Below, in pieces: positions 1-64,000 of a DNA stretch of 64,000 nucleotides. Below the pieces are notes generated by a model, which was given only the letters and a program-made list of their open reading frames with translations, had not been told where the DNA came from and did no database searches. Position numbers and translations under genes: made by a program. Each line of letters opens with the position of its first letter. Position 1 is the stretch's first letter. Origin of the DNA: Micromonospora costi (GTDB lineage: Bacteria; Actinomycetota; Actinomycetes; Mycobacteriales; Micromonosporaceae); the NCBI RefSeq assembly GCF_003626655.1, contig NZ_RBAN01000002.1, positions 372,001 through 436,000 on the forward strand, given 5' to 3'.

Positions 1-784
1 ACCCGCGGCAGCCGCTGCCGGTGCCGGACATCCACGCGCTGATGTCCGCGTGGCCGCGCAACCACAGCGGCAGCGGCGGCATCGACAGCGTCACGTCCTC
101 GTGCAGCAGCGTCGTGAGCGCCTCCAGGTCGTACGCCTCGAAGGCGCTCACGTAGCGCGCGAGCAGCGCCTTCTGCTCGTCGTCCATCGGCTTGTGCACG
201 TCGGCGGTGGTGTCGACGGACGCGAGCGTGGCTCGGGCCCGCTGCAGGGCGCTGTTGACGCTCGGCACCGAGGTGTCGAGCAGGTCGGCGACCTCCTGGG
301 CCGACCAGGCCAGCACCTCGCGCAGGATCAGCACGGCGCGCTGCCGTGGCGGCAGGTGCTGCAGCGCGGCGACGAACGCCAGCCGGACCGATTCCCGCCC
401 GGCGACCACGTCGGCCGGGTCGCTGGTCTCGGGCAGCACCCGGCTGTCCGGTGCCGGGCCCACCCAGATCTCGTCGGGACGCGGCTCTCCGGGTGCGGTG
501 GCGTGGCCAGACCCGGCCGGGCCGAGATCCATGGGCAGGACGCGCCGCTGGGCGCTGGTGAGCATGGTGAGGCACACGTTCGTCGCGATCCGGTACAGCC
601 AGGACCGCAGCGCCGACCGGCCCTCGAACCGGTCGAAGCCCCGCCAGGCCCGGACGAACGTGTCCTGCACGGCGTCCTCGGCCTCGAACACCGACCCGAG
701 CATCCGGTAGCAGTAGCCGGTCAGCTCCGACCGGTAGGCCTCGAGCTGCGCCTCGATGGGTGTGCTGGTCGCCACGTCGCTCAC
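1..784 (-). CDS. ECF sigma-70 factor with C-terminal SnoaL-like domain (partial)
   Basis: RNA polymerase sigma factor, cut by the left edge after about 261 codons. Region 2 is clear near residues 12-70 (YCYRMLGSVFEAEDAVQDTF, then SALRSWLYRIATNVCL), followed by region 4 (LPPRQRAVLILREVLAWSAQEVADLL near 145-175). After that a SnoaL/NTF2-like domain begins (LLARYVSAFEAYDLEALTTLL), which places it with the long ECF factors such as mycobacterial SigG. These usually have no dedicated anti-sigma factor; the SnoaL domain is thought to modulate activity. The GTG start at 784 lies 7 nt after a TACCTT -10 box, so the transcript is probably leaderless. It is divergent from an alpha/beta hydrolase, which may be a target gene. 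The family is clear; the signal sensed is unknown. Confidence 0.9.
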   Translation of the reverse strand, partial: MSDVATSTPIEAQLEAYRSELTGYCYRMLGSVFEAEDAVQDTFVRAWRGFDRFEGRSALRSWLYRIATNVCLTMLTSAQRRVLPMDLGPAGSGHATAPGEPRPDEIWVGPAPDSRVLPETSDPADVVAGRESVRLAFVAALQHLPPRQRAVLILREVLAWSAQEVADLLDTSVPSVNSALQRARATLASVDTTADVHKPMDDEQKALLARYVSAFEAYDLEALTTLLHEDVTLSMPPLPLWLRGHADISAWMSGTGSGCRG

Positions 785-791
785 GCCGACC

Positions 792-797
792 AAGGTA
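792..797 (-). promoter_or_regulatory. -10 box of the sigma factor gene
   Basis: TACCTT on the minus strand, followed by 7 nt and then the GTG start. This spacing predicts a leaderless mRNA. I see no convincing -35 hexamer. Confidence 0.5.
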
Positions 798-898
798 GTC
801 GAGCGGGCGGACAAATTTCGGCGACGACAGCGATGAGTTTGCGGAATCGGGTTGGTCAGTACCGGTGTCAACACGGACGACGACATGAGGAGCAGATC

Positions 899-1720
899 AT
901 GACCGCCACCGAAATCGCCACCGGCTCGGGCCAGTACGCCGACGTCAACGGCATCAACCTGTACTACGAGACGCACGGCACCGGCCGCCCGCTGGTCCTG
1001 CTGCACGGCGGTCTCTGCTCGGGCGAGATGTTCGCGCCGATCCTTCCCACCCTGGCCGACCACCACCAGGTCATCCTCGTGGACCTCCAGGGGCACGGGC
1101 GCACGGCCGACGTCGACCGGCCGCTGGACCTCACGCTGATGGCCGACGACATCGCCGCCCTCATCGACCACCTCGGGCTGCAGAAGCCGGACCTGGTCGG
1201 CTACTCCCTCGGCGGCGGGGTCGCCCTCCAGGTGGCCGTCCGGCACCCGCAGAAGGTGGGCCGCCTGGTCACGGCGTCGGCCCACGTCCGCCGCAACGCC
1301 ATCTACCCGGAGATGCTCCAGCAGCAGGGCCAGGTCGGGGCCGCGGCCGCGGAGTTCATGAAGGAAACCCCGATGTACGAGCTGTACCAGCGGGTGGCGC
1401 CGCGCCCCGAGGACTTCCCTCGGCTGCTGGACAAGATCGGTGCGGCGATGGCGAAGGACTTCGACTACACCGAGGAGGTCCGCGGCCTGCAGGTGCCGAC
1501 CCTGGTCGTCGCCGCCGACGCCGACATGGCGCCGCCCAGCCACTACGTCGAGGTCTTCAAGCTGCTCGACGGCGGTCTGCGCGACGGCGGCTGGGCGGGC
1601 GAGAGCCGGCCGAAGGGTGGCCACGCGCTGGCCATCCTGCCCGGGCTCACGCACTACGACATCGGGGAGTCGCCGCTCTTCGCCGCGGTCACGCTCGCCT
1701 TCCTCGACAAGCAGGACTGA
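899..1720 (+). CDS. alpha/beta-fold hydrolase
   Basis: Cytoplasmic alpha/beta hydrolase of 273 residues. The oxyanion-loop HGG is near residue 37, the nucleophile elbow GYSLGGG puts the serine at 103, a candidate acid is in VVAADADMAP, and the candidate histidine is in LPGLTHYDI near the C-terminus. There is no signal peptide or membrane segment. The ATG at 899 is preceded by GAGGAGC, a good ribosome binding site; the longer in-frame extension upstream only shadows the sigma factor gene. Divergence from a SigG-like sigma factor resembles mycobacterial sigG and its neighbouring lipase, so sigma-dependent expression is plausible. The substrate cannot be read from the sequence. Confidence 0.88.
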   Translation: MTATEIATGSGQYADVNGINLYYETHGTGRPLVLLHGGLCSGEMFAPILPTLADHHQVILVDLQGHGRTADVDRPLDLTLMADDIAALIDHLGLQKPDLVGYSLGGGVALQVAVRHPQKVGRLVTASAHVRRNAIYPEMLQQQGQVGAAAAEFMKETPMYELYQRVAPRPEDFPRLLDKIGAAMAKDFDYTEEVRGLQVPTLVVAADADMAPPSHYVEVFKLLDGGLRDGGWAGESRPKGGHALAILPGLTHYDIGESPLFAAVTLAFLDKQD

Positions 1721-1764
1721 GGCGAGGCGACCGTTCCGCCCGGCGCCGGTCGGCCGGGTTCCAC

Positions 1765-1804
1765 GTCGCCGATGTGACGGGCTCGGGGCCGCCACATCGG
1801 CGAC
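1765..1804. terminator. 12-bp inverted repeat between convergent genes
   Basis: Perfect arms GTCGCCGATGTG (1765-1776) and CACATCGGCGAC (1793-1804) flank a 16-nt loop, 45 bp past the hydrolase stop. It probably terminates the hydrolase transcript; there is no T-tract, as is usual in this kind of genome. Confidence 0.55.
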
Positions 1805-1813
1805 GGGGTGTCG

Positions 1814-1847
1814 ATCGCCCGCCGGCCCGGCCGGGCCGGCGGGCGAT
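1814..1847. terminator. 34-bp perfect palindrome, bidirectional terminator candidate
   Basis: The 17-nt half ATCGCCCGCCGGCCCGG is followed directly by its exact reverse complement. It sits 13 bp before the 3' end of the minus-strand nucleotidyltransferase gene. As RNA it would fold into a very stable hairpin with almost no loop, serving either convergent gene. Confidence 0.55.
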
Positions 1848-1860
1848 GCGGCTCCGGGGC

Positions 1861-2487
1861 TCAGACGCCGACGCGCTGGGGCGGGACGGTCAGCCCGTAG
1901 AGCGCCATCAGCTCCGGCGAGTCGATCCGGCTGCCGTCGGCCACCCGGTCGCATGCGATGTCGACGATCTGGTCCTTGTGCGCCAGCAGGTAGGGCCGCG
2001 CGCCGACGTCGGCGCTGGCCAGGGTGGCGATGCCGGACCAGTGCCGGCGGCCGAAGAGCATCGGGTAGCCGCGCAGGCCGTCGTACGTGGCGCAGACCAG
2101 CGCGTCTGGGTACGGCAGGGCGGCGACCCGGCGTACGGCGGCGGCGGTCAGCCCGGGCATGTCCACCGGGACCACGACCACCGCCTCGATTGCGTCGTCG
2201 TCGAGGGCCGCCAGCCCGGCGCGGATGGACGAGCCCACGCCGGTCCCCCACGCCCGGTTGACCACGACCGTGGCCCGGGTCAGGTCGGCGGTTTCCCGCA
2301 CCTGGTCGGCGGCGGCGCCGAGCACCACCACGATCCGCGCGCAGCCCGCCTCGGTCATCGTGTCGATCATCCGATTGACCAGGGGCTTCTCCCCCTGGTG
2401 CAGCAGCGCCTCGGGGCCACCGATCCGGCGGCCTCCGCCCGCGGCGATGATCATTGCTGCGATCCGGTTCAGCTGTGCCCCCTCCAC
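1861..2487 (-). CDS. MobA/MocA-like NTP transferase
   Basis: Nucleotidyltransferase of 208 residues. It has the MobA-fold signature IIAAGGGRRIGG near residues 13-24 (nucleotide binding) and VPVDMPGL near 115 (metal-binding Asp). The family includes the enzymes that add GMP or CMP to molybdopterin (MobA, MocA) and other sugar or cofactor NTP transferases; overall layout is closest to MocA/NTP_transf_3 proteins. The GTG at 2487 starts the longest reading; an ATG at 2454, just before the glycine-rich loop, is a possible alternative. It is not next to molybdenum genes: the molybdoenzyme operon in this window is 58 kb away, so a role in cytosine-dinucleotide cofactor synthesis is only an inference. 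Confidence 0.75.
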   Translation of the reverse strand: MEGAQLNRIAAMIIAAGGGRRIGGPEALLHQGEKPLVNRMIDTMTEAGCARIVVVLGAAADQVRETADLTRATVVVNRAWGTGVGSSIRAGLAALDDDAIEAVVVVPVDMPGLTAAAVRRVAALPYPDALVCATYDGLRGYPMLFGRRHWSGIATLASADVGARPYLLAHKDQIVDIACDRVADGSRIDSPELMALYGLTVPPQRVGV

Positions 2488-2685
2488 CGTGGCACGGGCC
2501 AGCGTGCGGCCCGTACCGACCTACGGAGACTGCAACGAGCAGGCCGAGCGGTGGTGGCGGGGCGAAAAGGAGAAATAGCGCAACCGTTATACATCGGGCG
2601 AGCGGGCCTTCGGCTGAGCCGCCGATCAGGCAAGACGACCACGGCCGGGAGGCGACGCGACACCCGGCGACGCGCGCGGAGACAC

Positions 2686-4407
2686 TCAGTCGGCGTCGGC
2701 GTAACAATCGACGACGGAGAGGTCCAACGGGAAACGGACCGGGGTGTCGCCGAACAGCAACGCCGACGCCCGGTCGCCCGACCGCGTCACCGCCGCGGCC
2801 ACCGCCTCGGCCCGGTCGGCGGGCGCGTGCACGATCACCTCATCGTGCTGGAAGAACACCAGCTCGGCACCGGTGCCGGCCAGCTCGCCGCGCAACGTCG
2901 CCAGCAGCGTGGACGCCCACTCGGCGGCGGTGGCCTGGATGACGAAGTTGCGGGTGAACCGGCCACGCGAGCGGGCCGCGCGCGCACGCGGACTCTGCGT
3001 ATCGGCCGCGACCACCGGGGCGGGCGCGCCGTCGCCCGGGTCGGCGAAACCCACCGAACCGGGCGGGCAGGTGCGGCCCAGCCAGGACCGCACCAGGCCA
3101 CCGGCCTCACCGGTGCGGGCGGCCGCCTCGACGTAGCCGAAAGCCGTCGGGTAGCTGCGCTTGAGCACCGCGAGCGCGGGCACCGCGGCCCCACCGGTCT
3201 GGCCGTACATCGCGCCGAGCAGGGCCACCTTGGCGCGGGCCCGGTCGCCGCCGAACGCGTCCTGCGCCAGGGCGGCGTACAGGTCGCCGGCGCCACCCGC
3301 CGCGGCGAGCCGGGCGTCGCCGGAGACCGCGGCGAGCACCCGGGGCTCCAACTGGCCGGCGTCGGCGACCACGAACCGCCAGCCCGGGTCGGCCACCACG
3401 GCCCGCCGGATCACCTTGGGGATCTGCAACGCGCCGCCGCCGCGGGTCGCCCACCGGCCGGAGACCACCCCGCCGGGGACGTACTCCGGCTGGAAGCGGC
3501 CGTCACGCACCCACTGCTCGCGCCAGGCCCAGCCGTGGGCCGTCCAGATCCGGTAGAGCTCCTTGTATTCCAGGACCAGGGGCACCGCCGGGTGGTCGAC
3601 GCCGCGCAGCACCCAGGCGCGCGTGTTGGGCAGCTCCACCCCGTCGCGGGCGAACGCGCGCAGCAGCTCGGCCGGGGAGTCGGCGTGCAGCTGGCGCACG
3701 CCGAACACCTCCGCGATCCGCGCGGCCAGCTCGGCGAGCCGGCGCGGCGGCCCGCCGACCGGGGACGGCTCACCCAGCAGCTCGGCGAGGAGCGCGTCGT
3801 GCACGTCGGCCCGCCACGGCAGCCCGGCGGCACCCATCTCCACGGCGATCAGCGCGCCGGCCGACTCGGCGGCCACCAGCAGCCGGAACCGGCCGGGGTG
3901 GGTGGTGCCGGCGATCCGGGTGAGCTGGTCGGCGTACACCCGGACCAGGGCGTCGATGCCCGGGCCCGGCGGCCCGGACGGCGTGTCGAACAGCGCGTCC
4001 TGGCCGAGGCCGGGCGGCTCGGCCGGACGCGGCAGCGGATCGGCCGGCACCGGCGCGCCGGTCAGCCGGGCCCAGGCGGCGGCCAGCGAGCGCGGCTCGC
4101 CCCAGCGGCCGGCGTGGCCGAGCAGCAGCGCCTCGGTCAGCTCGACGTCGTGGCACCGCTCGACGCGAACCCCGGCGCGCAGCAGGCCGGGGTAGATCGC
4201 GGCACCGGACGCCCACACCCAGCGCGGGTGCTCGGCGCGCTCGCGGGCGGCCACGGCGGCGGCCAGGTCGGCCACCGGCTCGGGCGGGCCCGTGGGACGG
4301 CCGGCGGCGTCGAGCGGGCGCAGCACACCGCCGCCGCCACCCTCGGCCGCCACCACCGCCACCAGCACGAACGCGATTCTGCCTCGCCCGTACGACAGTG
4401 CGACCAC
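2686..4407 (-). CDS. family-A DNA polymerase-like protein (bifunctional 3'-5' exonuclease/DNA polymerase)
   Basis: A stand-alone PolI-type polymerase domain of 573 residues, much shorter than PolA (about 900). Visible motifs: motif A VVADAGQLEPRVLAA (the usual DYSQIELR with changed residues but the metal-binding Asp kept), motif B RAKVALLGAMYGQTGG, the NFVIQATAAEWA helix, and motif C FFQHDEVIVHAP with the catalytic HDE. The N-terminal third is at the place of a 3'-5' exonuclease domain, but I do not see a convincing DxE pair, so that activity may be lost. Homologues of this length are common in actinomycetes as a second PolI-like protein of unclear repair function. The start is uncertain between several nearby GTG codons. 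Confidence 0.85.
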   Translation of the reverse strand: MVALSYGRGRIAFVLVAVVAAEGGGGGVLRPLDAAGRPTGPPEPVADLAAAVAARERAEHPRWVWASGAAIYPGLLRAGVRVERCHDVELTEALLLGHAGRWGEPRSLAAAWARLTGAPVPADPLPRPAEPPGLGQDALFDTPSGPPGPGIDALVRVYADQLTRIAGTTHPGRFRLLVAAESAGALIAVEMGAAGLPWRADVHDALLAELLGEPSPVGGPPRRLAELAARIAEVFGVRQLHADSPAELLRAFARDGVELPNTRAWVLRGVDHPAVPLVLEYKELYRIWTAHGWAWREQWVRDGRFQPEYVPGGVVSGRWATRGGGALQIPKVIRRAVVADPGWRFVVADAGQLEPRVLAAVSGDARLAAAGGAGDLYAALAQDAFGGDRARAKVALLGAMYGQTGGAAVPALAVLKRSYPTAFGYVEAAARTGEAGGLVRSWLGRTCPPGSVGFADPGDGAPAPVVAADTQSPRARAARSRGRFTRNFVIQATAAEWASTLLATLRGELAGTGAELVFFQHDEVIVHAPADRAEAVAAAVTRSGDRASALLFGDTPVRFPLDLSVVDCYADAD

Positions 4408-4423
4408 GGCACCGGGGGAAACG

Positions 4424-4464
4424 CCGAGAGGGCGGTCATCCCCCGTGGATGGCCACCCTCTCGG
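4424..4464 (-). terminator. hairpin downstream of the first ngc operon
   Basis: Arms at 4424-4440 and 4448-4464 share CCGAGAGGG/CCCTCTCGG and continue to a 17-nt stem with two mismatches and a 7-nt loop. It is one of two hairpins between the last permease gene and the polymerase gene. Confidence 0.5.
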
Positions 4465-4469
4465 GATCC

Positions 4470-4493
4470 GCCGGCACGACCGGGCGTGCCGGC
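4470..4493 (-). terminator. second hairpin downstream of the first ngc operon
   Basis: Perfect arms GCCGGCACG (4470-4478) and CGTGCCGGC (4485-4493) with a 6-nt loop, starting 11 bp after the permease stop codon. Likely the primary transcript end of the importer operon. Confidence 0.6.
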
Positions 4494-4504
4494 CGCAGCG
4501 GAGG

Positions 4505-5434
4505 CTACTTCACGGCGCCGGAGGTGAGGCCGGACTGGATCTGCCGCTGGAAGACCGCGTACACGATGATCATCGGCAGGATGGAGAGGGTCAGCGCCGC
4601 GAACAGCGCCGCCCAGTCGGCCTCGTACCCGGCCGAGGTGGAGATGCTCGCGATGCCCTGGGTGAGGACCCACTTGGCGTCGGCGCCCTGGCCCTGCATC
4701 AGCGCCACCGGCAGCAGGTACTGGTTCCACTGCCCGATGATGTTGAAGATCGCGATGCTGACCAGCCCGGGCCGGGCCATCGGCACCATGATCTGGAAGA
4801 ACAGCCGGGTGTGCGACGCGCCGTCGATCATGGCGGCCTCGGCCACCGACTGCGGCAGCGTCTTGAAGAACGCGGCCAGGAAGAACACGGTGAACGGCAG
4901 CGAGTACGCGATGTAGACCAGGATCAGGCCGGTGTAGGTGTTGAGCAGCCCCAGGTTGTTGACCACCAGGAAGAGCGGCACCAGGGCGAGGAACACGGGG
5001 AACGCCAGCCCGGAGACGAACAGGTAGTAGATGACCCGGTTGCCCGGGAACGGATACCGGGCCAGCACGTACGCGGCCATCGCGCCGAAGAGCATGGTGC
5101 CGGCGGTGCTCAGCGACACCACGAAGACGCTGTTGAGGAAGTACCGCCCGACGTGCGCCTCGCTCCAGGCCCGGGCGTAGCTGCCGAAACCGAACTCCTT
5201 GGGCAGCGCGAACGGGTTGCCGAGGAAGATCTCGGTGTTGCTCTTGAACGAGGCCAGGATGGTCCAGAGCAGCGGCGCGATCACCAGGATCGCCCACACC
5301 GCCAGGGCGATGTGCCCGAGACTGCTGAGCAGGCCCACCTCCCGGCGCCGCCCGAGGGTCGAGCCGGCTTTCGCGCCGGCCTTGCCCGCCCCGGCCGGGG
5401 CGGCGGGGGCGCTCGGTGCGATTTCTGTGGTCAT
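4505..5434 (-). CDS. ngcG: NgcG-type sugar ABC transporter permease (copy 1)
   Basis: Inner-membrane permease of 309 residues, MalG-like, with about six membrane helices and the EAA loop (VAEAAMIDGASHTRLFFQIMVPMARPG) that contacts the ATPase. A 30-residue Ala/Pro/Gly-rich cytoplasmic tail precedes helix 1. The ATG at 5434 lies 13 nt after the stop of the partner permease and has AAGGCGGGG upstream; an 11-codon in-frame extension overlapping the previous gene is unlikely to be used. It is the last gene of the operon rpiR-SIS-ngcE-ngcF-ngcG. The binding protein in the same operon suggests N-acetylglucosamine or chitobiose as substrate. Confidence 0.85.
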   Translation of the reverse strand: MTTEIAPSAPAAPAGAGKAGAKAGSTLGRRREVGLLSSLGHIALAVWAILVIAPLLWTILASFKSNTEIFLGNPFALPKEFGFGSYARAWSEAHVGRYFLNSVFVVSLSTAGTMLFGAMAAYVLARYPFPGNRVIYYLFVSGLAFPVFLALVPLFLVVNNLGLLNTYTGLILVYIAYSLPFTVFFLAAFFKTLPQSVAEAAMIDGASHTRLFFQIMVPMARPGLVSIAIFNIIGQWNQYLLPVALMQGQGADAKWVLTQGIASISTSAGYEADWAALFAALTLSILPMIIVYAVFQRQIQSGLTSGAVK

Positions 5435-5447
5435 CTCGGACCCCGCC

Positions 5448-6359
5448 TTACAGCTCGATCGTGTCACGCCGGCTGACGCGCAGGGTGAGCGCCGCGAACG
5501 TGATCGTCAGGAAGAACAGCGCCACGCCCATCGCCGAGGCGTAGCCGAACTGGGAGTAGCTGAACGCGTTGCGGTAGATCTCCATACCGAGCACGGTGGT
5601 CGCGCCGTCCGGACCGCCCTGGTCGACGGAGAGCACCTGCACGATGGCGAACGCGTCGAACGCCGCGATGCCGAGGTACACCCAGGCCACCTGGAGCGTG
5701 TCCCAGAGCAGCGGCAGCGTGATGCGGAAGAACATGGCCGACCGGCCGGCGCCGTCGATGGTGGCCGCCTCGTAGATGTCCCGCGGCACGCTCGCCATGC
5801 CGGCCGAGAACAGCACCACGTAGAAGCCCACCGCCTGCCAGACCAGCACCCCGACGATCGACCAAAGCGCGACCCTCGGATTGGCCATGAACAGCACCGG
5901 GTCGGCCCCGAACAGACCCAGCGCCCCGTTGAGCAGGCCGCTGTCGTCCGGGGCGTACACCCGGCTGAAGATCACGCCGACGATGACGACGGCCAGGACC
6001 TGGGGGAAGAAGAACACCACCCGGTAGAACTTCGACCCCCGGACCCCGGTCATGACGCCGCCCCGGCTCCCCCCGCCCACGTTGAGCATGAAGGCGAAGA
6101 AGAGCGCGATGGCGATGGTGAGCAGCGGCATGGCCAGCAGCAGGACCACGTGGTGCCGGATGGCCTTCCAGAAGATGTCGTCGGACAGCAGCCGCTCGAA
6201 GTTCTCCAGACCAACGAACTTCGGGTTGGCGCTCACACCCCGCCAGTTGGTGGTGGCGAGATAGAACGCCTGGGCGTACGGCCCGATGACGAAGGTCACG
6301 TAGATCGCGACCGGGATCGCCAGGAAGCCGACGATGAACGGGTACCTGCCATGCCGCAT
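5448..6359 (-). CDS. ngcF: NgcF-type sugar ABC transporter permease (copy 1)
   Basis: MalF-like permease of 303 residues with six predicted helices, the first at about residues 10-30 (FIVGFLAIPVAIYVTFVI). The EAA loop reads IYEAATIDGAGRSAMFFRITLPLLWD. It pairs with the MalG-like protein encoded just downstream to form the membrane channel. It follows the binding-protein gene by 33 nt. A paralogue at 13072-13980 shares the same architecture and the start MRHGKYPxIV. The family is clear; the substrate is inferred from the binding protein. Confidence 0.85.
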   Translation of the reverse strand: MRHGRYPFIVGFLAIPVAIYVTFVIGPYAQAFYLATTNWRGVSANPKFVGLENFERLLSDDIFWKAIRHHVVLLLAMPLLTIAIALFFAFMLNVGGGSRGGVMTGVRGSKFYRVVFFFPQVLAVVIVGVIFSRVYAPDDSGLLNGALGLFGADPVLFMANPRVALWSIVGVLVWQAVGFYVVLFSAGMASVPRDIYEAATIDGAGRSAMFFRITLPLLWDTLQVAWVYLGIAAFDAFAIVQVLSVDQGGPDGATTVLGMEIYRNAFSYSQFGYASAMGVALFFLTITFAALTLRVSRRDTIEL

Positions 6360-6392
6360 GGTTGTCGTCTCCGCTCGTGTCCTACCGGCGAC

Positions 6393-7826
6393 TCAGCGCT
6401 TGAACTTCTCGATCGAGGAGTCCTTCTTCACCGCGTCGGCGGCCTTCTGCATGCGCTCGCAGAACTTGTCGGCGGTGCCACCGTTGAACATCAGCTCGTT
6501 GGTGGCGGCCCGGCACTCGTCGTCCAGCTTCTTGTACCAGGTGTCGAAGCGGTAGGCGAAGTAGTCGCTGCCGGCCGCGGAGAGCATCTGGTTGCCGCTG
6601 GTGAGACCGGGCGAGATCTCCAGGCCGTCGACCGCGCCCTTGACCACGGTGAGCACCTTGGTGAGCTCGGTGAAGCCCTTGGCGCCCTCCTTGGACAGCA
6701 TGTGCCGCAGGTACTCCATGCCGCCGCGCGCGTTCTTGCCCTTCGAGGCGACGAAGTACATCTCACCGGCCGCCGCGTAGATGCCGGTCTGCGGCACCTT
6801 GTCCGACGTGGTCACGCTCGGCACCGGCATGACGGCGTACTTGAAGGTGGGCGGGGTGTCCTTGGCCTGCTCGTTCTCCAGCCAGGAGCCGCTGGGGTAG
6901 AACGCCACCTTGCCCTGGTTCTGCTGGAGCTGGACCTCGGTGTGCTTGAGACCCAGGTGCGCCTTGTTGCCGTACTTGGCGCCGATCTCGGCCCAGGCCG
7001 CCGCGGCCTGCTTGACCGGCTCGGCCAGCCAGGCGCCGTCCTCCAGGTTGTCGATGTTCTTCAGCACGTCCGGCCCGCCGATCTTGGCGGCGCTGGTCAG
7101 GATGACCAGGTACTGGTAGTACGACGCGTTCGCCCCGGCGTACGAGTAGGGCGTGATGCCGGCCGCCTTGATCTTGTCGCAGAGCGCGGTGAACTCGGCC
7201 CAGGTCTTCGGTGCCGTCCAGCCGTTCTTCTGGAACAGCGCCGCGTCGTACCAGAGGCCGTAGATGGTGAAGGCGTAGTTGAGCACGTACGGCTTGCCGT
7301 TGAAGGTGCCCTGCTCGATGGTGCCCGGGATGAGCGTGTCCTTGACCTTCGTGTTCGGGTCCTGCAGCGACGGCGCGTCGAACAGCTCGGTGAGGTCCTG
7401 CACCTGGCCGGCCTGCACCAGGGCGCCCTGGTCCATCAGCTTCGAGCCGGCGTTGTTCACCATGTCCGGCGGGGTGTTGCTGGTGAACCGGGGCTGCAGG
7501 ACGGTGGCGACCTCCTCCGTCTGGGAGAACTTCACCTCCGCGTTCGGGAACTTCTTCTTGTACGACGGGATGTGCACGTCGGTGGCGTACTTGGTGCCCA
7601 GGCCACCGTTGAAGATGACCACCTCCAGCGGCGCGTCCTCCTTGACGCCCAGCGGGTTGTCGGCGGACTTCTCGCCGGCGGCCTGCTCGGTCGGCTCGTC
7701 GTCGCCACCGGCGACACAGCCGGTCAGCAGGGCGGCGGCCGGCGTCACCAGCAGGCCCGCCGTGGCGGCCCGGCGCAGCACGGTCCGGCGGCTCAGCTCG
7801 GCGGGGTTCTCGGGGGTAACGGACAT
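6393..7826 (-). CDS. ngcE: NgcE-type N-acetylglucosamine/diacetylchitobiose-binding lipoprotein (copy 1)
   Basis: Extracellular solute-binding protein of 477 residues. The N-terminus has a twin-arginine signal (SRRTVLRRAATAG) followed by a lipobox (LLTGC), so it should be exported by Tat and lipid-anchored. The early mature segment NPLGVKEDAPLEVVIFNGG and the overall length match the NgcE family, known in Streptomyces to bind GlcNAc and N,N'-diacetylchitobiose. AAGGAGAG precedes the ATG. It is the third gene of the operon and lies 26 nt after the SIS-domain gene. A diverged paralogue is at 14052-15467. Ligand assignment is from family membership, not from visible binding residues. Confidence 0.82.
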   Translation of the reverse strand: MSVTPENPAELSRRTVLRRAATAGLLVTPAAALLTGCVAGGDDEPTEQAAGEKSADNPLGVKEDAPLEVVIFNGGLGTKYATDVHIPSYKKKFPNAEVKFSQTEEVATVLQPRFTSNTPPDMVNNAGSKLMDQGALVQAGQVQDLTELFDAPSLQDPNTKVKDTLIPGTIEQGTFNGKPYVLNYAFTIYGLWYDAALFQKNGWTAPKTWAEFTALCDKIKAAGITPYSYAGANASYYQYLVILTSAAKIGGPDVLKNIDNLEDGAWLAEPVKQAAAAWAEIGAKYGNKAHLGLKHTEVQLQQNQGKVAFYPSGSWLENEQAKDTPPTFKYAVMPVPSVTTSDKVPQTGIYAAAGEMYFVASKGKNARGGMEYLRHMLSKEGAKGFTELTKVLTVVKGAVDGLEISPGLTSGNQMLSAAGSDYFAYRFDTWYKKLDDECRAATNELMFNGGTADKFCERMQKAADAVKKDSSIEKFKR

Positions 7827-7852
7827 CGTCGTCTCTCCTTGTGGAATTCGGG

Positions 7853-8602
7853 TCAGGCGGTCCGCCGGAGGCGCCCGGCGTACCGCGACTCGAGGGCGAG
7901 GTTGTGCTCGTCCCCGCCGGGGACGTTGGCGGAGAGGTAGATAGGGGGTACCTCCCCCGCCTGGTGGAACCGTCGTACGACCTCCGCGGTCAGGAGCTGC
8001 GCCAGGAGCGCGGTGGTGACCGAGGAGACCGCACAGACCGCGCCGCCGCCATCGAGCGGCAGCAGTGCGTCGCCGTACGGCGCGCCGTTGTCCAGCACGA
8101 CGTCGGCGAGGTCGGCGAGCCGCCGGCCGGACGGGTGCCGAGGGGCGACCCGCGCGGTGTGCTCGACCGAGGTGACCGCGATCAACGGATGACCGCGCCC
8201 GGTGACCAGCGCCGCCAGCTCGACGACCGAGCCGTTGATGCCGGACTGGGACGCCACCACGAAAACGTCCCGCGGCTGCGGCGCCGCGAGCGCGTAGATC
8301 TGGTGGGCGATGGAGGGATCGCGTTCCAGCTTCGGGTCGGCGAGCACGTCGCGCGGCGCGTCGCCGTGCAGCACGAGATCGTGGACCGAGAGCCGGTTGG
8401 TGGGGACCAGCCCGCCGGCCCGCGCCACCAGTTCCGCGGCGAACGCCTCCGAGTGGCCGGCGCCGAACGCCTGGAGCACCCCACCGGCACGCAGGCTGGT
8501 GGCGATGAGGTCGGCGGCCCGGGTCAACCCGTCGGCCTGGGTGTCGACGAGCCGGTCGAGCAGCGGCCGGACGGCGTCGGCGTACGTCTGCGCGCTGATC
8601 AC
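7853..8602 (-). CDS. SIS-domain sugar isomerase/phosphosugar-binding protein
   Basis: Protein of 249 residues with one SIS domain. The phosphosugar-binding signature is GGVLQAFGAGHSEAFAAELVARAGG near residues 36-62 and FVVASQSGINGSVVELA near 115-130. It belongs to the SIS proteins often annotated UPF0309, related to but shorter than MurNAc-6-phosphate etherase. It probably handles a phosphorylated amino sugar delivered by the neighbouring importer and kinase. The GTG at 8602 overlaps the stop of the regulator gene (GTGA), so the two are translationally coupled; GGGAGCC supplies the ribosome binding site. The exact reaction (isomerase, etherase or sensor) cannot be told. Confidence 0.75.
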   Translation of the reverse strand: MISAQTYADAVRPLLDRLVDTQADGLTRAADLIATSLRAGGVLQAFGAGHSEAFAAELVARAGGLVPTNRLSVHDLVLHGDAPRDVLADPKLERDPSIAHQIYALAAPQPRDVFVVASQSGINGSVVELAALVTGRGHPLIAVTSVEHTARVAPRHPSGRRLADLADVVLDNGAPYGDALLPLDGGGAVCAVSSVTTALLAQLLTAEVVRRFHQAGEVPPIYLSANVPGGDEHNLALESRYAGRLRRTA

Positions 8603-9561
8603 GAGGCGGCTCCCTTCGCGGCCTTGTGCCCGTCGACGGCCTGGGCGGTGCGCCGGAAGGCCGCGTGGGCCCGGTCGTGGGTCCGCTGCGCCACGGCGAT
8701 GTAGAGCAGGTCGAGCACGACCAGCTGCGGGTGGCGAGCGCTGAGGGCGTCCGGCCGGAACGTCGTGGCCTGACTGGCGGTGACCAGCACGATGTCGGCC
8801 AGCTCGGCGAGCGGGGAGCGGGGGAACCCGGTGAGCGCCACGGTGGTGGCGCCGCGGCTGCCCGCCTCGGCGAGCATCTCGATGGTCTCCCGGGTCTGCC
8901 CGGTGTGGGAGATGCCGAGCGCCACGTCGCCGGGGCGCAGCAGCGCGGCGCTGGCCAGCCCCTCGTGCACGTCGTTCCAGGCCCACGCCGCGACGCCGAT
9001 GCGGTGCAGGCTGAACTGCATCTCCTCGCCCACCAGGGCGCTGCCGCTGGCGCCGAAGATGTTCACCCGCGACGCGCCGGCGATCGCCACCGCGGCCCGC
9101 TCGACCTCGGCGAGGTCGAGCAGCGCGGCCGTGTCGTGCATGGCCCGCGTGTCGGCGGCCATGATCTGGTCGAGCACCCGGGCGAGGGGGTCGCCGGGCT
9201 GGATCTCGCGTCCGATATCGACGGTCCAGCCGGCCGAGCGGGCCCGCCCGGTCTCCGCGGCGATGCCGAGCCGGAGGTCCGCGTAGCCCTCGAAACCCAT
9301 GGCCCGGCAGAAACGGGTCACCGTGGCCGGCGAGGTGCCGCTACGCTCAGCGAGTTCGACGATTGTCGAGCGGGCGGCGCTCTCCGGGTCGCTCAGCACG
9401 TGCTCGGCGACCCGGCGCAGCGCTCCGGTCAGCTCGCCGAGGCCGCTGCGGACCCGGGCGAGCACACCGTCGGAGGCCGAGCCGAGCGCGCCCCGTCGGT
9501 CGAATCCGTCGGCGTCGACCACCGCGGTCCCCGCGGAGGTGTCCACCTCGTGATCAACCAT
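8599..9561 (-). CDS. MurR/RpiR-family transcriptional regulator
   Basis: Regulator of 320 residues. An N-terminal RpiR-type helix-turn-helix spans about residues 35-110 (STIVELAERSGTSPATVTRFCRAMGFEGYADLRLGI is the recognition region). A C-terminal SIS domain (residues about 150-290) would bind a phosphosugar effector. It is the first gene of the five-gene importer operon and is divergent from a sugar kinase gene, so it very likely controls both directions. Repeated ACTGTTA heptamers lie in the shared intergenic region. MurR and GlcNAc-related regulators of this family respond to amino-sugar phosphates; the effector here is inferred. Confidence 0.88.
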   Translation of the reverse strand: MVDHEVDTSAGTAVVDADGFDRRGALGSASDGVLARVRSGLGELTGALRRVAEHVLSDPESAARSTIVELAERSGTSPATVTRFCRAMGFEGYADLRLGIAAETGRARSAGWTVDIGREIQPGDPLARVLDQIMAADTRAMHDTAALLDLAEVERAAVAIAGASRVNIFGASGSALVGEEMQFSLHRIGVAAWAWNDVHEGLASAALLRPGDVALGISHTGQTRETIEMLAEAGSRGATTVALTGFPRSPLAELADIVLVTASQATTFRPDALSARHPQLVVLDLLYIAVAQRTHDRAHAAFRRTAQAVDGHKAAKGAAS

Positions 9562-9579
9562 GGGACGCCTTTCCGAAAA

Positions 9580-9594
9580 GACTGTTAACTGTTA
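9580..9594. promoter_or_regulatory. candidate RpiR operator upstream of the first ngc operon
   Basis: Two head-to-tail copies of ACTGTTA (9581-9587, 9588-9594) lie 20 bp upstream of the regulator start; a third copy is at 9654-9660 on the side of the kinase gene. A related string, ACTGTTGATTGT, lies upstream of the second ngcE gene. The role is inferred from position and repetition. Confidence 0.4.
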
Positions 9595-9750
9595 GTGGTA
9601 AAAGTTCTTACTGAACCCCCCTTCCTGTCAACCGGCGTGAGCGAAGTTTTCAAACTGTTACCTGGGGCACACCGTCCGCCCGGCACCCGGCCCTTGCCCC
9701 ACCCCGCCGTTACGACCAGCATGAATGTCACTTGATCAAGGGGGTCGCGG

Positions 9751-10740
9751 ATGGCCGGCACCGTCGTGGTGGGTCTCGACATCGGGGGTACGTCCACCAG
9801 GGCCGCCGCCCTGACACTGGACGGCGAACGGCTGGGCACGGGCCGGGCCGGCGGCGGCAACCCCACGAGCCACGGCGCCGACCGGGCCGCCACCGAACTG
9901 CTGACCGCCCTCCGCGGCGCGCTCACCGGCCTCGACCCGACACGCGTACGCGCCGGCGCCATCGGGCTCGCCGGCGCCGGACGCCTCCTCGCCGACCCCG
10001 CCGGGCGCGACGCCTTCGACCGGGCCTGGCACGACGCCGGGCTGCGCTGCCCGTACACCGTGCACGGCGACGCCCTCGTCGCGTACGCCTCCGGCACTCC
10101 CGCGCCGGAGGGCACCGTACTCATCGCCGGCACCGGAGCCATCGCCGCCGAGGTGCGCGACCTGCGGCTGGACCGCGTCGCCGACGGACACGGCTGGCTG
10201 CTCGGCGACGCCGGCTCCGGCTTCTGGCTCGGCCGGGAGGCGGTCCGCCGGCTCCTCGCCGACCTCGACTCTGGCCGCGCCCCAGGAACACTGGGCCGGC
10301 AGGTGCTCACCGACCTGCTCGGTACGCCCGACGTCGCGCCCCGCCCCCGGAACACCGTCGACACGGTGATCCAGGCCGTCACCCGGCGGCCCCCGGTCGA
10401 CCTGGCCCGGCTGGCCCCACGGGTGGTCGACGCGGCGGTGGCCGGCGAGCCCGCCGCCAGCGCCCTGATCGCCGAGGCCGCCGGTCACCTCACCGAAAGC
10501 GTGAGCCGCATCCGGCCGGCCGGCGCGACCGGTCCGCTCGTCCTCGGCGGCGGGCTGCTCACGGGCGACACCCCGCTCGCCGCCGCGGTACGCGCCGAGG
10601 CGTCCCGCCGCTGGCCCGACGCCCCGCTACGCTCCGCCGGTGACGGCGCGGCCGCCGCAGCCTGGCTCGCCGCCCGCGAGCTGCCCGAGGTGGACGACCC
10701 GACCGCGCTGCACACCCGGCTCGTCCCGCCGTCCGCCTGA
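9751..10740 (+). CDS. BadF/BadG-family sugar kinase, probable N-acetylglucosamine kinase
   Basis: ASKHA-fold ATPase of 329 residues. Phosphate-1 loop VVVGLDIGGTSTRAA is at the N-terminus, a second glycine-rich loop is VLIAGTGAIAAE near residue 130, and an adenosine-type motif LVLGGGLLTGD is near 266. This arrangement fits the BadF/GlcNAc-kinase family, which phosphorylates GlcNAc with ATP. AAGGGGG precedes the ATG. It is divergent from the rpiR-ngcEFG operon and would act on the sugar that operon imports. A role in glucosamine or MurNAc use is also possible. Confidence 0.8.
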   Translation: MAGTVVVGLDIGGTSTRAAALTLDGERLGTGRAGGGNPTSHGADRAATELLTALRGALTGLDPTRVRAGAIGLAGAGRLLADPAGRDAFDRAWHDAGLRCPYTVHGDALVAYASGTPAPEGTVLIAGTGAIAAEVRDLRLDRVADGHGWLLGDAGSGFWLGREAVRRLLADLDSGRAPGTLGRQVLTDLLGTPDVAPRPRNTVDTVIQAVTRRPPVDLARLAPRVVDAAVAGEPAASALIAEAAGHLTESVSRIRPAGATGPLVLGGGLLTGDTPLAAAVRAEASRRWPDAPLRSAGDGAAAAAWLAARELPEVDDPTALHTRLVPPSA

Positions 10741-10809
10741 CCCGACGCCCCCACGCCAGCGGCGCGGGCGCGGGCGCCGGACGCGCGGGCTTGCCGCGCC
10801 GCGCGCGCA

Positions 10810-10884
10810 AGATCGCGCTCGATCCAGGATGTAGTCCCCTCCGCCCCCACCCGACCCCACTACTTCCACGATCGAGCGCGATCT
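10810..10884. repeat. GATC-type hairpin element
   Basis: Arms 10810-10835 and 10859-10884 (26 nt, 23 pair) enclose a 23-nt loop; the outer part AGATCGCGCTCGATC is fully paired. It is the first of two hairpins in the convergent gap between the kinase gene and the SRPBCC gene. It probably acts as a terminator or REP-like element. Confidence 0.6.
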
Positions 10885-10917
10885 CCCCCGCGCACCCCGC
10901 GCCCCCGGCCCTCCTCG

Positions 10918-10975
10918 GTGATCAAGAGGTTTGCGTCAGGATCGGGCCCGACGGTGACGCAGACCTCTTGATCAC
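10918..10975. repeat. GATC-type hairpin element (GTGATCAAGAGGTT family)
   Basis: Arms 10918-10937 and 10956-10975 are 20 nt with one mismatch and an 18-nt loop. The stem sequence GTGATCAAGAGGTTTGCGTC is related to the stems at 24937 and 52167, so this is a repeat family as well as a hairpin. It lies in a convergent gap. Confidence 0.7.
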
Positions 10976-11009
10976 GGGGCGAGACACCCCCCGGGGGAGT
11001 GCGGGTGGG

Positions 11010-11444
11010 TCAGGGGGTTGGGCTGGTCAGGGTTTCGGTCAGGCGGCGCAGGACGTGGGAGCGCCAACCGCCGCCGAGCAGGTCCCGCGTCCGCTGCTGC
11101 ACCGGGTCGTCGGGGTCGAAGCCGGCGTGGTCCAGGAACAGCCGGGTGCCCTTTCCCTCGGCGACCAGGGTCCAGGTGACCACCGTGTCCAACCGCCCAC
11201 CCCGCCAGGCCCAGCGCAGCAGGCGCGGCGGGTCGAGGTCGAGCACCTCGCAGTGCACCGTGCCATCGAACTCCTGACCGGGCCGCGGGTCGGTACGGAA
11301 CGTGAACCGGTGCCCGACCACGGGCGCGAAGTCGTTCGGCATGAGCCACCGGCCGAGCAGATCAGAATCGGTCAGCGCGCGCCACACCGTGGTGGGCGGA
11401 TGGGGCAGGTACTGGTCCACCGACACGGTGCTCGGGTCACTCAT
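11010..11444 (-). CDS. SRPBCC (AHSA1-like) domain protein
   Basis: Small protein of 144 residues with the START/Bet v1-like fold of the AHSA1 family. Typical strings are YLPHPPTTVWRALTDSDLLGRWLM at the N-terminus and TRLFLDHAGF and GWRSHVLRRLTETL at the C-terminus. These proteins bind a hydrophobic ligand in a deep cavity; the ligand here is unknown. Its ATG overlaps the stop region of the ArsR gene by 8 nt, and it is the last gene of a three-gene operon (VOC, ArsR, SRPBCC), an arrangement common in actinomycetes. Confidence 0.88.
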   Translation of the reverse strand: MSDPSTVSVDQYLPHPPTTVWRALTDSDLLGRWLMPNDFAPVVGHRFTFRTDPRPGQEFDGTVHCEVLDLDPPRLLRWAWRGGRLDTVVTWTLVAEGKGTRLFLDHAGFDPDDPVQQRTRDLLGGGWRSHVLRRLTETLTSPTP

Positions 11445-11757
11445 CGGGCAGATCCTCCAGCACGTCGCGCAGGGCGGTGAGGCGAGCGCGCCAGAACCGC
11501 TCGTACGGGTCGAGCCAGTCAGCGACCTCGCGCAGCGGCTCGGGCCGCAGCGAGTAGAGCCGCTGCCGTCCCGCGGGGCGCTCGACCACGAGGCCGGCGT
11601 CCTTGAGCACCCGCAGATGCTCGGACAGGCTGGGCCGGCGCATCGCGAAGTGGTCGGCGAGCCGCTGCACGGGCTGCTCCCCCTCGTCGAGCAGCAGCCG
11701 CAGCACGGCTCGCCGGGTCGGGTTGGCCAGCGCCCCGAAGACGTCGGGCTCAGACAC
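11437..11757 (-). CDS. ArsR-family transcriptional regulator
   Basis: Winged-helix regulator of 106 residues: LANPTRRAVLRLLLDEGEQPVQRLADHF then RPSLSEHLRVLKDAGLVVERPAGRQRLYSL (recognition helix and wing). There are no cysteine metal sites, so it is one of the non-metal ArsR proteins usually found with SRPBCC partners. It is in the middle of the operon, overlapping both neighbours by 8 nt. It probably represses its own operon through the palindrome at 12137-12154. Confidence 0.9.
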   Translation of the reverse strand: MSEPDVFGALANPTRRAVLRLLLDEGEQPVQRLADHFAMRRPSLSEHLRVLKDAGLVVERPAGRQRLYSLRPEPLREVADWLDPYERFWRARLTALRDVLEDLPDE

Positions 11758-12124
11758 GGGTGGACTGGAGGACGATGCCGTTGCCGTCGGGGTCGTCGAA
11801 GGTGACGTACCGGCCCCAGGGGGCGTCCTGGATGCCGTCGTTGGCGAAGGTCACGCCGCGCTCGCGCAGCCGGACCACGTCGCCGTCGAGGTCGTCGGTC
11901 TCGAGCACGAGGCCCTTGAGCGAGCCGGGCGCCATGGTCGGGAACCAGGTGACCAGGGTCAGGGCCGTGGCGGAGCCCTTCGGGGCCACCTGGACCCAGC
12001 GCCCGCCGGGCCCCATCGGGTTGTCGAAGACGAGGTCGAAGCCGAGGACGTCGACGTAGAAGTCGCGCGCCCGGTCCTGGTCGCTCACGGGTACGGACAC
12101 GAGCTTCACATGGGTGATGGTCAT
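11750..12124 (-). CDS. VOC-family (glyoxalase/bleomycin-resistance fold) protein
   Basis: Protein of 124 residues with the vicinal-oxygen-chelate fold: VKLVSVPVSDQDRARDFYVDVLGFDLVFD near the N-terminus and FDDPDGNGIVLQSTRV at the end. The usual glyoxalase metal ligands are partly present (a His in ITHVKL, a Glu in LVLETDD). The ATG at 12124 is preferred over an upstream start because a promoter ends just before it, giving a leaderless mRNA. First gene of the VOC-ArsR-SRPBCC operon. Substrate unknown. Confidence 0.85.
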   Translation of the reverse strand: MTITHVKLVSVPVSDQDRARDFYVDVLGFDLVFDNPMGPGGRWVQVAPKGSATALTLVTWFPTMAPGSLKGLVLETDDLDGDVVRLRERGVTFANDGIQDAPWGRYVTFDDPDGNGIVLQSTRV

Positions 12125-12130
12125 GCGGCC

Positions 12131-12160
12131 AGAATAGGTAGGAGATTTCCTACCAGTCAA
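12131..12160 (-). promoter_or_regulatory. promoter of the VOC-ArsR-SRPBCC operon
   Basis: On the minus strand, -35 TTGACT (12160-12155), an 18-bp spacer, and -10 TATTCT (12136-12131), then 6 nt to the ATG at 12124. Both hexamers are close to the sigma-70 consensus. Transcription would start at or beside the start codon. Confidence 0.75.
12137..12154. promoter_or_regulatory. ArsR operator palindrome filling the promoter spacer
   Basis: GGTAGGA-GATT-TCCTACC: 7-bp perfect arms around 4 nt, exactly occupying the 18-bp spacer between the -35 and -10 boxes. Bound repressor would cover the whole promoter, consistent with autorepression by the ArsR protein of the operon. Confidence 0.75.
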
Positions 12161-12166
12161 CCCGCC

Positions 12167-13075
12167 TCACTTGAGCTGACCTGCGGTGAGACCGGACTGG
12201 ACCTGGCGCTGGAAGAGCACGTACACGGCGAGGACCGGGAGCGTGGCGATGGTCAGGCCGGCGAACAGGCCGCTGTAGTCGCCCTGGTAGCCCTGGCTGA
12301 CCGCGAGGGCCGTGAGCCCCTGCGCCAGCACCCACTTCGAGTCGTCACCCTGCATGAGCACCTGGGGCAGGATGAACTGGTTCCACTGGCTCAGGAAGTT
12401 GAAGATCGCGACGCTGATCAGTCCCGGTCGCGCCATGGGCAGCATCACCCGGAAGAAGAGCCGGAAGTGGCCGCACCCGTCCATGAGCGCGGCCTCCGCG
12501 ACGGTGGTCGGCAGCGTCCGGAAGAACGCGGTCAGGAAGAACACGGTGAACGGCAGCGAGTACGCGGCGTACACCAGGATCAGCCCCGTCCAGGTGCCGA
12601 ACAGGCCGGCGTTGCGCACCACGAAGAACAGCGGCACGAGGGCGAGGAAGGCGGGGAACATCATGCCGCCGACGAACAGGTAGTAGAAGAACTGGCGGCC
12701 CCGGAACTCGTACCGGGCGAAGACGTACGCGGCGGTCGCGCCCATCAGCATCGTGAGGGTGAGCGAGCCGGCCACCACGATCGCGCTGTTCAGGAAGTAC
12801 CGGCCGATGTGCGCCTCGGTCCACGCCCGCGCCCAGTTCTCGAACCGCAGCGCGCCGGGCAGCCCCCACGGGTCGGAGAGGATCTCCGCGTCGCTCTTGA
12901 ACGAGCTGAGGAGCATCCACAGCAGCGGCAGCACGGTGAGCGCGCCCCAGAGGAGCAGGAAGCCGTGCGAGAACACGTTGGCCACGCCGATCTCGCGGCG
13001 CAACGCCCGATCCCGGGGTGCCCGCCGCTCCCCCGCCGCGGCGTCCTCGGACGCCGGCCTGTCGAGAATGGTCAC
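12167..13075 (-). CDS. ngcG: NgcG-type sugar ABC transporter permease (copy 2)
   Basis: MalG-like permease of 302 residues with six helices and an EAA loop VAEAALMDGCGHFRLFFRVMLPMARPG. It aligns over its whole length with the copy at 4505-5434, for example LPLLWMLLSSFKSDAEIL against APLLWTILASFKSNTEIF and EAHIGRYFLNS against EAHVGRYFLNS. The GTG start overlaps the stop of the partner permease (GTGA). Last gene of the second importer operon. It ends 43 bp before the VOC start, so the VOC promoter lies in the short gap after it. Confidence 0.85.
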   Translation of the reverse strand: MTILDRPASEDAAAGERRAPRDRALRREIGVANVFSHGFLLLWGALTVLPLLWMLLSSFKSDAEILSDPWGLPGALRFENWARAWTEAHIGRYFLNSAIVVAGSLTLTMLMGATAAYVFARYEFRGRQFFYYLFVGGMMFPAFLALVPLFFVVRNAGLFGTWTGLILVYAAYSLPFTVFFLTAFFRTLPTTVAEAALMDGCGHFRLFFRVMLPMARPGLISVAIFNFLSQWNQFILPQVLMQGDDSKWVLAQGLTALAVSQGYQGDYSGLFAGLTIATLPVLAVYVLFQRQVQSGLTAGQLK

Positions 13076-13980
13076 GAGTACTCGATCCGATCACGTCGGG
13101 CGGTGCGCAGGGCCAGCACCGCCACCGACAGGGTCAGGAAGAACAGCACCACGCCGATGGCCGAGGCGTAGCCGAACTTGCTCTCGCTACCGAACGCGGT
13201 CTCGTACATGCGCAGGCCGATGACGTCGGAGGAGAAGTTGGGACCGCCGTTGGTCATCTGCTGGATCAGGATGAACCCGTCGAGCGCCGCGATCGCGAGG
13301 TAGATCCAGGCGACCTGCACGGTGTCCCAGAGCAGCGGGATGGTGATCCGGCGCAGTGTCGTCCACCGCGACGCGCCGTCGAGCAGCACGGCCTCGTAGA
13401 TGTCCCGGGGGATGGCCGACATGGCCGCGCCGAAGAGCACCACGTAGAAGCCCACGTTGCTCCAGACCATGACCGCCAGTACGCACCAGAACGCCGTGCG
13501 GGGATCGCCGAGCCAGGTGGGCGCGGGCAGGCCGACGGCGCGCAGGGCGCCGTTGAGCAGGCCGCTGTTGGGGTGGTAGACCTCCTTCCACAGCAGGGCG
13601 ATGATGACCACCGAGAGCACCTGCGGGAAGAAGTAGACCATCCGGTAGACGGCCGTGCCGCGTACGCCGGTCACCCCGGCCCGGCCCTTGCGGCCGCCCA
13701 TGCTGAGCATGGTGGAGAAGAACAGGCCCAGCGTGATGGTCAGTACGGGCACCACGGCGAGCAGCACCGCGTTGTTCTTCAGCGCGTTCCACACCCGACC
13801 GTCGTGCAGCAGCGCCGTGAAGTTGGCCAGTCCCACCGGGTCCGCCTCGGCCGAGTAGCCGAGCCAACTGGTGGTGGAGATCTGGAACGTCTGCAGGTAC
13901 GGCGACACGACGAAGACGACGTAGAGCAGCACCGGCGGCACGAGGAACGTGACGATCAGCGGGTACTTGCCATGTCTCAC
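13072..13980 (-). CDS. ngcF: NgcF-type sugar ABC transporter permease (copy 2)
   Basis: MalF-like permease of 302 residues, paralogous to 5448-6359; both begin MRHGKYPxIV and carry a matching EAA loop (IYEAVLLDGASRWTTLRRITIPLLWD). Six helices are predicted, the first at about residues 10-30. A GTG start is used. It sits between the binding-protein gene (gap about 70 nt) and its permease partner (4-nt overlap). It forms the channel of the second importer. Confidence 0.85.
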   Translation of the reverse strand: MRHGKYPLIVTFLVPPVLLYVVFVVSPYLQTFQISTTSWLGYSAEADPVGLANFTALLHDGRVWNALKNNAVLLAVVPVLTITLGLFFSTMLSMGGRKGRAGVTGVRGTAVYRMVYFFPQVLSVVIIALLWKEVYHPNSGLLNGALRAVGLPAPTWLGDPRTAFWCVLAVMVWSNVGFYVVLFGAAMSAIPRDIYEAVLLDGASRWTTLRRITIPLLWDTVQVAWIYLAIAALDGFILIQQMTNGGPNFSSDVIGLRMYETAFGSESKFGYASAIGVVLFFLTLSVAVLALRTARRDRIEYS

Positions 13981-14051
13981 GAGAAGGTCCTACTCCCGGA
14001 AGGCGGTGGGCCGGCGCGGACGGGGGCGTCCCGCCCGCGCCGGCCCGGACG

Positions 14052-15467
14052 TCACGCGGTCCGCTTGTACTTCTTGATCGAGCTGTCCTGGGCGATCGAG
14101 TCGGCGCCCTTCTGGCACTGGTCGAGGAAGTCCGCCGGGCTGGTGCGCCCGCTGAAGAACTCGCCGCACGCCGCGTCGACCAGCTCGCGCTCCAACTTGC
14201 GGTAGTAGTTGTTGTAGACCCAGTTGAAGCCGTTGCTGCCCGAGGCGTCCAGCGCCTTGACGACGGTGTCGAGACCGAACGGCAGCTCGACGCCCTCGGT
14301 GGACCCGGCCACGACGGTCAGGCTGGAGACCTTGCGGGTGAAGTCCTGCGCGCCCTTCTTCGACAGCATCACCCGGAAGTACTCCAGGCCGCCGGCGAGG
14401 TTCTTGGCCTTGGCCGGCACCATGAACGGCTCGCCGGCGGTGCCCCGGAGCGCCTCGAACGGCAGCTTGTCGCCGCTGCCGAGGCTCGGCGTCGGCTGGA
14501 TCGTCATGTTGAACCCCTCGGGCGTCACCTTCTTCTGCTCGTTCTCCAGCCAGGAGCCGCAGGAGATGAAGGCGGCCTTGCCCTGGCACCAGGCGGTCTG
14601 TGACTGCACGTGGTCCAGGCCGGGCGAGCCGTCCAGGATGTACTTGTCCTTGACGATCTGGTACCACGCGTCCGCGGCGGTCTTCATGGCGTCGGACTTC
14701 CAGGCGTTGGGCTCCAGGTTGTCGATGGCCGTGGCGACGGAGGGCCCGCCGAACTTGATGGCGGTGGCGATCAGCGGCCAGCTCATGTAGCGGGGGTGCT
14801 TGCCGGCATACGTCCACGGCGCGATCCCGGCGGCCTTAATCTGCTTGCACAGCGCGATGTGCTCGTCCCAGGTCTTGGCGTACTGCCACCCGCGCTCGCC
14901 GAAGAGCTTCGTGGAGTGCCAGATGCCGTACGCCGTGTAGGTGTAGTTGAGCACCAGGAAGTTGCCGTCGTACGACCCGACCTCGACGGCACCGGGCAGC
15001 AGCGTGTCGCGGACGGTCTTGCCGGGGACGTCGAGGCTCGGCGCGTCGAGCAGCTCCCGAAGGTCGGCGATGGCGTTCTGAGAGACCAGGCCGTTGAAGT
15101 CGATCTGGCCGGCGCCGGAGTTGTTGACCACGTCGGGCGGGGTGCCGTCGACGAAGCGCGGCTGCAGGGTCTTGTTGATCTCCTGGGTGGCCGAGTGCTT
15201 GATCTCCGCCTTGGGGTACTTCTCCTTGTACATGGCCTCGTGGGCCTTGGCGTAGTCCTCGCCGAACCCGCCGTTGAAGATCACCACCTCGAGCGGGGCG
15301 TCCTCCTTCACCCCGAGCGGGTTCTGCTCACTCTTCGTGCCCTTGTAGGTCTCGCCTTTGTCGTCGTCGCCACCGCCGCCGGTGGCGCAGCCGGCGAGCA
15401 GACCGGCGGCGGGAGTGGCCAGCAGGCCGGCGGCGGCGGTGCGCCGCAGGATGTCACGCCTGTTCAT
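14052..15467 (-). CDS. ngcE: NgcE-type amino-sugar-binding lipoprotein (copy 2)
   Basis: Solute-binding protein of 471 residues with a Tat-type signal (MNRRDILRRTAAAG) and a lipobox (LLAGC). The mature start NPLGVKEDAPLEVVIFNGGFG is nearly the same as in copy 1, while much of the rest has diverged, so the two may prefer different oligomers or sugars. GAGGAGAG precedes the ATG. First gene of the second ngcEFG operon, which has no regulator, kinase or ATPase of its own; a motif shared with the first operon lies upstream. The family is clear; the ligand is inferred. Confidence 0.8.
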   Translation of the reverse strand: MNRRDILRRTAAAGLLATPAAGLLAGCATGGGGDDDKGETYKGTKSEQNPLGVKEDAPLEVVIFNGGFGEDYAKAHEAMYKEKYPKAEIKHSATQEINKTLQPRFVDGTPPDVVNNSGAGQIDFNGLVSQNAIADLRELLDAPSLDVPGKTVRDTLLPGAVEVGSYDGNFLVLNYTYTAYGIWHSTKLFGERGWQYAKTWDEHIALCKQIKAAGIAPWTYAGKHPRYMSWPLIATAIKFGGPSVATAIDNLEPNAWKSDAMKTAADAWYQIVKDKYILDGSPGLDHVQSQTAWCQGKAAFISCGSWLENEQKKVTPEGFNMTIQPTPSLGSGDKLPFEALRGTAGEPFMVPAKAKNLAGGLEYFRVMLSKKGAQDFTRKVSSLTVVAGSTEGVELPFGLDTVVKALDASGSNGFNWVYNNYYRKLERELVDAACGEFFSGRTSPADFLDQCQKGADSIAQDSSIKKYKRTA

Positions 15468-15539
15468 GCTCTCTCCTCGGTTCGGGCCGGGCGACCGCCG
15501 GTGGGTGGGGGTGACGGTCGCCGTACGAGGCGCAGGGGG

Positions 15540-15555
15540 GACTGTTGATTGTCTT
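15540..15555. promoter_or_regulatory. candidate shared regulatory motif upstream of the second ngc operon
   Basis: ACTGTTGATTGT at 15541-15552 matches ACTGTTAACTGT at 9581-9592 in 10 of 12 positions, both differences being transitions. It lies 74 bp upstream of the ngcE copy 2 start. Common control by the RpiR-type regulator is inferred. Confidence 0.4.
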
Positions 15556-15662
15556 CAGTTAACGCAGAGTTGCTGAAGAATTTCTACGGCAGCGGGGCGC
15601 GGACTTCAAGACCTGGGGACCGAACCGTTATCCACCACCGTTCATCCGTTGGAAAAGCGGAC

Positions 15663-15704
15663 GCGCCGGGCACCGGTCAGGTTCACCTGACCGACGCCCG
15701 GCGC
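15663..15704 (-). terminator. strong hairpin downstream of the dehydrogenase gene
   Basis: Arms 15663-15682 and 15685-15704 form a 20-nt stem with two mismatches and a 2-nt loop, 12 bp past the dehydrogenase stop codon. It separates that operon from the promoter region of ngcE copy 2. Confidence 0.7.
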
Positions 15705-15715
15705 GCCGAGACGTT

Positions 15716-17209
15716 TCAGCTCTGGGTGGGGAAGCCCAGGTTCACCCCGCCGTGCCGCGGGTCCAGCCACCGGCTCGTGACCACCTTGCCCCGTGTGAAG
15801 AAGCGGACGCCGTCCTCACCGTGGGCGTGCAGGTCGCCGAAGAGCGACGACTTCCAGCCGCCGAACGAGTGGTACGCCATCGGCACCGGGATCGGCACGT
15901 TGATCCCCACCATGCCGACCTCCACCTCGTGCTGGTACCGGCGGGCCGCTCCGCCGTCGTTGGTGAAGATCGCCGTGCCGTTGCCGTACGGGTTGGCGTT
16001 GACCAGGTCCAGCGCGTCGTCGTACGAGCCGACCCGCAGGACACTCAGCACCGGGCCGAAGATCTCGTCAGTGTAGATCGACATCTCCGGGCTCACGTGG
16101 TCGAACAGGGTCGGCCCGAGCCAGAAGCCGCCCGGGTCGCCGTCCGGCGCGACGTCCCGGCCGTCCACGACCGCCACCGCGCCGGCCGCCACCCCGGCCC
16201 CCACGTAGGAGCGCACCCGCTCCGCGTGCGCGGCCGTCACCAGCGGACCCATGTCACAGCCACGCCGGCCATCCCCGGTGCGCAGCCCGGCCATCCGTTC
16301 GGCGATCTTCGCGACCAGCGCGTCGCCGACCGGCTCCACGGCGACGAGCGCCGAGATCGCCATGCACCGCTCCCCCGCCGAGCCGAAGCCGGCGTTCACC
16401 GCGGCGTCGGCCGCCAGGTCGAGGTCCGCGTCGGGGAGCACCACCATGTGGTTCTTGGCCCCACCCAGGGCCTGCACCCGCTTACCCGCGGCCGTGCCGC
16501 GCTCGTACACGTACCGCGCGATCGGCGTGGAGCCCACGAAGGACACCGCCCGCACCTCGGGGTGGTCGAGCAGGGCGTCCACCGCCTCCTTGTCGCCGTT
16601 GACGACGTTCAGCACACCGTCGGGCAGGCCCGCTTCGGCGAACCACTCGGCCAGCAGCAGCGCCGCGCTCGGGTCCTTCTCGCTCGGCTTGAGCACCACC
16701 GCGTTGCCGCAGGCCACGGCGACCGGCACGAACCACAGTGGCACCATCACCGGGAAGTTGAACGGCGAGATCACCGCGACCACGCCGACCGGCTGGCGCA
16801 GGGTGTACGAGTCGACCTCGGTGGAGACGTTCTCGCTGAAGGCGCCGCGCAGCGCCGAGGGGATGCCGCAGGCGTACTCGATCACCTCGAGCCCGCGCTG
16901 CACCTCGCCGGCGGCGTCGGCCAGCACCTTGCCGTGCTCGGCGGTGATCACCTCGGCCAGCCGGTCGCGCCGGGCGTGCACCAGCTCGCGGAACGCGAAG
17001 AGCACCGCGCTGCGCTTGGCGAGGGAGGCGTCCCGCCAGGCCCGCGCGGCGCGCGACGCGGCCTCCACCGCCACCGCGACGTCCGCGGCCGAGGCCAGCG
17101 CCACCTCCCCGGTACGCCGACCGGTGGCCGGGTCGAACACGTCACCGCGCCGGTCGGACGCGCCGGCGAACCGCTTGCCCTCGACGAAGTGCGGGATGAG
17201 CGCGCTCAT
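15716..17209 (-). CDS. mmsA: CoA-acylating (methyl)malonate-semialdehyde dehydrogenase
   Basis: Aldehyde dehydrogenase of 497 residues, the usual MmsA length. It oxidises malonate or methylmalonate semialdehyde with NAD and CoA to acetyl- or propionyl-CoA. The catalytic cysteine is in [17 protein letters not shown], the MmsA-type form of the active site, and the cofactor region [23 protein letters not shown] is read here as [13 protein letters not shown]. The ATG at 17209 overlaps the aminotransferase stop (ATGA). With that enzyme it would convert beta-alanine (or a similar amino acid) to acetyl-CoA. Valine or thymine breakdown is the alternative. Followed by a strong hairpin. Confidence 0.9.
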   Translation of the reverse strand: [497 protein letters not shown]

Positions 17210-18504
17210 GCCGGCACCTCCGCCGCGGCGCGGATCGCGTCGACCAGGATCGCCAGGCCCTCTCGGGCCTCGTCCTCGGTCAGCGTGAGCGGCGGGCCCA
17301 TCCGCAGGACGTTGCCGTGCAGGCCGCCCTTGCCGACCAGCAGCCCGCCGGCCTTGCACGCCTCGAACGCCCGCACCGCGCACGCCGGGTCGGGTTCGGT
17401 GCTGCCCGGGTGGACGAACTCGACGGCGAGCATGAGCCCCTTCCCGCGTACCTCGGCGACGCAGTCGAGACCGCCCACGGCGGCGCGCAGGCCGTCGGCG
17501 AGGATCGCGCCGGTGCGGGCCGCGTTGGCCTGGAGGTCGTGGTCGAGCAGGTAGTCCAGCACCGCGTTGCCGGCGGCGGTGGACACCGGGTTCCCGCCGA
17601 AGGTGGAGAAGCTGATGGCCGGGACGGACTCCAGCACCTCGGCCCGACCGACCACGCCGGCCAGCGCGAAGCCGTTGCCGATGCCCTTCGCGAACGTGAG
17701 CAGGTCCGGGGTGACGCCGTGCGCCTGGTAGCCCCAGAAGTGCTCCCCGGTGCGCCCCCAGCCGGTCTGCACCTCGTCGGCGATGAACAGGATGCCGGTC
17801 TCGTCGAGCACCTTCTTCCACGCGGCGAAGAGGCCGTCGGGCGGGTGCACGAAGCCGCCGACGCCCTGGATCGGCTCGGCGATCAGCGCGGCCACGTCGC
17901 CGGCGGTCTGGGTGGCGAGCACCTCGCGCAGGTCCTCCACGGCCGCGTCGACCTGCTCGTCGGGGCCGAGCCGGGCGAGCAGCCCGCGCAGCCGCTCCCC
18001 GGAGTGCAGCCAGGCCACCTGGAGCGGGTTGAGCGGGCTGGCCGACCAGCCGCGGTTGCCGGTGACGCCCATCGCCGCGTACGACCGGCCGTGGTAGCTG
18101 TTGCGCACGGCGAGGATCTGGTGCGAGCGGCGGTGGTTGGTGGCGACCAGCAGCGCCGCCTCGTTGGCCTCGGTGCCCGAGTTGGTGAAGAAGACCCGGG
18201 CGTCCGGGATGCCGGAGAGCCGGGCGATCTTCTCGGCCAGCTCGACCTGCTGCCGGATCAGGTAGAGCGTCGAGCTGTGCACCACCCCGGTCCGCAGTTG
18301 CCGCTCCACGGCCTCGCGGACCTCCGGGATGTCGTACCCCAGCATGGTGGTGAGCACCCCGCCGAAGAAGTCCAGGTACGTGCGGCCCCGGTCGTCGGTG
18401 ACGCGGCGGCCGGAGCCGGAGACCAGCTCGATCGGTTCGTCGTAGTAGAGCGGCATCCAGGACGGGAGCACGGCCCGGTGCCGGGCCAACAGATCGGTGG
18501 TCAT
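17206..18504 (-). CDS. class III PLP-dependent aminotransferase
   Basis: Aminotransferase of 432 residues. Class III features: FFTNSGTEANEAALL near residue 105 (PLP phosphate), LFIADEVQTGWGRTG near 240 (Asp to the pyridine nitrogen) and FAKGIGNGFALAGV near 275 (Schiff-base Lys). Sequence style is that of the AGXT2/beta-alanine and omega-amino acid aminotransferases. Coupled by 4-nt overlap to mmsA, it likely transaminates beta-alanine to malonate semialdehyde. The ATG follows AAGGGGCGACG. The rest of a pyrimidine or hydantoin pathway is not next to it, so the physiological substrate is not settled. Confidence 0.85.
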   Translation of the reverse strand: MTTDLLARHRAVLPSWMPLYYDEPIELVSGSGRRVTDDRGRTYLDFFGGVLTTMLGYDIPEVREAVERQLRTGVVHSSTLYLIRQQVELAEKIARLSGIPDARVFFTNSGTEANEAALLVATNHRRSHQILAVRNSYHGRSYAAMGVTGNRGWSASPLNPLQVAWLHSGERLRGLLARLGPDEQVDAAVEDLREVLATQTAGDVAALIAEPIQGVGGFVHPPDGLFAAWKKVLDETGILFIADEVQTGWGRTGEHFWGYQAHGVTPDLLTFAKGIGNGFALAGVVGRAEVLESVPAISFSTFGGNPVSTAAGNAVLDYLLDHDLQANAARTGAILADGLRAAVGGLDCVAEVRGKGLMLAVEFVHPGSTEPDPACAVRAFEACKAGGLLVGKGGLHGNVLRMGPPLTLTEDEAREGLAILVDAIRAAAEVPA

Positions 18505-18605
18505 CGTCGCCCCTTCGATTCGCGGTTACCGCACGCTTTCACCACCGCCGCAGCGGGGACAAGAGTCAGCGTGTAGCGCGAGCATCCGCCCGGCCTGACA
18601 GAACG

Positions 18606-19496
18606 TCAACGGCCCGCGCCACGATTTCCGTCGCCGACAGGCACTGCGGGCGCGTTTCCAGCCGCCACAGTCGCTTCGGACCGGTGTTTTCCGCGCCAGT
18701 ACGCCGGCAGGTGCACCGCCGCAGCGACCAGCGCGAAGGCGGCCCAGCCGGCGGCAAGAGCCACGGCCGGCGGCTGGCCCCACGCCACGTGCACGCCGCA
18801 GAGGAACGCCACCAGGGCCAGGCTGTTGCGCGCGAAGTGCCGGCAGAACGCCGGCAGCTCCCGGCGCACCTCGACGGCCACCAGCACACCCGCGTACGGG
18901 AAGGTGACCACGAGCCCGCGCAGCAGCTGCCCGAGCAGTCCCGTGAGCACCGCCCCGCCGAGGATCAGCAGCAGCTTCGCGGCCGCCGGCGGCCGGGACC
19001 GCACGGCGGCGACCCGCGGCCGCGGGTCGGACCCGTCCGCCGGAACGGGCCGGTTCGGCGGGGTGGACTCGTCCGCCGGTGCGGGCTGTTCCTTCGGGGT
19101 GGGCGCCTCGGGCGGGGCAGCGTTCGGGCCCGGGCGGCGGCGCAGCACGAGCATGGCGACCACCCAGAGCCCGACGGTGGCGGCCAGCGCCGGCCCGAAC
19201 GGCACGGTGAACGGGCGCAGCGCGGCCGCCAGCGCCACGTACCCGCCGACGCCCACCAGGTCGGCCACGAGGATCGGCCAGCGCCAGCGGTGGTGTGCCA
19301 GCGCCACCAGACCGAAGAACACGTTGAGCCCGACCACCCCGACGAGCTGGGCGCCGTCCACCGGGTACCCGGTGGCCAGCAGCGCCGCCGTCATGGGCAG
19401 CGGCAGGCTGGAGACGAACGCGCGCAGCCGCAGGGGACGGATCAGGCTCACCGTCCAGACCACCGCCGTCACCAGCAGTACGCCCTGGACGGTCAC
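18606..19496 (-). CDS. multi-pass membrane protein of unknown function
   Basis: I do not recognise this protein. It has 296 residues, about eight hydrophobic segments in two groups (residues about 1-125 and 180-265), and between them a soluble Pro/Ala-rich linker of roughly 45 residues (about 130-175). The C-terminal 25 residues are polar. The GTG start at 19496 lies 21 bp after the stop of the gene upstream on the same strand, so the two are probably cotranscribed. No catalytic motif is visible. Confidence 0.65.
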   Translation of the reverse strand: MTVQGVLLVTAVVWTVSLIRPLRLRAFVSSLPLPMTAALLATGYPVDGAQLVGVVGLNVFFGLVALAHHRWRWPILVADLVGVGGYVALAAALRPFTVPFGPALAATVGLWVVAMLVLRRRPGPNAAPPEAPTPKEQPAPADESTPPNRPVPADGSDPRPRVAAVRSRPPAAAKLLLILGGAVLTGLLGQLLRGLVVTFPYAGVLVAVEVRRELPAFCRHFARNSLALVAFLCGVHVAWGQPPAVALAAGWAAFALVAAAVHLPAYWRGKHRSEATVAAGNAPAVPVGDGNRGAGR

Positions 19497-19517
19497 GCCG
19501 GTCGCCTCCGCCCGCGA

Positions 19518-20387
19518 TCAGTCGCGGAAGGTGGCGAGGGCGGCGCACGCCTGGAACGTCTCGGCGACCCGGGCCAGGTCGCCGGGGTCGACCGAGAAGC
19601 GGTTCTCGGTGATCTCGCCGTGCGCGCTCATCCCCGCCGTCCAACATGCCGACCCGTCCCAGCGCACCAGGTTGACGTGCAGGTCGGCGTGGACCGCGCC
19701 AGCCCGGAGCAGCCCCACCCGCACGCCGGCCCGGCGCTGCGCCTCGATCAGCTCGGTCAGCTCGTCGGACAGGTCGGCGTAGAGGAAGATCCGGGTGACC
19801 CGTACGCCCCGCTCCAGCGCCGCGAGGTTCGCCGCCCAGTACTGCCGGCCGACGTCGCCGCGCCACCAGCTGAGCTCACCGCTGACCCGGGGCATGACGT
19901 TGGTCAGCGCGTCCAGCTCGCGTACGCAGTCCCCGGTGGCAGCGATGAGGTCCCGGCAGTCGGGCCCCGGTCGGATGATGCGGCCCTGCCGAAGCTGCTC
20001 GATGTCCTGCTGGAACCGCTCGAACCGGCGCCGCGCCTCCTCGGCCACCCGGGTGCCCGGATGCCGTTCGACGGCCTCCCGCGCACCGGTCACCACCTCC
20101 GGGACGGCCTGCACCAGCCACGCCGGCCCGTCCAGCAGCGTCCGCAGGTGGAACCGACGCTCGGCGCGGGCCAGCGAGTCGACCAGCAGCGAGATCGTGA
20201 TGCCCATCAGGCCGGCCAGCACGGACTCCACGCCGCTGGCGGCACCGGTGAGGTCGAGCGCCAGGGACAGCGAGACCGACACCGCGATGCCGATCAGCGC
20301 GACCGGATCGGTGTGCGCGAACAGCCGGGCGTACCCCAGCGCGGAAGCGGACCGGCCGACACGCGGTCGGCGGAGCAGTAGTGCCAT
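19518..20387 (-). CDS. membrane-anchored protein of unknown function
   Basis: Protein of 289 residues with two hydrophobic segments near the N-terminus (about 28-45 and 50-67) and a large soluble C-terminal part. A charged, helix-rich stretch (about 70-150) is followed by an alpha/beta region (RVTRIFLYADLSDELTELIEAQRRAGVRVGLLR). That last part recalls the effector domains of some phospholipase D-like proteins, but I see no HKD motif, so the resemblance is weak. GGAGG precedes the ATG. It is upstream of another membrane protein on the same strand. Confidence 0.6.
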   Translation of the reverse strand: MALLLRRPRVGRSASALGYARLFAHTDPVALIGIAVSVSLSLALDLTGAASGVESVLAGLMGITISLLVDSLARAERRFHLRTLLDGPAWLVQAVPEVVTGAREAVERHPGTRVAEEARRRFERFQQDIEQLRQGRIIRPGPDCRDLIAATGDCVRELDALTNVMPRVSGELSWWRGDVGRQYWAANLAALERGVRVTRIFLYADLSDELTELIEAQRRAGVRVGLLRAGAVHADLHVNLVRWDGSACWTAGMSAHGEITENRFSVDPGDLARVAETFQACAALATFRD

Positions 20388-20564
20388 CGACGACCTCCGT
20401 GGTGCCGGCTGCCGCCAGCGTACGACCCGCCGGCCAGGCCACGGCGGCGACGGGTCGGACCGCGGCGGCGACGGGTCGGGTCACACCGCACGCCCCGCCC
20501 GCCAGGTCGTACCCGCGGTGGGCCGGACCGCGGCGTACGGCCCGGCGTGGCGGCCACCGGCCGG

Positions 20565-20570
20565 TACGAT
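20565..20570 (+). promoter_or_regulatory. -10 box of the 20577 gene
   Basis: TACGAT, then 6 nt, then GTG at 20577. The spacing predicts a leaderless transcript and supports that start over an earlier in-frame GTG at 20547. Confidence 0.5.
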
Positions 20571-20576
20571 CCGACC

Positions 20577-21620
20577 GTGCCCGAGCGTCCCGCCCCGCCC
20601 TCGCGCGGGACGACGATCCCAGCCCGGTCCACGATGGTCGCCGAGCCCGTGCCGTTGCCGCTCGCGGGCGGGTCGTTCGCCACCGACGCAAACACCATCG
20701 TCGACGGCATCGCCAGATGGATCGACTCGGCCCCCCTGCGCGGCCTCGTGGACCGGTTCGGCGGCCCGTGGCCCGACGGGAACCTCGCGGCCGTGCTGGG
20801 CGGGCTCGACGACTTCTCGGGGCGGTACTGGGACTTCCGGGGTGGCCGGGAGCGGCCCGAAGCCCGCGAACCCGACCTCGACCCGGTCACCACCGCGTCG
20901 GTACGGGCCGCGGCCGACGCGCTCGGCCTCGTCCGGGCGGTGCCGCCGGCCCGCGCCCGGTACGCCCACCTGCTGGTCCTCGGCGGGCTGGCGCACGCCT
21001 GCCTGCGCCGGGTGGCGTACGCGGCGCACCTGCTGCGACGGGGCGTCCGGGTGGCCGGCGAGGTGGCGGTGCTGGGCAGCTTCCGGCCGCTGTCCGAGGC
21101 GGAACGGCGCACGCTGGCCGCGGCCGGGGTGACCGGCGGCGACACCGAGGTGGACGCGCTCGACGCGGCCGTGCGGCTCGCGTTCGGCGTGAGCCGACCC
21201 GCGGAGCAGGACGGCCTCGACGCGGGCCACCCGCACCACTCGTGGTCGTCACGGACGTACCGGCCGGCCGGCACCCCGCCGGTGCGGGTGCTCGCCGCGC
21301 CGTCCAGCGAACCCGAACGGCGCCGCGCGCACACGGCCGACACCCAGCGGTTCTGGGCCGGGCACGCCCGGCTCGCCTCCGGCGACGAGGTCCTGCTCGT
21401 CACCGCCCCGATCTACGTGCCCTTCCAGCACTGCGACGCGCTGCGGACCCTGGCCCTGCCGTACGGCTGCGGGATCGACACCGTGGGCGCCGACCCGGCC
21501 GTGCCCGACCTGGCGCGGCTGCCCGAGCCGACCCTCACGCCGGGGCGCTACCTCCAGGAGATCCGGTCCGCGATCCGCGCGATGCGCGCCCTGTACGCCG
21601 CGTCGACGGCGGACGCCTGA
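20577..21620 (+). CDS. conserved protein of unknown function
   Basis: Not recognised. The protein has about 347 residues, no signal peptide and no convincing membrane helix. Features: an Arg/Pro-rich start, RARYAHLLVLGGLAHACLRRVAYAAHLL near residue 125, a strand followed by VAVLGSFRPLSEAE, and ASGDEVLLVTAPIYVPFQHCDALRTLALPYGCGIDTVG near the C-terminus. The alternation of hydrophobic strands and glycine turns resembles a Rossmann-like or DUF218-like fold, but that is only an impression. The gene stands alone between a divergent membrane protein and a convergent small PH-like protein. Confidence 0.6.
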   Translation: MPERPAPPSRGTTIPARSTMVAEPVPLPLAGGSFATDANTIVDGIARWIDSAPLRGLVDRFGGPWPDGNLAAVLGGLDDFSGRYWDFRGGRERPEAREPDLDPVTTASVRAAADALGLVRAVPPARARYAHLLVLGGLAHACLRRVAYAAHLLRRGVRVAGEVAVLGSFRPLSEAERRTLAAAGVTGGDTEVDALDAAVRLAFGVSRPAEQDGLDAGHPHHSWSSRTYRPAGTPPVRVLAAPSSEPERRRAHTADTQRFWAGHARLASGDEVLLVTAPIYVPFQHCDALRTLALPYGCGIDTVGADPAVPDLARLPEPTLTPGRYLQEIRSAIRAMRALYAASTADA

Positions 21621-21636
21621 GCCGCGCCCGCCCGGC

Positions 21637-22002
21637 TCAGCGGAACCGGGCCCGGGCGATCGCCCGCGACGCCTCCGCCGGCTCGTCCACCTCGAGCACC
21701 AGCCGGTCGTACGCCTGGCCGTCCAACTCCACCAGCAGCACCGGATCGCCCCGGTGCACGCACCAGAACGAGCGACCGTTGGGCCGGGACACGTACGTGC
21801 CGACCTGGAGAGCGCCCGGCCAGTACGCGCCGGGCAGCCGCCACCCGCTGGCGCGTGCGGACGCCTCCGCCCGGGACACCGGACGCACCCCGGTCACGGC
21901 GGCCGTCGGCACCGTCACGCCGGCCGACAGGGCCCAGAGCCGGTCCAGGCCGGTCAGCCGTACGACGAGCCGTTCGGGAGTGACGTCGAGCTGGACGGGC
22001 AT
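21637..22002 (-). CDS. small conserved protein, possibly PH-like
   Basis: Protein of 121 residues if read from the ATG at 22002 (an upstream ATG at 22026 would add eight residues). It is almost entirely beta-strand in character: VQLDVTPERLVVRLTGLDRLWAL, then SFWCVHRGDPVLLVELDGQAYDRLVLEV. The pattern is like bacterial pleckstrin-homology domains, but there is no membrane segment. It lies 84 bp from the murD-type gene on the same strand and could share its transcript. Function unknown. Confidence 0.6.
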   Translation of the reverse strand: MPVQLDVTPERLVVRLTGLDRLWALSAGVTVPTAAVTGVRPVSRAEASARASGWRLPGAYWPGALQVGTYVSRPNGRSFWCVHRGDPVLLVELDGQAYDRLVLEVDEPAEASRAIARARFR

Positions 22003-22086
22003 GACTCCAGTCTCCCGCACCGGCACCGGCGCTCAGCCGGCGGTCCGGCCGCCGCGGGTGCCCAGCGGCGCCCCGGCCGCGCGTGC

Positions 22087-23433
22087 TCAGCCGGCGGTCT
22101 CGGCGACGGCCTGCGCGAACACCTCGGAGCGGTGCTCCCAGTTGCGGAACCGGCCGTAGCTCGGCGCGGCCGGCGACAGGAGCACCACCCCGCCGGCCGG
22201 GGTGACCTCGCGGGCCAGCCGGACGGCGTCGACCAACTCGTCGACCACCTCGGTACGCACCTTCGGCAGCCCGGCGAGCGCCTCGATGATCCGCCGTCCG
22301 CTGTCCGGGATACCGATGACGGTGATCTCCCGCTCGGCCAGGTGGTCGCGCAGCGGGGTGTAGTCCAGCCCCCGGTCGGTGCCGCCCACGATGACGGTCA
22401 GCGGCCGCCCCTCGTACGCGTCGATGGCGTGCATGGCGGCGTACGGGCTGGTGGCGAGCGTGTCGTCGACGAACGTGAGCCCGGACGGGTCGGCGATCTC
22501 GGTGAGCCGGTGGGCCAGCCCCTGGAAACCGGCCACCGCGACGGCGAGCGTGTCCCGTCGGGCCACCACGTCGACGTCGAGCGCGTCGAGCACGGCCAGC
22601 GCCACGCACAGGTTGCCCTCGTTGTGCCGGCCGACGAGCGGCAGCACGGCGCGCGGGAACAGCGGCTGGTCACCGAGGTGGAACCAGGGCGCGCCGTCCG
22701 GGCCGGAGGCCACGTGCACGCTGTCCGGCAGGCCGGCACGCACCGCCGCCCGGTCGCCCAGTTCGAGGGCCAACCGCGGGTCGTGGCCGTTGACCACGAC
22801 GGTGCGCGGCCCGTACGCCAGCAGGTTCAGCTTGTCCCGGTAGTACTGCGCCTCGCCGCCGTGCGCGTCGAGGTGCTCCGGGAAGAGCGCGGTGACCACG
22901 GCGACGCGGGGCGAGTCGGTCAGGTCGCTGCACTGGTAGCTGGAGAGTTCGAGCACGTACAGCTCGGCCTCGGGCAGGTCCAGCAGCGGCACCCCGATGT
23001 TGCCGCCGAAGACGTTGGGCCGGTCCACCGCGTTCAGCAGGTGGCTGACGAGGCTCGACGTGGTGCTCTTGCCCTTGCTGCCGGTGACCCCCACCGTACG
23101 GTCGGCGTGGTCGGCCATCCAGAGCGCGGTGCCCTGGGTGACGGTGACCCCCCGGCGACGCAGCTCCACCAGCCACGGGTGCGTCTGCGGCACCCCGGGG
23201 GAACGGACGACCACGTCGGCGGCGGCCAGCCGGTCGAAACCCTCCTCGCCGGTGACCAGCGGCGCCGCCTCCGCGAGCGGCCCGTCCCAGGGCAGCGAGA
23301 GGAAGTTCGCGCTGTCGTCGACGGCGACCAGCCCGGCCGGGCCGTGCGCGGCGATGGCTGTCACAGCCGCCCGGCCCTCCCGACCGGTCCCCCAGACGGC
23401 GACGTTACGTCCGCGCAGGTCAGACAGGCGCAC
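22087..23433 (-). CDS. murD2: MurD2-type UDP-MurNAc-L-Ala-L-glutamate ligase
   Basis: Mur ligase of 448 residues. The Rossmann start is VAVWGTGREGRAA, the ATP P-loop is GVTGSKGKSTTSS (residues 115-127), the Mg/UDP region is YVLELSSYQCSDL and FPEHLDAHG, and the C-terminal domain carries GGTDRGLDYTPL and LLSPAAPSYGRFRNWEHRSEVF. It is not in a division/cell-wall cluster; instead it is divergent from a MurL-type epimerase gene. In Xanthomonas the equivalent pair adds L-Glu (MurD2) and then epimerises it in place (MurL), replacing glutamate racemase plus ordinary MurD. GTG start with GGAGGA upstream. L-Glu specificity is inferred from the neighbour. Confidence 0.85.
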   Translation of the reverse strand: MRLSDLRGRNVAVWGTGREGRAAVTAIAAHGPAGLVAVDDSANFLSLPWDGPLAEAAPLVTGEEGFDRLAAADVVVRSPGVPQTHPWLVELRRRGVTVTQGTALWMADHADRTVGVTGSKGKSTTSSLVSHLLNAVDRPNVFGGNIGVPLLDLPEAELYVLELSSYQCSDLTDSPRVAVVTALFPEHLDAHGGEAQYYRDKLNLLAYGPRTVVVNGHDPRLALELGDRAAVRAGLPDSVHVASGPDGAPWFHLGDQPLFPRAVLPLVGRHNEGNLCVALAVLDALDVDVVARRDTLAVAVAGFQGLAHRLTEIADPSGLTFVDDTLATSPYAAMHAIDAYEGRPLTVIVGGTDRGLDYTPLRDHLAEREITVIGIPDSGRRIIEALAGLPKVRTEVVDELVDAVRLAREVTPAGGVVLLSPAAPSYGRFRNWEHRSEVFAQAVAETAG

Positions 23434-23526
23434 AGGTGATCTCCTCCGGGGCGGGACGGCGGTCGGCGGGCCGCGGGTGCGGCGGTCGGTCCGGCACAGC
23501 CGGACACGGCCGGACGAACCAGGGCC

Positions 23527-23532
23527 TAGTAT
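23527..23532 (+). promoter_or_regulatory. -10 box of the MurL-type gene
   Basis: TAGTAT followed by 5 nt and the GTG at 23538, predicting a leaderless mRNA and fixing the start. Confidence 0.55.
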
Positions 23533-23537
23533 GGCGT

Positions 23538-24890
23538 GTGCGCTACGAGCAGCTGCGGCGGATGGACGCCTTCACCTTCCCGTCCTACTCGATCGACGTC
23601 TCCACCGGCGAGGCGTTGTTCGACTACGCCCTGACCGGCCCCGCCGGGGAACAGCGGTTCACCGAGGTGGTCACGTTCCCGGTGCCTGAGGAGTCGCCGT
23701 CCGACGAGGAGGTCGCCGCCCTCGGCCGCGTCCTCGAACTGCTGCACGTCGTGGCCGGGGTCAGCTACTACAAGGCTGCCGCACCCGGCCGGCTGGTGCT
23801 GCCGGCGCCGCTCGGGCCGGCCGCCGCCGAGCTGGTCACCGCGATCTACACGAAGGGTCTCGGGGAGTACGCGTACCGCAACCAGCTCCCCCACGTACTC
23901 CAGCTCACGCCGGAGCTGCCGGACGGCTCGGTGAAGCCGCCCGCGCCGCTGGACAACTCCGACCGCCGGCCGCTCTCGGCCGTGGGCGGCGGCAAGGACT
24001 CGATCGTCACGCTGGAGGCCCTGCGCCGGGCCGGCTTCGACCCGGTGCCGTTCTCGGTCAACCCGAACCACGTGATCGTCTCCGTGAACGAGGCGTCCGG
24101 GCTCACGCCGCTGGCCGCCCGCCGCCGCATCGACCCGGTGCTGTTCGACCTGAACGCCGCGGGCGCCCGCAACGGGCACATCCCGGTCACCGCGATCAAC
24201 TCCCTGATCGCCGTGGCCACCTCCGTACTGCACGGGCTCGGGCCGGTGGTGATGTCCAACGAGCGCTCCGCGTCCGACCCGAACCTGATCTGGGACGGTC
24301 ACGAGATCAACCACCAGTGGTCCAAGGGCGTCGAGGCGGAGGGTCTGCTGCGCGCCGCCCTCACCGAGCACGCCGGGCTCGCCGAGCCGTACTTCTCCCT
24401 GCTGCGGCCGCTGTCGGAGCTGCACATCGCCCGGCTCTTCGCCGGGATCGACCGCTACGACGACGTCGTGACCAGCTGCAACGCCGCGTTCAAGCTGCGC
24501 GATCCGAGTGAACGCTGGTGCCGCGACTGCCCGAAGTGCCGGTTCGTCTTCCTGGCCCTGGCGCCGTTCATGTCCCGGGAGCGGATCACCCACATCTTCG
24601 GCGGCGATCTGCTCGCCGACGAGAGCCAGATCCCCGGCTACCGCGAACTGCTCGGCGTGGACGGGCACAAGCCGTTCGAGTGCGTCGGCGAGGTCGAGGA
24701 GTCGGTGGTGGCGCTCAGCCTGCTCGCCGAGCAGGAGCAGTGGCGCGACGCGCCGGTCGTGCGCGCCCTCGTGGACGCCGTGCCCGAGACGGCCTGGTCG
24801 ACCGTGGCGACCTCCGACGTGTTCACTCCCGGCGGCGGCCCGAACCACGTACCCCCCGCGTACGCCAAGGTCCTGACAACCCTGACCTGA
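23538..24890 (+). CDS. murL: MurL-type UDP-MurNAc-L-Ala-L-Glu epimerase
   Basis: Protein of 450 residues. A PP-loop-like ATP-binding signature LSAVGGGKDSIVTLEALRRAGFD is at about 147-168, followed by NERSASDPNLIWDGHEINHQWSKGVEAEG and a cysteine pair region SERWCRDCPKCRFVFLALAPF. This is the architecture I know from MurL, which uses ATP to activate and invert the terminal glutamate of UDP-MurNAc-L-Ala-L-Glu. The divergent MurD2-type ligase supports the call. It acts in the cytoplasm in peptidoglycan precursor synthesis. The start is set by the -10 box 5 nt upstream; an in-frame ATG at 23562 is the alternative. It could otherwise be called a generic ATP-pyrophosphatase-like protein. Confidence 0.85.
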   Translation: MRYEQLRRMDAFTFPSYSIDVSTGEALFDYALTGPAGEQRFTEVVTFPVPEESPSDEEVAALGRVLELLHVVAGVSYYKAAAPGRLVLPAPLGPAAAELVTAIYTKGLGEYAYRNQLPHVLQLTPELPDGSVKPPAPLDNSDRRPLSAVGGGKDSIVTLEALRRAGFDPVPFSVNPNHVIVSVNEASGLTPLAARRRIDPVLFDLNAAGARNGHIPVTAINSLIAVATSVLHGLGPVVMSNERSASDPNLIWDGHEINHQWSKGVEAEGLLRAALTEHAGLAEPYFSLLRPLSELHIARLFAGIDRYDDVVTSCNAAFKLRDPSERWCRDCPKCRFVFLALAPFMSRERITHIFGGDLLADESQIPGYRELLGVDGHKPFECVGEVEESVVALSLLAEQEQWRDAPVVRALVDAVPETAWSTVATSDVFTPGGGPNHVPPAYAKVLTTLT

Positions 24891-24936
24891 CGGCCCGCTC
24901 CTCCCGCGGCGCTCTCCCCCGGGCCGACCCTCCGGC

Positions 24937-24995
24937 GTGATCATGAAGTTATTGCCTCCGGCACCGGCGTGTCGGGGCAACAACTTCATGATCAC
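24937..24995. repeat. GATC-type hairpin element (GTGATCATGAAGTT family)
   Basis: Arms 24937-24956 and 24976-24995, 20 nt with one mismatch, 19-nt loop, in the convergent gap between the MurL-type gene and the PucR gene. The stem GTGATCATGAAGTTATTGCC is related to the stems at 10918 and 52167. Confidence 0.7.
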
Positions 24996-25032
24996 CGGGC
25001 GGGGGCCCGGGGCCGGGCGGCGCGGGGACCGG

Positions 25033-26913
25033 TTACGGGGTGCGGATCGCGTCTAGCGCCAGCAGGGCCACGTGCAGGGAGAGGCAGGCGTCCACGGCGT
25101 CCAGGTCGGCGTCGAGGATCCGGCCGATGCGGGCCAGCCGCTCGTAGAAGGCCGGCCGGGACAGGTGCGCCGCGGCGGCCGCCGCCGACTTGTTCCGGCC
25201 CTGTTCGAGGTACGCCCGCAGCGTGTCGAGCAACTGCTCCCGGGGGTGCTGCGCGTCGTACGCGAGCAGCGCGCCGAGTTCCCGTTCGACGAAGGTCTGC
25301 ACCCGCGGCTCGTCGCGCAGCAGGTGCAGCAGACCGGCGAGCCCGACGTGCGGCAGCCGGAAGATCAGCAGGTCGCGCCGGTCGCGCCGGGCGGCGTCGG
25401 CGATCTGCCGGGCCTCGACGAGCGAACGGCGGGCCTCGCGCAGGCCGCTCACGCCCGAACCGGCCGCGATGATCACCGTTCCCGGCCGGCCGGCGCCCTG
25501 GGCCCGTCCGGCCTGCCGCGGTACGGAATCGTGTCGAGGCGGCGCGGGCAGGCGCGTCCCCGGGTCCGGCCGGCTCCCGTCGGCCCGGGCCGGTGCGTCG
25601 GGCCGGGACGTCGTGGGCGCGTCGAGACACGCGCGCCGCAGCGCGGTGGCGAACGCGGTGAGCGCCCGGTCCTCGGCGGCGGCGTCGGGCAGGGCCAGCA
25701 GCACACCGACCACGTGGTCGTCGACCGCGCTGGTCAACGCGACGAGCTTCGTCTCGCGCAGCGCCTGCCCGACCGCCTCGGCGAGGTCGCGCAACCGCGC
25801 GGGGCCGGTCGCCGGGCCCGACTCGCCCAGGTCGGCGGCCGGGCCGTTCTCGGCCGGGTCGTCGGCGCGGAAACGCACCATGACGCCGACCAGGTGCCGC
25901 CGGTCCAGCGTCACGCCGAGCGCCTTGGCCCGCAGTGCCACCTCGTCCACGGGCAGGGAGTGGTCGAGCAGCGCGGTGAGCAGGGTGCGGTGGATCTGCC
26001 GTTCCAGCCCCTCCGCGTCGCGGCGGATCAGCCGGCCCAACGCCAGGGTGGAGGCCGCCCGCTCGACCAGGATGGTCAGCCGGGTCGGCGGGACGCCCGG
26101 CGACGCGGGCGCCGGTTCGCCGGCCACCGGTCCGGGGTCGCCGTCCGGGCTGGCGGGCACTGGTCGAGGCCGCGCCGTGGCCAGCTCGCCGCCACCTGGC
26201 CAGCGCAGTAGCAACCGTCCCCAGTCCTGTCCGCGGGCGCCGACGGCGGTCACGAGCCAGCCGCTGTCCGCGTCGTACGCGGTGCGCCCCGCCGGTCGGA
26301 TCCGCCGCGAGTGCTGCTCCCAGCCGTCGAGCAGGATTTCGGCGCTCTCCCCCGCCGGGTCGTACGCGAGCACCTGCCGGGACAGGTTTTCCAGCACCAC
26401 GGGGCAGCCGGACAGTTCCGCGGCCTGCCGCACGACCTCGCCCGGCCCGGCGCCCTCCACGGACAGCTCGGTGAACCGCTGGTGGATCTCCTCGGTGGCC
26501 CGCAGCTCGGTGAGCTGGGCGTCCACGATCAGCGCGTGCACCGCCTCGGTGATCCGGACGAACGGGGTGGCCCGGCGCAGCTCGACGAGGGGCAGCCCGC
26601 GCCGTTCGGCGGCGGCGGCCATCACCCGGGGCACACCGCTGACGTACCGGCGGCCCAGCTCGACCACGAGGCCGGAAACACCCACGTCGGCCAGGTCGCC
26701 GATGAACGCCCGCAGCCCCGCGTCGTCGGCGGGCAACCCGATGCCGGTGGTGAGCACCAGTTCACCACCGCCGAGCAGGGACGCGATGTCCGGCACCTCG
26801 GCCACGTGCACCCACCGGACCGGCCGGTCGAGCCCGGCGTCACCGGCGACCAGGCGCGGGGCGCCGTGGCGGACCGGGTCCAGGGCGAGAACCTCACGGA
26901 CGGTAGGGAACAC
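25033..26913 (-). CDS. PucR-family transcriptional regulator
   Basis: Regulator of about 626 residues. The N-terminal PucR sensor region reads FPTVREVLALDPV with VRWVHVAEVPDIASLLGGGELVLTTG; the middle has a GGDEF-like/CdaR region; the C-terminal PucR helix-turn-helix reads LLDTLRAYLEQGRNKSAAAAAAHLSRPAFYERLARIGRIL. The family controls purine, pyrimidine, amino-acid and related degradation genes. The aminotransferase/mmsA operon 7 kb away is the kind of target often seen beside PucR, but nothing here proves a link. The GTG at 26913 lies 7 nt after a TAGCGT -10 box; an in-frame GTG at 26922 overlaps that box and is less likely. A disordered insertion of about 45 residues (DAPTTSRPDAPARADGSRPD and onward) interrupts the central part. 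Confidence 0.88.
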   Translation of the reverse strand: MFPTVREVLALDPVRHGAPRLVAGDAGLDRPVRWVHVAEVPDIASLLGGGELVLTTGIGLPADDAGLRAFIGDLADVGVSGLVVELGRRYVSGVPRVMAAAAERRGLPLVELRRATPFVRITEAVHALIVDAQLTELRATEEIHQRFTELSVEGAGPGEVVRQAAELSGCPVVLENLSRQVLAYDPAGESAEILLDGWEQHSRRIRPAGRTAYDADSGWLVTAVGARGQDWGRLLLRWPGGGELATARPRPVPASPDGDPGPVAGEPAPASPGVPPTRLTILVERAASTLALGRLIRRDAEGLERQIHRTLLTALLDHSLPVDEVALRAKALGVTLDRRHLVGVMVRFRADDPAENGPAADLGESGPATGPARLRDLAEAVGQALRETKLVALTSAVDDHVVGVLLALPDAAAEDRALTAFATALRRACLDAPTTSRPDAPARADGSRPDPGTRLPAPPRHDSVPRQAGRAQGAGRPGTVIIAAGSGVSGLREARRSLVEARQIADAARRDRRDLLIFRLPHVGLAGLLHLLRDEPRVQTFVERELGALLAYDAQHPREQLLDTLRAYLEQGRNKSAAAAAAHLSRPAFYERLARIGRILDADLDAVDACLSLHVALLALDAIRTP

Positions 26914-26920
26914 GGGCGAC

Positions 26921-26926
26921 ACGCTA
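26921..26926 (-). promoter_or_regulatory. -10 box of the PucR gene
   Basis: TAGCGT on the minus strand, 7 nt before the GTG at 26913; predicts a leaderless transcript. Confidence 0.5.
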
Positions 26927-27005
26927 CCCTGCGTGACCTCTGGCGCTCGACATTGCCGCTCCCACCGGAGCCGCCGTCTCTGGTCGACGTACCTCTGACC
27001 GGTGT

Positions 27006-27036
27006 CCTGGTGAGGGCGGGCGCCGCCCTCACCAGG
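27006..27036 (-). terminator. hairpin overlapping the 3' end of the SpoU methyltransferase gene
   Basis: Perfect 14-bp arms CCTGGTGAGGGCGG (27006-27019) and CCGCCCTCACCAGG (27023-27036) with a 3-nt loop. The second arm includes the stop codon of the methyltransferase gene, so the terminator is embedded in the coding end. Confidence 0.65.
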
Positions 27037-27838
27037 GGTCGTCGCGGCCCAGTTCCCAGCAGGCCACGGCGGTGGCGGCGGCCACGTTGAGTGAGTCCAC
27101 GCCGCGGCGCATCGGGATGACCACCCGTACGTCGGAGGCGTCCATGGCGGCGCGGGTCAACCCGGCCCCCTCCGCCCCGAGCAGCAGGGCGGCCCGCGCC
27201 CGCTGCGCCGCGTCCAGCCGCTGGATCGGGACCGCGTCGGGCGCCGGGGTCATGGCGAGCACGGTGAAGCCGGCCGCGCGGACCTCGGCCAGCCCGCCGG
27301 GCCAGGGTTCCAGCCGGGCGTACGGCACGGCGAAGACCTCACCCATGCTGACCCGGACGCTGCGCCGGTAGAGCGGGTCGGCGCAGGACGGCGAGAGCAG
27401 CACCGCGTCCACGCCGAGCGCGGCCACGGCGCGGAAGATCGCACCGAGGTTCGTGTGGTTGTTGACGTCCTCGAGGATCACGATCCGGCGCGCGGTGGCG
27501 AGCACCTCGGCCGCCGAGGGCAGCGGCCGGCGCCGGAATGACGCCAGCACGCCCCGGTGTACGTGGAAGCCGGTGGCCCGTTGCAGCACCTCCTGGCTCG
27601 CGGCGTAGACCGGCGCGTCGCCGGTGTCCAGGTCGGCGAGCTGGTCGACCCGCTTGGCGTCGACAAGGTACGAGCGCGCCGGGTAGCCGGCGCGCAGCGC
27701 CCGGCGCAGCACCAGCTCCCCTTCGGCGATGAACAGGCCGTGCGGGGGCTCCCAGCGGGTGCGCAGCTCGACGTCGGTGAGCGCGCGGTAGTCGGCGATC
27801 CGCTCGTCGTCGGGGTCGGTGATCTGGTGGACGTGCAC
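27029..27838 (-). CDS. SpoU/TrmH-family RNA 2'-O-methyltransferase
   Basis: SPOUT methyltransferase of 269 residues. The N-terminal RNA-binding part includes ELRTRWEPPHGLFIAEGELVLRRAL. Catalytic motif 1 is EDVNNHTNLGAIFRA (the NHxNxGxxxR arginine), motif 2 is LLLGAEGAGL, and motif 3 is IPMRRGVDSLNVAAATAVACWE. It uses S-adenosylmethionine bound in the C-terminal knot to methylate a ribose in rRNA or tRNA; the exact site cannot be told. GTG start, with a CAGAAT sequence 6 nt upstream that could be a leaderless -10. Confidence 0.9.
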   Translation of the reverse strand: MHVHQITDPDDERIADYRALTDVELRTRWEPPHGLFIAEGELVLRRALRAGYPARSYLVDAKRVDQLADLDTGDAPVYAASQEVLQRATGFHVHRGVLASFRRRPLPSAAEVLATARRIVILEDVNNHTNLGAIFRAVAALGVDAVLLSPSCADPLYRRSVRVSMGEVFAVPYARLEPWPGGLAEVRAAGFTVLAMTPAPDAVPIQRLDAAQRARAALLLGAEGAGLTRAAMDASDVRVVIPMRRGVDSLNVAAATAVACWELGRDDPW

Positions 27839-27873
27839 CGCACGATTCTGCCGGACGGCCGTCCGGGGGTCGG

Positions 27874-29419
<1,546 letters not shown>

Positions 29420-29426
29420 CCACGAC

Positions 29427-29463
29427 GGCGCCGGTGCGTGCGGTCCCCCGCCGCACCGGCGCC
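29427..29463 (+). terminator. xylanase terminator hairpin
   Basis: Perfect 12-bp arms GGCGCCGGTGCG (29427-29438) and CGCACCGGCGCC (29452-29463) with a 13-nt loop, 8 bp after the xylanase stop codon. Confidence 0.65.
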
Positions 29464-29481
29464 CCGCGGCGGCTAACCGCC

Positions 29482-29530
29482 ACCGCTGGCAGTGCACCGC
29501 TGGCGCACCGCTACCGCTGGTAGTGCACCG
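29482..29530. repeat. two direct 18-bp repeats
   Basis: ACCGCTGGCAGTGCACCG (29482-29499) and ACCGCTGGTAGTGCACCG (29513-29530) differ at one base and are 31 bp apart. A partial third copy (ACCGCTGGCGCACCG) overlaps between them. Confidence 0.6.
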
Positions 29531-29588
29531 GCACCAACCGGCCGTCGAGGGCGGCCCCCGGACCCCGGCCCGCGGACACCACGCGGCA

Positions 29589-29838
29589 CCCTGTCGAGCT
29601 GCCCCAGATCTGGGGCACGCGATACCGAGCCGCCGGCGCGTCACCTAACGGGTCGCCCGCGAACAGCCGGGCACGATCGAGGCGCGCCCGGAGCGCGACG
29701 CTGTCGATCCGGTCCAGCACGGCCGCCGTCGGGCAAGGGCCCGATCAACGGCCGTCGGCAAGAGCCGTCGGCAACGGGTGCAGCGCGGTCTTCGCAGTGC
29801 GACGGCCGCAGTCTCAGATCTGGGGCAGCTCGACAGGG
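29589..29838. repeat. 250-bp segment with perfect 24-bp terminal inverted repeats
   Basis: The left end runs 29589-29612 and the right end 29815-29838; they are exact reverse complements (CCCTGTCGAGCTGCC... at the left end). The left end also contains a 16-bp palindrome GCCCCAGATCTGGGGC (29601-29616). The interior (about 200 bp) has no transposase and no credible ORF. This is the form of a miniature inverted-repeat element or a remnant of a larger one. I see no obvious target-site duplication. Confidence 0.6.
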
Positions 29839-29994
29839 CGCACACGTACCAAGTGGCTGCCCGTCGCGTCCGACGGGCCGTCCGACGCGCGTCGCCGCCG
29901 CGCCTTCCCGCCGGCGACGACCGCATCCCGCGTCCTGTCGGCACGCGCCGGCCGACACCCCGCGTGGGTGCCGGCCAGGCGTGGGCTCCCGGCG

Positions 29995-32205
29995 TCAGCC
30001 GCGGCGGTCGAACCAGCGCTCCAGGAGCGACCGGTCGTCGGAGGGCCGGCGGTCGTCCGAGGACCGGCCGTCCTGCCGCGCCTGGGGCCGCTCCACCGGC
30101 CGACGCGGGTCGCCCGCCAGCTCGCGGCTGGGGGCCGTGAAGCCCTTCTCCGGCGTGCCGTCGACCGCGGTCGCGATCACCCGGGCCACGGCGTCGATCA
30201 CCTTGGCCTGCACCGCGGACCCCACCGAGTCGGTCGGGTCGTCGGGGTTCGCGGCGATGCCGGCGACGGCGACCTGCGGGGTGTACCCCACGAACGTCTC
30301 GGTCGCGTTCTCCTCGGAGCTACCGGTCTTGCCGGCCACCGGACGCCCGTCGAGGATCTGCGTCACCGAGGTCGCCGTGCCGCCGTTGCACTGCCCGTAC
30401 GCGGACTGCTGACCCACCGGGCAGCGCGCCGCGTCCGTGGCGGCCCGGGCCACGTCGGTGTCGAGGACCCGCTTGCAGGAGGGGTCGGTGACGGGGACGC
30501 TCTCGCCCTTCGCGTTCTTCACCGAGACCACCGGCAGCGGCGTGCAGTACATGCCCTCGGAGGCCACGGTGGCGTACGCGTTGGCGAGGTCGAGTGGGGT
30601 GGTGGCCGCGACGCCGAGGGTGAACGAGCCCCAGTTTGCCGCGTCGTTGCGGGCGAACTCGGCGTCCGCGTCGGCCCGGAACGTGATGCCGAGCCGCTGC
30701 GCCATCTCGACCACCTTGTCCTGGCCGACCTGCTCGGCCAGCCAGACGAAGTACGTGTTGACGGAGCGGCCGAAGCCGTCCCACATCATCCGGTAGCCGT
30801 CCATCCACTCCGGGTTGGCGTTCGCGGGGCACCAGTGACCGTCGCAGGTGCCCTCGCCCTCGGCGGGGTAGCGGGTCGGCAGCTTGGCCGGGGCGTCGAA
30901 GCCCGTGGACAGCGTCCGGCCCGACTCCAGCGCGGCGAGCATGGTGAACAGCTTGAAGGTCGACCCGGCCTGGTAGCCGTCGACACCGCCGCCACCGGAG
31001 ATCAGCGGGTTGACGGTGTTCGGGTAGTTCTCCTGCCCGCTCGGGTTGGCGGCGAGGCTGTAGTGCCGGTTCACCGCCATCGCCAGCACCCGTCCGGTGC
31101 CCGGCTCGACCGCGGCGATCGGCAGCGCGCGCTTGTTGCCGTACCCGTACACCTCGGTGGCCTGCTTCTGCGCGGTGGCCTGGACCTGCGGGTCCAGCGA
31201 GGTGACCACGGTGTAGCCGCCGCGGCGCAGCGCCTGCTCCCGCTCCTCGACGGTCGAGCCGAACGCCGGCTGGGTCAGCCACCAGCGGCGCAGGTAGTCG
31301 CAGAAGTAGCCCCAGTCGTCGTGCCCCTGGGCGACCGCCGTGCAGCCGTTGGGCTGCGCGGTCGGGTGCAGGTCCAGCTTCTCGGCCTTGGCCTGGGCGG
31401 CCTGCGCGGCCGTGATCGCCCCGGTGTCGACCATCGAGTCGAGCACGTACGCCCGCCGGGCCAGCGCCGCGTGCTTGTCGCCGTCGATGGGGCTGTACGC
31501 CTCCGGCGACTGCACGAGCCCGGCGAGCAGGGCCGACTCGGCGAGGGTCAGCTGGGACGGCTCCTTGCCGAAGTACCGCTGGCTGGCCGCCGCCACGCCG
31601 TACGCCCCGGAGCCGAAGTAGGCGATGTTCAGGTACCGGTTGAGGATCTCGTCCTTGCTGAGGGAGTTCTCCAGTTGGGTCGCGTACCGGATCTCCTGGA
31701 GCTTGCGGCCCACGGTCTGGTCGGTGGCCGCCTGCCGCTCCTCGGCGGTGCGGCTCGGGTCGGTCTTGAGCACGTTGCGGACGTACTGCATGGTCAGCGT
31801 GGATCCGCCCTGCTCCGTGCCGCCGCCCTTGACGTTCGCCACCAGCGCCCGGACCAGGCCGCGCAGATCCGCCCCGCCGTGGGAGTAGAACCGCCGGTCC
31901 TCGGCCGCGACGATCGCCTGCCGCATCACCGGGGCGATCTCCGCGAGGGGGACGTCCGTCCGGTTCACGTCGTAGAACGTGGTGATGAGCGTCTTACCGT
32001 CGTTGGCGTAGAGGTAGGAACGCTGCGGGGTCACCGGGGTGCGCAGGACGTCCGGCAGCGCGTCGTACGCCCCGAACGCCGACCGGGTGGCGATGCCGAG
32101 GAGCAGGTTGCCGGGCAGCGCGGCCACCGCGAGGACGAGACCGGCGAGCAGGCCGGCGAGCAGCACGGTGAACACCCGCGCGAGCGGCGAACGGAGAGGG
32201 GCCAT
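29995..32205 (-). CDS. class A penicillin-binding protein (transglycosylase/transpeptidase)
   Basis: Bifunctional peptidoglycan synthase of about 736 residues, anchored by one N-terminal helix (about 10-35). The GT51 domain shows the catalytic Glu in AAEDRRFYSHGG near residue 102 and GGSTLTMQYVRN. The transpeptidase domain has the serine in AGSTFKLFTML, the SVN motif in GRSVNTYFVW, and KTG in VAGKTGSSEE. The C-terminal 50 residues are Asp/Arg-rich and likely disordered. It polymerises and crosslinks lipid II outside the membrane. The ATG at 32205 is chosen; an in-frame GTG at 32235 would add 10 residues. It stands alone, with no PASTA domain. Confidence 0.93.
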   Translation of the reverse strand: MAPLRSPLARVFTVLLAGLLAGLVLAVAALPGNLLLGIATRSAFGAYDALPDVLRTPVTPQRSYLYANDGKTLITTFYDVNRTDVPLAEIAPVMRQAIVAAEDRRFYSHGGADLRGLVRALVANVKGGGTEQGGSTLTMQYVRNVLKTDPSRTAEERQAATDQTVGRKLQEIRYATQLENSLSKDEILNRYLNIAYFGSGAYGVAAASQRYFGKEPSQLTLAESALLAGLVQSPEAYSPIDGDKHAALARRAYVLDSMVDTGAITAAQAAQAKAEKLDLHPTAQPNGCTAVAQGHDDWGYFCDYLRRWWLTQPAFGSTVEEREQALRRGGYTVVTSLDPQVQATAQKQATEVYGYGNKRALPIAAVEPGTGRVLAMAVNRHYSLAANPSGQENYPNTVNPLISGGGGVDGYQAGSTFKLFTMLAALESGRTLSTGFDAPAKLPTRYPAEGEGTCDGHWCPANANPEWMDGYRMMWDGFGRSVNTYFVWLAEQVGQDKVVEMAQRLGITFRADADAEFARNDAANWGSFTLGVAATTPLDLANAYATVASEGMYCTPLPVVSVKNAKGESVPVTDPSCKRVLDTDVARAATDAARCPVGQQSAYGQCNGGTATSVTQILDGRPVAGKTGSSEENATETFVGYTPQVAVAGIAANPDDPTDSVGSAVQAKVIDAVARVIATAVDGTPEKGFTAPSRELAGDPRRPVERPQARQDGRSSDDRRPSDDRSLLERWFDRRG

Positions 32206-32329
32206 GGTCCCCAGGATTGCCACGAAAGCCACCAACCGACCAGCCCGCGCGCCGGTTTGTCAGCAACTTCACCGCCCCCGACCAGGAACTTCCCACCTCC
32301 GCGCCCGCGCGGGCCCGCCGCGATCGTGG

Positions 32330-33121
32330 TCAGGGGCCGCCGGGGGTCGCCGGCGGCGGGGCGGCCGTGGCCACGCTCGCCGAGGCGGCGTCCCGGACGA
32401 TGTCCCGGGGTACGAGCCGGCCCGAGCGGTAGCCGATCCCGATCCCCGCGATCAGCACGAAGATCGCGCCGAAGGTCTGGAGCGAGCCCACCAACGCCCC
32501 GCCCAGGCCGAGCAGCGGCGCGGCGATCATCAGCATCACCCCGTCGCCCATGCTGAACGTCCCGGACCGGGCCACCGACCAGCCGGTGAGGAACCAGCCG
32601 ATGCTGTAGCAGGTGGCGCCCACGAGGACCAGCGTCCGGGCGGACGTGCCGAAGACCGGCGTCTGCTCCTCGAACCCGGCGAAGGGCAGCATGAGCACGG
32701 TGCCGGCGATGCTCACCAGCAGGCCGGCGGCGGCGACCCGGCGGCTACGCGTCGCGGCCAGCAGCCCGGTGAGGGCCAGCAGGGCGAGCAGGCCCAGCCA
32801 GACGGCGGCCACCCAGCCGACCAGGTAGAGCGGCCGGCCGTCGGCGGGGTACGGGTCGTTACCCACCCCGCCGTCACTGGCCATGGCCACCACGCCGTAG
32901 AGCACGGCGTACGCGGGGAGCAGCCACACGACCGCGCGGGCGAACCGGCGTACCGACCAGGCCCAGCTGGCGTTCGTCGCCGGGCCGGGAGCGCTCGGCT
33001 CACCGACGAACGGCAGCACCCCGAATCCGCCGCCGGTACGCCGGCTGCCGAGCGGGCCCGTCGGGTCGTGCGCGCCGGGAACCGGGGCCGAGGACCACAA
33101 CCGCTTCGCCGGATCCTTCAT
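32330..33121 (-). CDS. multi-pass membrane protein of unknown function
   Basis: Protein of 263 residues: a polar N-terminal tail of about 55 residues (Gly/Pro-rich), then about six hydrophobic segments (VVWLLPAYAVLYGVVAMA, VGWVAAVWLGLLALLALTGLLA, AAGLLVSIAGTVLMLPFAGF, LVLVGATCYSIGWFLTGW, GVMLMIAAPLLGLGGALVG, FGAIFVLIAGIGIGY), and an Ala/Pro-rich tail. I do not recognise the family and see no catalytic residues. The 222 bp upstream hold GC-rich inverted repeats and an AT-richer patch (ACGAATATGT on the minus strand near 33230) that could be the promoter of a long leader. Confidence 0.65.
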   Translation of the reverse strand: MKDPAKRLWSSAPVPGAHDPTGPLGSRRTGGGFGVLPFVGEPSAPGPATNASWAWSVRRFARAVVWLLPAYAVLYGVVAMASDGGVGNDPYPADGRPLYLVGWVAAVWLGLLALLALTGLLAATRSRRVAAAGLLVSIAGTVLMLPFAGFEEQTPVFGTSARTLVLVGATCYSIGWFLTGWSVARSGTFSMGDGVMLMIAAPLLGLGGALVGSLQTFGAIFVLIAGIGIGYRSGRLVPRDIVRDAASASVATAAPPPATPGGP

Positions 33122-33343
33122 GCGTCACCTCGCTCCTGCACGAGCGGTGCGGGACGCGCCGGGGCGCCCCTGCCTGGTCACCACCCGTCCTCGGACCGAT
33201 GGTGGCAGGCACCGGAGCGCCCCATGAGACATATTCGTATTTCCGTCCGCGATCCGGACGGGCGGTCCGCCGGGACCCGGACGGCCCGGCGGTGCCCTGC
33301 CGGCGCGTACACCGACCGGTCACCGCCGGGCGTGCGCGTCGGG

Positions 33344-34447
33344 TCAGCCGCGCTCGCGCTGGTCGGCCGGGTCGTTGACCAGGCTCGTCGGGGACACCGG
33401 CTCCGGCGCGGGAAGCCCCTTCGGGGTGCCGCCGGTGGCCTGCGCCTCGGCGACGCGTACCTCGTCGTGGATCTCCTGGGCGGCGCTGGCGGCCGCCTGC
33501 GCGGCCTCGGCGGCCTCCCGCTCCACCTCGCCGGCGCCCTTGCTGGCCTCCGGCGACGGCGCGTCGCCGACCATGCCGGCCAGCCCGCCCAGCGCGCCGC
33601 CCATGCCCTCCAGCGCCTTGGTCAGCTCGGCCGGCACGATCCACACCTTGTTGGCGGTGCCGTTCGCGATCTGCGGCAGGGCCTGGAGGTACTGGTAGGC
33701 GAGCACCTTCTGGCTCGGGTTGGCCTGGTGGATCGCGTCGAAGACGGTACGGATCGCCTTCGCCTGACCCTCGGCCTGGAGGATCCGGGCCTGCCGGTCA
33801 CCGTCGGCGCGGAGCACGGCCGCCTGCTTCTCACCCTCGGCGGTGAGGATCTGCGACTGCTTGAGACCCTCGGCGTTCAGGATCGCGGCCCGGCGGTCAC
33901 GCTCGGCGCGCATCTGCTTCTCCATGGAGTCGCGGATGCTCGGCGGCGGCTCGATCGCCTTGATCTCGACCCGGGTGACCTTGATGCCCCACCGGCCGGT
34001 CGTCTCGTCCAGCACGCCGGACAGGTGCCGGTTGATCTCCTCCCGGCTGGTCAGCGCCCGCTCCAGGTCCAGCGAGCCGATGACGTTACGCAGCGTCGTG
34101 ACGGTCAGCTGCTCGATGGCCTGGAGGAAGTTCGAGATCTCGTACGTGGCCCGGACCGAGTCGACGACCTTGAAGTAGAGCACCGTGTCGATCGAGACGA
34201 CCAGGTTGTCGGACGTGATCACGGGCTGCGGCGGGAAGCTGACCACCTGCTCGCGCATGTCGACCTTGGTGCGTACCGCGTCGATGAACGGCACCAGCAG
34301 GTTGAGGCCCGGGTTGAGGGTGCGCTTGTACTTTCCCAGCCGCTCCACCACGTCCTGGCGCTGCTGCGGCACGATCCGCACCGCCTTGGCCAGCGTCACC
34401 ACGGCGATCAACGCCACGGCGATCACCAGCACCGTTATCGCTGTCAT
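33344..34447 (-). CDS. SPFH/band-7 (stomatin-like, QmcA-type) membrane protein
   Basis: Protein of 367 residues. An N-terminal membrane segment (ITVLVIAVALIAVVTLA) is followed by the SPFH domain: VPQQRQDVVERLGKYKRTLNPGLNLLVPFIDAV and TLRNVIGSLDLERALTSREEINRHL. A long charged coiled-coil region (about 170-260) and an Ala/Glu-rich disordered tail follow. Such proteins form oligomeric rings at membrane microdomains and often pair with NfeD. The NfeD-like gene is immediately upstream, 5 bp away, as in many bacteria. The ATG at 34447 begins the hydrophobic segment; earlier in-frame codons overlap NfeD. Confidence 0.9.
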   Translation of the reverse strand: MTAITVLVIAVALIAVVTLAKAVRIVPQQRQDVVERLGKYKRTLNPGLNLLVPFIDAVRTKVDMREQVVSFPPQPVITSDNLVVSIDTVLYFKVVDSVRATYEISNFLQAIEQLTVTTLRNVIGSLDLERALTSREEINRHLSGVLDETTGRWGIKVTRVEIKAIEPPPSIRDSMEKQMRAERDRRAAILNAEGLKQSQILTAEGEKQAAVLRADGDRQARILQAEGQAKAIRTVFDAIHQANPSQKVLAYQYLQALPQIANGTANKVWIVPAELTKALEGMGGALGGLAGMVGDAPSPEASKGAGEVEREAAEAAQAAASAAQEIHDEVRVAEAQATGGTPKGLPAPEPVSPTSLVNDPADQRERG

Positions 34448-34452
34448 CCCGT

Positions 34453-34926
34453 TCACCCTCCCGCTTCCGGCAGCTCGCCGGCGGACGAAACGTCGTCCTG
34501 CCACACCAGGGCCGTTGCGCCCCTGACCTTTATCACCCGCACCCGCTGACCGGTCTCGAACGACTGCGTCACGTCGTACGGCCGGGCGGTCCACAACTCA
34601 CCGTCGATCTTGACAAGGCCGTGCTCGGCGTCGACCCGCTCCAGCACCAGCGCGCTGGCGCCTTCGAGGGCCTCGACCCCGAACGGCTGCTCGCCGCTCT
34701 CCAACGCGGGACGCCGGTGCCGCCGGATGACCGGCCGCACCACCGCCACGGTCAGTGCCGAGACCGCCGCGAACACCAGCGCCTGCACGGCGGGCGGCGC
34801 ACCGAGCCCCGCCGCCCCGGCGGCCGCGAAAGCGCCGGCCGCGAACATGATCAGGAACAGCGTCGTCGTAAAGATCTCGGCGACCGCCAGCAGCACACCC
34901 AACACGATCCACAGCACGGCGTCCAC
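34453..34926 (-). CDS. NfeD-family membrane protein
   Basis: Protein of 157 residues. Two or three N-terminal helices (VLWIVLGVLLAVAEIFTTTLFLIMFAAGAFAAAGAA, then QALVFAAVSALTVAVV) precede a C-terminal OB-fold domain (ALVLERVDAEHGLVKIDGELWTARPYD ... GQRVRVIKVRGATALVW). It is the short NfeD type without the ClpP-class protease domain. It probably supports the stomatin-like protein encoded just downstream in membrane-domain organisation. The GTG at 34926 is preceded 6 nt upstream by CACGAT, a possible leaderless -10. Confidence 0.88.
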   Translation of the reverse strand: MDAVLWIVLGVLLAVAEIFTTTLFLIMFAAGAFAAAGAAGLGAPPAVQALVFAAVSALTVAVVRPVIRRHRRPALESGEQPFGVEALEGASALVLERVDAEHGLVKIDGELWTARPYDVTQSFETGQRVRVIKVRGATALVWQDDVSSAGELPEAGG

Positions 34927-35045
34927 CCCACGATCGTGACACGCGAATGCACGCGCGGCTGCCCCGCGAAGATCAGTAAAGTCGGCGGCACCGCCTCCGG
35001 GCACCGCGGGGGCGGGCGCCGCACCGGCCGGATCGAGGAGAGCCC

Positions 35046-36353
35046 GTGTACCTGCTGCCCGACACCGCCCGACAGGTCGATTTCCTGGTCTCACAGGCAC
35101 AGGCGCGAGGACGTACGCCGTCGCTGGTGATGGGCGTGGTCCGCGACGGTGATCTGGCACACGTGGCCGTCGCGGGCGGGCACCCCCGAGCCGACGGCGA
35201 CCTCCAGTACCGGATCGGCTCGATCAGCAAGACGATGACCGCCACGCTGGTGATGCAGGAGCGCGACGCCGGCCGGCTGGCCCTCGACGACCGGCTCGAG
35301 GAGCACCTGCCCGGCACCGGGATCGGCGACCTCACCCTGCGGCAGCTCCTCGGGCACGCCAGCGGCCTGCAACGCGAGCCCGACGGCGACTGGTGGGAGC
35401 GGGCCGAGGGCGTGGACCTGGCGACGCTGCTCTCCCGGGTCGACGCCGGCAAGATCGCGTACCCGCCGCACCGGTCGTACCACTACTCCAACCTGGCGTA
35501 CGGCCTGCTCGGCGGGGTGTTGGAGCGGATCACCGGCACGCCGTGGGCGCAGCTGCTGCGGGAGCGGATCCTCGATCCGCTGGGCATGGACCGCACCACG
35601 TACCAGGCCACCGAGCCCTTCGCCCGCGGCTACGTGGTGCACCCGTGGCACGGCACGCTGCGCGAGGAGCCGCGTACCGACACGGGCGCGATGGCCCCCG
35701 CCGGCCAGCTCTGGTCGACGGTCACGGACCTGGCCCGCTGGGCGGCGTTCCTGGCCGGCCCGGCGCCCGCCGTGCTCGCGCCCGACACCCTGACCGAGAT
35801 GTGCGCACCGGTCGTGATCAGCGATCTCGACTCGTGGACCGGCGGGCACGGCCTCGGGCTGGAGCTGTACCGCGACGGCGACCGGGTGTACGTCGGGCAC
35901 GGCGGCTCGATGCCCGGGTACGTAGCCGCCCTCGCCGTGCACCGCCCGAGCCGCACCGCCGTGGTCGGCTACGCCAACGCGTACGGCTTCGCCATCGGGA
36001 GCCTGGGGCGGCGGATCCTCACCGCCGTCCTCGACGCCGAACCGCCGCTCGCGCGGCCCTGGGTCCCGACCGCCGCGACCCCGCCCGGCGAGGTGACCGA
36101 GTTGAGCGGCCGCTGGTGGTGGATGGGCGTACCCCTCGACGTCACCTGGGACGCGACCGCCGGAGAGCTGGTGCTCCTCATGCGGGGCGAGCGGGAGAGC
36201 CGGTTCGTGCCCGAGGGCCCGGACCGCTGGCGGGGCCGCACCGGCCCGGAGAACGGCGAGATCCTCGCGGCACAACGCGACGAGTCAGGCGCCGTCACGG
36301 CACTGGACATGGCCACGTTCCTGTTCACCCGAACACCCGACCAGGAGCCCTGA
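35046..36353 (+). CDS. serine hydrolase, class C beta-lactamase/DD-peptidase family
   Basis: Protein of 435 residues. The nucleophile motif SxxK is in GSISKTMTATL near residue 60, the YxN motif in YHYSNLAYGLLGG near 147, and the HxG motif in VYVGHGGSMPGY near 290. A C-terminal beta-rich domain (about 350-435, ELSGRWWWMGVPLDVTW) is common in this family. No signal peptide is visible, so it is probably cytoplasmic. Members include esterases, D-amino-acid peptidases and beta-lactamases; the substrate is open. The GTG start follows GAGGAGAG. It is divergent from the nfeD-SPFH operon. Confidence 0.85.
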   Translation: MYLLPDTARQVDFLVSQAQARGRTPSLVMGVVRDGDLAHVAVAGGHPRADGDLQYRIGSISKTMTATLVMQERDAGRLALDDRLEEHLPGTGIGDLTLRQLLGHASGLQREPDGDWWERAEGVDLATLLSRVDAGKIAYPPHRSYHYSNLAYGLLGGVLERITGTPWAQLLRERILDPLGMDRTTYQATEPFARGYVVHPWHGTLREEPRTDTGAMAPAGQLWSTVTDLARWAAFLAGPAPAVLAPDTLTEMCAPVVISDLDSWTGGHGLGLELYRDGDRVYVGHGGSMPGYVAALAVHRPSRTAVVGYANAYGFAIGSLGRRILTAVLDAEPPLARPWVPTAATPPGEVTELSGRWWWMGVPLDVTWDATAGELVLLMRGERESRFVPEGPDRWRGRTGPENGEILAAQRDESGAVTALDMATFLFTRTPDQEP

Positions 36354-36370
36354 CCCGCGCCCGCAGGGCC

Positions 36371-37183
36371 TCAGGCGGGTTCGGTCACGAAGTCGATCAG
36401 GCGTTCCATCGCGTTGATGAGCGGCGTCTCCACGTCGGCGAAGGAATTCACGCGGGACAGGATGTGCCGCCACATGTCGGCCGGCTCGGCCACGCCCAGC
36501 GCCGCGCAGACCCCCTCCTTCCACGGCCGCCCCGGCGGCACCACCGGCCACGCGGCGATGCCGAGCGCCGCCGGCTTGACCGCCTGCCACACGTCGACGT
36601 ACGGGTGGCCGGTCACCAGCACGTGCGGCGAGGTCACGGTCGCGACGATCCGGCTCTCCTTCGAGCCGGGCACCAGGTGGTCCACGAGCACACCGAGCCG
36701 CCGGCCCGGCCCGGGCGCGAACGCGCGCACCTCGGCCTCCAGGGCGTCGATGCCGTCCAACGGCTCGACCACCACGCCCTCGATCCGCAGGTCGTCACCC
36801 CAGATCCGCTCGACCAGCGCGGCGTCGTGCACGCCCTCCACCCAGATGCGGCTCGCCTTGGCGACCTGGGCGCGTACCCCGTCCAATGCGATCGAACCGG
36901 AGGCCGTCCGGCGGCGGGGAGCCGGCGCGGGGCCGCGCACCGGGCGGCGCAGCGTCACCGGCTGACCGTCGAGCAGGAACGCGGCGGGCAGCAGCGGGAA
37001 GTTGCGCCGCCGGCCGTGCCGGTCCTCCAGCACCACCGCGCCGGACTCGAAACCCACCACGGCGCCGCAGAACCCGGAATCGGCGTCCTCGACCACGAGG
37101 TCGGGCTCGGCGTCCACCTCCGGCACGACCCTGCGCCGCCGCCAGTCCCCCGCCAACACGTCGCTCTCGTACCGCCGCGCCAT
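36371..37183 (-). CDS. DUF3097 family protein
   Basis: Protein of 270 residues typical of an actinobacterial family of unknown function (DUF3097). Characteristic strings are DVLAGDWRRRRVVPEV at the N-terminus, ASRIWVEGVHDAALVERIWGDDLRIEGVVVEPLDG in the middle (the toprim-like segment usually noted in this family), and ETPLINAMERLIDFVTEP at the C-terminus. The ATG at 37183 lies 7 nt after a TAGCGT -10 box, predicting a leaderless mRNA. It converges with the serine hydrolase gene, with only 17 bp between stops. Confidence 0.85.
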   Translation of the reverse strand: MARRYESDVLAGDWRRRRVVPEVDAEPDLVVEDADSGFCGAVVGFESGAVVLEDRHGRRRNFPLLPAAFLLDGQPVTLRRPVRGPAPAPRRRTASGSIALDGVRAQVAKASRIWVEGVHDAALVERIWGDDLRIEGVVVEPLDGIDALEAEVRAFAPGPGRRLGVLVDHLVPGSKESRIVATVTSPHVLVTGHPYVDVWQAVKPAALGIAAWPVVPPGRPWKEGVCAALGVAEPADMWRHILSRVNSFADVETPLINAMERLIDFVTEPA

Positions 37184-37190
37184 GTGGATC

Positions 37191-37196
37191 ACGCTA
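37191..37196 (-). promoter_or_regulatory. -10 box of the DUF3097 gene
   Basis: TAGCGT on the minus strand, 7 nt before the ATG at 37183; predicted leaderless. Confidence 0.5.
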
Positions 37197-37428
37197 ACGG
37201 GCCGCTCCGCCCGCGACACGCCGCCACGCCGCCGGCTCCCGTGACGTCCACCGGCCCGGGCGTACGGCGATCATGCGCCGAACCGGCCGGGATTTTCCGC
37301 CTTTGTGAGCCCTCGCCCAGGCATGATCGACGAGAACCGCCGGGCGGGCACGGAGGGGGCGAAGCGGGCAGTCCGGGCCAGGCGACGCCGCCGCGCCGGC
37401 AGCCGAGACACAGCCGGTGGTGACCACG

Positions 37429-37434
37429 TACCCT
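37429..37434 (+). promoter_or_regulatory. -10 box of the 37441 gene
   Basis: TACCCT, then 6 nt, then the ATG at 37441; predicted leaderless. Confidence 0.5.
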
Positions 37435-37440
37435 TTCGGC

Positions 37441-38235
37441 ATGTCCACCCCCGCAGCGGGCGCGGCGACGCTGGCGCCCCGCCGGTCGAGCCGGTTCGTT
37501 GCCTGGGTACGCGCGTGGCGCGCCGGGCTGGTGCCGTTTGACGAGGTCGCCGACGCCATCGCCGGCGACGAGGAGCACCTGGTCGCCGACGCGCCCGGCA
37601 CCTGGACCGACGTGCCGCTCGGCGAGGCGCTGCCCACCCTCGCCAAGCTCTCGCCCGACGAGATCCGCCTGGTGCTGCCGGCGCCCGGCGACCCCCGGGG
37701 GCTGCCCGGCCCGGGCGACTTCGCGGGCGCCGCGCTGCTCGCGGGCGAGGCGGTGGTGGCCGGTGGCCTGGGGCTGATCCCGCAGGTGCGCACGCACACG
37801 TCGGGCTCCGGGGACATCTTCGAGACGGTGCTCTGGCGGGTCTACCCGCTGCCGGCCGACGCGCCCGCGGCGTCGCTCTCCCTGCCCGGCGCCGCCGAGG
37901 CCGAGGCCGAACTGGCCGCGGCGCTCGCCGAGACGACCGCCGCGCTGACCCGCCTCGACGTCGCCCAGTGGCGGCCCGAACTGGCCGGCGCGCTGGAGGC
38001 CCTGCGCCGGCCGGACGGCGCCACCGACCTGCCGCCAGGCTTCGACCCGCGCGCCCGCAGGCTCTTCGCCCGGGCCGCCGTACTCGACCGGGTGCTCGCC
38101 CTGGCCGGGCACGCCGCACCGGGCGGCGCCATCAACAACTACGAGGCGCAGCAGCGCGACGCCGCCCTGCGGCCGCTGACCACCGCCTGCCGGCAGGCCC
38201 TGGTCGCCGCCTGCAACGCGCCCCTGCGGCCCTGA
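37441..38235 (+). CDS. conserved actinobacterial protein of unknown function
   Basis: Protein of 264 residues, soluble, with no motif I recognise. It is rich in Ala, Leu and acidic residues. An N-terminal part RSSRFVAWVRAWRAGLVPFDEVADAIAGDEEHLV is followed by alternating strand/helix segments, and the C-terminal third is helical (LFARAAVLDRVLALAGHAAPGGAINNYEAQQRDAALRPL). The ATG is set by a -10 box 6 nt upstream. It converges with the HAD phosphatase gene, with 45 bp between stops. Confidence 0.7.
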   Translation: MSTPAAGAATLAPRRSSRFVAWVRAWRAGLVPFDEVADAIAGDEEHLVADAPGTWTDVPLGEALPTLAKLSPDEIRLVLPAPGDPRGLPGPGDFAGAALLAGEAVVAGGLGLIPQVRTHTSGSGDIFETVLWRVYPLPADAPAASLSLPGAAEAEAELAAALAETTAALTRLDVAQWRPELAGALEALRRPDGATDLPPGFDPRARRLFARAAVLDRVLALAGHAAPGGAINNYEAQQRDAALRPLTTACRQALVAACNAPLRP

Positions 38236-38280
38236 GGAGGAGCCAGAGACCGGCCGCGGCGCCGCCGCTGACCGGCCCGG

Positions 38281-39060
38281 TCAGATCTCGTCGATCAGGT
38301 CGGCGACCGACTCGACGATCCGCGACGGCCGGTACGGGTAGCGCTCCGCCTCGGCGCGGGTACTGATGCCCGTCATCACGAGGATCGTCTCCAGGCCCGC
38401 CTCCAGGCCGCAGAGGATGTCGGTGTCCATCCGGTCGCCGATCATCGCCGTGCTCTCCGAGTGCGCGTTGATCGTGTTCAGGGCGGACCGCATCATCATC
38501 GGGTTGGGCTTGCCCACGAAGTACGGCTCGATGCCGGTCGCCTTCGAGATCATCGCGGCCACCGAGCCGGCAGCCGGCAGCGCGCCCTCGACCGACGGAC
38601 CGGTCACGTCGGGGTTGGTGCAGATGAACCGCGCCCCGTCGTTGATCAGACGGATCGCCTTGGTGATCGCCTCGAAGCTGTAGGTGCGGGTCTCCCCCAG
38701 CACCACGTAGTCCGGCGCGAAGTCGGTCAGCACGTAGCCGACCGCGTGCAGGGCGGTGGTGAGCCCGGCCTCCCCGATGACGTACGCGGTGCCGCCCGGC
38801 CGCTGGTCGCCGAGGAACTGGGCGGTGGCCAGCGCCGACGACCAGATCGCCTCCTCCGGCACGTCCAGCCCCATCCGGCTGAGCCGGGCCTGCAGGTCCC
38901 GGGGCGTGTAGATCGAGTTGTTGGTGAGCACCAGGAACGGCTTGCCGGAGGCGCGCAGCCGCTTGACGAACTCCGGCGCGCCGGGCACGGGCTGGCCCTC
39001 GTGGACCAGCACACCGTCCATGTCGGTGAGCCAGCTCTCCACGGGCTTACGGTCCAGCAT
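38281..39060 (-). CDS. HAD-IIA (NagD-like) phosphatase
   Basis: Hydrolase of 259 residues with all HAD motifs in a IIA cap arrangement: motif I LTDMDGVLVHEG (nucleophile and second Asp), motif II FLVLTNNSIYTPRDLQARL, the Lys in YFVGKPNPMMM, and motif IV AMIGDRMDTDILCGLEAG. NagD-type enzymes dephosphorylate small phosphates such as nucleotide or sugar phosphates; the substrate is not evident. GGGAGC lies before the ATG at 39060; an in-frame ATG at 39072 is the alternative. It follows the ferrochelatase gene by 35 bp and may be cotranscribed. Confidence 0.9.
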   Translation of the reverse strand: MLDRKPVESWLTDMDGVLVHEGQPVPGAPEFVKRLRASGKPFLVLTNNSIYTPRDLQARLSRMGLDVPEEAIWSSALATAQFLGDQRPGGTAYVIGEAGLTTALHAVGYVLTDFAPDYVVLGETRTYSFEAITKAIRLINDGARFICTNPDVTGPSVEGALPAAGSVAAMISKATGIEPYFVGKPNPMMMRSALNTINAHSESTAMIGDRMDTDILCGLEAGLETILVMTGISTRAEAERYPYRPSRIVESVADLIDEI

Positions 39061-39095
39061 CTCTGCTCCCATGAGGGTGTCGGGGCGGGTCGGTG

Positions 39096-40127
39096 TCACG
39101 GGCGGCGGGGCGGCACGCAGCACACCGCCGGGCAGGTGTCCCACAGCGGCAGCTCGCCGAGGCGGCGGCGCAGCCGCGCCCCGTCCGGGTCGGTCCGCTC
39201 GGTGACGAGTTCGCGGACCATCGCCACGAAGCGCGGGTCGACGCCGGGCGTGGCGGCCCGTACGAAGTCCAGGCCGAGCTGCCCGGCCGTCTGCCGCGCC
39301 TCGGTGTCCAGGTCCCAGACCACCTCGAGGTGGTCCGAGACGAACCCGATGGGGCTGACCACCACGCTGGTGGTGGCGCCCGCCTTGGCGAGCGCCGTCA
39401 GGTGGTCGTTGACGTCCGGCTCCAGCCACGGCACCTGCGGCGGGCCGGAGCGGCTCTGCCACACCAGGTCGTACGGGAGGTCGGGCGCGGCGGCCGCGGC
39501 CACCAGCCGGGCGGTCTCGTGGAGCTGCGCCTCGTACCGGCCGCCGTGCGGGCCGGCGCTCGCGGCCATCGAGACGGGCACCGAGTGGGCGGTGAAGACG
39601 ATCCGGGTGGTGTCCCGCTTCGCCGGGTCGAGCTGGTCGAGTGCCGCCTTCACGGCGTCGACGTGCGGCTCGACGAAGCCCGGGTGGTCCCAGAACTGGC
39701 GCAGCTTCTCGATCACCGGCGCGTCGGCGCCCACGGCCGCCCGGGCCGCGGCGATGTCCTCCTGGTACTGCCGGCAGGACGAGTAGCCGCCGTACGCGCT
39801 GGTGACGAACGCGAGCGCCCGCGTCACCCCGTCGTCGCGCATCTGCGTGACGGTGTCGGCGAGCATCGGATGCCAGTTGCGGTTGCCCCAGTAGACCGGC
39901 AGGTCCAGGCCGTTGGCGGCGAAGTCGGCGCGGATCGCGGCCAGCAGCTCCCGGTTCTGCTGGTTGATCGGGGAGACGCCGCCGAAGTGCTGGTAGTGCT
40001 CGGCGACCTCGGCCAGCCGCTCCGGCGGCACGCCCCGACCCCGGGTGACGTTCTGCAGGAACGGCACCACGTCCTCGGGCCGCTCCGGGCCACCGAAGCT
40101 CACCAGCACCAACGCGTCGTACGCCAT
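39096..40127 (-). CDS. hemH: ferrochelatase (coproporphyrin III type)
   Basis: Enzyme of 343 residues inserting iron into the porphyrin ring. It begins YDALVLVSFGGPERPEDVVPFL; the metal-binding histidine is in FTAHSVPVSMA (His181) and the second site is near VVVSPIGFVSDHLEV. In Gram-positive bacteria and actinobacteria this enzyme usually acts on coproporphyrin III (CpfC). The C-terminus DTCPAVCCV (Cys332, 336, 337) and Cys118 are candidate ligands of the [2Fe-2S] cluster known in actinobacterial ferrochelatases. It follows fabG-fabI as in the mycobacterial mabA-inhA-hemZ block, but a hairpin lies between, so it may have its own promoter. Confidence 0.93.
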   Translation of the reverse strand: MAYDALVLVSFGGPERPEDVVPFLQNVTRGRGVPPERLAEVAEHYQHFGGVSPINQQNRELLAAIRADFAANGLDLPVYWGNRNWHPMLADTVTQMRDDGVTRALAFVTSAYGGYSSCRQYQEDIAAARAAVGADAPVIEKLRQFWDHPGFVEPHVDAVKAALDQLDPAKRDTTRIVFTAHSVPVSMAASAGPHGGRYEAQLHETARLVAAAAAPDLPYDLVWQSRSGPPQVPWLEPDVNDHLTALAKAGATTSVVVSPIGFVSDHLEVVWDLDTEARQTAGQLGLDFVRAATPGVDPRFVAMVRELVTERTDPDGARLRRRLGELPLWDTCPAVCCVPPRRP

Positions 40128-40187
40128 GGTCCCATTCTTCCCCGCGTCCCCGGAGGCCCCGGCGACGCCCCCGCCCGACACCACCTA

Positions 40188-40218
40188 CCGGTGTCCCCGC
40201 CGGCGGCGGGGACACCGG
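40188..40218 (-). terminator. hairpin between fabI and hemH
   Basis: Perfect 14-bp arms CCGGTGTCCCCGCC (40188-40201) and GGCGGGGACACCGG (40205-40218) with a 3-nt loop, 6 bp after the fabI stop codon. It would end or attenuate the fabG-fabI transcript before the ferrochelatase gene. Confidence 0.7.
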
Positions 40219-40224
40219 AGACGG

Positions 40225-40992
40225 TCAGGCGCCGAGGGCGTGGTAGCCGCCGTCGACGTGCACGATCTCGCCCGTCGTCGCCGGGAACCAGTCGGACAGC
40301 AGCGCGAGGCACGCCCGGGCGGCCGGCTCCTGGTCGGTGAGGCTCCAGCCCAGCGGCGCGCGCTCGGTCCAGGCGTCCTCGAACTGCTCGAAGCCGGGGA
40401 TGGACTTCGCGGCCATGGTGCGCAGCGGGCCGGCCGAGACCAGGTTGCTGCGGATGCCCTGCTTGCCGAGGTGCAGGGCGAGGTACCGGGAGGCGGACTC
40501 CAGGCCGGCCTTGGCGACGCCCATCCAGTCGTAGACGGGCCACGCCTTGGTGGCGTCGAACGTGAGACCGACCACGGCGCTGCCGGCGGACATGAGCGGC
40601 AGCGCCGCCACGGCCAGCGACTTGTACGAGTACGTGGAGACCTGCAGCGCGGTGGCGACGTCCTCCCACGGGGCGTCGAGGAAGCCACCGCCGAGGCAGC
40701 TCTGCGGCGCGAACCCGATCGAGTGGACCACGCCGTCCAGGCCGTCCACGTGCTCGCGCACCTTGTCGGCCAGCCCCGCGAGGTGCTCCGGGTTCGTGAC
40801 GTCGAGTTCGATCACCGGGGCCGGCTCGGGCAGCCGCTTGGCGATCCGCTCCACCAGGGAGAGGCGCCCGTAGCCGGTCAGCACGACCTGCGCCCCGTTC
40901 TCCTGGGCGAGCTTCGCCACCGAGAAGGCGATCGAGGCGTCGGTGATGACGCCGGTGACCAGCAGCCGCTTACCGGCCAGCAGTCCGGACAT
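40225..40992 (-). CDS. fabI: enoyl-[acyl-carrier-protein] reductase (InhA/FabI)
   Basis: NADH-dependent reductase of 255 residues, last step of the type II fatty-acid elongation cycle. It begins GLLAGKRLLVTGVITDASIAFSVAKLAQENGAQVVLTGY, the FabI-type cofactor loop. The catalytic Tyr and Lys are in YDWMGVAKAGLESASRYLA, the InhA-type spacing. C-terminal residues VHVDGGYHALGA are typical. Together with the upstream fabG (31 bp gap) it forms the actinobacterial mabA-inhA pair and is the expected target of InhA/FabI inhibitors such as triclosan. Confidence 0.95.
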   Translation of the reverse strand: MSGLLAGKRLLVTGVITDASIAFSVAKLAQENGAQVVLTGYGRLSLVERIAKRLPEPAPVIELDVTNPEHLAGLADKVREHVDGLDGVVHSIGFAPQSCLGGGFLDAPWEDVATALQVSTYSYKSLAVAALPLMSAGSAVVGLTFDATKAWPVYDWMGVAKAGLESASRYLALHLGKQGIRSNLVSAGPLRTMAAKSIPGFEQFEDAWTERAPLGWSLTDQEPAARACLALLSDWFPATTGEIVHVDGGYHALGA

Positions 40993-41022
40993 GCCGGGTT
41001 CCTCCGTCCTGTGTGGTGATCG

Positions 41023-41862
<840 letters not shown>

Positions 41863-41863
41863 C

Positions 41864-41869
41864 TACCCT
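41864..41869 (+). promoter_or_regulatory. -10 box of the histidine kinase gene
   Basis: TACCCT, then 7 nt, then the ATG at 41877; predicted leaderless. Confidence 0.5.
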
Positions 41870-41876
41870 GCGGGGG

Positions 41877-43103
41877 ATGGATCCCACTCCCCTCCGCGTC
41901 GCCGGCGCGGCCCTGCGCCGCTTGTGGGCCGGCCCGGACTACCCGGCGGTCCGGCTCCCGCGGCGACGCTGGCCCCGGTTGGCCGCGGTCGCCTCGACGG
42001 TCGGGTTGTTGGCGCTGGTGGGGCTCACCCTGATCACCGCGCAGTTCCTGCTCGACTCGCGGAAACTGCCCACCGCCACCGCCTGGCTGATCGCGTTCCT
42101 CACCGTCGCGCCCCTGCCGCTCCTGCTGGCCCGGCCGCTCTGGGCCTGGCGGATCATGTTCGTCGGGCAGTTGTTCGGCACGTTCAACCGGCGGCCGACG
42201 GACGACTGGCCGTGGAGCCCCACCCAGATCCTGATCATCCTCGGCGTGCTGGTCGTCGTGGCCTCCCGTGTCGACCGGGCCGTGCTGGCCTGGATCGGGC
42301 TGTTCAGCCTGCTCCCCGTCTGGATCTTCGTGGCGCCGCGCAACCAGGTCGGGATCTGCCTGCTGTTCGTGGTGCTGCTCATCCTCGGCGACCTGATCCG
42401 GCGCAACGTGTCGACGCGCCGGGCGCTGGCCGAGCAGGCCGAGCGCAGCGAGCTGGAGCAGGCCCGGCGCGCCGTCCTGGAGGAGCGCACCCGCATCGCC
42501 CGGGAGATGCACGACGTAGTGGCCCACCACATGTCGATGATCGCCGTGCAGGCGGAGACCGCCCCGTACCGGCTCGGCGAGGTGCCCGACCCGGCGCGGG
42601 ACGAGTTCGCCGCCATCGCCGGCTCGGCACGGGCCGCGCTGACCGACATGCGCCGGCTGCTCGGCGTGCTGCGCAGCGACTCCGAGCAGGCCCGCACCGA
42701 CCCGCAGCCCGACCTCGCGGACCTGCCGGCCCTGGTGGCGTCCGCGCAGCGCGCGGGCATGGCGGTGACGCTCGACGCCGACGTGCCCACCGACCTTCCG
42801 GCGCCGGTGGGCCTGGCCGCGTACCGGATCGTGCAGGAGGGGCTGGCCAACGCGGCCCGCCACGCCGCCGGGGCCGCGGTGCGCGTCACGGTCCGCGCCG
42901 ACGCCGGCGAGCTGGCCGTACGCGTCGTCAACGACGGCACCGGCGCCCCGGGCCCGGACGGACGTGGCGGCGGGCACGGGTTGACGGGCATGCGGGAACG
43001 CGCCGTCGCCCTCGGTGGCACCCTCACCGCCGGAGTGACCGACGACGGCGGCTACGCGGTGCACGCGCGGCTGCCCTGTGACGGAGAGGACATCACCTCG
43101 TGA
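41877..43103 (+). CDS. NarL-type sensor histidine kinase
   Basis: Membrane histidine kinase of 408 residues. About five hydrophobic segments fill residues 32-172 with no large extracellular domain, so it probably senses something in or near the membrane. A short coiled coil is followed by the HisKA_3 phosphoacceptor REMHDVVAHHMSMIAVQAE, then the ATPase N box EGLANAARHAAG and G box GGGHGLTGMRERAVALGG. It phosphorylates the response regulator encoded next, whose GTG start overlaps its stop (GTGA). The signal is unknown. Confidence 0.92.
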   Translation: MDPTPLRVAGAALRRLWAGPDYPAVRLPRRRWPRLAAVASTVGLLALVGLTLITAQFLLDSRKLPTATAWLIAFLTVAPLPLLLARPLWAWRIMFVGQLFGTFNRRPTDDWPWSPTQILIILGVLVVVASRVDRAVLAWIGLFSLLPVWIFVAPRNQVGICLLFVVLLILGDLIRRNVSTRRALAEQAERSELEQARRAVLEERTRIAREMHDVVAHHMSMIAVQAETAPYRLGEVPDPARDEFAAIAGSARAALTDMRRLLGVLRSDSEQARTDPQPDLADLPALVASAQRAGMAVTLDADVPTDLPAPVGLAAYRIVQEGLANAARHAAGAAVRVTVRADAGELAVRVVNDGTGAPGPDGRGGGHGLTGMRERAVALGGTLTAGVTDDGGYAVHARLPCDGEDITS

Positions 43104-43762
43104 TCCGTGTCCTGATCGCCGACGACCAGGCGATGGTGCGACAGGGCTTCGGCGCGCTGCTGGCCGCCCAACCGGACCTGCTCGTGGTCGGCGACGCCGC
43201 CGACGGCGCCCAGGCGGTCGCCGCCGCCCGCCAGCTCGATCCGGACGTGGTGCTCATGGACGTCCGGATGCCCGTGCTGGACGGGCTGGCCGCGACCCGG
43301 AAGCTGCTCGGCGACCGGCCCGCGCAACGGCCCCGCGTACTCATCCTCACCACCTTCGACCTGGACGACTACGTCTACGAGGCGCTGCGCGCCGGGGCGA
43401 GCGGCTTCCTGCTCAAGGACGCACCGGCGGCCGACCTGGTGCACGCGGTACGCGTGGTCGCGGCCGGCGACGCGCTGCTCGCCCCGGCGGTCACCCGCCG
43501 CCTGATCGCCGAGTTCGCGGCGCGCCCCGAGCGGCGCCGGCCCCGCCCCACCGAACTGGCCGCGTTGACCGCGCGGGAGACCGACGTGCTGCGGCTCATC
43601 GCCCGCGGCCGCTCCAACCAGGAGATCGCCGCCGACCTGGTGGTCGCCGAGCAGACCGTGAAGACGCACGTCGGCCGGATTCTCGCGAAGCTGCACCTGC
43701 GCGACCGGGCGCAGGCCGTCGTGCTGGCGTACGAGACGGGTCTGGTCGCCGCCGGCGAGTAG
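43100..43762 (+). CDS. LuxR/NarL-family response regulator
   Basis: Regulator of 220 residues. The receiver domain has DDQAMVRQGF at the start, the phosphoacceptor Asp in DPDVVLMDVRMPVLDG (near residue 54) and the conserved Lys in FLLKDAPAADLVHAV. The C-terminal LuxR helix-turn-helix is LTARETDVLRLIARGRSNQEIAADLVVAEQTVKTHVGRILAKL. It is translated from a GTG overlapping the kinase stop by 4 nt. Its targets are not known; the downstream secreted hydrolase and acyltransferase genes are candidates by position. Confidence 0.93.
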   Translation: MIRVLIADDQAMVRQGFGALLAAQPDLLVVGDAADGAQAVAAARQLDPDVVLMDVRMPVLDGLAATRKLLGDRPAQRPRVLILTTFDLDDYVYEALRAGASGFLLKDAPAADLVHAVRVVAAGDALLAPAVTRRLIAEFAARPERRRPRPTELAALTARETDVLRLIARGRSNQEIAADLVVAEQTVKTHVGRILAKLHLRDRAQAVVLAYETGLVAAGE

Positions 43763-43858
43763 CACCCCGGTAGGGCCCCACGGTGGGCTCCCCGGCGTGA
43801 CGCGCCTACGGCGGCCCGCGCCGCACTCTCCCTCCGAAGAACCGGAAGGGAGAACGCG

Positions 43859-44776
43859 ATGCACTGGAGAGGCCCCACCCGCGTTGCCGTGGCCGCCCTG
43901 CTCGGCACGGGTCTGGTCCTGCCCGGCCGGCCGGAGCCGGTGGCCGCGGCGGGGTTCGTCGAGGCGTACCCGGTCACGGCGGCGGCGATGCGCGCGGCCG
44001 GTCCCCCGTACGCCGGCTGGGCGGCCCAGGGCCGCCGGTTCCTGCTGTTCGACCCGCGGGGCGACGGGCGCGCCGTCGAGGTCCGCGGCGACCTGGCCAC
44101 GGCGGAGCGGATCGTCGTGCTGGTCCCCGGCGTGGGCAGTACCCTGCGGGACTTCGACCGGGGGCTGGGCGGGGTGCCCCGGCGCGCGCCGGCCGTGCAG
44201 GCGGACGAGCTGTACCGGGCGGCGCGCGCGACGGACCCGGGCGCGCGGGTGGCCGTGCTGGCCTGGCTCGGCTACGACCCGCCCGACGGGGTGCTCGCCG
44301 CCGCCGCGACCGCGGACGCTCGCCGGGGCGCCGCCGCGCTCCGCGACCTGCTCCACGGCCTGGCCGCACACCGTCCGTCGGCCACCCTGACGCTCGTCGG
44401 GCACAGCTACGGCGCGGTGGTCGTCGGGATGGCGGCGGCCGGCGCACCGGCCCAGGTCACCGACGTGGTGAGCCTCGGCGGCGTCGGTTCCGGCGTGGAC
44501 CGGGCCGCGTCGCTCGGCCCGGCACGGCGGGTGTGGGCGGCCGAGGCGCCGGACGACTGGATCCGCCGCGTCCCGGCGGTCCGGCTGCCCGGTCTCGGGC
44601 ACGGCCGGCGTCCGGCCGATCCGGCCTTCGGCGCCCGCCGCCTGCCGGTGACCGGCGTGCACGGGCATGACGGCTACCTCGTGCCGGGCAGCGCCACGCT
44701 CGCCGCGGTGGCGTCGATCGCGCTCACCGGCGCCACCGGCACGCCGGCCACCGAGCCGACGGGGGTGGCCCGGTGA
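43859..44776 (+). CDS. secreted alpha/beta hydrolase (DUF1023-like)
   Basis: Protein of 305 residues with an N-terminal signal (TRVAVAALLGTGLVLPG ... VAAAG, cleavage near residue 30). The alpha/beta hydrolase core has IVVLVPGVGSTLRDFD, a nucleophile elbow VGHSYGAVVVG (Ser near 184), and a late His in VTGVHGHDGYL. This is the pattern of the actinobacterial DUF1023 esterase-like proteins. AAGGGAGAA precedes the ATG. Its stop overlaps the GTG of the acyltransferase gene (GTGA), so the two are coupled and may act on the same envelope component. Substrate unknown. Confidence 0.8.
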   Translation: MHWRGPTRVAVAALLGTGLVLPGRPEPVAAAGFVEAYPVTAAAMRAAGPPYAGWAAQGRRFLLFDPRGDGRAVEVRGDLATAERIVVLVPGVGSTLRDFDRGLGGVPRRAPAVQADELYRAARATDPGARVAVLAWLGYDPPDGVLAAAATADARRGAAALRDLLHGLAAHRPSATLTLVGHSYGAVVVGMAAAGAPAQVTDVVSLGGVGSGVDRAASLGPARRVWAAEAPDDWIRRVPAVRLPGLGHGRRPADPAFGARRLPVTGVHGHDGYLVPGSATLAAVASIALTGATGTPATEPTGVAR

Positions 44777-45966
44777 CGCGGGACCGGGCGTGCGACGCGC
44801 TGCGCGCGTACGCCGTCGCCGGGGTGGTGCTCGGGCACTGGCTGGTGACCGGGCTGGTGCTCGGCTCCGACGGGTCGCTGCACCAGGCCAGCCCCCTGGT
44901 CGCGATGCCCGGCCTCGCACCGGTCACCTGGGTGCTGCAGACCCTCGGCCTGTTCTTCTTCACGGCCGGCTACGCCTCCGCCCGCTCCGCCGCCCGGCAC
45001 CCCGGCGGGACGGGGAGCTGGCTCGCCCGCCGCCTGCTCCGCCTCGTGCTGCCCACCGTGGCGATGCTCGGCACCGGCGCCGCCGTCCTGCTGGTGGCGA
45101 CCGTGGCCGGCACGCCGGACGACACGCTCGCCGTCGCGCTCACCCTCGCGGTGAGTCCACTGTGGTTCCTGCTGCCGTTCGCCGCACTGGTCGCGCTGAC
45201 CGGCCCGCTGCGCGCCGCCGTACGCCGCTTCGGCCCGTGGTTTTGCGCGGCGCCGGCCGTCGCCGCGGTGGCCGGGTCGGACCTTGCCGCCCGGCTGTTC
45301 CCGGACGTCGGCGCTCTGCTGCCGGTCACCCTGCTCGCCGCCTGGGCGGTGCCCTACCTGCTCGGTCTCGCGCACGCCGACGGGCGGCTCACCGGCCGTC
45401 GGCCCGCCGCCGCGCTCGCGGCCGGCGGCGCCGTCGTGCTCGCGGCGCTCCTCGCGGCCGGCTACCCGGCCAGCGCCGTCGGCGTGCCCGGAGCCGGGAT
45501 CTCCAACCTGCATCCGCCGTCGCTGGTCGCGGTCGCGCTGGCGGCCGGCCAGATCGGGCTGGGCCTGCTGGCCCGTCCGGCGCTGCTGCGGCTCGCCGAC
45601 CGGCCGCTGCCGGGCCGGGCGGTGGCGACGGTCAACCGGAACGCGATGCGGATCTACCTCTGGCACCAACCCGTGCTGGTCGGGGTCACCGTGCTGGCCG
45701 CCCGGACCGCCGGGGCGCTCCCGGGACTGCACACCGCCCCGGACGGGCCCGGCTGGCTGCTGGCCCGCGGCTGCTGGCTGCCGTTTCTCGTCCTGGTGCT
45801 GGCGGTGCTCGTCCACCGCGGCGTGGGCGGCGCCACCGGCCGCGCGGCCACACCCGTGCGGGTGTACGATGTTGGGCGTTCCGAGCCCCGCCGACTCCAG
45901 GAGGTGATCGCTGTGCGAGATAGCGATCCTTCCAGTCGTGGCCGGGCCGATCGTCAGCTCCGCTGA
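44773..45966 (+). CDS. integral membrane acyltransferase (acyltransferase 3 family)
   Basis: Multi-pass membrane protein of 397 residues with about ten helices. The family signature near the N-terminus is CDALRAYAVAGVVLGHWLVTG (Arg and catalytic His), with FFFTAGYASARSA and NRNAMRIYLWHQPV further on. Family members transfer acyl groups to sugars or lipids of the cell envelope. The last 45 residues are polar and unlike the rest. In them lies AGGAGG followed by an in-frame GTG (45913), so translation may also start there, or the true end may be shorter than it seems. Confidence 0.82.
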   Translation: MTRDRACDALRAYAVAGVVLGHWLVTGLVLGSDGSLHQASPLVAMPGLAPVTWVLQTLGLFFFTAGYASARSAARHPGGTGSWLARRLLRLVLPTVAMLGTGAAVLLVATVAGTPDDTLAVALTLAVSPLWFLLPFAALVALTGPLRAAVRRFGPWFCAAPAVAAVAGSDLAARLFPDVGALLPVTLLAAWAVPYLLGLAHADGRLTGRRPAAALAAGGAVVLAALLAAGYPASAVGVPGAGISNLHPPSLVAVALAAGQIGLGLLARPALLRLADRPLPGRAVATVNRNAMRIYLWHQPVLVGVTVLAARTAGALPGLHTAPDGPGWLLARGCWLPFLVLVLAVLVHRGVGGATGRAATPVRVYDVGRSEPRRLQEVIAVRDSDPSSRGRADRQLR

Positions 45967-46154
45967 GCCACGGCTGCAGCAGGTGAGCTGACCCAGCTCC
46001 GCTCCCGCGCCTACCCGCCCCCGGCCATCGGTCGGGGTCGCGGCGTGTGCCGCCCGCGGCCCGGGAGCCGCCCGGTCACGACTTCGTGTGTGCGTCCTGA
46101 TCCGCCCCACGGCCCGTCCTGCCCGGGCCGTCCAGCCGCCACTCGGAGCTGTCC

Positions 46155-46235
46155 ATGAGCCGCTACGTCGCCCCGCTGGGGTTCACCCTCGCCGCCTTCT
46201 GGGTGGCCTTCCTGTTCGTCCTCGCCGGTCGCTGA
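46155..46235 (+). CDS. 26-residue single-span membrane peptide
   Basis: Short ORF reading MSRYVAPLGFTLAAFWVAFL followed by FVLAGR and a stop. It is one hydrophobic helix with a basic residue at each end, the composition of small membrane subunits. A GGAG sits 6 nt upstream of the ATG. It is the only credible gene in the 350 bp between the acyltransferase and VWA genes. There is no recognised family; chance occurrence is possible at this length. Confidence 0.4.
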   Translation: MSRYVAPLGFTLAAFWVAFLFVLAGR

Positions 46236-46290
46236 CCGGCGCCCGTCACCGACCCGCCGCGCTCGCGGCCGACCGAGGCGCACCCGCCGT

Positions 46291-46316
46291 CGGCCGGCCG
46301 CGAGGGCGGCCGGCCG
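46291..46316 (-). terminator. terminator of the MoxR-DUF58-VWA operon
   Basis: Perfect 11-bp arms CGGCCGGCCGC (46291-46301) and GCGGCCGGCCG (46306-46316) with a GAGG loop, directly abutting the VWA stop codon. Confidence 0.7.
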
Positions 46317-47267
46317 TCACAGCATCCGGGACGACCACAGCAGGCTGAGCGCGCCCGCGCAGAGCGCGAGCAGCAGCGCCACGCCGGCGTACCACTGGGT
46401 CACCTCGCGCGGTTCCGTCCGGAACCCGATCGAGCTGCCCATGTCCTGGTAGACCTGCTTCAGCTCGTTCACCGAGGCCGCCTCGTAGAAGTACCCCTCC
46501 GTGGTCTCGGCCAGCTCGGCGAGGGCCAGCCGGTCCACCGGCACCCGCTGCAACTGCCCGCCGATGTCGACCTGACCGACATCGGTGCCGAACGCGATGG
46601 TGGACACCGGCACGTTGGCCGCCTGCGCCGCCGCGGCGGCCTCCTCCACCGAACGGCCCGACGTCCGGTAGCCGTCGGAGAGCAGCACGATCCGGGCGGG
46701 CGGGATGCCGGACGCGCCGTCGGCGGGCACCGACCGGATCGCCTCAAGGCAGGTGAACACGGCCTCCCCCGTGGCCGTCGCCTCGGCCAGCACCAGCCCG
46801 TCGATCGCGCTGGTCACCGCGTCCCGGTCCTTCGTGGGCGGCACCAGCACGTTCGCCGACTTGGCGAACGACACCAGGCCCAGGTTGTACGTCTCCGGCA
46901 GCTCACCCACGAACTGCTTGGCCGCCTCCTGCGCGGCCTCCAGCCGGTTCGGCGCCACGTCATCGGCCTGCATGGACAGCGACACGTCGATGGCGAGCAT
47001 GATGGTGGCCCGTTCCAGCGGCTCCTTGGTGTCCATTGCCGGGCGGGCCAGCGCGGTGGCCAGCACCAGCAGGCAGAGCAGGAACGCGGTCGCCGGCGCG
47101 TGCCGACGCCAGCCGAGCCCCTTCGGCGCCACGGTGCGCAGCAGGTCCACGTTGGTGAACCGCATCGCGTACGCCCGGCGGTGCAACTGCCGCCAGACGT
47201 AGAGCGCGGCGAGGGCGAGCACCGGCAGCACGGCCAGCAGCCACCACGGTTGCAGAAAACGGATCAT
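46317..47267 (-). CDS. VWA-domain (BatA-like) membrane protein
   Basis: Protein of 316 residues with helices at the N-terminus (WWLLAVLPVLALAALYVW; ATAFLLCLLVLATALA) and C-terminus (WYAGVALLLALCAGALSLLW) and a von Willebrand A domain between. The metal-ion-dependent adhesion site is LAIDVSLSMQADD near residue 94, with later Thr/Asp elements (ATATGEAVF, LLSDGYRTSG). It is the last gene of a MoxR-DUF58-VWA operon, overlapping DUF58 by ATGA. Such systems couple a chaperone-like ATPase to envelope or stress functions; the client is unknown. Confidence 0.9.
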   Translation of the reverse strand: MIRFLQPWWLLAVLPVLALAALYVWRQLHRRAYAMRFTNVDLLRTVAPKGLGWRRHAPATAFLLCLLVLATALARPAMDTKEPLERATIMLAIDVSLSMQADDVAPNRLEAAQEAAKQFVGELPETYNLGLVSFAKSANVLVPPTKDRDAVTSAIDGLVLAEATATGEAVFTCLEAIRSVPADGASGIPPARIVLLSDGYRTSGRSVEEAAAAAQAANVPVSTIAFGTDVGQVDIGGQLQRVPVDRLALAELAETTEGYFYEAASVNELKQVYQDMGSSIGFRTEPREVTQWYAGVALLLALCAGALSLLWSSRML

Positions 47268-48240
47268 CGCGTCGTCCCCCGGGTGCGGGCGTGCCGCTGC
47301 GCGGCCACGAAACGCACCATGTCCAGCAGCCAGTCTCGATCGGTACGCAGGCGCAGGTGGGCGGCGCCGGCCGCACGCAGCGCGGTGGAGATCTCCGCCC
47401 GCTGGGCGGCGGCCGCCTCGGCGTAGCGGCGGCGCAGCCGCGGGTCGGCGGTCTGCACCTCGTGCAGCTCCCCGGTCTCCGGGTCGACCACCGGAAGCAC
47501 ACCCACGTCGGGCAGCTCCAGCTCACGCGGGTCGACCACCTCGACGGCCACCACGTCGTGGCGTACCCGCAGTTTGCGCAGCGGCCGGGACCACTGCGCG
47601 GGCGGGGCGAGGAAGTCGGAGATGACCACCGCCACCCCGCGCCGCCGCGGCGGCCGGTTCAGCATGTCGACGAGCGCCCCCAGGTCGCTGCGGCCCGGCC
47701 GGACCTCGGTGCCGGCGATCGCGCGGAGCAGGCCCTGCGCCTCCCGGCGGCCGTTGCGGGCGGGCAGCCGGGTCAGCCCGCCGGGCCCGGCGGGCGGGGC
47801 GGCGACGCGGCGGCGGCCCGACGGCGGGGTGGTCGCGCTGCCGGTGCCGATCACCGCGCCGACCCGGTTCCCGCCGCGGACGGTCAGGTGGGTGATCGCC
47901 GCCGCTGCCGCGATCACCACCTCACGCTTGAGCCAGCGGCCCGTGCCGAAGTCAAGGCTCGCGGAGAGGTCCACCGCCAGCCACGTCTCCAGCTCCCGGT
48001 CCGCGATCGTCCGCCGCACGTGGGGCATCGTGGTCCGCGCCGTCACCGGCCAGTCCATCCGGCGGACGTCGTCGCCGGGCCGGTACTCGCGGGACTCCCC
48101 CGCCTCGCTGCCCGGCCCGGGCAGCAGCCCGGCGTAGTCGCCCTGGAGCAGGCCGTCCAGCTTGCGGGTCACCAGCAGCTGGAGGCGCGACAGCACGGCC
48201 TCCGAGCGGTCGGCGGGCGCGGGACGAGGGGTGGCCGAGG

Positions 48241-48244
<4 letters not shown>
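47264..48244 (-). CDS. DUF58 domain protein
   Basis: Protein of 326 residues with the DUF58 core: GDYAGLLPGPGSEAGESREYRPGDDVRRMDWPVTART near residues 40-75 and LAVDLSASLDFGTGRWLKREVVIAAAAAITHLTVRGGNRVGAV (a VWA-like fold). There is no membrane helix, so it is probably cytosolic or membrane-associated through its partners. Its GTG overlaps the MoxR stop (GTGA) and its stop overlaps the VWA start (ATGA). It is a standard partner of MoxR ATPases; the biochemical role is not established. Confidence 0.9.
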
Positions 48245-49347
<1,103 letters not shown>

Positions 49348-49574
49348 CGGTCCTCCACAGCATGATCGGTTGTCGCGGCGTGGTGCGTATCAAGACTCGC
49401 ATGCCCGGCTGAGAACCGAGGTGGGGTGAAGCCGATTTTCGCCACGCCGTCCGTGCCGACCGAATCCCCACACTCGGGGTGGACAGGAACGGGCCCGGCG
49501 CGTGTACGATTCACCCGTCGCCGGGCGGCTCCCCCCGTGGCCGCCCGGCGCTCATCCTTTCCGTCCCGCCGCCC

Positions 49575-49580
49575 TAGACT
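49575..49580 (+). promoter_or_regulatory. -10 box of the 49588 gene
   Basis: TAGACT, then 7 nt, then the ATG at 49588; predicted leaderless, and it rules out the longer in-frame start at 49426. Confidence 0.55.
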
Positions 49581-49587
49581 GGCCGGG

Positions 49588-49818
49588 ATGAGCACCCCCT
49601 CTCCCGCCGACGAGCCGCTGATCTGCTCGGCCAAGGGGTGCCGCGCGCCCGCAGTGTGGGCGCTGCAGTGGAACAATCCCCGGCTGCACGACCCCGACCG
49701 GCGCAAGACCTGGCTGGCCTGCGCGGCACACCGGCAGACCCTCGGCGACTTTCTCGACGCCCGCGGCTTCCTCCGTGCGGTCGCGCCGCTGCCCGGATCG
49801 CCTACGCTCGAAGCGTGA
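49588..49818 (+). CDS. small cysteine-containing conserved protein
   Basis: Protein of 76 residues: PLICSAKGCRAPAVWALQWNNPRLHDPDRRKTWLACAAHRQTLGDFLDARGFLRAVAPL. Three Cys and a CAAH suggest a small zinc-binding fold (CxxxxC...CxxH). The family is widespread in actinobacteria and always small; function unknown. The start is fixed by the -10 box 7 nt upstream. Its stop is joined by GTGA to a 9-codon ORF and then to the PH-domain gene, so expression is coupled. Confidence 0.75.
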   Translation: MSTPSPADEPLICSAKGCRAPAVWALQWNNPRLHDPDRRKTWLACAAHRQTLGDFLDARGFLRAVAPLPGSPTLEA

Positions 49819-49844
49819 GCGCCCAGAACGGATCCCCCCGGTGA
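49815..49844 (+). CDS. 9-codon bridging micro-ORF
   Basis: Reads MSAQNGSPR then stop. Its GTG overlaps the stop of the 76-residue gene (GTGA at 49815-49818), and its stop overlaps the GTG of the PH-domain gene (GTGA at 49841-49844). It would let terminating ribosomes step from one gene to the next. A TACGCT box 6 nt before its GTG could alternatively make it a leaderless leader peptide. Product unlikely to have its own function. Confidence 0.35.
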   Translation: MSAQNGSPR

Positions 49845-50449
49845 GCGGAACCGACTTCGGCGGGCCACCAGCGGGTCCGCCCCCGCCGCCCGGGCCGCCC
49901 CCGCCGGTGCCCGGGCCTCCCCCAGCGTCCCCACCCCGACCCGTCCCCGCGCCGCCGTCCGCCGGCCCGCTGGAGCCCTGGCCGGCGACGGTGCGGTGGC
50001 AGCCCATCTCCCGGGACCTGATCTGGGTCGAGCTGCTCCGGCTCGGCGCGGGGGTCGCGTTCGTCGTCGTGGGCGTGGCGATCGGCTGGGCGCTCAGCGG
50101 GCACTGGCTGTTCGGTCTCGGCCTCGCCGTCGTCCTGCTGCTGACCGCCCTCCGCGCCATCTCGATCGTCCGGGCGGTCCGCGCCTGGGGGTACGCCGAG
50201 CGCGAGGACGACCTGCTGGTGCGCCACGGGCTGCTGGTCCGGCGGCTGTCCATCGTCCCGTACGCCCGGATGCAGTTCGTCGACGTCAGCGCCGGGCCGC
50301 TGGAGCGCGCGTTCGACCTCGCCACCGTCCAGTTGCACACCGCCGCGGCCGCCAGCGACGCCCGGGTGCCGGGGCTGCGCCCGGCCGAAGCGTCGCGGTT
50401 GCGCGACCGGCTCACCGCCCTCGGCGAGGACCGGGCGGAGGGGCTGTGA
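49841..50449 (+). CDS. bacterial PH-domain membrane protein (YdbS-like)
   Basis: Protein of 202 residues. A disordered Pro/Gly-rich N-terminus (about 45 residues, PPPPPGPPPPVPGPP) is followed by two helices (LLRLGAGVAFVVVGVAIGWAL; WLFGLGLAVVLLLTALRAI) and a bPH_2 domain (EREDDLLVRHGLLVRRLSIVPYARMQFVDVSAGPLERAFDLATVQLHTAAA). Small YdbS-type proteins pair with a larger three-PH protein, which is encoded next. Membrane role unknown. The start is the GTG joined to the micro-ORF stop; earlier codons overlap the preceding gene. Confidence 0.88.
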   Translation: MSGTDFGGPPAGPPPPPGPPPPVPGPPPASPPRPVPAPPSAGPLEPWPATVRWQPISRDLIWVELLRLGAGVAFVVVGVAIGWALSGHWLFGLGLAVVLLLTALRAISIVRAVRAWGYAEREDDLLVRHGLLVRRLSIVPYARMQFVDVSAGPLERAFDLATVQLHTAAAASDARVPGLRPAEASRLRDRLTALGEDRAEGL

Positions 50450-50490
50450 CCGCGCGATCCGGCCGGGCGACCGCGGAGCCGGTCCGATGA
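50446..50490 (+). CDS. 14-codon bridging micro-ORF
   Basis: Reads MTARSGRATAEPVR then stop. Its GTG overlaps the stop of the first PH gene (GTGA, 50446-50449) and its stop overlaps the ATG of the second PH gene (ATGA, 50487-50490). It is the second such bridge in a row and probably serves translational coupling. Confidence 0.35.
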   Translation: MTARSGRATAEPVR

Positions 50491-52127
50491 CCGGCCCGGG
50501 GCCGCAGGGCCCGTATCCCGGTCCGGGGCCGCATCCCGGTACGGGGCCGCATCCCGGCGTGCCTCCGTATCCCGGTCCCTGGCCGTATCCGGGACCGGGC
50601 CCGCACCCGGGTTCCGGGCCGCACCCGGGTTCCGGGCCATATCCGCCGGCGGCGCCCCACGGCGGGCCGCCCTGGGCTCCCGGGCCGTACCCGTCCGCGC
50701 CCCAGCCCGGCGCGCCGTGGCCGCCCGGGCCGTACCCGCCGCCGGGTCCGTACGCCCGACCGGGTCCGCACCCGGGCGGGGAGCCGGAGGAGCCCCGGCA
50801 GCGACTGCACCCGCTGAGCCCGGCGCTGCACGGCGCGAAGTCTCTGGTCGTGGTGATCGCCGGGCTCTCCTGGTCGACCCTGTCCCGGGTGGGCTTCGGC
50901 TGGTTCGCCGCGATGGTGGTCGTCCTGGCCCTCGGCGCGACCGTGCTCTCGGTCATCAGCTGGTACAACACGGGCTACCACGTGGTCGGCCGGGAACTGC
51001 GCGTGTACGAGGGTCTGCTCTGGCGGCGGACCCGCGCCATCCCGCTGGAACGCCTGCAGGCCGTCGAGGTGGTCCGGCCGCTGCTCGCCCAACTCACCGG
51101 CCTCGCCGAGCTGCGGCTGGAGGTGGTGGGCGGCGGCAAGACCGAGGCGCCACTCGCGTACCTCAGCGTCGCCGACGCCGCCGCCCTGCGGGCGCGGCTG
51201 CTCGCGCTCGCCGGCCGGGCCGGGCAGCCGGGCGGCGCGGTGGCGCCCGCGGGTGCGGCCGGAGGCCCGGAGGCGGTCCCGACAGGCCAGGAGGCCGCGC
51301 GGACGGCGATGCCCGCCGGCCGGCCCCTGCACGCGGTGCGCAACGAGGATCTGCTGGTCAGCCAGCTGCTCACCCCGCAGGCGTTCCTGCTGCCCTTCGG
51401 TGTGGCGTTCGTGGTGGTTCAGTTCCTGTCGGAGGACTCCTGGTCGTTCATCGCGGTCGCGAGCACGCTCACCGCGATGGCCGGTGTGGTGCTCCAGCCG
51501 GTACGCCGGGTCCTCGACGACTGGAACTTCCGGCTCGCCCGCGACGAGAGCACGCTACGGGTACGCAACGGGCTGCTGGAGACCCGGGCACAGACCGTCC
51601 CGCTGCACCGGGTGCAGACCGTGCGTGCCACCTGGCCGCTGCTGTGGCGGATGAAGGGCTGGCTCCGGCTCCGGCTGGAGGTGGCCGGCTACTCGGTCGG
51701 CGAGAGCGACGAGCGCAACCGCCCGGACCGGCTGCTTCCGGTCGGCGACCTGCCCACCGCCGAGATGATCGTGGGCGAGGTGCTGCCGGGGGTCGCCCTG
51801 GCCGCGTTGCCGCTCACCCCGCCGCCGCCACGGGCGCGCTGGCTGCACCCGCTGGGCCGGGGCGCGCTGGGCGCCGGGTTGCACGAGCGGGTCGTCGCCG
51901 TCCGGTCCGGGTTGCTGACCCGGCAGCTCACCGTCGTGCCGTACGCCCGGATCCAGAGCGTCCGGGTGGTGCAGGGGCCGGTGCAGCGGCGACTCGGGCT
52001 GGCCACCGTGCACGTCGACACGGCCGGTGGTGCGGGCGCGGCGGCCGAGGACCGCGATCTCGCCGAGGCGTGGGCGCTGGCCGCCGAGCTGACGGCGCGA
52101 ACGCACACGGCCCGCCGCACTGCCTGA
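50487..52127 (+). CDS. large bacterial PH-domain membrane protein (YdbT-like)
   Basis: Protein of 546 residues. The first 100 residues are a Pro/Gly/His/Tyr repeat (units such as GPGPHPG, GTGPHPG, GSGPHPG), surely disordered. Then come membrane pairs (SLVVVIAGLSWSTLSRVGFGWFAAMVVVLALGATVLSVI; FLLPFGVAFVVVQFL) and three bPH_2 domains at about 155-235, 345-425 and 465-540, each with the pattern LxxRTRAIPLERLQAVEV or LLTRQLTVVPYARIQSVRV. YdbT family. It is coupled through the 14-codon ORF to the smaller PH protein, likely its partner. Function not established. Confidence 0.88.
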   Translation: MTGPGPQGPYPGPGPHPGTGPHPGVPPYPGPWPYPGPGPHPGSGPHPGSGPYPPAAPHGGPPWAPGPYPSAPQPGAPWPPGPYPPPGPYARPGPHPGGEPEEPRQRLHPLSPALHGAKSLVVVIAGLSWSTLSRVGFGWFAAMVVVLALGATVLSVISWYNTGYHVVGRELRVYEGLLWRRTRAIPLERLQAVEVVRPLLAQLTGLAELRLEVVGGGKTEAPLAYLSVADAAALRARLLALAGRAGQPGGAVAPAGAAGGPEAVPTGQEAARTAMPAGRPLHAVRNEDLLVSQLLTPQAFLLPFGVAFVVVQFLSEDSWSFIAVASTLTAMAGVVLQPVRRVLDDWNFRLARDESTLRVRNGLLETRAQTVPLHRVQTVRATWPLLWRMKGWLRLRLEVAGYSVGESDERNRPDRLLPVGDLPTAEMIVGEVLPGVALAALPLTPPPPRARWLHPLGRGALGAGLHERVVAVRSGLLTRQLTVVPYARIQSVRVVQGPVQRRLGLATVHVDTAGGAGAAAEDRDLAEAWALAAELTARTHTARRTA

Positions 52128-52166
52128 AGCGGCCCCTCCCGCTGGCGCGTGCCCCTCCCGCCTGTC

Positions 52167-52235
52167 GATCATGCACTTGTGGTGGGCGATCGGCGGCGGT
52201 ATGCACCTTTCGTCCACCACCACAACTGCATGATC
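52167..52235. repeat. GATC-type hairpin element (GATCATGCAGTT family)
   Basis: Arms 52167-52185 and 52217-52235, 19 nt with one mismatch, 31-nt loop, in the convergent gap between the second PH gene and the PAP2 gene. The inner-arm sequence GATCATGCAGTTGTGG is related to the stems at 10918 and 24937. Confidence 0.7.
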
Positions 52236-52255
52236 GCCGAGAGCGAGGCGCGGGG

Positions 52256-53287
52256 TCAGCGGGTTGCGGGGACGGGGGGTGGGTCGGCGGTTGGGGTTGC
52301 GTCGGCGGGCGGGGCTGGCTCGTCGCTCCGTGGGCGGCGGGACCGCCGGGCGGCCCACCAGCGCTCGGCGAGGCCGACCACGAGGAACGTCAGCCCGACG
52401 TACGCCCAGCCGACGAGCACGTCGATCACGTAGTGCTCGCCGGAGTAGACGAGGGTGAAGGTCATCGCCAGCGGGTACGCGAGCAGCAGCGGCCACCAGC
52501 GCCGGCGCGTCGCCGTCAGGAAGAACAGCACCACGAACAGCGCCCAGGCGGTGTGCAGCGACGGCATCGCGGCGACCGGGTTCGAGGCGATCTGGCCGGC
52601 GTTGAGCAGGTTGCCGGCACCGTGCATCCCGAACTCCTTCCACCCCCGGGTCGAGATGCGCGCCACCTCCTCGATGAGCCCGTTCTGCGCGGCCCACCAG
52701 GGCGGTGCCGCCGGGTAGACGAAGTACGTCACCAGGCCGGCGGCGCAGAGGAAACCCCACCGCCGCATGTACGCGCCCCAGCGGGCCCGGTTGCGCAGCC
52801 AGAGCACCGCGGCGGCGGTGAGCGCGACGACGAAGTGCGAGAAGTAGACCCAGCTGACCAGCACGTCCCACCACTGCACCTGCGGCCGGTAGAGGTGCTG
52901 TTGCAGCCACACGGTCGGGACCTGCCCGCCGGTCGCCCAGCCGAACATGAACCGGTCGGCGGCGACCAGCTCGTACGCGTGCGGCACCGCGCCGTTGTCG
53001 GCGAACCCGCGGGACAGGTTGTACACGGCGAAGAGCACCACCACCGGCACCCAGTCGCGGGCGAAGCGCAGGTGGCTGCGCCACGGCCGGGACGAGTTCC
53101 ACGCGATGGTGGCCGCCCAGATCCAGATGAACGCGTACGCGGGGTCGGTGGGCAGCCCGATGGCCAGCCAGCCGACCACGAAGGCGACGCCCCAGATTCC
53201 CATGGCGACGAGGCGGCGACGCCCGCCGTCGGGCGACGCGGGCGGGTCGGTCCGGGCAGGGGGCTGGGGGTCAGTCGCGACGGCCAT
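52256..53287 (-). CDS. PAP2-family phosphatase/inositol phosphotransferase-like membrane protein
   Basis: Membrane protein of 343 residues with about eight helices. The PAP2 active-site motifs are AMPSLHTAWALFVVLFF (motif 2 with His) and YSGEHYVIDVLVGW (motif 3 with the second His and Asp); motif 1 is replaced by a weaker basic segment, as in the Aur1/Ipt1-like PAP2_3 group. Members act on lipid or sugar-lipid phosphates at the membrane. The C-terminal 40 residues are Pro/Arg-rich. The ATG at 53287 is 8 nt after a TAACCT -10 box. Confidence 0.85.
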   Translation of the reverse strand: MAVATDPQPPARTDPPASPDGGRRRLVAMGIWGVAFVVGWLAIGLPTDPAYAFIWIWAATIAWNSSRPWRSHLRFARDWVPVVVLFAVYNLSRGFADNGAVPHAYELVAADRFMFGWATGGQVPTVWLQQHLYRPQVQWWDVLVSWVYFSHFVVALTAAAVLWLRNRARWGAYMRRWGFLCAAGLVTYFVYPAAPPWWAAQNGLIEEVARISTRGWKEFGMHGAGNLLNAGQIASNPVAAMPSLHTAWALFVVLFFLTATRRRWWPLLLAYPLAMTFTLVYSGEHYVIDVLVGWAYVGLTFLVVGLAERWWAARRSRRPRSDEPAPPADATPTADPPPVPATR

Positions 53288-53295
53288 CGCGGTCA

Positions 53296-53301
53296 AGGTT
53301 A
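53296..53301 (-). promoter_or_regulatory. -10 box of the PAP2 gene
   Basis: TAACCT on the minus strand, 8 nt before the ATG at 53287; predicted leaderless. Confidence 0.45.
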
Positions 53302-53303
53302 GC

Positions 53304-53377
53304 GGCGGGTCGGGCATCGACCACCGCCGACCACCGGCCCGGCGGGTCGGGCATCGACGGCCGCCGACCACCGGCTC
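53304..53377. repeat. two tandem 37-bp repeats
   Basis: Units 53304-53340 and 53341-53377 begin GGCGGGTCGGGCATCGAC and match in 34 of 37 positions. They lie immediately upstream of the PAP2 -10 box, where the -35 region and any activator site would be, and also upstream of the divergent antiporter gene. Confidence 0.75.
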
Positions 53378-53497
53378 CGCGGGGCCGGGACCCGCCCCCG
53401 ACCGCCCGCCCAGGGGGTCGTGGTCGCCGGGCCGGCCGTGGCGGCGATGACCGGATCACGGGGTACGCCCGACGTTAGGCTCAGCCGACGGTGCGGT

Positions 53498-55102
53498 GTG
53501 CGGAGGAGGCGGATCCTGCTCGGTCTCGAACTCGTCGTGGTCGTCGGCCTGGCCCTGCTCGTGTCCAGCGTCCTCGCGCGTCGCCTCCGGGTCGCCCCGC
53601 CGGTGCTCCTGCTCGGCTGCGGCGTGCTGCTGGGGTTCGCCCCCGCGCTGCGCGACGTGCACCTGCCGCCCGAGATCGTCCTGCTGCTCTTCCTGCCGGC
53701 GCTGCTGTTCTGGGAGAGCCTGACCACCTCGCTCCGCGAGATCCGCAGCAACCTCCGGGTCATCGTCCTGCTCAGCACGCTGCTGGTGATCGGCACGGCG
53801 GGTGCGGTGGCGGCGGTCGCGCACGCGCTGGGCCTGCCCTGGGGGCCGGCGTGGGTGCTCGGCGCGGCCGTGGCGCCGACCGACGCGACCGCGGTGGGTG
53901 TGCTGGCCCGCGCCCTGCCGCGCCGCACGGTCACCGTGTTGCGCGCGGAGAGCCTGGTCAACGACGGCACGGCCCTGGTCATCTACGGCCTGGCCGTCGG
54001 CATCACCGTGGGCGAGGAGCAGCTCACGACGCCGCACGTGTCGTGGCTGTTCGTGCTCGCGTACGGCGGTGGGGCGCTCGTCGGGCTGGCGACCGGGTGG
54101 CTGCTGCTCCAGGTCCGCCGGTGGGTCCACGACCCGCTCCAGGACAACCTGGTGTCCCTGCTGGCACCGTTCACCGCGTTCCTGGTCGCCGAGAGGATCC
54201 ACGCCTCGGGCGTGCTCGCCGTCGTGGTGACCGGGCTGTGGCTGAGCCAGGCCGGCCCCCGCGAGGTGCGCGCGGAGACCCGCCAGCAGGGGACGGCGTT
54301 CTGGACGCTGTCCACGTTCGTGCTCAACGGCGCGCTGTTCGTCCTCATCGGGGTGGAGGTCCAGTCGGCCGTCCGGGGCCTGAGCAGCGTCGGCGTCGCC
54401 CGGGGGCTGGTGGCGGTCGGCGTCGTCGCGGCGACCGTGATCGGCGTACGGTTCGCGTGGCACTTCACCACGCCGTACGTGATCCGCCTGGTGGACCGGC
54501 GGCCCCGGCAGCGACTGCGCCGGGTCGGTGCCCGCGCCCGGGTGGTGAGCGGGATCGCCGGGTTCCGGGGCGCGGTGTCGCTCGCCGCAGCGCTCGCGGT
54601 GCCGCAGACGCTACGGTCCGGGGCGCCGTTTCCCGACCGGGACACGATCGTGTTCGTCACCGCCGGGGTCATCGTGGTGACGCTCGTGGTGCAGGGGTTG
54701 CTGCTGCCGGTGGTGGTGCGGTGGGCCCGGCTGCCCCGCGACACGGGGGCCGAGGACGAGCTCCACCTGGCCGAGAGGGTCGCCACCGAGGAGGCGCTCG
54801 ACGCGCTGCCGCGCGTCGCCGCCGGGCTGGGCACCGACCCCGACGTCGTCGACCGGCTGAGCCGGGAGTACCGCAAGCGCCTGCGGGTGCTGCGCGCCAG
54901 CCGCGGCGAGAGCGAGGACGCGACGGCGCTGCGGTACGACCAGCAGTACACCGCGCTGCGGCTGGCCGTGCTCGCCCACAAGCGCGCCGCCGTGGTCCGG
55001 CTGCGCGACGAGCGCCACATCGACGACAGCGTGCTGCGGCAGGTGCAGTACCGGCTGGACCTGGAGGAGGTACGCCTGTCCCGGCCCGAGGTGCCGGAGT
55101 GA
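53498..55102 (+). CDS. Na+/H+ antiporter, CPA1 (NhaP-type) family
   Basis: Membrane antiporter of about 534 residues with 11-12 helices. The ion-binding region is WVLGAAVAPTDATAVGVLARALPRR and AESLVNDGTALVIYGLAV (the ND pair typical of CPA1), with GFRGAVSLAAALAVP later. A soluble helical tail of about 110 residues follows (LAERVATEEALDALPRVAAGL ...). It exchanges cytoplasmic Na+ or K+ for protons. The start is uncertain: GTG at 53498 is used, but AGGAGG just after it suggests initiation a few codons downstream. Confidence 0.85.
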   Translation: MRRRRILLGLELVVVVGLALLVSSVLARRLRVAPPVLLLGCGVLLGFAPALRDVHLPPEIVLLLFLPALLFWESLTTSLREIRSNLRVIVLLSTLLVIGTAGAVAAVAHALGLPWGPAWVLGAAVAPTDATAVGVLARALPRRTVTVLRAESLVNDGTALVIYGLAVGITVGEEQLTTPHVSWLFVLAYGGGALVGLATGWLLLQVRRWVHDPLQDNLVSLLAPFTAFLVAERIHASGVLAVVVTGLWLSQAGPREVRAETRQQGTAFWTLSTFVLNGALFVLIGVEVQSAVRGLSSVGVARGLVAVGVVAATVIGVRFAWHFTTPYVIRLVDRRPRQRLRRVGARARVVSGIAGFRGAVSLAAALAVPQTLRSGAPFPDRDTIVFVTAGVIVVTLVVQGLLLPVVVRWARLPRDTGAEDELHLAERVATEEALDALPRVAAGLGTDPDVVDRLSREYRKRLRVLRASRGESEDATALRYDQQYTALRLAVLAHKRAAVVRLRDERHIDDSVLRQVQYRLDLEEVRLSRPEVPE

Positions 55103-55146
55103 CCCGTCCGGGCGTGACGGGCGTGGCCAGCCGGCGCGACGGCCCC

Positions 55147-55152
55147 TAGGCT
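55147..55152 (+). promoter_or_regulatory. -10 box of the thioesterase gene
   Basis: TAGGCT, then 6 nt, then the ATG at 55159; predicted leaderless. Confidence 0.55.
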
Positions 55153-55158
55153 GTCGCC

Positions 55159-55563
55159 ATGCAGGAGCGGCCGGAGCCCACGTTCGCGCCGGGGCTGAGC
55201 GCCCGGGTGGAGTTGACCGTCACCGACGCCGACACCGCGCAGGCGGTCGGCTCGGGCGACGTGCCCGTGCTGGGTACGCCGCGCGTCCTCGCGCTGGCCG
55301 AGGCGGCGACGGTCGCGGCGACCGCCACCGTCATGCCGGCCGGCATGACGACCGTGGGCCTGCGGGTCGAGCTGGACCACCGGGCCCCGACCCCGGTCGG
55401 CCGGACGGTCCGGGCCCAGGCCCGGCTCGCCACGGTCGACGGGCGGCGGCTGCTGTTCGAGGTGCGTGTCACCGACGGCGAGGACACGGTCGCCGACGGG
55501 CGGGTCGAGCGGGTGCTCGTCGACCGCCAGCGCTTCGTGGAACGCGCCTCCCGCGGCGCATGA
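55159..55563 (+). CDS. hotdog-fold thioesterase (FlK-like)
   Basis: Protein of 134 residues with a single hotdog domain: VPVLGTPRVLALAEAATVAATATVMPAGMTTVGLRVELDHRAPTPVGRTVRAQARLATVDGRRLLFEVRVTDG. The AEAA helix with Glu and the later HRAPTPVG string match the group that contains fluoroacetyl-CoA thioesterase FlK, here in its general acyl-CoA thioesterase form. It would hydrolyse a short acyl-CoA in the cytoplasm. Its TGA overlaps the ATG of the metallo-hydrolase gene (ATGA), so the two enzymes are coupled. Confidence 0.8.
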   Translation: MQERPEPTFAPGLSARVELTVTDADTAQAVGSGDVPVLGTPRVLALAEAATVAATATVMPAGMTTVGLRVELDHRAPTPVGRTVRAQARLATVDGRRLLFEVRVTDGEDTVADGRVERVLVDRQRFVERASRGA

Positions 55564-56390
55564 CCGGCAGGTTCGTCGAGGTCGTCGACCGGGTCCACGT
55601 CCTGACCGAGCCGGTGCTCGACGTGAACGTGACGCTGGTCGTCGGCGACGGCGCGGCGCTCGTGGTCGACACGCTGTCCACCGCCGCGCAGGCCGCCGAC
55701 CTGGCCGCAGCGATCCGGTCGATCACCACGGCGCCGTGCACGGTGGTGAACACCCACCACCACTTCGACCACTGCTTCGGCAACGCCGTCCTCGCGGCCG
55801 ACCCGCCCCGCCCGGTGTACGCGCACGAGCGCGCCGCGGCGGCGCTGCGCGACCCTGACCGGTTGCGCCGGGAGGCGTACGCCGAGGTGCTCGCCGGGTG
55901 GCCGGAGCTGGCGCCCGCGGTGGCCGGCACGGCGCTGCTGGCGCCCACGCACCCCGTCGGCACGGAGGCGCGGCTCGACGTCGGCGGACGCCGCGTGCTG
56001 CTACGCCATCCCGGTCCGGGGCACACCGACGGCGACCTGGTGGTGCACGTGCCCGACGCGGACGTGCTGGTCGCCGGGGACCTGGTCGAGCAGAGCGGGC
56101 CGCCCGCCTTCGAGGACGCGTACCCGCTGCGGTGGCCGGAGGCGCTCACCGACGTGCTCCGGCTCACGACGCCCGCCACCGTGGTGATCCCCGGGCACGG
56201 CACGCCGGTCGACGTGGCGTTCGTGCGGGAGCAGCGGCGGCAGCTCGCCGAGCTGGCGGGCCGGATCCGCGCCGGACACAGCGACGGCGTGCCTCCCGAA
56301 CGGATCGCCGCGGACGCGCCGTTCGGCCCACGGGCCGCCCTCGTCGCCGTCCACCGCGGCTACGCCGAGCTCGGGCCCGCCACGGCCTGA
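55560..56390 (+). CDS. metallo-beta-lactamase-fold hydrolase
   Basis: Protein of 276 residues. Zinc-binding motif VVNTHHHFDHCFGNA near residue 63, a later His in RHPGPGHTDGDLVVHV, Asp in DVLVAGDLVEQSG and His in TVVIPGHGTPVD complete a binuclear site. The family covers glyoxalase II-like thioesterases, lactonases and others; coupling with a hotdog thioesterase points toward thioester or lactone chemistry, but the substrate is open. ATG start overlapping the previous stop; it converges with the MarR gene 23 bp away. Confidence 0.88.
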   Translation: MTGRFVEVVDRVHVLTEPVLDVNVTLVVGDGAALVVDTLSTAAQAADLAAAIRSITTAPCTVVNTHHHFDHCFGNAVLAADPPRPVYAHERAAAALRDPDRLRREAYAEVLAGWPELAPAVAGTALLAPTHPVGTEARLDVGGRRVLLRHPGPGHTDGDLVVHVPDADVLVAGDLVEQSGPPAFEDAYPLRWPEALTDVLRLTTPATVVIPGHGTPVDVAFVREQRRQLAELAGRIRAGHSDGVPPERIAADAPFGPRAALVAVHRGYAELGPATA

Positions 56391-56413
56391 CCTCCGCCGC
56401 CCGCGTCCTTCGA

Positions 56414-56860
56414 TCAGGAGGGTGCGCGGAGCAGCGCGGCAAGCCGGTCCAGGTGCGGGACGACGTCCTCCACCGCGGCCCGGGCGTCCGGGTCGAGCTG
56501 GGACAGCGCCTCGGTGAGCAGCGCCGTGCGGTGCCGGTCGTAGTCGGCCATCCGGTTTCGCGCCGCCGGGGTCACCCGCAGCCGCGCCACCCGGCCGTCC
56601 ACCGGATCACGCTCGCGCTCGATGAGCCCGGCCGTCACGAGGTCCCGTACCAGGGTGCTGACGGTGTTGGGTGCGGTCCGCAGCCGCCCGGCCGCCTCCT
56701 TGACGCTCACGCCCGGATGCGCGCCGACCAGGAGCATCAGCTCAACCTGGGCGTCGGGCAGCGCCGAGCGGTTGGTCCGCTGGTTCGTCGCCCGCCGCAG
56801 CAACCGGTGCAGGTCGCTGAGCACCGCACCGAGCCGCGCCGTCGCCTCGCCGTGCGGCAT
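56414..56860 (-). CDS. MarR-family transcriptional regulator
   Basis: Winged-helix regulator of 148 residues: QVELMLLVGAHPGVSVKEAAGRLRTAPNTVSTLVRDLVTAGLIERERDPVDGRVARLRVTPAA (helix-turn-helix and wing), with dimerisation helices on both sides. The ATG at 56860 has GTGAGG upstream; a TTG start at 56884 would add eight residues but lies against the operator. It is divergent from a Bcr/CflA efflux pump and probably represses it, binding the palindrome at 56885-56904. Confidence 0.9.
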   Translation of the reverse strand: MPHGEATARLGAVLSDLHRLLRRATNQRTNRSALPDAQVELMLLVGAHPGVSVKEAAGRLRTAPNTVSTLVRDLVTAGLIERERDPVDGRVARLRVTPAARNRMADYDRHRTALLTEALSQLDPDARAAVEDVVPHLDRLAALLRAPS

Positions 56861-56884
56861 GACCTCACCCACTTCGCCGTGCAA

Positions 56885-56904
56885 TACCTCTGACTACAGA
56901 GCTA
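56885..56904. promoter_or_regulatory. candidate MarR operator
   Basis: TACCTCTG-ACTA-CAGAGCTA: 8-bp arms matching at 7 of 8 positions, in the divergent region between the MarR and efflux genes. It overlaps a TAAAGT box (56903-56908) that could be the -10 of the efflux gene. Confidence 0.55.
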
Positions 56905-56941
56905 AAGTACCCCGAGTTCGTTGTCGTGGGGAGACGCTACG

Positions 56942-58186
56942 TTGGCACAGACCGCCCAGACCACCATGCCCTCGGCGGTGTCCGGCCGCCCACCGGCCGC
57001 CGAGCGCGGCCGCACCGGCCCGGGCCTGCTGGCGCTGCTCGGCCTGTTGACGGCGTTCGGGCCGCTCTCGCTGGACATGTACCTGCCGGCGTTCCCCGAG
57101 ATGACCCGCGACCTCGGCGCCGACCAGGCCCAGATCCAGCTCTCGCTCACGACCTGCCTCATCGGGATGGCCCTCGGCCAGCTGGTCACCGGCCCGCTGA
57201 GCGACCGGTGGGGCCGGCGCCGCCCGGTGCTGGCCGGCGTGGCCGCGTACGCTCTGCTGTCGCTGCTCTGTGCGGTCGCGCCGAACGCCCCCGCGCTGGC
57301 CGCGGCGCGCTTCGCCCAGGGTTTCGCCGGCGGGATGGGCGTGGTGGTGGCACGGGCCGTCGTCCGTGACCTGTACTCGGGTCGGGCCGCCGCGAAGTAC
57401 TTCTCCCGGCTCACCCTGGTCTTCGGCATCGCGCCGGTGGCCGCGCCCAGCATCGGCAGCCTGGTGCTGCGGTTCGGCTCGTGGCGCCTGGTCTTCGTGA
57501 CGCTCGCGGCGATCGGCCTGCTGCTCGCCCTCGCGGCGGCCTGGCGGCTGCCCGAGACGCTGCCCGCGGAGCGCCGCAGCGACGGTGGCCTGGGCGCCAC
57601 CGTGCGGACGATGCGGTCGCTGGCCGCCGACCGGGTCTACCTCGGCTACGCCCTGACGCAGGCCCTCGCGTTCGCCGGCCTGTTCGCCTACATCTCCGGC
57701 TCGTCGTTCGTCTTCCAGGACGTCTTCGGGGTCTCCGACGGCACGTTCAGCCTGATCTTCGGTCTCAACGCGCTGGCCCTGGTCGCCGCCGGGCAGGTCA
57801 ACGCACGCCTGCTCGACCGGTCCGGCCCCCGGACGCTGCTCGCCCGCACCCTGGTGGTCAGCGTCGTGGCCGCCGCCGGGTTGCTCGGCGGCGCGCTGGC
57901 CGGCAGCCCGTGGGTCGTGGTGGCGAGCCTCATCGTCTTCGTCGGCTCGCTGGGCATGGTGACGCCCAACAGCACCGCCCTCGGACTGGACCGGCACCCC
58001 CGCCACGCCGGCACGGCCGCCGCGCTGATGGGCACGATCCAGTCGGTGGTCGGCGCGCTCGCGGCACCACTGGTCGGCCTCGGCGGCGAGGGCAGCGCGG
58101 TCCCCATGGCCGCCGTGATCGCCGGAGCGGTCGCGCTGGCCCTCACCGCCGTCCTGACCCTCACCAGGTCCGCGCGGGCCCACTGA
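56942..58186 (+). CDS. Bcr/CflA-family multidrug efflux MFS transporter
   Basis: Membrane transporter of 414 residues with 12 helices. The Bcr/CflA signature is LGLLTAFGPLSLDMYLPAFPEMTRDL at helix 1, and the MFS loop 2-3 motif is GPLSDRWGRRRPVL. It exports hydrophobic drugs or sulfonamide-like compounds using the proton gradient. The TTG at 56942 has GGGGAG at a good distance; an in-frame ATG at 56966 is the alternative. It is divergent from, and likely controlled by, the MarR regulator. Confidence 0.88.
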   Translation: MAQTAQTTMPSAVSGRPPAAERGRTGPGLLALLGLLTAFGPLSLDMYLPAFPEMTRDLGADQAQIQLSLTTCLIGMALGQLVTGPLSDRWGRRRPVLAGVAAYALLSLLCAVAPNAPALAAARFAQGFAGGMGVVVARAVVRDLYSGRAAAKYFSRLTLVFGIAPVAAPSIGSLVLRFGSWRLVFVTLAAIGLLLALAAAWRLPETLPAERRSDGGLGATVRTMRSLAADRVYLGYALTQALAFAGLFAYISGSSFVFQDVFGVSDGTFSLIFGLNALALVAAGQVNARLLDRSGPRTLLARTLVVSVVAAAGLLGGALAGSPWVVVASLIVFVGSLGMVTPNSTALGLDRHPRHAGTAAALMGTIQSVVGALAAPLVGLGGEGSAVPMAAVIAGAVALALTAVLTLTRSARAH

Positions 58187-58238
58187 CCGGTGGCTGGCGG
58201 GCCGGCCGGGCCAGCCGGCGGCCGGGCCGGGCGCGCCA

Positions 58239-58285
58239 GCCGGCGGACAGGTCGGGCGACGCGGGCAGGCCGGCGGACAGGTCGG
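58239..58285. repeat. two direct 17-bp repeats in a convergent gap
   Basis: GCCGGCGGACAGGTCGG occurs at 58239-58255 and again at 58269-58285, inside a 139-bp gap rich in GGCCGG runs between the efflux and PfkB genes. Probably local slippage; it may also form hairpins that end both transcripts. Confidence 0.5.
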
Positions 58286-58325
58286 CCTGCGGGCACGTCG
58301 GCGGCCGCCGACCAACTGGCCGAGT

Positions 58326-59261
58326 TCAGCCGGCGAAGCGGGCCAGGACCTCGGCGCGGGTCGGCATGGCGGTGGCCCCGCCCGGTGACTCGCAGACCAG
58401 GCCGGCGACGCGCAGCGCGAACGTGACCCGCTCGACCCAGCCCGCCGGCTCGCCCGGCTCGCCCGCGACGAGCAGGTCGGCGATGAGCGCGGCCATCACG
58501 GAGTCCCCGGCGCCCGTGGTGTCCACCGGGTTGACCCGGGGCGCCGGCACCCGTACGGGATCGGCGTCGGCGGCGGCGAGCAGCGCGCCGTCCGCGCCGA
58601 GGGTCACCACCACCGTCGCGGCGCCGAGCTCACGCAGGTAGGCGGCGACGCCCTCGGCCGGCTCGCCGGGGTAGAGCAGGGCGGCGTCGGCCTCGCTCAG
58701 CTTCACCACGTGGGCGCCGGCGGCGAACTCGGCCACCACCTCACGCAGCTCCGCGAGCGCGGTCGGGCCGTCCAGCAGCCGCGGGCGCACGTTCGGGTCG
58801 AACACCCGCAGGCCGCCGGCGAGCGCCCAGGCCCGGCGGGCCGCGGCGAGCACCACGGGCCGGAGCAGCACGACCGACCCGCAGTAGAGCACGTCGGCAC
58901 CCGCGACGAGGTCGGCGTCGAGGTCGTCGGCGCTCAGCAGCCCGTACGAGGGCGGCTCCCCGTAGAAGCGGAAGTCGGGTTCGGCGCCGGCGAAGCTCAC
59001 CACGGCCAGCGCCGTCGCCGCCGGCACGGTGACCGCCCCGTCGAGCCCGACGCCCGCGGCGCCCAGGAAGTCGCGGATCCGGGCGGCCAGCACGTCGTCA
59101 CCGAGGGACCCCACGAACTGGGACTCTCCACCGAGCCGGGCCACCCCCACGGCCACGTTGAGGGGCCCGCCGCCGATCGCCTGCCGGTAGACCGGCGCGC
59201 CGTCGTGCTCGGTCTCCAGCAGGTCCACCAGTGCCTCGCCGAGCACCACCGCGTATCCCAT
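58326..59261 (-). CDS. PfkB-family carbohydrate kinase
   Basis: Ribokinase-fold kinase of 311 residues. The N-terminal substrate part is VLGEALVDLLETEHDGAPVYRQAIGGGPLNVAVGVARLGGESQFVGSLGDD and the C-terminal PfkB signature is VNPVDTTGAGDSVMAALIADLL with the catalytic Asp. It phosphorylates a sugar with ATP; fructose, 2-keto-3-deoxygluconate or a nucleoside are all possible. There is no transporter or glycosidase next to it, so the substrate is open. It is divergent from an NTF2-like protein. Confidence 0.9.
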   Translation of the reverse strand: MGYAVVLGEALVDLLETEHDGAPVYRQAIGGGPLNVAVGVARLGGESQFVGSLGDDVLAARIRDFLGAAGVGLDGAVTVPAATALAVVSFAGAEPDFRFYGEPPSYGLLSADDLDADLVAGADVLYCGSVVLLRPVVLAAARRAWALAGGLRVFDPNVRPRLLDGPTALAELREVVAEFAAGAHVVKLSEADAALLYPGEPAEGVAAYLRELGAATVVVTLGADGALLAAADADPVRVPAPRVNPVDTTGAGDSVMAALIADLLVAGEPGEPAGWVERVTFALRVAGLVCESPGGATAMPTRAEVLARFAG

Positions 59262-59356
59262 CCCGGTCCCTTCCTCGCGGCGTCACGGGCCCCGGCGGCC
59301 CGCGCGCCCGTCGCGCCCTGGGGAATCTGTCGCACCAGGCTGGCACAGTACGCGCC

Positions 59357-59746
59357 ATGACGACTGTCGAAGACACGGTATTGGCGTACTGGGACGCCTG
59401 CGAGGCGCGGGACTGGGAACGCTTCGCCACGCTGCTCGCCGACGACATGGTCTACCACCTGCCGCAGACCCGGGAACGGATCCGTGGCCGCGCGGCCTTC
59501 CTCCGGTTCAACCAGGAATACCCCGGCGACTGGCACCTCGCGGTCACGCGGGTGACCGGCGACGGCCGGCAGGCGGCCAGCTGGGTCACCAGCACCCTCG
59601 ACGGGGTCGAGCAGCCGGCCGTGAGCTTCTTCGACCTCGACGAGGCCGGCCGCATCAAAGTGGTCACCGAGTTCTGGCCGGAGCCGTACGAGCCGCCCGC
59701 CGGCCGGGAGCACCTGGTCGAGCGGTACGACCCGGCGCCGCGCTGA
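59357..59746 (+). CDS. NTF2-like (SnoaL-type) protein
   Basis: Protein of 129 residues with the cone-shaped NTF2 fold: VEDTVLAYWDACEARDWERFATLLADDMVYHLPQTRERIRGRAAFLRFNQEYPGDW, then DLDEAGRIKVVTEFWPEPYEP. Such proteins are small isomerases, hydrolases or ligand binders; the pocket residues do not reveal which. The ATG at 59357 is preferred over an extension into the divergent kinase region. It converges with the XdhC gene, with 40 bp between stops. Confidence 0.82.
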   Translation: MTTVEDTVLAYWDACEARDWERFATLLADDMVYHLPQTRERIRGRAAFLRFNQEYPGDWHLAVTRVTGDGRQAASWVTSTLDGVEQPAVSFFDLDEAGRIKVVTEFWPEPYEPPAGREHLVERYDPAPR

Positions 59747-59786
59747 CCCGCCGCACGGTCGCCCCCGGCATCCCGCTCGACGTGCC

Positions 59787-60938
59787 CTATCCGGGTCGGT
59801 GGATCGGGCCGGGCAGGTCGGCCAGCGGCCGGCCGCTGCCGCCCCACCGCCCCGCGACGATCTGCGCGGCGACGCTCACGGCGGTCTCCTCGGGCGTGCG
59901 CCCGCCCAGGTCCAGTCCGATCGGTGAGGCGAGCCGGGCGAGCTGCTCCGCGGTCACCCCCGCCTCGCGCAGCCTCTTGCGCCGCTCGTCGTGCGTGCGC
60001 CGCGACCCCATGGCGCCCACGTACGCCACCGGGTGGCGCAGCGCCAACTCCAGCACCGGCACGTCGAAGCGCGGGTCGTGGGTCAGCACGCAGATCACCG
60101 TCCGCCCGTCGACCCGGCCCGCGTCCAGCTCCGCGCGCAGGTACCGGTGCGGCCAGTCCACCACCACCTCGTCCGCGTCGGGGAACCGTCGGGCCGTCGC
60201 GAACACCGGGCGGGCGTCGCAGACCGTCACCCGGTAGCCGAGGAACGCGCCGATGCGGGCGACCGCGGCCGCGAAGTCGATGGCGCCGAAGACGATCATC
60301 CGGGGTGGTGTGGCGTACGCCGCGACGAACAGGCTCACGCCGCTACCGCGGCGCTGCCCGTCGTAGCCGTACCGGAGCACGCCGCTGCGGCCGGCGGCGA
60401 GCAGGCCCAGCGCGTCGGCGGCGGCCGCCGCGTCCAGCCGCTCGCTGCCGAGCGACCCGACCACCCGGTCCCCGGTCAGCACCAGCCGCCGGCCGAGACG
60501 CTGCGCCGGGTCGACGGGGTCGACGCCCGGGGGGTCGCCGGCATCGGCCGCGACGCAGGTGACCAGCGCCGCCGGCTTGCCGGCCCGGCGCGCCGAGGCG
60601 ACCTCGTCGAGCGTGGGAAACCCGGCGGCGTCGACCCGCTCGACGAACACGTCCAGGACGCCACCGCAGGTCAGTCCGACGGCGTACGCGTCGTCGTCGC
60701 TCACCCCGTAGCGGGTCAGCTCGGGCGTGCCGGTGTCGAGCACCCTCCGCGCCCGCTCGTAGAGGTCGGCCTCGACGCAGCCGCCGGAGACGCTGCCGGT
60801 GACGGTGCCGTCGCCCGCGACGAGCATCGCCGCACCGGGCGGCTGGGGCGCCGAGCGCCAGGTGGCCACGACGGTGGCGAGGGCGACCGACTCCCCCGAC
60901 CGCCAGCGTCGGTGCAGCTCGTCGAAGACGTCGTGCAC
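59787..60938 (-). CDS. XdhC/PaoD-like molybdenum cofactor insertion factor
   Basis: Protein of 383 residues. The N-terminal XdhC domain reads VFDELHRRWRSGESVALATVVATWRSAPQPPGAAMLV ... GSVSGGCVEADLYERARRVL, and the C-terminal Rossmann XdhC_C domain reads ARRFPDADEVVVDWPHRYL and VICVLTHDPRFDVPVLELALRHPVAYVGAMGSRRTHDERRKRLREAG. These factors bind the molybdenum cofactor, help its sulfuration and deliver it to xanthine dehydrogenase-type enzymes. It is divergent from exactly such an enzyme, so that enzyme is the probable client. Start choice GTG 60938 (an in-frame GTG at 60947 is possible). Confidence 0.88.
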   Translation of the reverse strand: MHDVFDELHRRWRSGESVALATVVATWRSAPQPPGAAMLVAGDGTVTGSVSGGCVEADLYERARRVLDTGTPELTRYGVSDDDAYAVGLTCGGVLDVFVERVDAAGFPTLDEVASARRAGKPAALVTCVAADAGDPPGVDPVDPAQRLGRRLVLTGDRVVGSLGSERLDAAAAADALGLLAAGRSGVLRYGYDGQRRGSGVSLFVAAYATPPRMIVFGAIDFAAAVARIGAFLGYRVTVCDARPVFATARRFPDADEVVVDWPHRYLRAELDAGRVDGRTVICVLTHDPRFDVPVLELALRHPVAYVGAMGSRRTHDERRKRLREAGVTAEQLARLASPIGLDLGGRTPEETAVSVAAQIVAGRWGGSGRPLADLPGPIHRPG

Positions 60939-60987
60939 GTGGGCCACCCCCGTCCCGGCCCACCCCCACCCGGCCGGTGCAAGTAGG

Positions 60988-61005
60988 ACCATTTTCATAA
61001 ATGGT
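60988..61005. promoter_or_regulatory. palindromic operator candidate for the oxidoreductase operon
   Basis: ACCATTT-TCAT-AAATGGT, 7-bp perfect arms around 4 nt, in the divergent region between xdhC and the oxidoreductase operon and much AT-richer than its surroundings. A further half-site-like ATGGTC lies at 61021-61026. No regulator gene is adjacent. Confidence 0.5.
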
Positions 61006-61050
61006 GCTGATCCGGAATATATGGTCGGGGCGAACACGAGGGGGTGCGAG

Positions 61051-61602
61051 TTGGCGAAGTCGTACCAGGCGACCAGGACGGCACCGTCGCCGGACAGCGC
61101 GGTGGTGCGTGGCCCCGGCGAGGTGGAGGTCCGCCTGCGCGTGAACGGGCAGGATCGGACGATGATGATCGAGCCCAGGGTCAGCCTGCTCGACGCCCTC
61201 CGGGACCGTCTCGAACTGACCGGCACGAAGAAGGGCTGCAACCAGGGCGCCTGCGGGGCGTGCACGGTCTGGGTCGACCGGCGGCGGGTGCTGGCCTGCC
61301 TGACCCTCGCGATCAGCTGCGAGAGCCGCGAGATCACCACCGTCGAGGCACTGTCCGAGGGGGACACGCTGCACCCCATGCAGCAGGCCTTCCTGGACTG
61401 CGACGCCTTCCAGTGCGGCTACTGCACCCCCGGCCAGCTCATGTCGGCCGTGGCGCTGCTCGACGAGGGCCACGCCGGCGACGACGACGAGATCCGCGAG
61501 TGGATGAGCGGCAACATCTGCCGCTGCGCCGCGTATCCCCACATCCGGGCGGCGATCCGCCGGGTCCGCGACGAACAGGGGGGCGGCCGTGCGTCCCATT
61601 AG
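61051..61602 (+). CDS. [2Fe-2S] subunit of a PaoABC-type aldehyde oxidoreductase
   Basis: Protein of 183 residues. The plant-type cluster is bound by KKGCNQGACGACTVWVDRRRVLAC (CxxxxCxxC...C), the second, molybdopterin-side cluster by FQCGYCTPGQ and GNICRCAAYPHI. It passes electrons from the molybdenum site to the FAD subunit. The N-terminus (AKSYQATRTAPSPDSAVVRGPGEVEVRLRVNG) has no Tat signal or helix, unlike E. coli PaoA, so this enzyme is probably cytoplasmic. The TTG at 61051 has GAGGGGG upstream; an in-frame ATG at 61021 is the alternative. It overlaps the next gene by 14 nt. Confidence 0.88.
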   Translation: MAKSYQATRTAPSPDSAVVRGPGEVEVRLRVNGQDRTMMIEPRVSLLDALRDRLELTGTKKGCNQGACGACTVWVDRRRVLACLTLAISCESREITTVEALSEGDTLHPMQQAFLDCDAFQCGYCTPGQLMSAVALLDEGHAGDDDEIREWMSGNICRCAAYPHIRAAIRRVRDEQGGGRASH

Positions 61603-62584
61603 CTACTCCCGGGTGTCCGACGTCGCGACGGCGATCGGCACGGTCACCGCCGACCCGGACAGCGCCTTCCTCGCCGGCGGCACCACCCAGGTCGACCTGC
61701 TGCGCATCTACGTCGAGCAGCCCCGCCGTCTCGTCGACATCAACGACCTGCCGTTGAACCGGGTCGAGGAGCTGCCCGACGGCGGGTTGCGGATCGGCGG
61801 GCTGGCCCGGATGAGCGACGTGGCCGAGGACCCGGCGGTGCTGCGCCGCTACCCGGTGGTGTCCGAGGCGCTGCTGCTCGGCGCGTCCCCGCAGCTGCGA
61901 CACATGGCCACCGTCGCCGGCAACCTCATGCAACGCGTACGGTGCAGCTACTTCCGTGACACCGAGGCGTCCTGCAACAAGCGCGCCCCCGGCACGGGGT
62001 GCGCCGCCATGGAGGGGGTCAACCGCGGGCACGCGGTGCTCGGCACCAGCGACTGCTGCATCGCCACCCACCCGTCCGACCTCGGAGTGGCGCTCCAGGC
62101 GCTGGACGCCGTGGTGCAGACCGAGGGGCCGGCCGGCCCGCGCAGCATCCCCATCGACGACTTCTACCTGCTCCCCGGAACCACCCCGGAGCGGGAGCAC
62201 CCCCTGGACCACGGCGAGCTGGTGACCGGCATCGACCTGCCTCCGCTGCCGGTGGCGGCCACCTCCCGGTACACGAAGATCCGCGACCGCGAGTCGTACG
62301 AGTTCGCGCTCGCCGCGGTCGCGGTGGCCATGTCGGTGGTCGGCGGCCGGATCGCGGAGATCCGGCTCGCCCTCGGCGGGGTGGCCACCAAGCCGTGGCG
62401 GGCCCGCGCGGCCGAGCGGGAACTCGACGGCGCGCCGGCCACGGTCGAGTCGTTCACCCGCGCCGCCGAGGCGGAGATGGCGGGGGCCGTGTCACACGGG
62501 ATGAACGCCTTCAAGATCGAGCTTGGCAAGCGGACGATCGTCCGCGCCCTGGAGGAGATGGCACAGCGGGAGGGGACGGCATGA
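61589..62584 (+). CDS. FAD/[4Fe-4S] subunit of a PaoABC-type aldehyde oxidoreductase
   Basis: FAD-binding subunit (CoxM/PaoB-like) of 331 residues. The FAD loops are AFLAGGTTQVDLLR near residue 27 and LLLGASPQLRHMATVAGNLMQRVRC near 100-119. An insertion of about 40 residues follows with cysteines at 119, 129, 138 and 156/157 (RCSYFRDTEASCNKR, GTGCAAMEG, TSDCCIATHPSD); this is the extra [4Fe-4S] segment found in E. coli PaoB and 4-hydroxybenzoyl-CoA reductase. It accepts electrons from the [2Fe-2S] subunit. GTG start; its stop overlaps the next ATG (ATGA). Confidence 0.9.
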   Translation: MRPISYSRVSDVATAIGTVTADPDSAFLAGGTTQVDLLRIYVEQPRRLVDINDLPLNRVEELPDGGLRIGGLARMSDVAEDPAVLRRYPVVSEALLLGASPQLRHMATVAGNLMQRVRCSYFRDTEASCNKRAPGTGCAAMEGVNRGHAVLGTSDCCIATHPSDLGVALQALDAVVQTEGPAGPRSIPIDDFYLLPGTTPEREHPLDHGELVTGIDLPPLPVAATSRYTKIRDRESYEFALAAVAVAMSVVGGRIAEIRLALGGVATKPWRARAAERELDGAPATVESFTRAAEAEMAGAVSHGMNAFKIELGKRTIVRALEEMAQREGTA

Positions 62585-64000
62585 GCCCGGCGATCGGCGC
62601 CACCCTGAACCGGGTGGACGGCCGCTTCAAGGTACGCGGCGAGTCACGCTACTCGGCCGAGGTTTCGGTGCCCAACCTCACGCACGCGGTGGTGGTGAAC
62701 GCGAAGATCGCGAGCGGCCGGATCACCTCGATCGACACCACCGAGGCCGAACGCGCCGAGGGTGTGCTGGCCGTGTTCACCCACCGCAACCTGAACCGGG
62801 TCGCCACCGTTCCTCGGCTGCTCCCGTCGCTGGCCGGGCTCGCGGCGCCGGGCCAGACCTTCTTCCCGATGCAGGACGAGACGATCCACTACGGCGGGCA
62901 ACCGGTCGCCATCGTGGTCGCCGACACCATCGAGCGCGCCGACCACGCCGGCACGCTGATCCGGATCGAGTACGAGACCAGGCCCCCGATCACGCTGGTC
63001 GACCAGGCGCGCGAGCAGGCGTACGTGCCGGAACGGATCTTCGGCGGCCTGCTGCCCGGGCACGGGTCGCGGGGTGACGTGGCGAAGGCGCTCGCCGAGG
63101 CGGAGGTGTGCGTGGACGCCACCTTCCGGTTCGCGCCCAACCACCACAACCCGATCGAGCCCGGTGCCAGCACGGCCGTCTGGGACGACGTCGACCGGCT
63201 CACGGTCTACGACTCGACGCAGGGCCCGAGTGCCGTCCAGTTCACGCTCGCCGAACTGCTCGGCCTGCCGCCGATCTCCATCCGGGTGGTGAGCCACGCC
63301 GTCGGCGGCAGCTTCGGGTCCAAGGCCATGGTCTGGCACCACCCGGCCCTGGCGGCGCTGGCCGCCCGGCAGGTGGGCCGGCCGGTCCGGCTGGTGCTCA
63401 CCCGGGAGCAGATGTTCACCTCCTGCGGGCACCGCGAGGAGCAGGAGCAGCGGATCACCATCGGCGCGGGCGCCGACGGGCGGATCACCGCGCTGCGCCA
63501 CCACAAGCTCTCCCTCACCTCGCCGTTCGACGACTGGGCGGAGCCGTCGTTGCAGAGCGCGGCGGTGGCGTACGTCAACCCGAACTACGAGGGCATCTAC
63601 CACCTTGTCCGGGGCAACACCATCACACCCACCTTCATGCGCGCGCCGGGCGAGGCGAGCGGCATGTTCGCGCTCGAGTGCGCGATGGACGAGCTGGCCG
63701 AGCGCATCGGGATCGACCCGCTCGAGCTGCGGATGCGCAACTACTCCGACACCGACCCGGAGAGCGGGAAGCCCTGGTCCAGCAGCGGCCTGCGGGAGTG
63801 CTTCCAGCGGGCGGCCGAGCTGTTCGGCTGGCACGACCGGGACCCGCGCCCCGGGTCACGACGTGAGGGCCAGTGGCTGATCGGCAGCGGCCTGGCCAGC
63901 GCGCTCTACCCGGTGACCCAGCCGGTGAACCCGCAGCGCGCCCGCGCCCGGCTCTACAACGACGGCACGGCGGTGATCGAGGCCGGCGTCTCGGAGTTCG
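62581..64000 (+). CDS. molybdopterin-binding subunit of a PaoABC-type aldehyde oxidoreductase (partial)
   Basis: Xanthine-dehydrogenase-family large subunit, cut by the right edge after about 473 codons of an expected 700-730. The first domain (NRVDGRFKVRGESRYSAEVSVPNL ... DTIERADHAGTLIRIEYE) is followed by the molybdenum domain (EPGASTAVWDD, VGGSFGSKAMVWHHPALAALAARQVGRPVRLVLTREQ, FMRAPGEASGMFALECAMDELA). The Arg-Ala-Pro-Gly string is at the cofactor site. It probably oxidises an aldehyde; aromatic aldehydes are the PaoC substrates, but purines cannot be excluded. ATG overlaps the previous stop. The C-terminal half with the catalytic Glu lies outside the window. Confidence 0.88.
   Translation, partial: MSPAIGATLNRVDGRFKVRGESRYSAEVSVPNLTHAVVVNAKIASGRITSIDTTEAERAEGVLAVFTHRNLNRVATVPRLLPSLAGLAAPGQTFFPMQDETIHYGGQPVAIVVADTIERADHAGTLIRIEYETRPPITLVDQAREQAYVPERIFGGLLPGHGSRGDVAKALAEAEVCVDATFRFAPNHHNPIEPGASTAVWDDVDRLTVYDSTQGPSAVQFTLAELLGLPPISIRVVSHAVGGSFGSKAMVWHHPALAALAARQVGRPVRLVLTREQMFTSCGHREEQEQRITIGAGADGRITALRHHKLSLTSPFDDWAEPSLQSAAVAYVNPNYEGIYHLVRGNTITPTFMRAPGEASGMFALECAMDELAERIGIDPLELRMRNYSDTDPESGKPWSSSGLRECFQRAAELFGWHDRDPRPGSRREGQWLIGSGLASALYPVTQPVNPQRARARLYNDGTAVIEAGVSEF

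What the first reader, a model, noticed from the sequence alone, without database searches (positions are those of the whole stretch)
22087..24890. Divergent MurD2/MurL-type pair: alternative route to D-glutamate in peptidoglycan
A Mur ligase with a full ATP P-loop lies outside any cell-wall cluster and is divergent from a protein with a GGGKDS PP-loop-like motif and a Cys-rich WCRDCPKC segment. This matches the pair known from Xanthomonas, where MurD2 adds L-Glu and MurL epimerises it on the nucleotide, removing the need for glutamate racemase. If this is the only MurD in the genome, the organism would depend on the pathway and be insensitive to racemase-directed inhibitors.
Basis: partly seen in the sequence, partly recalled or inferred. 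Interest (0 to 1): 0.75.

Follow-up and report, generated by a model that had tools for sequence, protein, structure and literature searches.

The report
Mirror-image glutamate made inside cell wall
This bacterium appears to have no enzyme for making free D-glutamate and instead builds its cell-wall unit with ordinary L-glutamate and flips it in place, a known but uncommon route; the flipping enzyme turns out to have the fold of a nucleobase-making enzyme (QueC) and an anti-virus enzyme (QatC), which suggests how it works.

Summary
The pair is MurD2 (22087-23433, -) and MurL (23538-24890, +). No glutamate racemase was found in the genome, its dcw cluster lacks murD, and this is the only MurD over the family cut-off. 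The ligase has both residues (Glu, Arg) whose exchange switches Xanthomonas MurD2 to D-Glu. In 121 genomes of the family (Micromonosporaceae), 62 have only MurL, 58 only MurI, none both, one (77% complete) neither. The pathway is published for Micromonospora, Actinoplanes, Verrucosispora and Salinispora, so this is a member of a known kind.

What I add: MurL, described in 2018 and 2021 as lacking known domains, is predicted (pLDDT 96) to be a QueC-superfamily ATP pyrophosphatase. Its nearest solved structure is QatC of the Qat anti-phage system (VIA Z 19.1 over 318 residues), then QueC (13.4) and Cap9 (13.2). It keeps a variant phosphate loop and the four zinc-site cysteines, though not the QueC substrate motifs. 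That fits the published ATP-to-AMP cost and an acyl-adenylate mechanism. Also seen: MurL-MurD2 fusion proteins in two genomes of another actinobacterial family, and Asp rather than the MurD2-type Glu in 58 of 97 MurDs from MurL-bearing genomes or contigs.

The parts
22087..23433 (-). [quoted passage not shown]
   Evidence: TIGR01087 285.8 bits; only match over cut-off in the genome; residues E186, L326, R354, P424, Y426 at the positions of E. coli D182, K319, K348, A414, L416
23538..24890 (+). [quoted passage not shown]
   Evidence: NF041275 E 4.2e-122, under its cut-off; AlphaFold2 model pLDDT 96.0, pTM 0.95; nearest solved folds QatC, QueC, Cap9
23080..23082 (-). codon of the first Gly of the MurD2 P-loop GSKGKST (residues 118-124)
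22876..22878 (-). MurD2 Glu186, position of X. oryzae MurD2 Glu197 / E. coli Asp182 (Glu chirality)
   Evidence: role of the position from PMC8788868
22372..22374 (-). MurD2 Arg354, position of X. oryzae MurD2 Arg358 / E. coli Lys348 (Glu chirality)
   Evidence: role of the position from PMC8788868
23985..24002 (+). MurL pyrophosphate loop GGGKDS (residues 150-155)
   Evidence: Gly150, Gly152, Asp154, Ser155 the same in 53 of 53 MurLs; Lys153 in 36 of 53
24474..24539 (+). MurL four-cysteine site from SCN to WCRDCPKC (Cys314, 328, 331, 334), equivalent of the QueC zinc site
   Evidence: all four Cys in 53 of 53; in register with the QueC cysteines in a weak profile alignment
24669..24689 (+). 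MurL motif KPFECVG with invariant further cysteine, Cys382
   Evidence: Cys382 in 53 of 53; a catalytic role is only proposed
23434..23537 (.). 104-bp divergent intergenic region
23527..23532 (+). TAGTAT box, likely -10 element of murL; 5 nt from the GTG, so a leaderless mRNA is likely
   Evidence: present in 12 of 12 sequences compared, 5 nt from the start in 9, 30-31 nt in 3; function inferred

Best explanation
The two genes are very probably this bacterium's only route to the D-glutamate of its peptidoglycan. [quoted passage not shown] This makes the alpha-proton acidic; [quoted passage not shown] The ATP cost makes the step one-way. The four-cysteine site holds a structural zinc as in QueC and QatC. 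Shown here: gene content, families, residues, predicted fold. Shown by others for X. oryzae, and said by the review to be confirmed in vitro for Micromonospora sp. and S. tropica: the two activities; for X. oryzae also ATP to AMP and one-way epimerisation. The adenylate was proposed by those authors. Inferred here: that the QueC-like site is where it forms, the zinc, and that the pair is essential in this strain.
For: No racemase match and one MurD over cut-off in a 99.9% complete genome. dcw without murD, while both MurI-type family genomes looked at have it between mraY and ftsW. MurL and MurI exclude each other in 121 family genomes: 62 / 58 / both 0 / neither 1. MurD scores do not overlap: 209.5-303.5 bits in 62 MurL genomes, 339.7-390.0 in 55 of the 58 MurI genomes, three with fragments or none left out. 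0 of 25 MurL genomes of other families in the phylum have MurI over cut-off. MurD within 3 kb of MurL in 40 of 62 family genomes, in the same locus in 24 of those 25 and in 74 of 80 contig loci; fused in two genomes. Arg at the chirality position in 27 of 27 MurDs read from 62 family MurL genomes, Lys in 5 canonical MurDs of the family and in E. coli. Fold: Foldseek E 7.3e-5 to QatC; VIA Z 19.1, 318 residues, 3.6 A; QueC 13.4, Cap9 13.2; the next row 9.7, another ATP pyrophosphatase-type enzyme. Biochemistry of orthologues: PMC5808125 (passages), PMC8788868.
Against: No assay was possible. NF041275 scores under its cut-off (407.8 of 700); so do 4 of 4 other MurLs scanned from outside Xanthomonadales, while 3 of 3 from inside pass. 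No member of a 53-row MurL alignment hits Pfam QueC, and YxQxHxxE, VPxRN and YPDC occur in 0 of 53. Profile comparison with QueC is weak (E 0.006, probability 6%). Five of the 62 MurL genomes have weak sub-cut-off matches to the racemase model (20-26 bits), as have 3 of the 25. In 22 of 62 genomes MurD2 and MurL are not neighbours. Two weak aminotransferase matches in the own genome are not excluded as D-Glu sources.
Confidence: 0.92

Rival explanations
1. The ligase is an ordinary D-Glu MurD and the partner is an unrelated QueC-like enzyme; D-Glu comes from another enzyme, for example a class-IV aminotransferase.
For: TIGR01087 (D-Glu ligase) is passed. Two class-IV-like frames match TIGR01121 weakly, 55 and 43.8 bits of a cut-off of 277.45. 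The MurL fold is QueC-like.
Against: Glu/Arg at the chirality positions and loss of the Lys319 equivalent; exclusion of MurI by MurL in 121 and absence of MurI in 25 further MurL genomes; linkage and fusion with MurD; X. vasicola MurD2 also passes TIGR01087, so passing it says nothing on chirality; the review reports orthologues confirmed in vitro.
Confidence: 0.03
2. MurL works through a covalent thioester: the adenylate is attacked by the invariant Cys382, and the thioester, not the adenylate, is epimerised before hydrolysis.
For: Cys382 is in 53 of 53 MurLs and is outside the four-cysteine site; the cofactor-independent racemase MurI uses cysteines (recalled).
Against: No coordinates were available to show that Cys382 lies near the loop; the published proposal needs no thioester.
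Confidence: 0.15
3. The QueC/QatC resemblance is only the common Rossmann-like ATP-pyrophosphatase core; MurL is no nearer to QatC than to other PP-loop enzymes.
For: 12% identity; Foldseek TM-scores to QatC only 0.42-0.43; no Pfam QueC hit; weak hhalign score.
Against: Z 19.1 and 318 aligned residues to QatC against 13.4 (199 residues) to QueC and 9.7 or less to the other rows; four cysteines kept; QatC too has extensions on both sides of the core (PMC13279940 section 7).
Confidence: 0.2

Closest known systems
MurD2/MurL pathway of Xanthomonas oryzae (XOO_1320/XOO_1319), with published orthologues in Micromonospora sp. and Salinispora tropica
   Same: Both genes, no MurI found, Glu and Arg at the two positions that set L-Glu specificity, invariant MurL motifs
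   Different: Genes divergent rather than in one operon; MurL scores 407.8 against an NF041275 cut-off of 700; aromatic residue Tyr for Phe435
QatC of the qatABCD anti-phage system (PDB 9y01, 9y02)
   Same: Nearest solved fold, Z 19.1 over 318 residues; core with extensions on both sides; four-cysteine site
   Different: 12% identity; no sequence-level match in the profile search of PDB sequences; different substrate, and the QatC reaction is unresolved according to its authors
QueC, 7-cyano-7-deazaguanine synthase (PF06508)
   Same: Rossmann-like core, GGxDS loop, C(x)nCxxCxxC site
   Different: No Pfam hit in 53 MurLs; SGGxDS is GGGxDS; YxQxHxxE, VPxRN, YPDC in 0 of 53; spacing n is 13-15 rather than 8
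Canonical MurD (TIGR01087)
   Same: Three-domain Mur ligase with P-loop, over the curated cut-off
   Different: Glu/Arg/Leu instead of Asp/Lys/Lys at positions 182/348/319 of E. coli; not in the dcw cluster

Membership tests
MurL (broad sense) | Full-length homology to Xanthomonas/Stenotrophomonas MurL | tested here: met
   NF041275 matched at residues 9-441, E 4.2e-122; aligned with L171 X. vasicola (39% identity to P0002) and L174 S. maltophilia (40%)
MurL_Xanthmoales (NF041275, equivalog) | Score over the curated cut-off of 700 bits | tested here: not met
   407.8 bits. 3 of 3 MurLs from Xanthomonadales pass and 5 of 5 scanned from elsewhere, this one included, fail, so the model looks clade-limited; it is not filed under it
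MurL (broad sense) | Partner MurD2 in the genome and no glutamate racemase | tested here: met
[quoted passage not shown]
   Needs an assay; the review says that it was shown for Micromonospora sp. and S. tropica orthologues
MurD2 | Glu and Arg at the positions of X. oryzae Glu197 and Arg358 | tested here: met
   E186 and R354
MurD2 | Uses L-Glu, not D-Glu | not testable with these tools
   Needs an assay
QueC family (PF06508) | Pfam PF06508 match | tested here: not met
   0 families for P0002 at E up to 1; QueC not among the 10 families hit by any of 53 MurLs
QueC family (PF06508) | SGGxDS phosphate loop | tested here: not met
   Variant GGGxDS in 52 of 53 MurLs, SGGxDS in 0 of 53
QueC family (PF06508) | C(x)8CxxCxxC zinc motif | tested here: not met
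   Variant with longer first gap, 13-15, in 53 of 53; Zn binding itself not testable. Family papers describe QatC with C(x)19CGxCxxRR
QueC superfamily by fold | Core superposes on QueC, QatC and Cap9 clearly above other folds | tested here: met
   VIA Z 19.1, 13.4, 13.2 against 9.7 and less; on a predicted model only
QatC | qatA, qatB, qatD neighbours and QatC motifs | not tested
   Not scanned for qat genes as such; the MurL alignment had no QatC match in PADLOC (1 unrelated weak hit in 53 members)

The most novel reading that the evidence does not exclude
MurL and the anti-phage enzyme QatC are one branch of the QueC superfamily that has moved from a deazaguanine carboxylate to carboxylates of peptides. 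Then QatC, which lacks the residues that read the deazaguanine and whose reaction is unresolved, may act like MurL: adenylate a peptide or amino-acid carboxylate in the QatB system and epimerise, cyclise or ligate it, rather than attach a deazaguanine. A cell-wall enzyme would be the model for a defence enzyme.
Probability: 0.12. Interest if true: 0.8.

Novelty: new member of a known kind. Interest (0 to 1): 0.5.

Why it matters
The route itself is known in this group, but how MurL works is open: both reviews say that it has no known domain and an unclear mechanism. A QueC-like fold gives it an ATP site, a zinc site and a testable adenylate chemistry, links a cell-wall step to QueC and to the Cap9/QatC defence enzymes, and gives a template for MurL inhibitors. 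The clean split of one bacterial family into MurL and MurI users (62 against 58, none both) makes the switch between the two routes a tractable evolutionary question, with both states in one genus. Practical: 117 of 121 family genomes have a match over TIGR01087, whose name says D-glutamate ligase, although in the MurL users it is likely an L-glutamate ligase.

Tried and rejected
Rejected: an ordinary D-Glu MurD beside an unrelated enzyme (chirality residues, exclusion of MurI). Rejected as a source of D-Glu on present evidence: aminotransferases; only two matches far under the TIGR01121 cut-off (that model passes its cut-off in only 1 of 14 control genomes, so it is a narrow test).

Led nowhere: Pfam, PHROGs and PADLOC gave no informative family for MurL. 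phmmer against the PDB gave nothing for MurL; the profile search gave 14 weak rows, the top two TtuA (E 0.048 and 0.049), others unrelated such as plant HMA domains. Two other long QueC-model matches looked at as possible QatC proteins were, by eye, an MnmA-like and a ThiI-like protein, so no QatC sequences were at hand for a direct profile test. Folding the N-terminal 142 residues alone, without an alignment, gave pLDDT 46.6 and was not searched, so whether the N-terminal part matches QatC was not tested apart. BFVD gave one match at E up to 0.001, without a name in the tables. A 2010 paper on aminoacyl-tRNA-synthetase-like enzymes came up by chance word matches (passages).

In print: papers on MurL with PP-loop, QueC, QatC or a structure were sought (PMC open-licence library only; one search listed 20 of 74 and 10 of 11). 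I found none that joins MurL with QueC or QatC; the two 2026 papers on the QueC family have no 'MurL' and no 'peptidoglycan' or 'epimerase' in the main text. Feng et al. 2017 and 2019 were not seen, only their account in the reviews.

Limits: handles of the genome search are unnamed; the own genus is not named here. Several of the 22 'unlinked' cases lie on different contigs of drafts, so some may be gaps. The QueC alignment A4 was chosen by its SGGxDS and Cys motifs, so its own counts of those are by construction. In one search the 97 MurDs leave out 11 of 80 contig loci (no MurD frame, or under 300 aa), count Longispora albida twice and include one unlinked MurD.
Full report
What is there. 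The window is G000:C2:372001-436000 of a 7.18-Mb genome, 99.9% complete. At 22087-23433 (-) lies a 448-aa Mur ligase and at 23538-24890 (+) a 450-aa protein, start codons 104 bp apart. Neighbours are not cell-wall genes: a PucR-type regulator (25033-26922) and a SpoU methylase (27029-27838); other neighbours scanned had no Pfam match. The ligase passes TIGR01087 murD (285.8 of 211.95 bits), the partner matches NF041275 MurL at E 4.2e-122 with 407.8 bits, cut-off 700.

Which organism. Longispora is in Micromonosporaceae. So the family is Micromonosporaceae; the genus is not named here.

Is it the only route? PF01177 gives no match in the genome, against 10 of 14 controls. TIGR00067 gives none. 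TIGR01121 D-amino-acid aminotransferase gives two weak matches, neither over cut-off. TIGR01087 gives six matches, one over cut-off, this gene. Three of the others lie at C2:672-680 kb, where Pfam shows a dcw cluster ftsI, murE, murF, mraY, ftsW, murG, murC without murD; mraY and ftsW frames abut. In the two MurI-type genomes of the family that I opened, G061 and G062, murD sits between mraY and ftsW. The pair is about 275 kb away. MurL has one match in the genome.

Exclusion in the family. Of 121 genomes of the family, 62 have MurL, 58 have MurI over cut-off, none both, one neither: G063, 77% complete, whose MurD fragment is of the canonical type. Five of the 62 have weak sub-cut-off matches to the racemase model (20-26 bits). 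Best MurD scores are 209.5-303.5 bits in the 62 and 339.7-390.0 in 55 of the 58; three of the 58 had only fragments or no full match and were left out. Eight of eight genomes of the own genus, this one included, have MurL. Genus g40 holds both types: G040 MurL, G062 MurI. MurD2 is within 3 kb of MurL in 40 of 62 (36 divergent, 4 on the same strand with MurL first) and elsewhere in 22; in 5 of these 22 that I opened, no dcw gene lies within about 8 kb on either side.

Beyond the family. A MurL profile matched 27 of 396 genomes of the phylum, 25 outside the genus shown. None of these 25 has MurI over cut-off; three have weak matches. MurD is in the same locus in 24 of 25, on the same strand after MurL; the 25th locus is a fragment. 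In a quick ML tree of 103 MurLs the 10 Micromonosporaceae rows form one clade (SH-aLRT 100) and the Xanthomonadales rows lie elsewhere, so one gain in the family is likely, though its source is not resolved.

The ligase. The 2021 review (PMC8788868, parts 1 and 2 of 3 read) says that Glu197 and Arg358 of X. oryzae MurD2 replace Asp182 and Lys348 of E. coli MurD, that E197D/R358K switches MurD2 to D-Glu, and that K319T lets E. coli MurD accept L-Glu. Here the residues are Glu186, Arg354 and Leu326, with Pro424 and Tyr426 for Pro433 and Phe435. Of 27 Micromonosporaceae MurDs from MurL genomes (of 62; those whose DNA I held), 27 have Arg and 26 Glu; five canonical MurDs of the family and E. coli have Asp and Lys. 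In a wider set of 97 MurDs of MurL-bearing genomes or contigs, Arg is at that position in 93 of 94 with a residue there, Lys319 is kept in 0 of 96, but position 182 is Asp in 58, Glu in 37 and Cys in 2. So the Glu is not a general mark of the pathway, unless the Asp enzymes differ in specificity.

The epimerase. Both reviews say that MurL has no known domain, needs ATP, forms AMP and works one way (PMC5808125 passages; PMC8788868). I aligned the window's MurL with 52 relatives and predicted its structure: pLDDT 96.0, pTM 0.95. Foldseek against the PDB ranks QatC first (9y01 E 7.3e-5; 9y02 1.4e-4), then QueC (3bl5 2.9e-3, 2pg3 5.5e-3), then TtuA, TrmU and other ATP pyrophosphatases. VIA-align gives QatC Z 19.1 over 318 residues at 3.6 A, QueC 13.4 over 199, Cap9 13.2 over 168, and 9.7 for the next, nitrile synthetase ArtA. 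The TM-score to QatC over the whole length is only 0.42-0.43, so domains may be set differently. The core spans about residues 142-342. GGGxDS is in 52 of 53 MurLs; the four cysteines in 53 of 53, with 13-15 residues in the first gap. A profile alignment with 22 QueC proteins is weak (E 0.006, probability 6%) but puts the loop and all four cysteines in register. The QueC substrate motifs YxQxHxxE, VPxRN and YPDC occur in 0 of 53 and no MurL hits Pfam QueC. So MurL is QueC-like by fold and by its ATP and zinc sites, not a member of PF06508 by sequence. QatC too has extensions before and after its core, a four-cysteine Zn site and loop serines needed for defence, lacks the deazaguanine-reading residues, and its reaction is unresolved (PMC13279940, abstract and sections 7, 8).

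How it works. Adenylation of the alpha-carboxylate was proposed by the discoverers; the fold supports it, because QueC-superfamily enzymes split ATP to AMP and PPi to activate carboxylates (QueC and Cap9 on 7-carboxy-7-deazaguanine; passages; the AMP chemistry in part recalled). In MurL the activated carboxylate would acidify the alpha-proton and end with water instead of an amine. Candidate residues invariant in 53 of 53 include His214, Glu242, His259, Lys263, Glu268, Arg290, Glu381, Cys382 and Glu388; I had no coordinates to place them.

Fusion. In G319, another actinobacterial family, one 861-aa frame carries MurL (NF041275 at 16-394) and MurD (TIGR01087 from 463; 185.5 bits, under its cut-off), with no MurI. 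G515 of the same family has the same architecture in an 877-aa frame, 47% identical; the third genome, G516, has no match. This is independent support for the partnership.

Verdict. Confirmed and supported; known pathway in a group where it was already reported. The new part is the predicted QueC/QatC fold of MurL, not found in print in the searches listed under Tried and rejected. Interest 0.5: modest for the finding as given, higher for the fold link, which makes the open question of the MurL mechanism directly testable.

Noticed in passing
L079:106-2688 (-) (G319) and G515:C54:1939-4509: MurL and MurD fused in one frame (861 and 877 aa) in two of three genomes of one actinobacterial family; no MurI in G319.
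   Followed up: yes
97 MurDs of MurL-bearing genomes or contigs, e.g. L163:4277-5566: The MurD2-type Glu (X. oryzae Glu197) is Asp in 58 and Cys in 2; Arg358 equivalent is kept in 93 of 94 and the E. coli Lys319 equivalent in 0 of 96.
   Followed up: partly
G040 (Longispora albida) and G062, both genus g40: One genus holds a MurL/MurD2 genome and a MurI genome with murD in the dcw cluster, a good place to study the switch.
   Followed up: partly
window 23527-23532: TAGTAT box 5 nt before the murL GTG, in the same place in 9 of 12 sequences compared: probably a leaderless murL mRNA.
   Followed up: partly
L134:1700-4338: A contig binned as Candidatus Saccharibacteria has MurD before MurL, the reverse order of the other same-strand loci that I listed; it may be mis-binned.
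   Followed up: no
L170:4191-5540: A proteobacterial MAG has a MurL-linked MurD with Cys and Val at the two chirality positions.
   Followed up: no
window 22087-23433: MurD2 passes NCBI's equivalog model for D-glutamate ligase, as does that of Xanthomonas vasicola, so automatic names are likely to give the wrong stereochemistry.
   Followed up: partly
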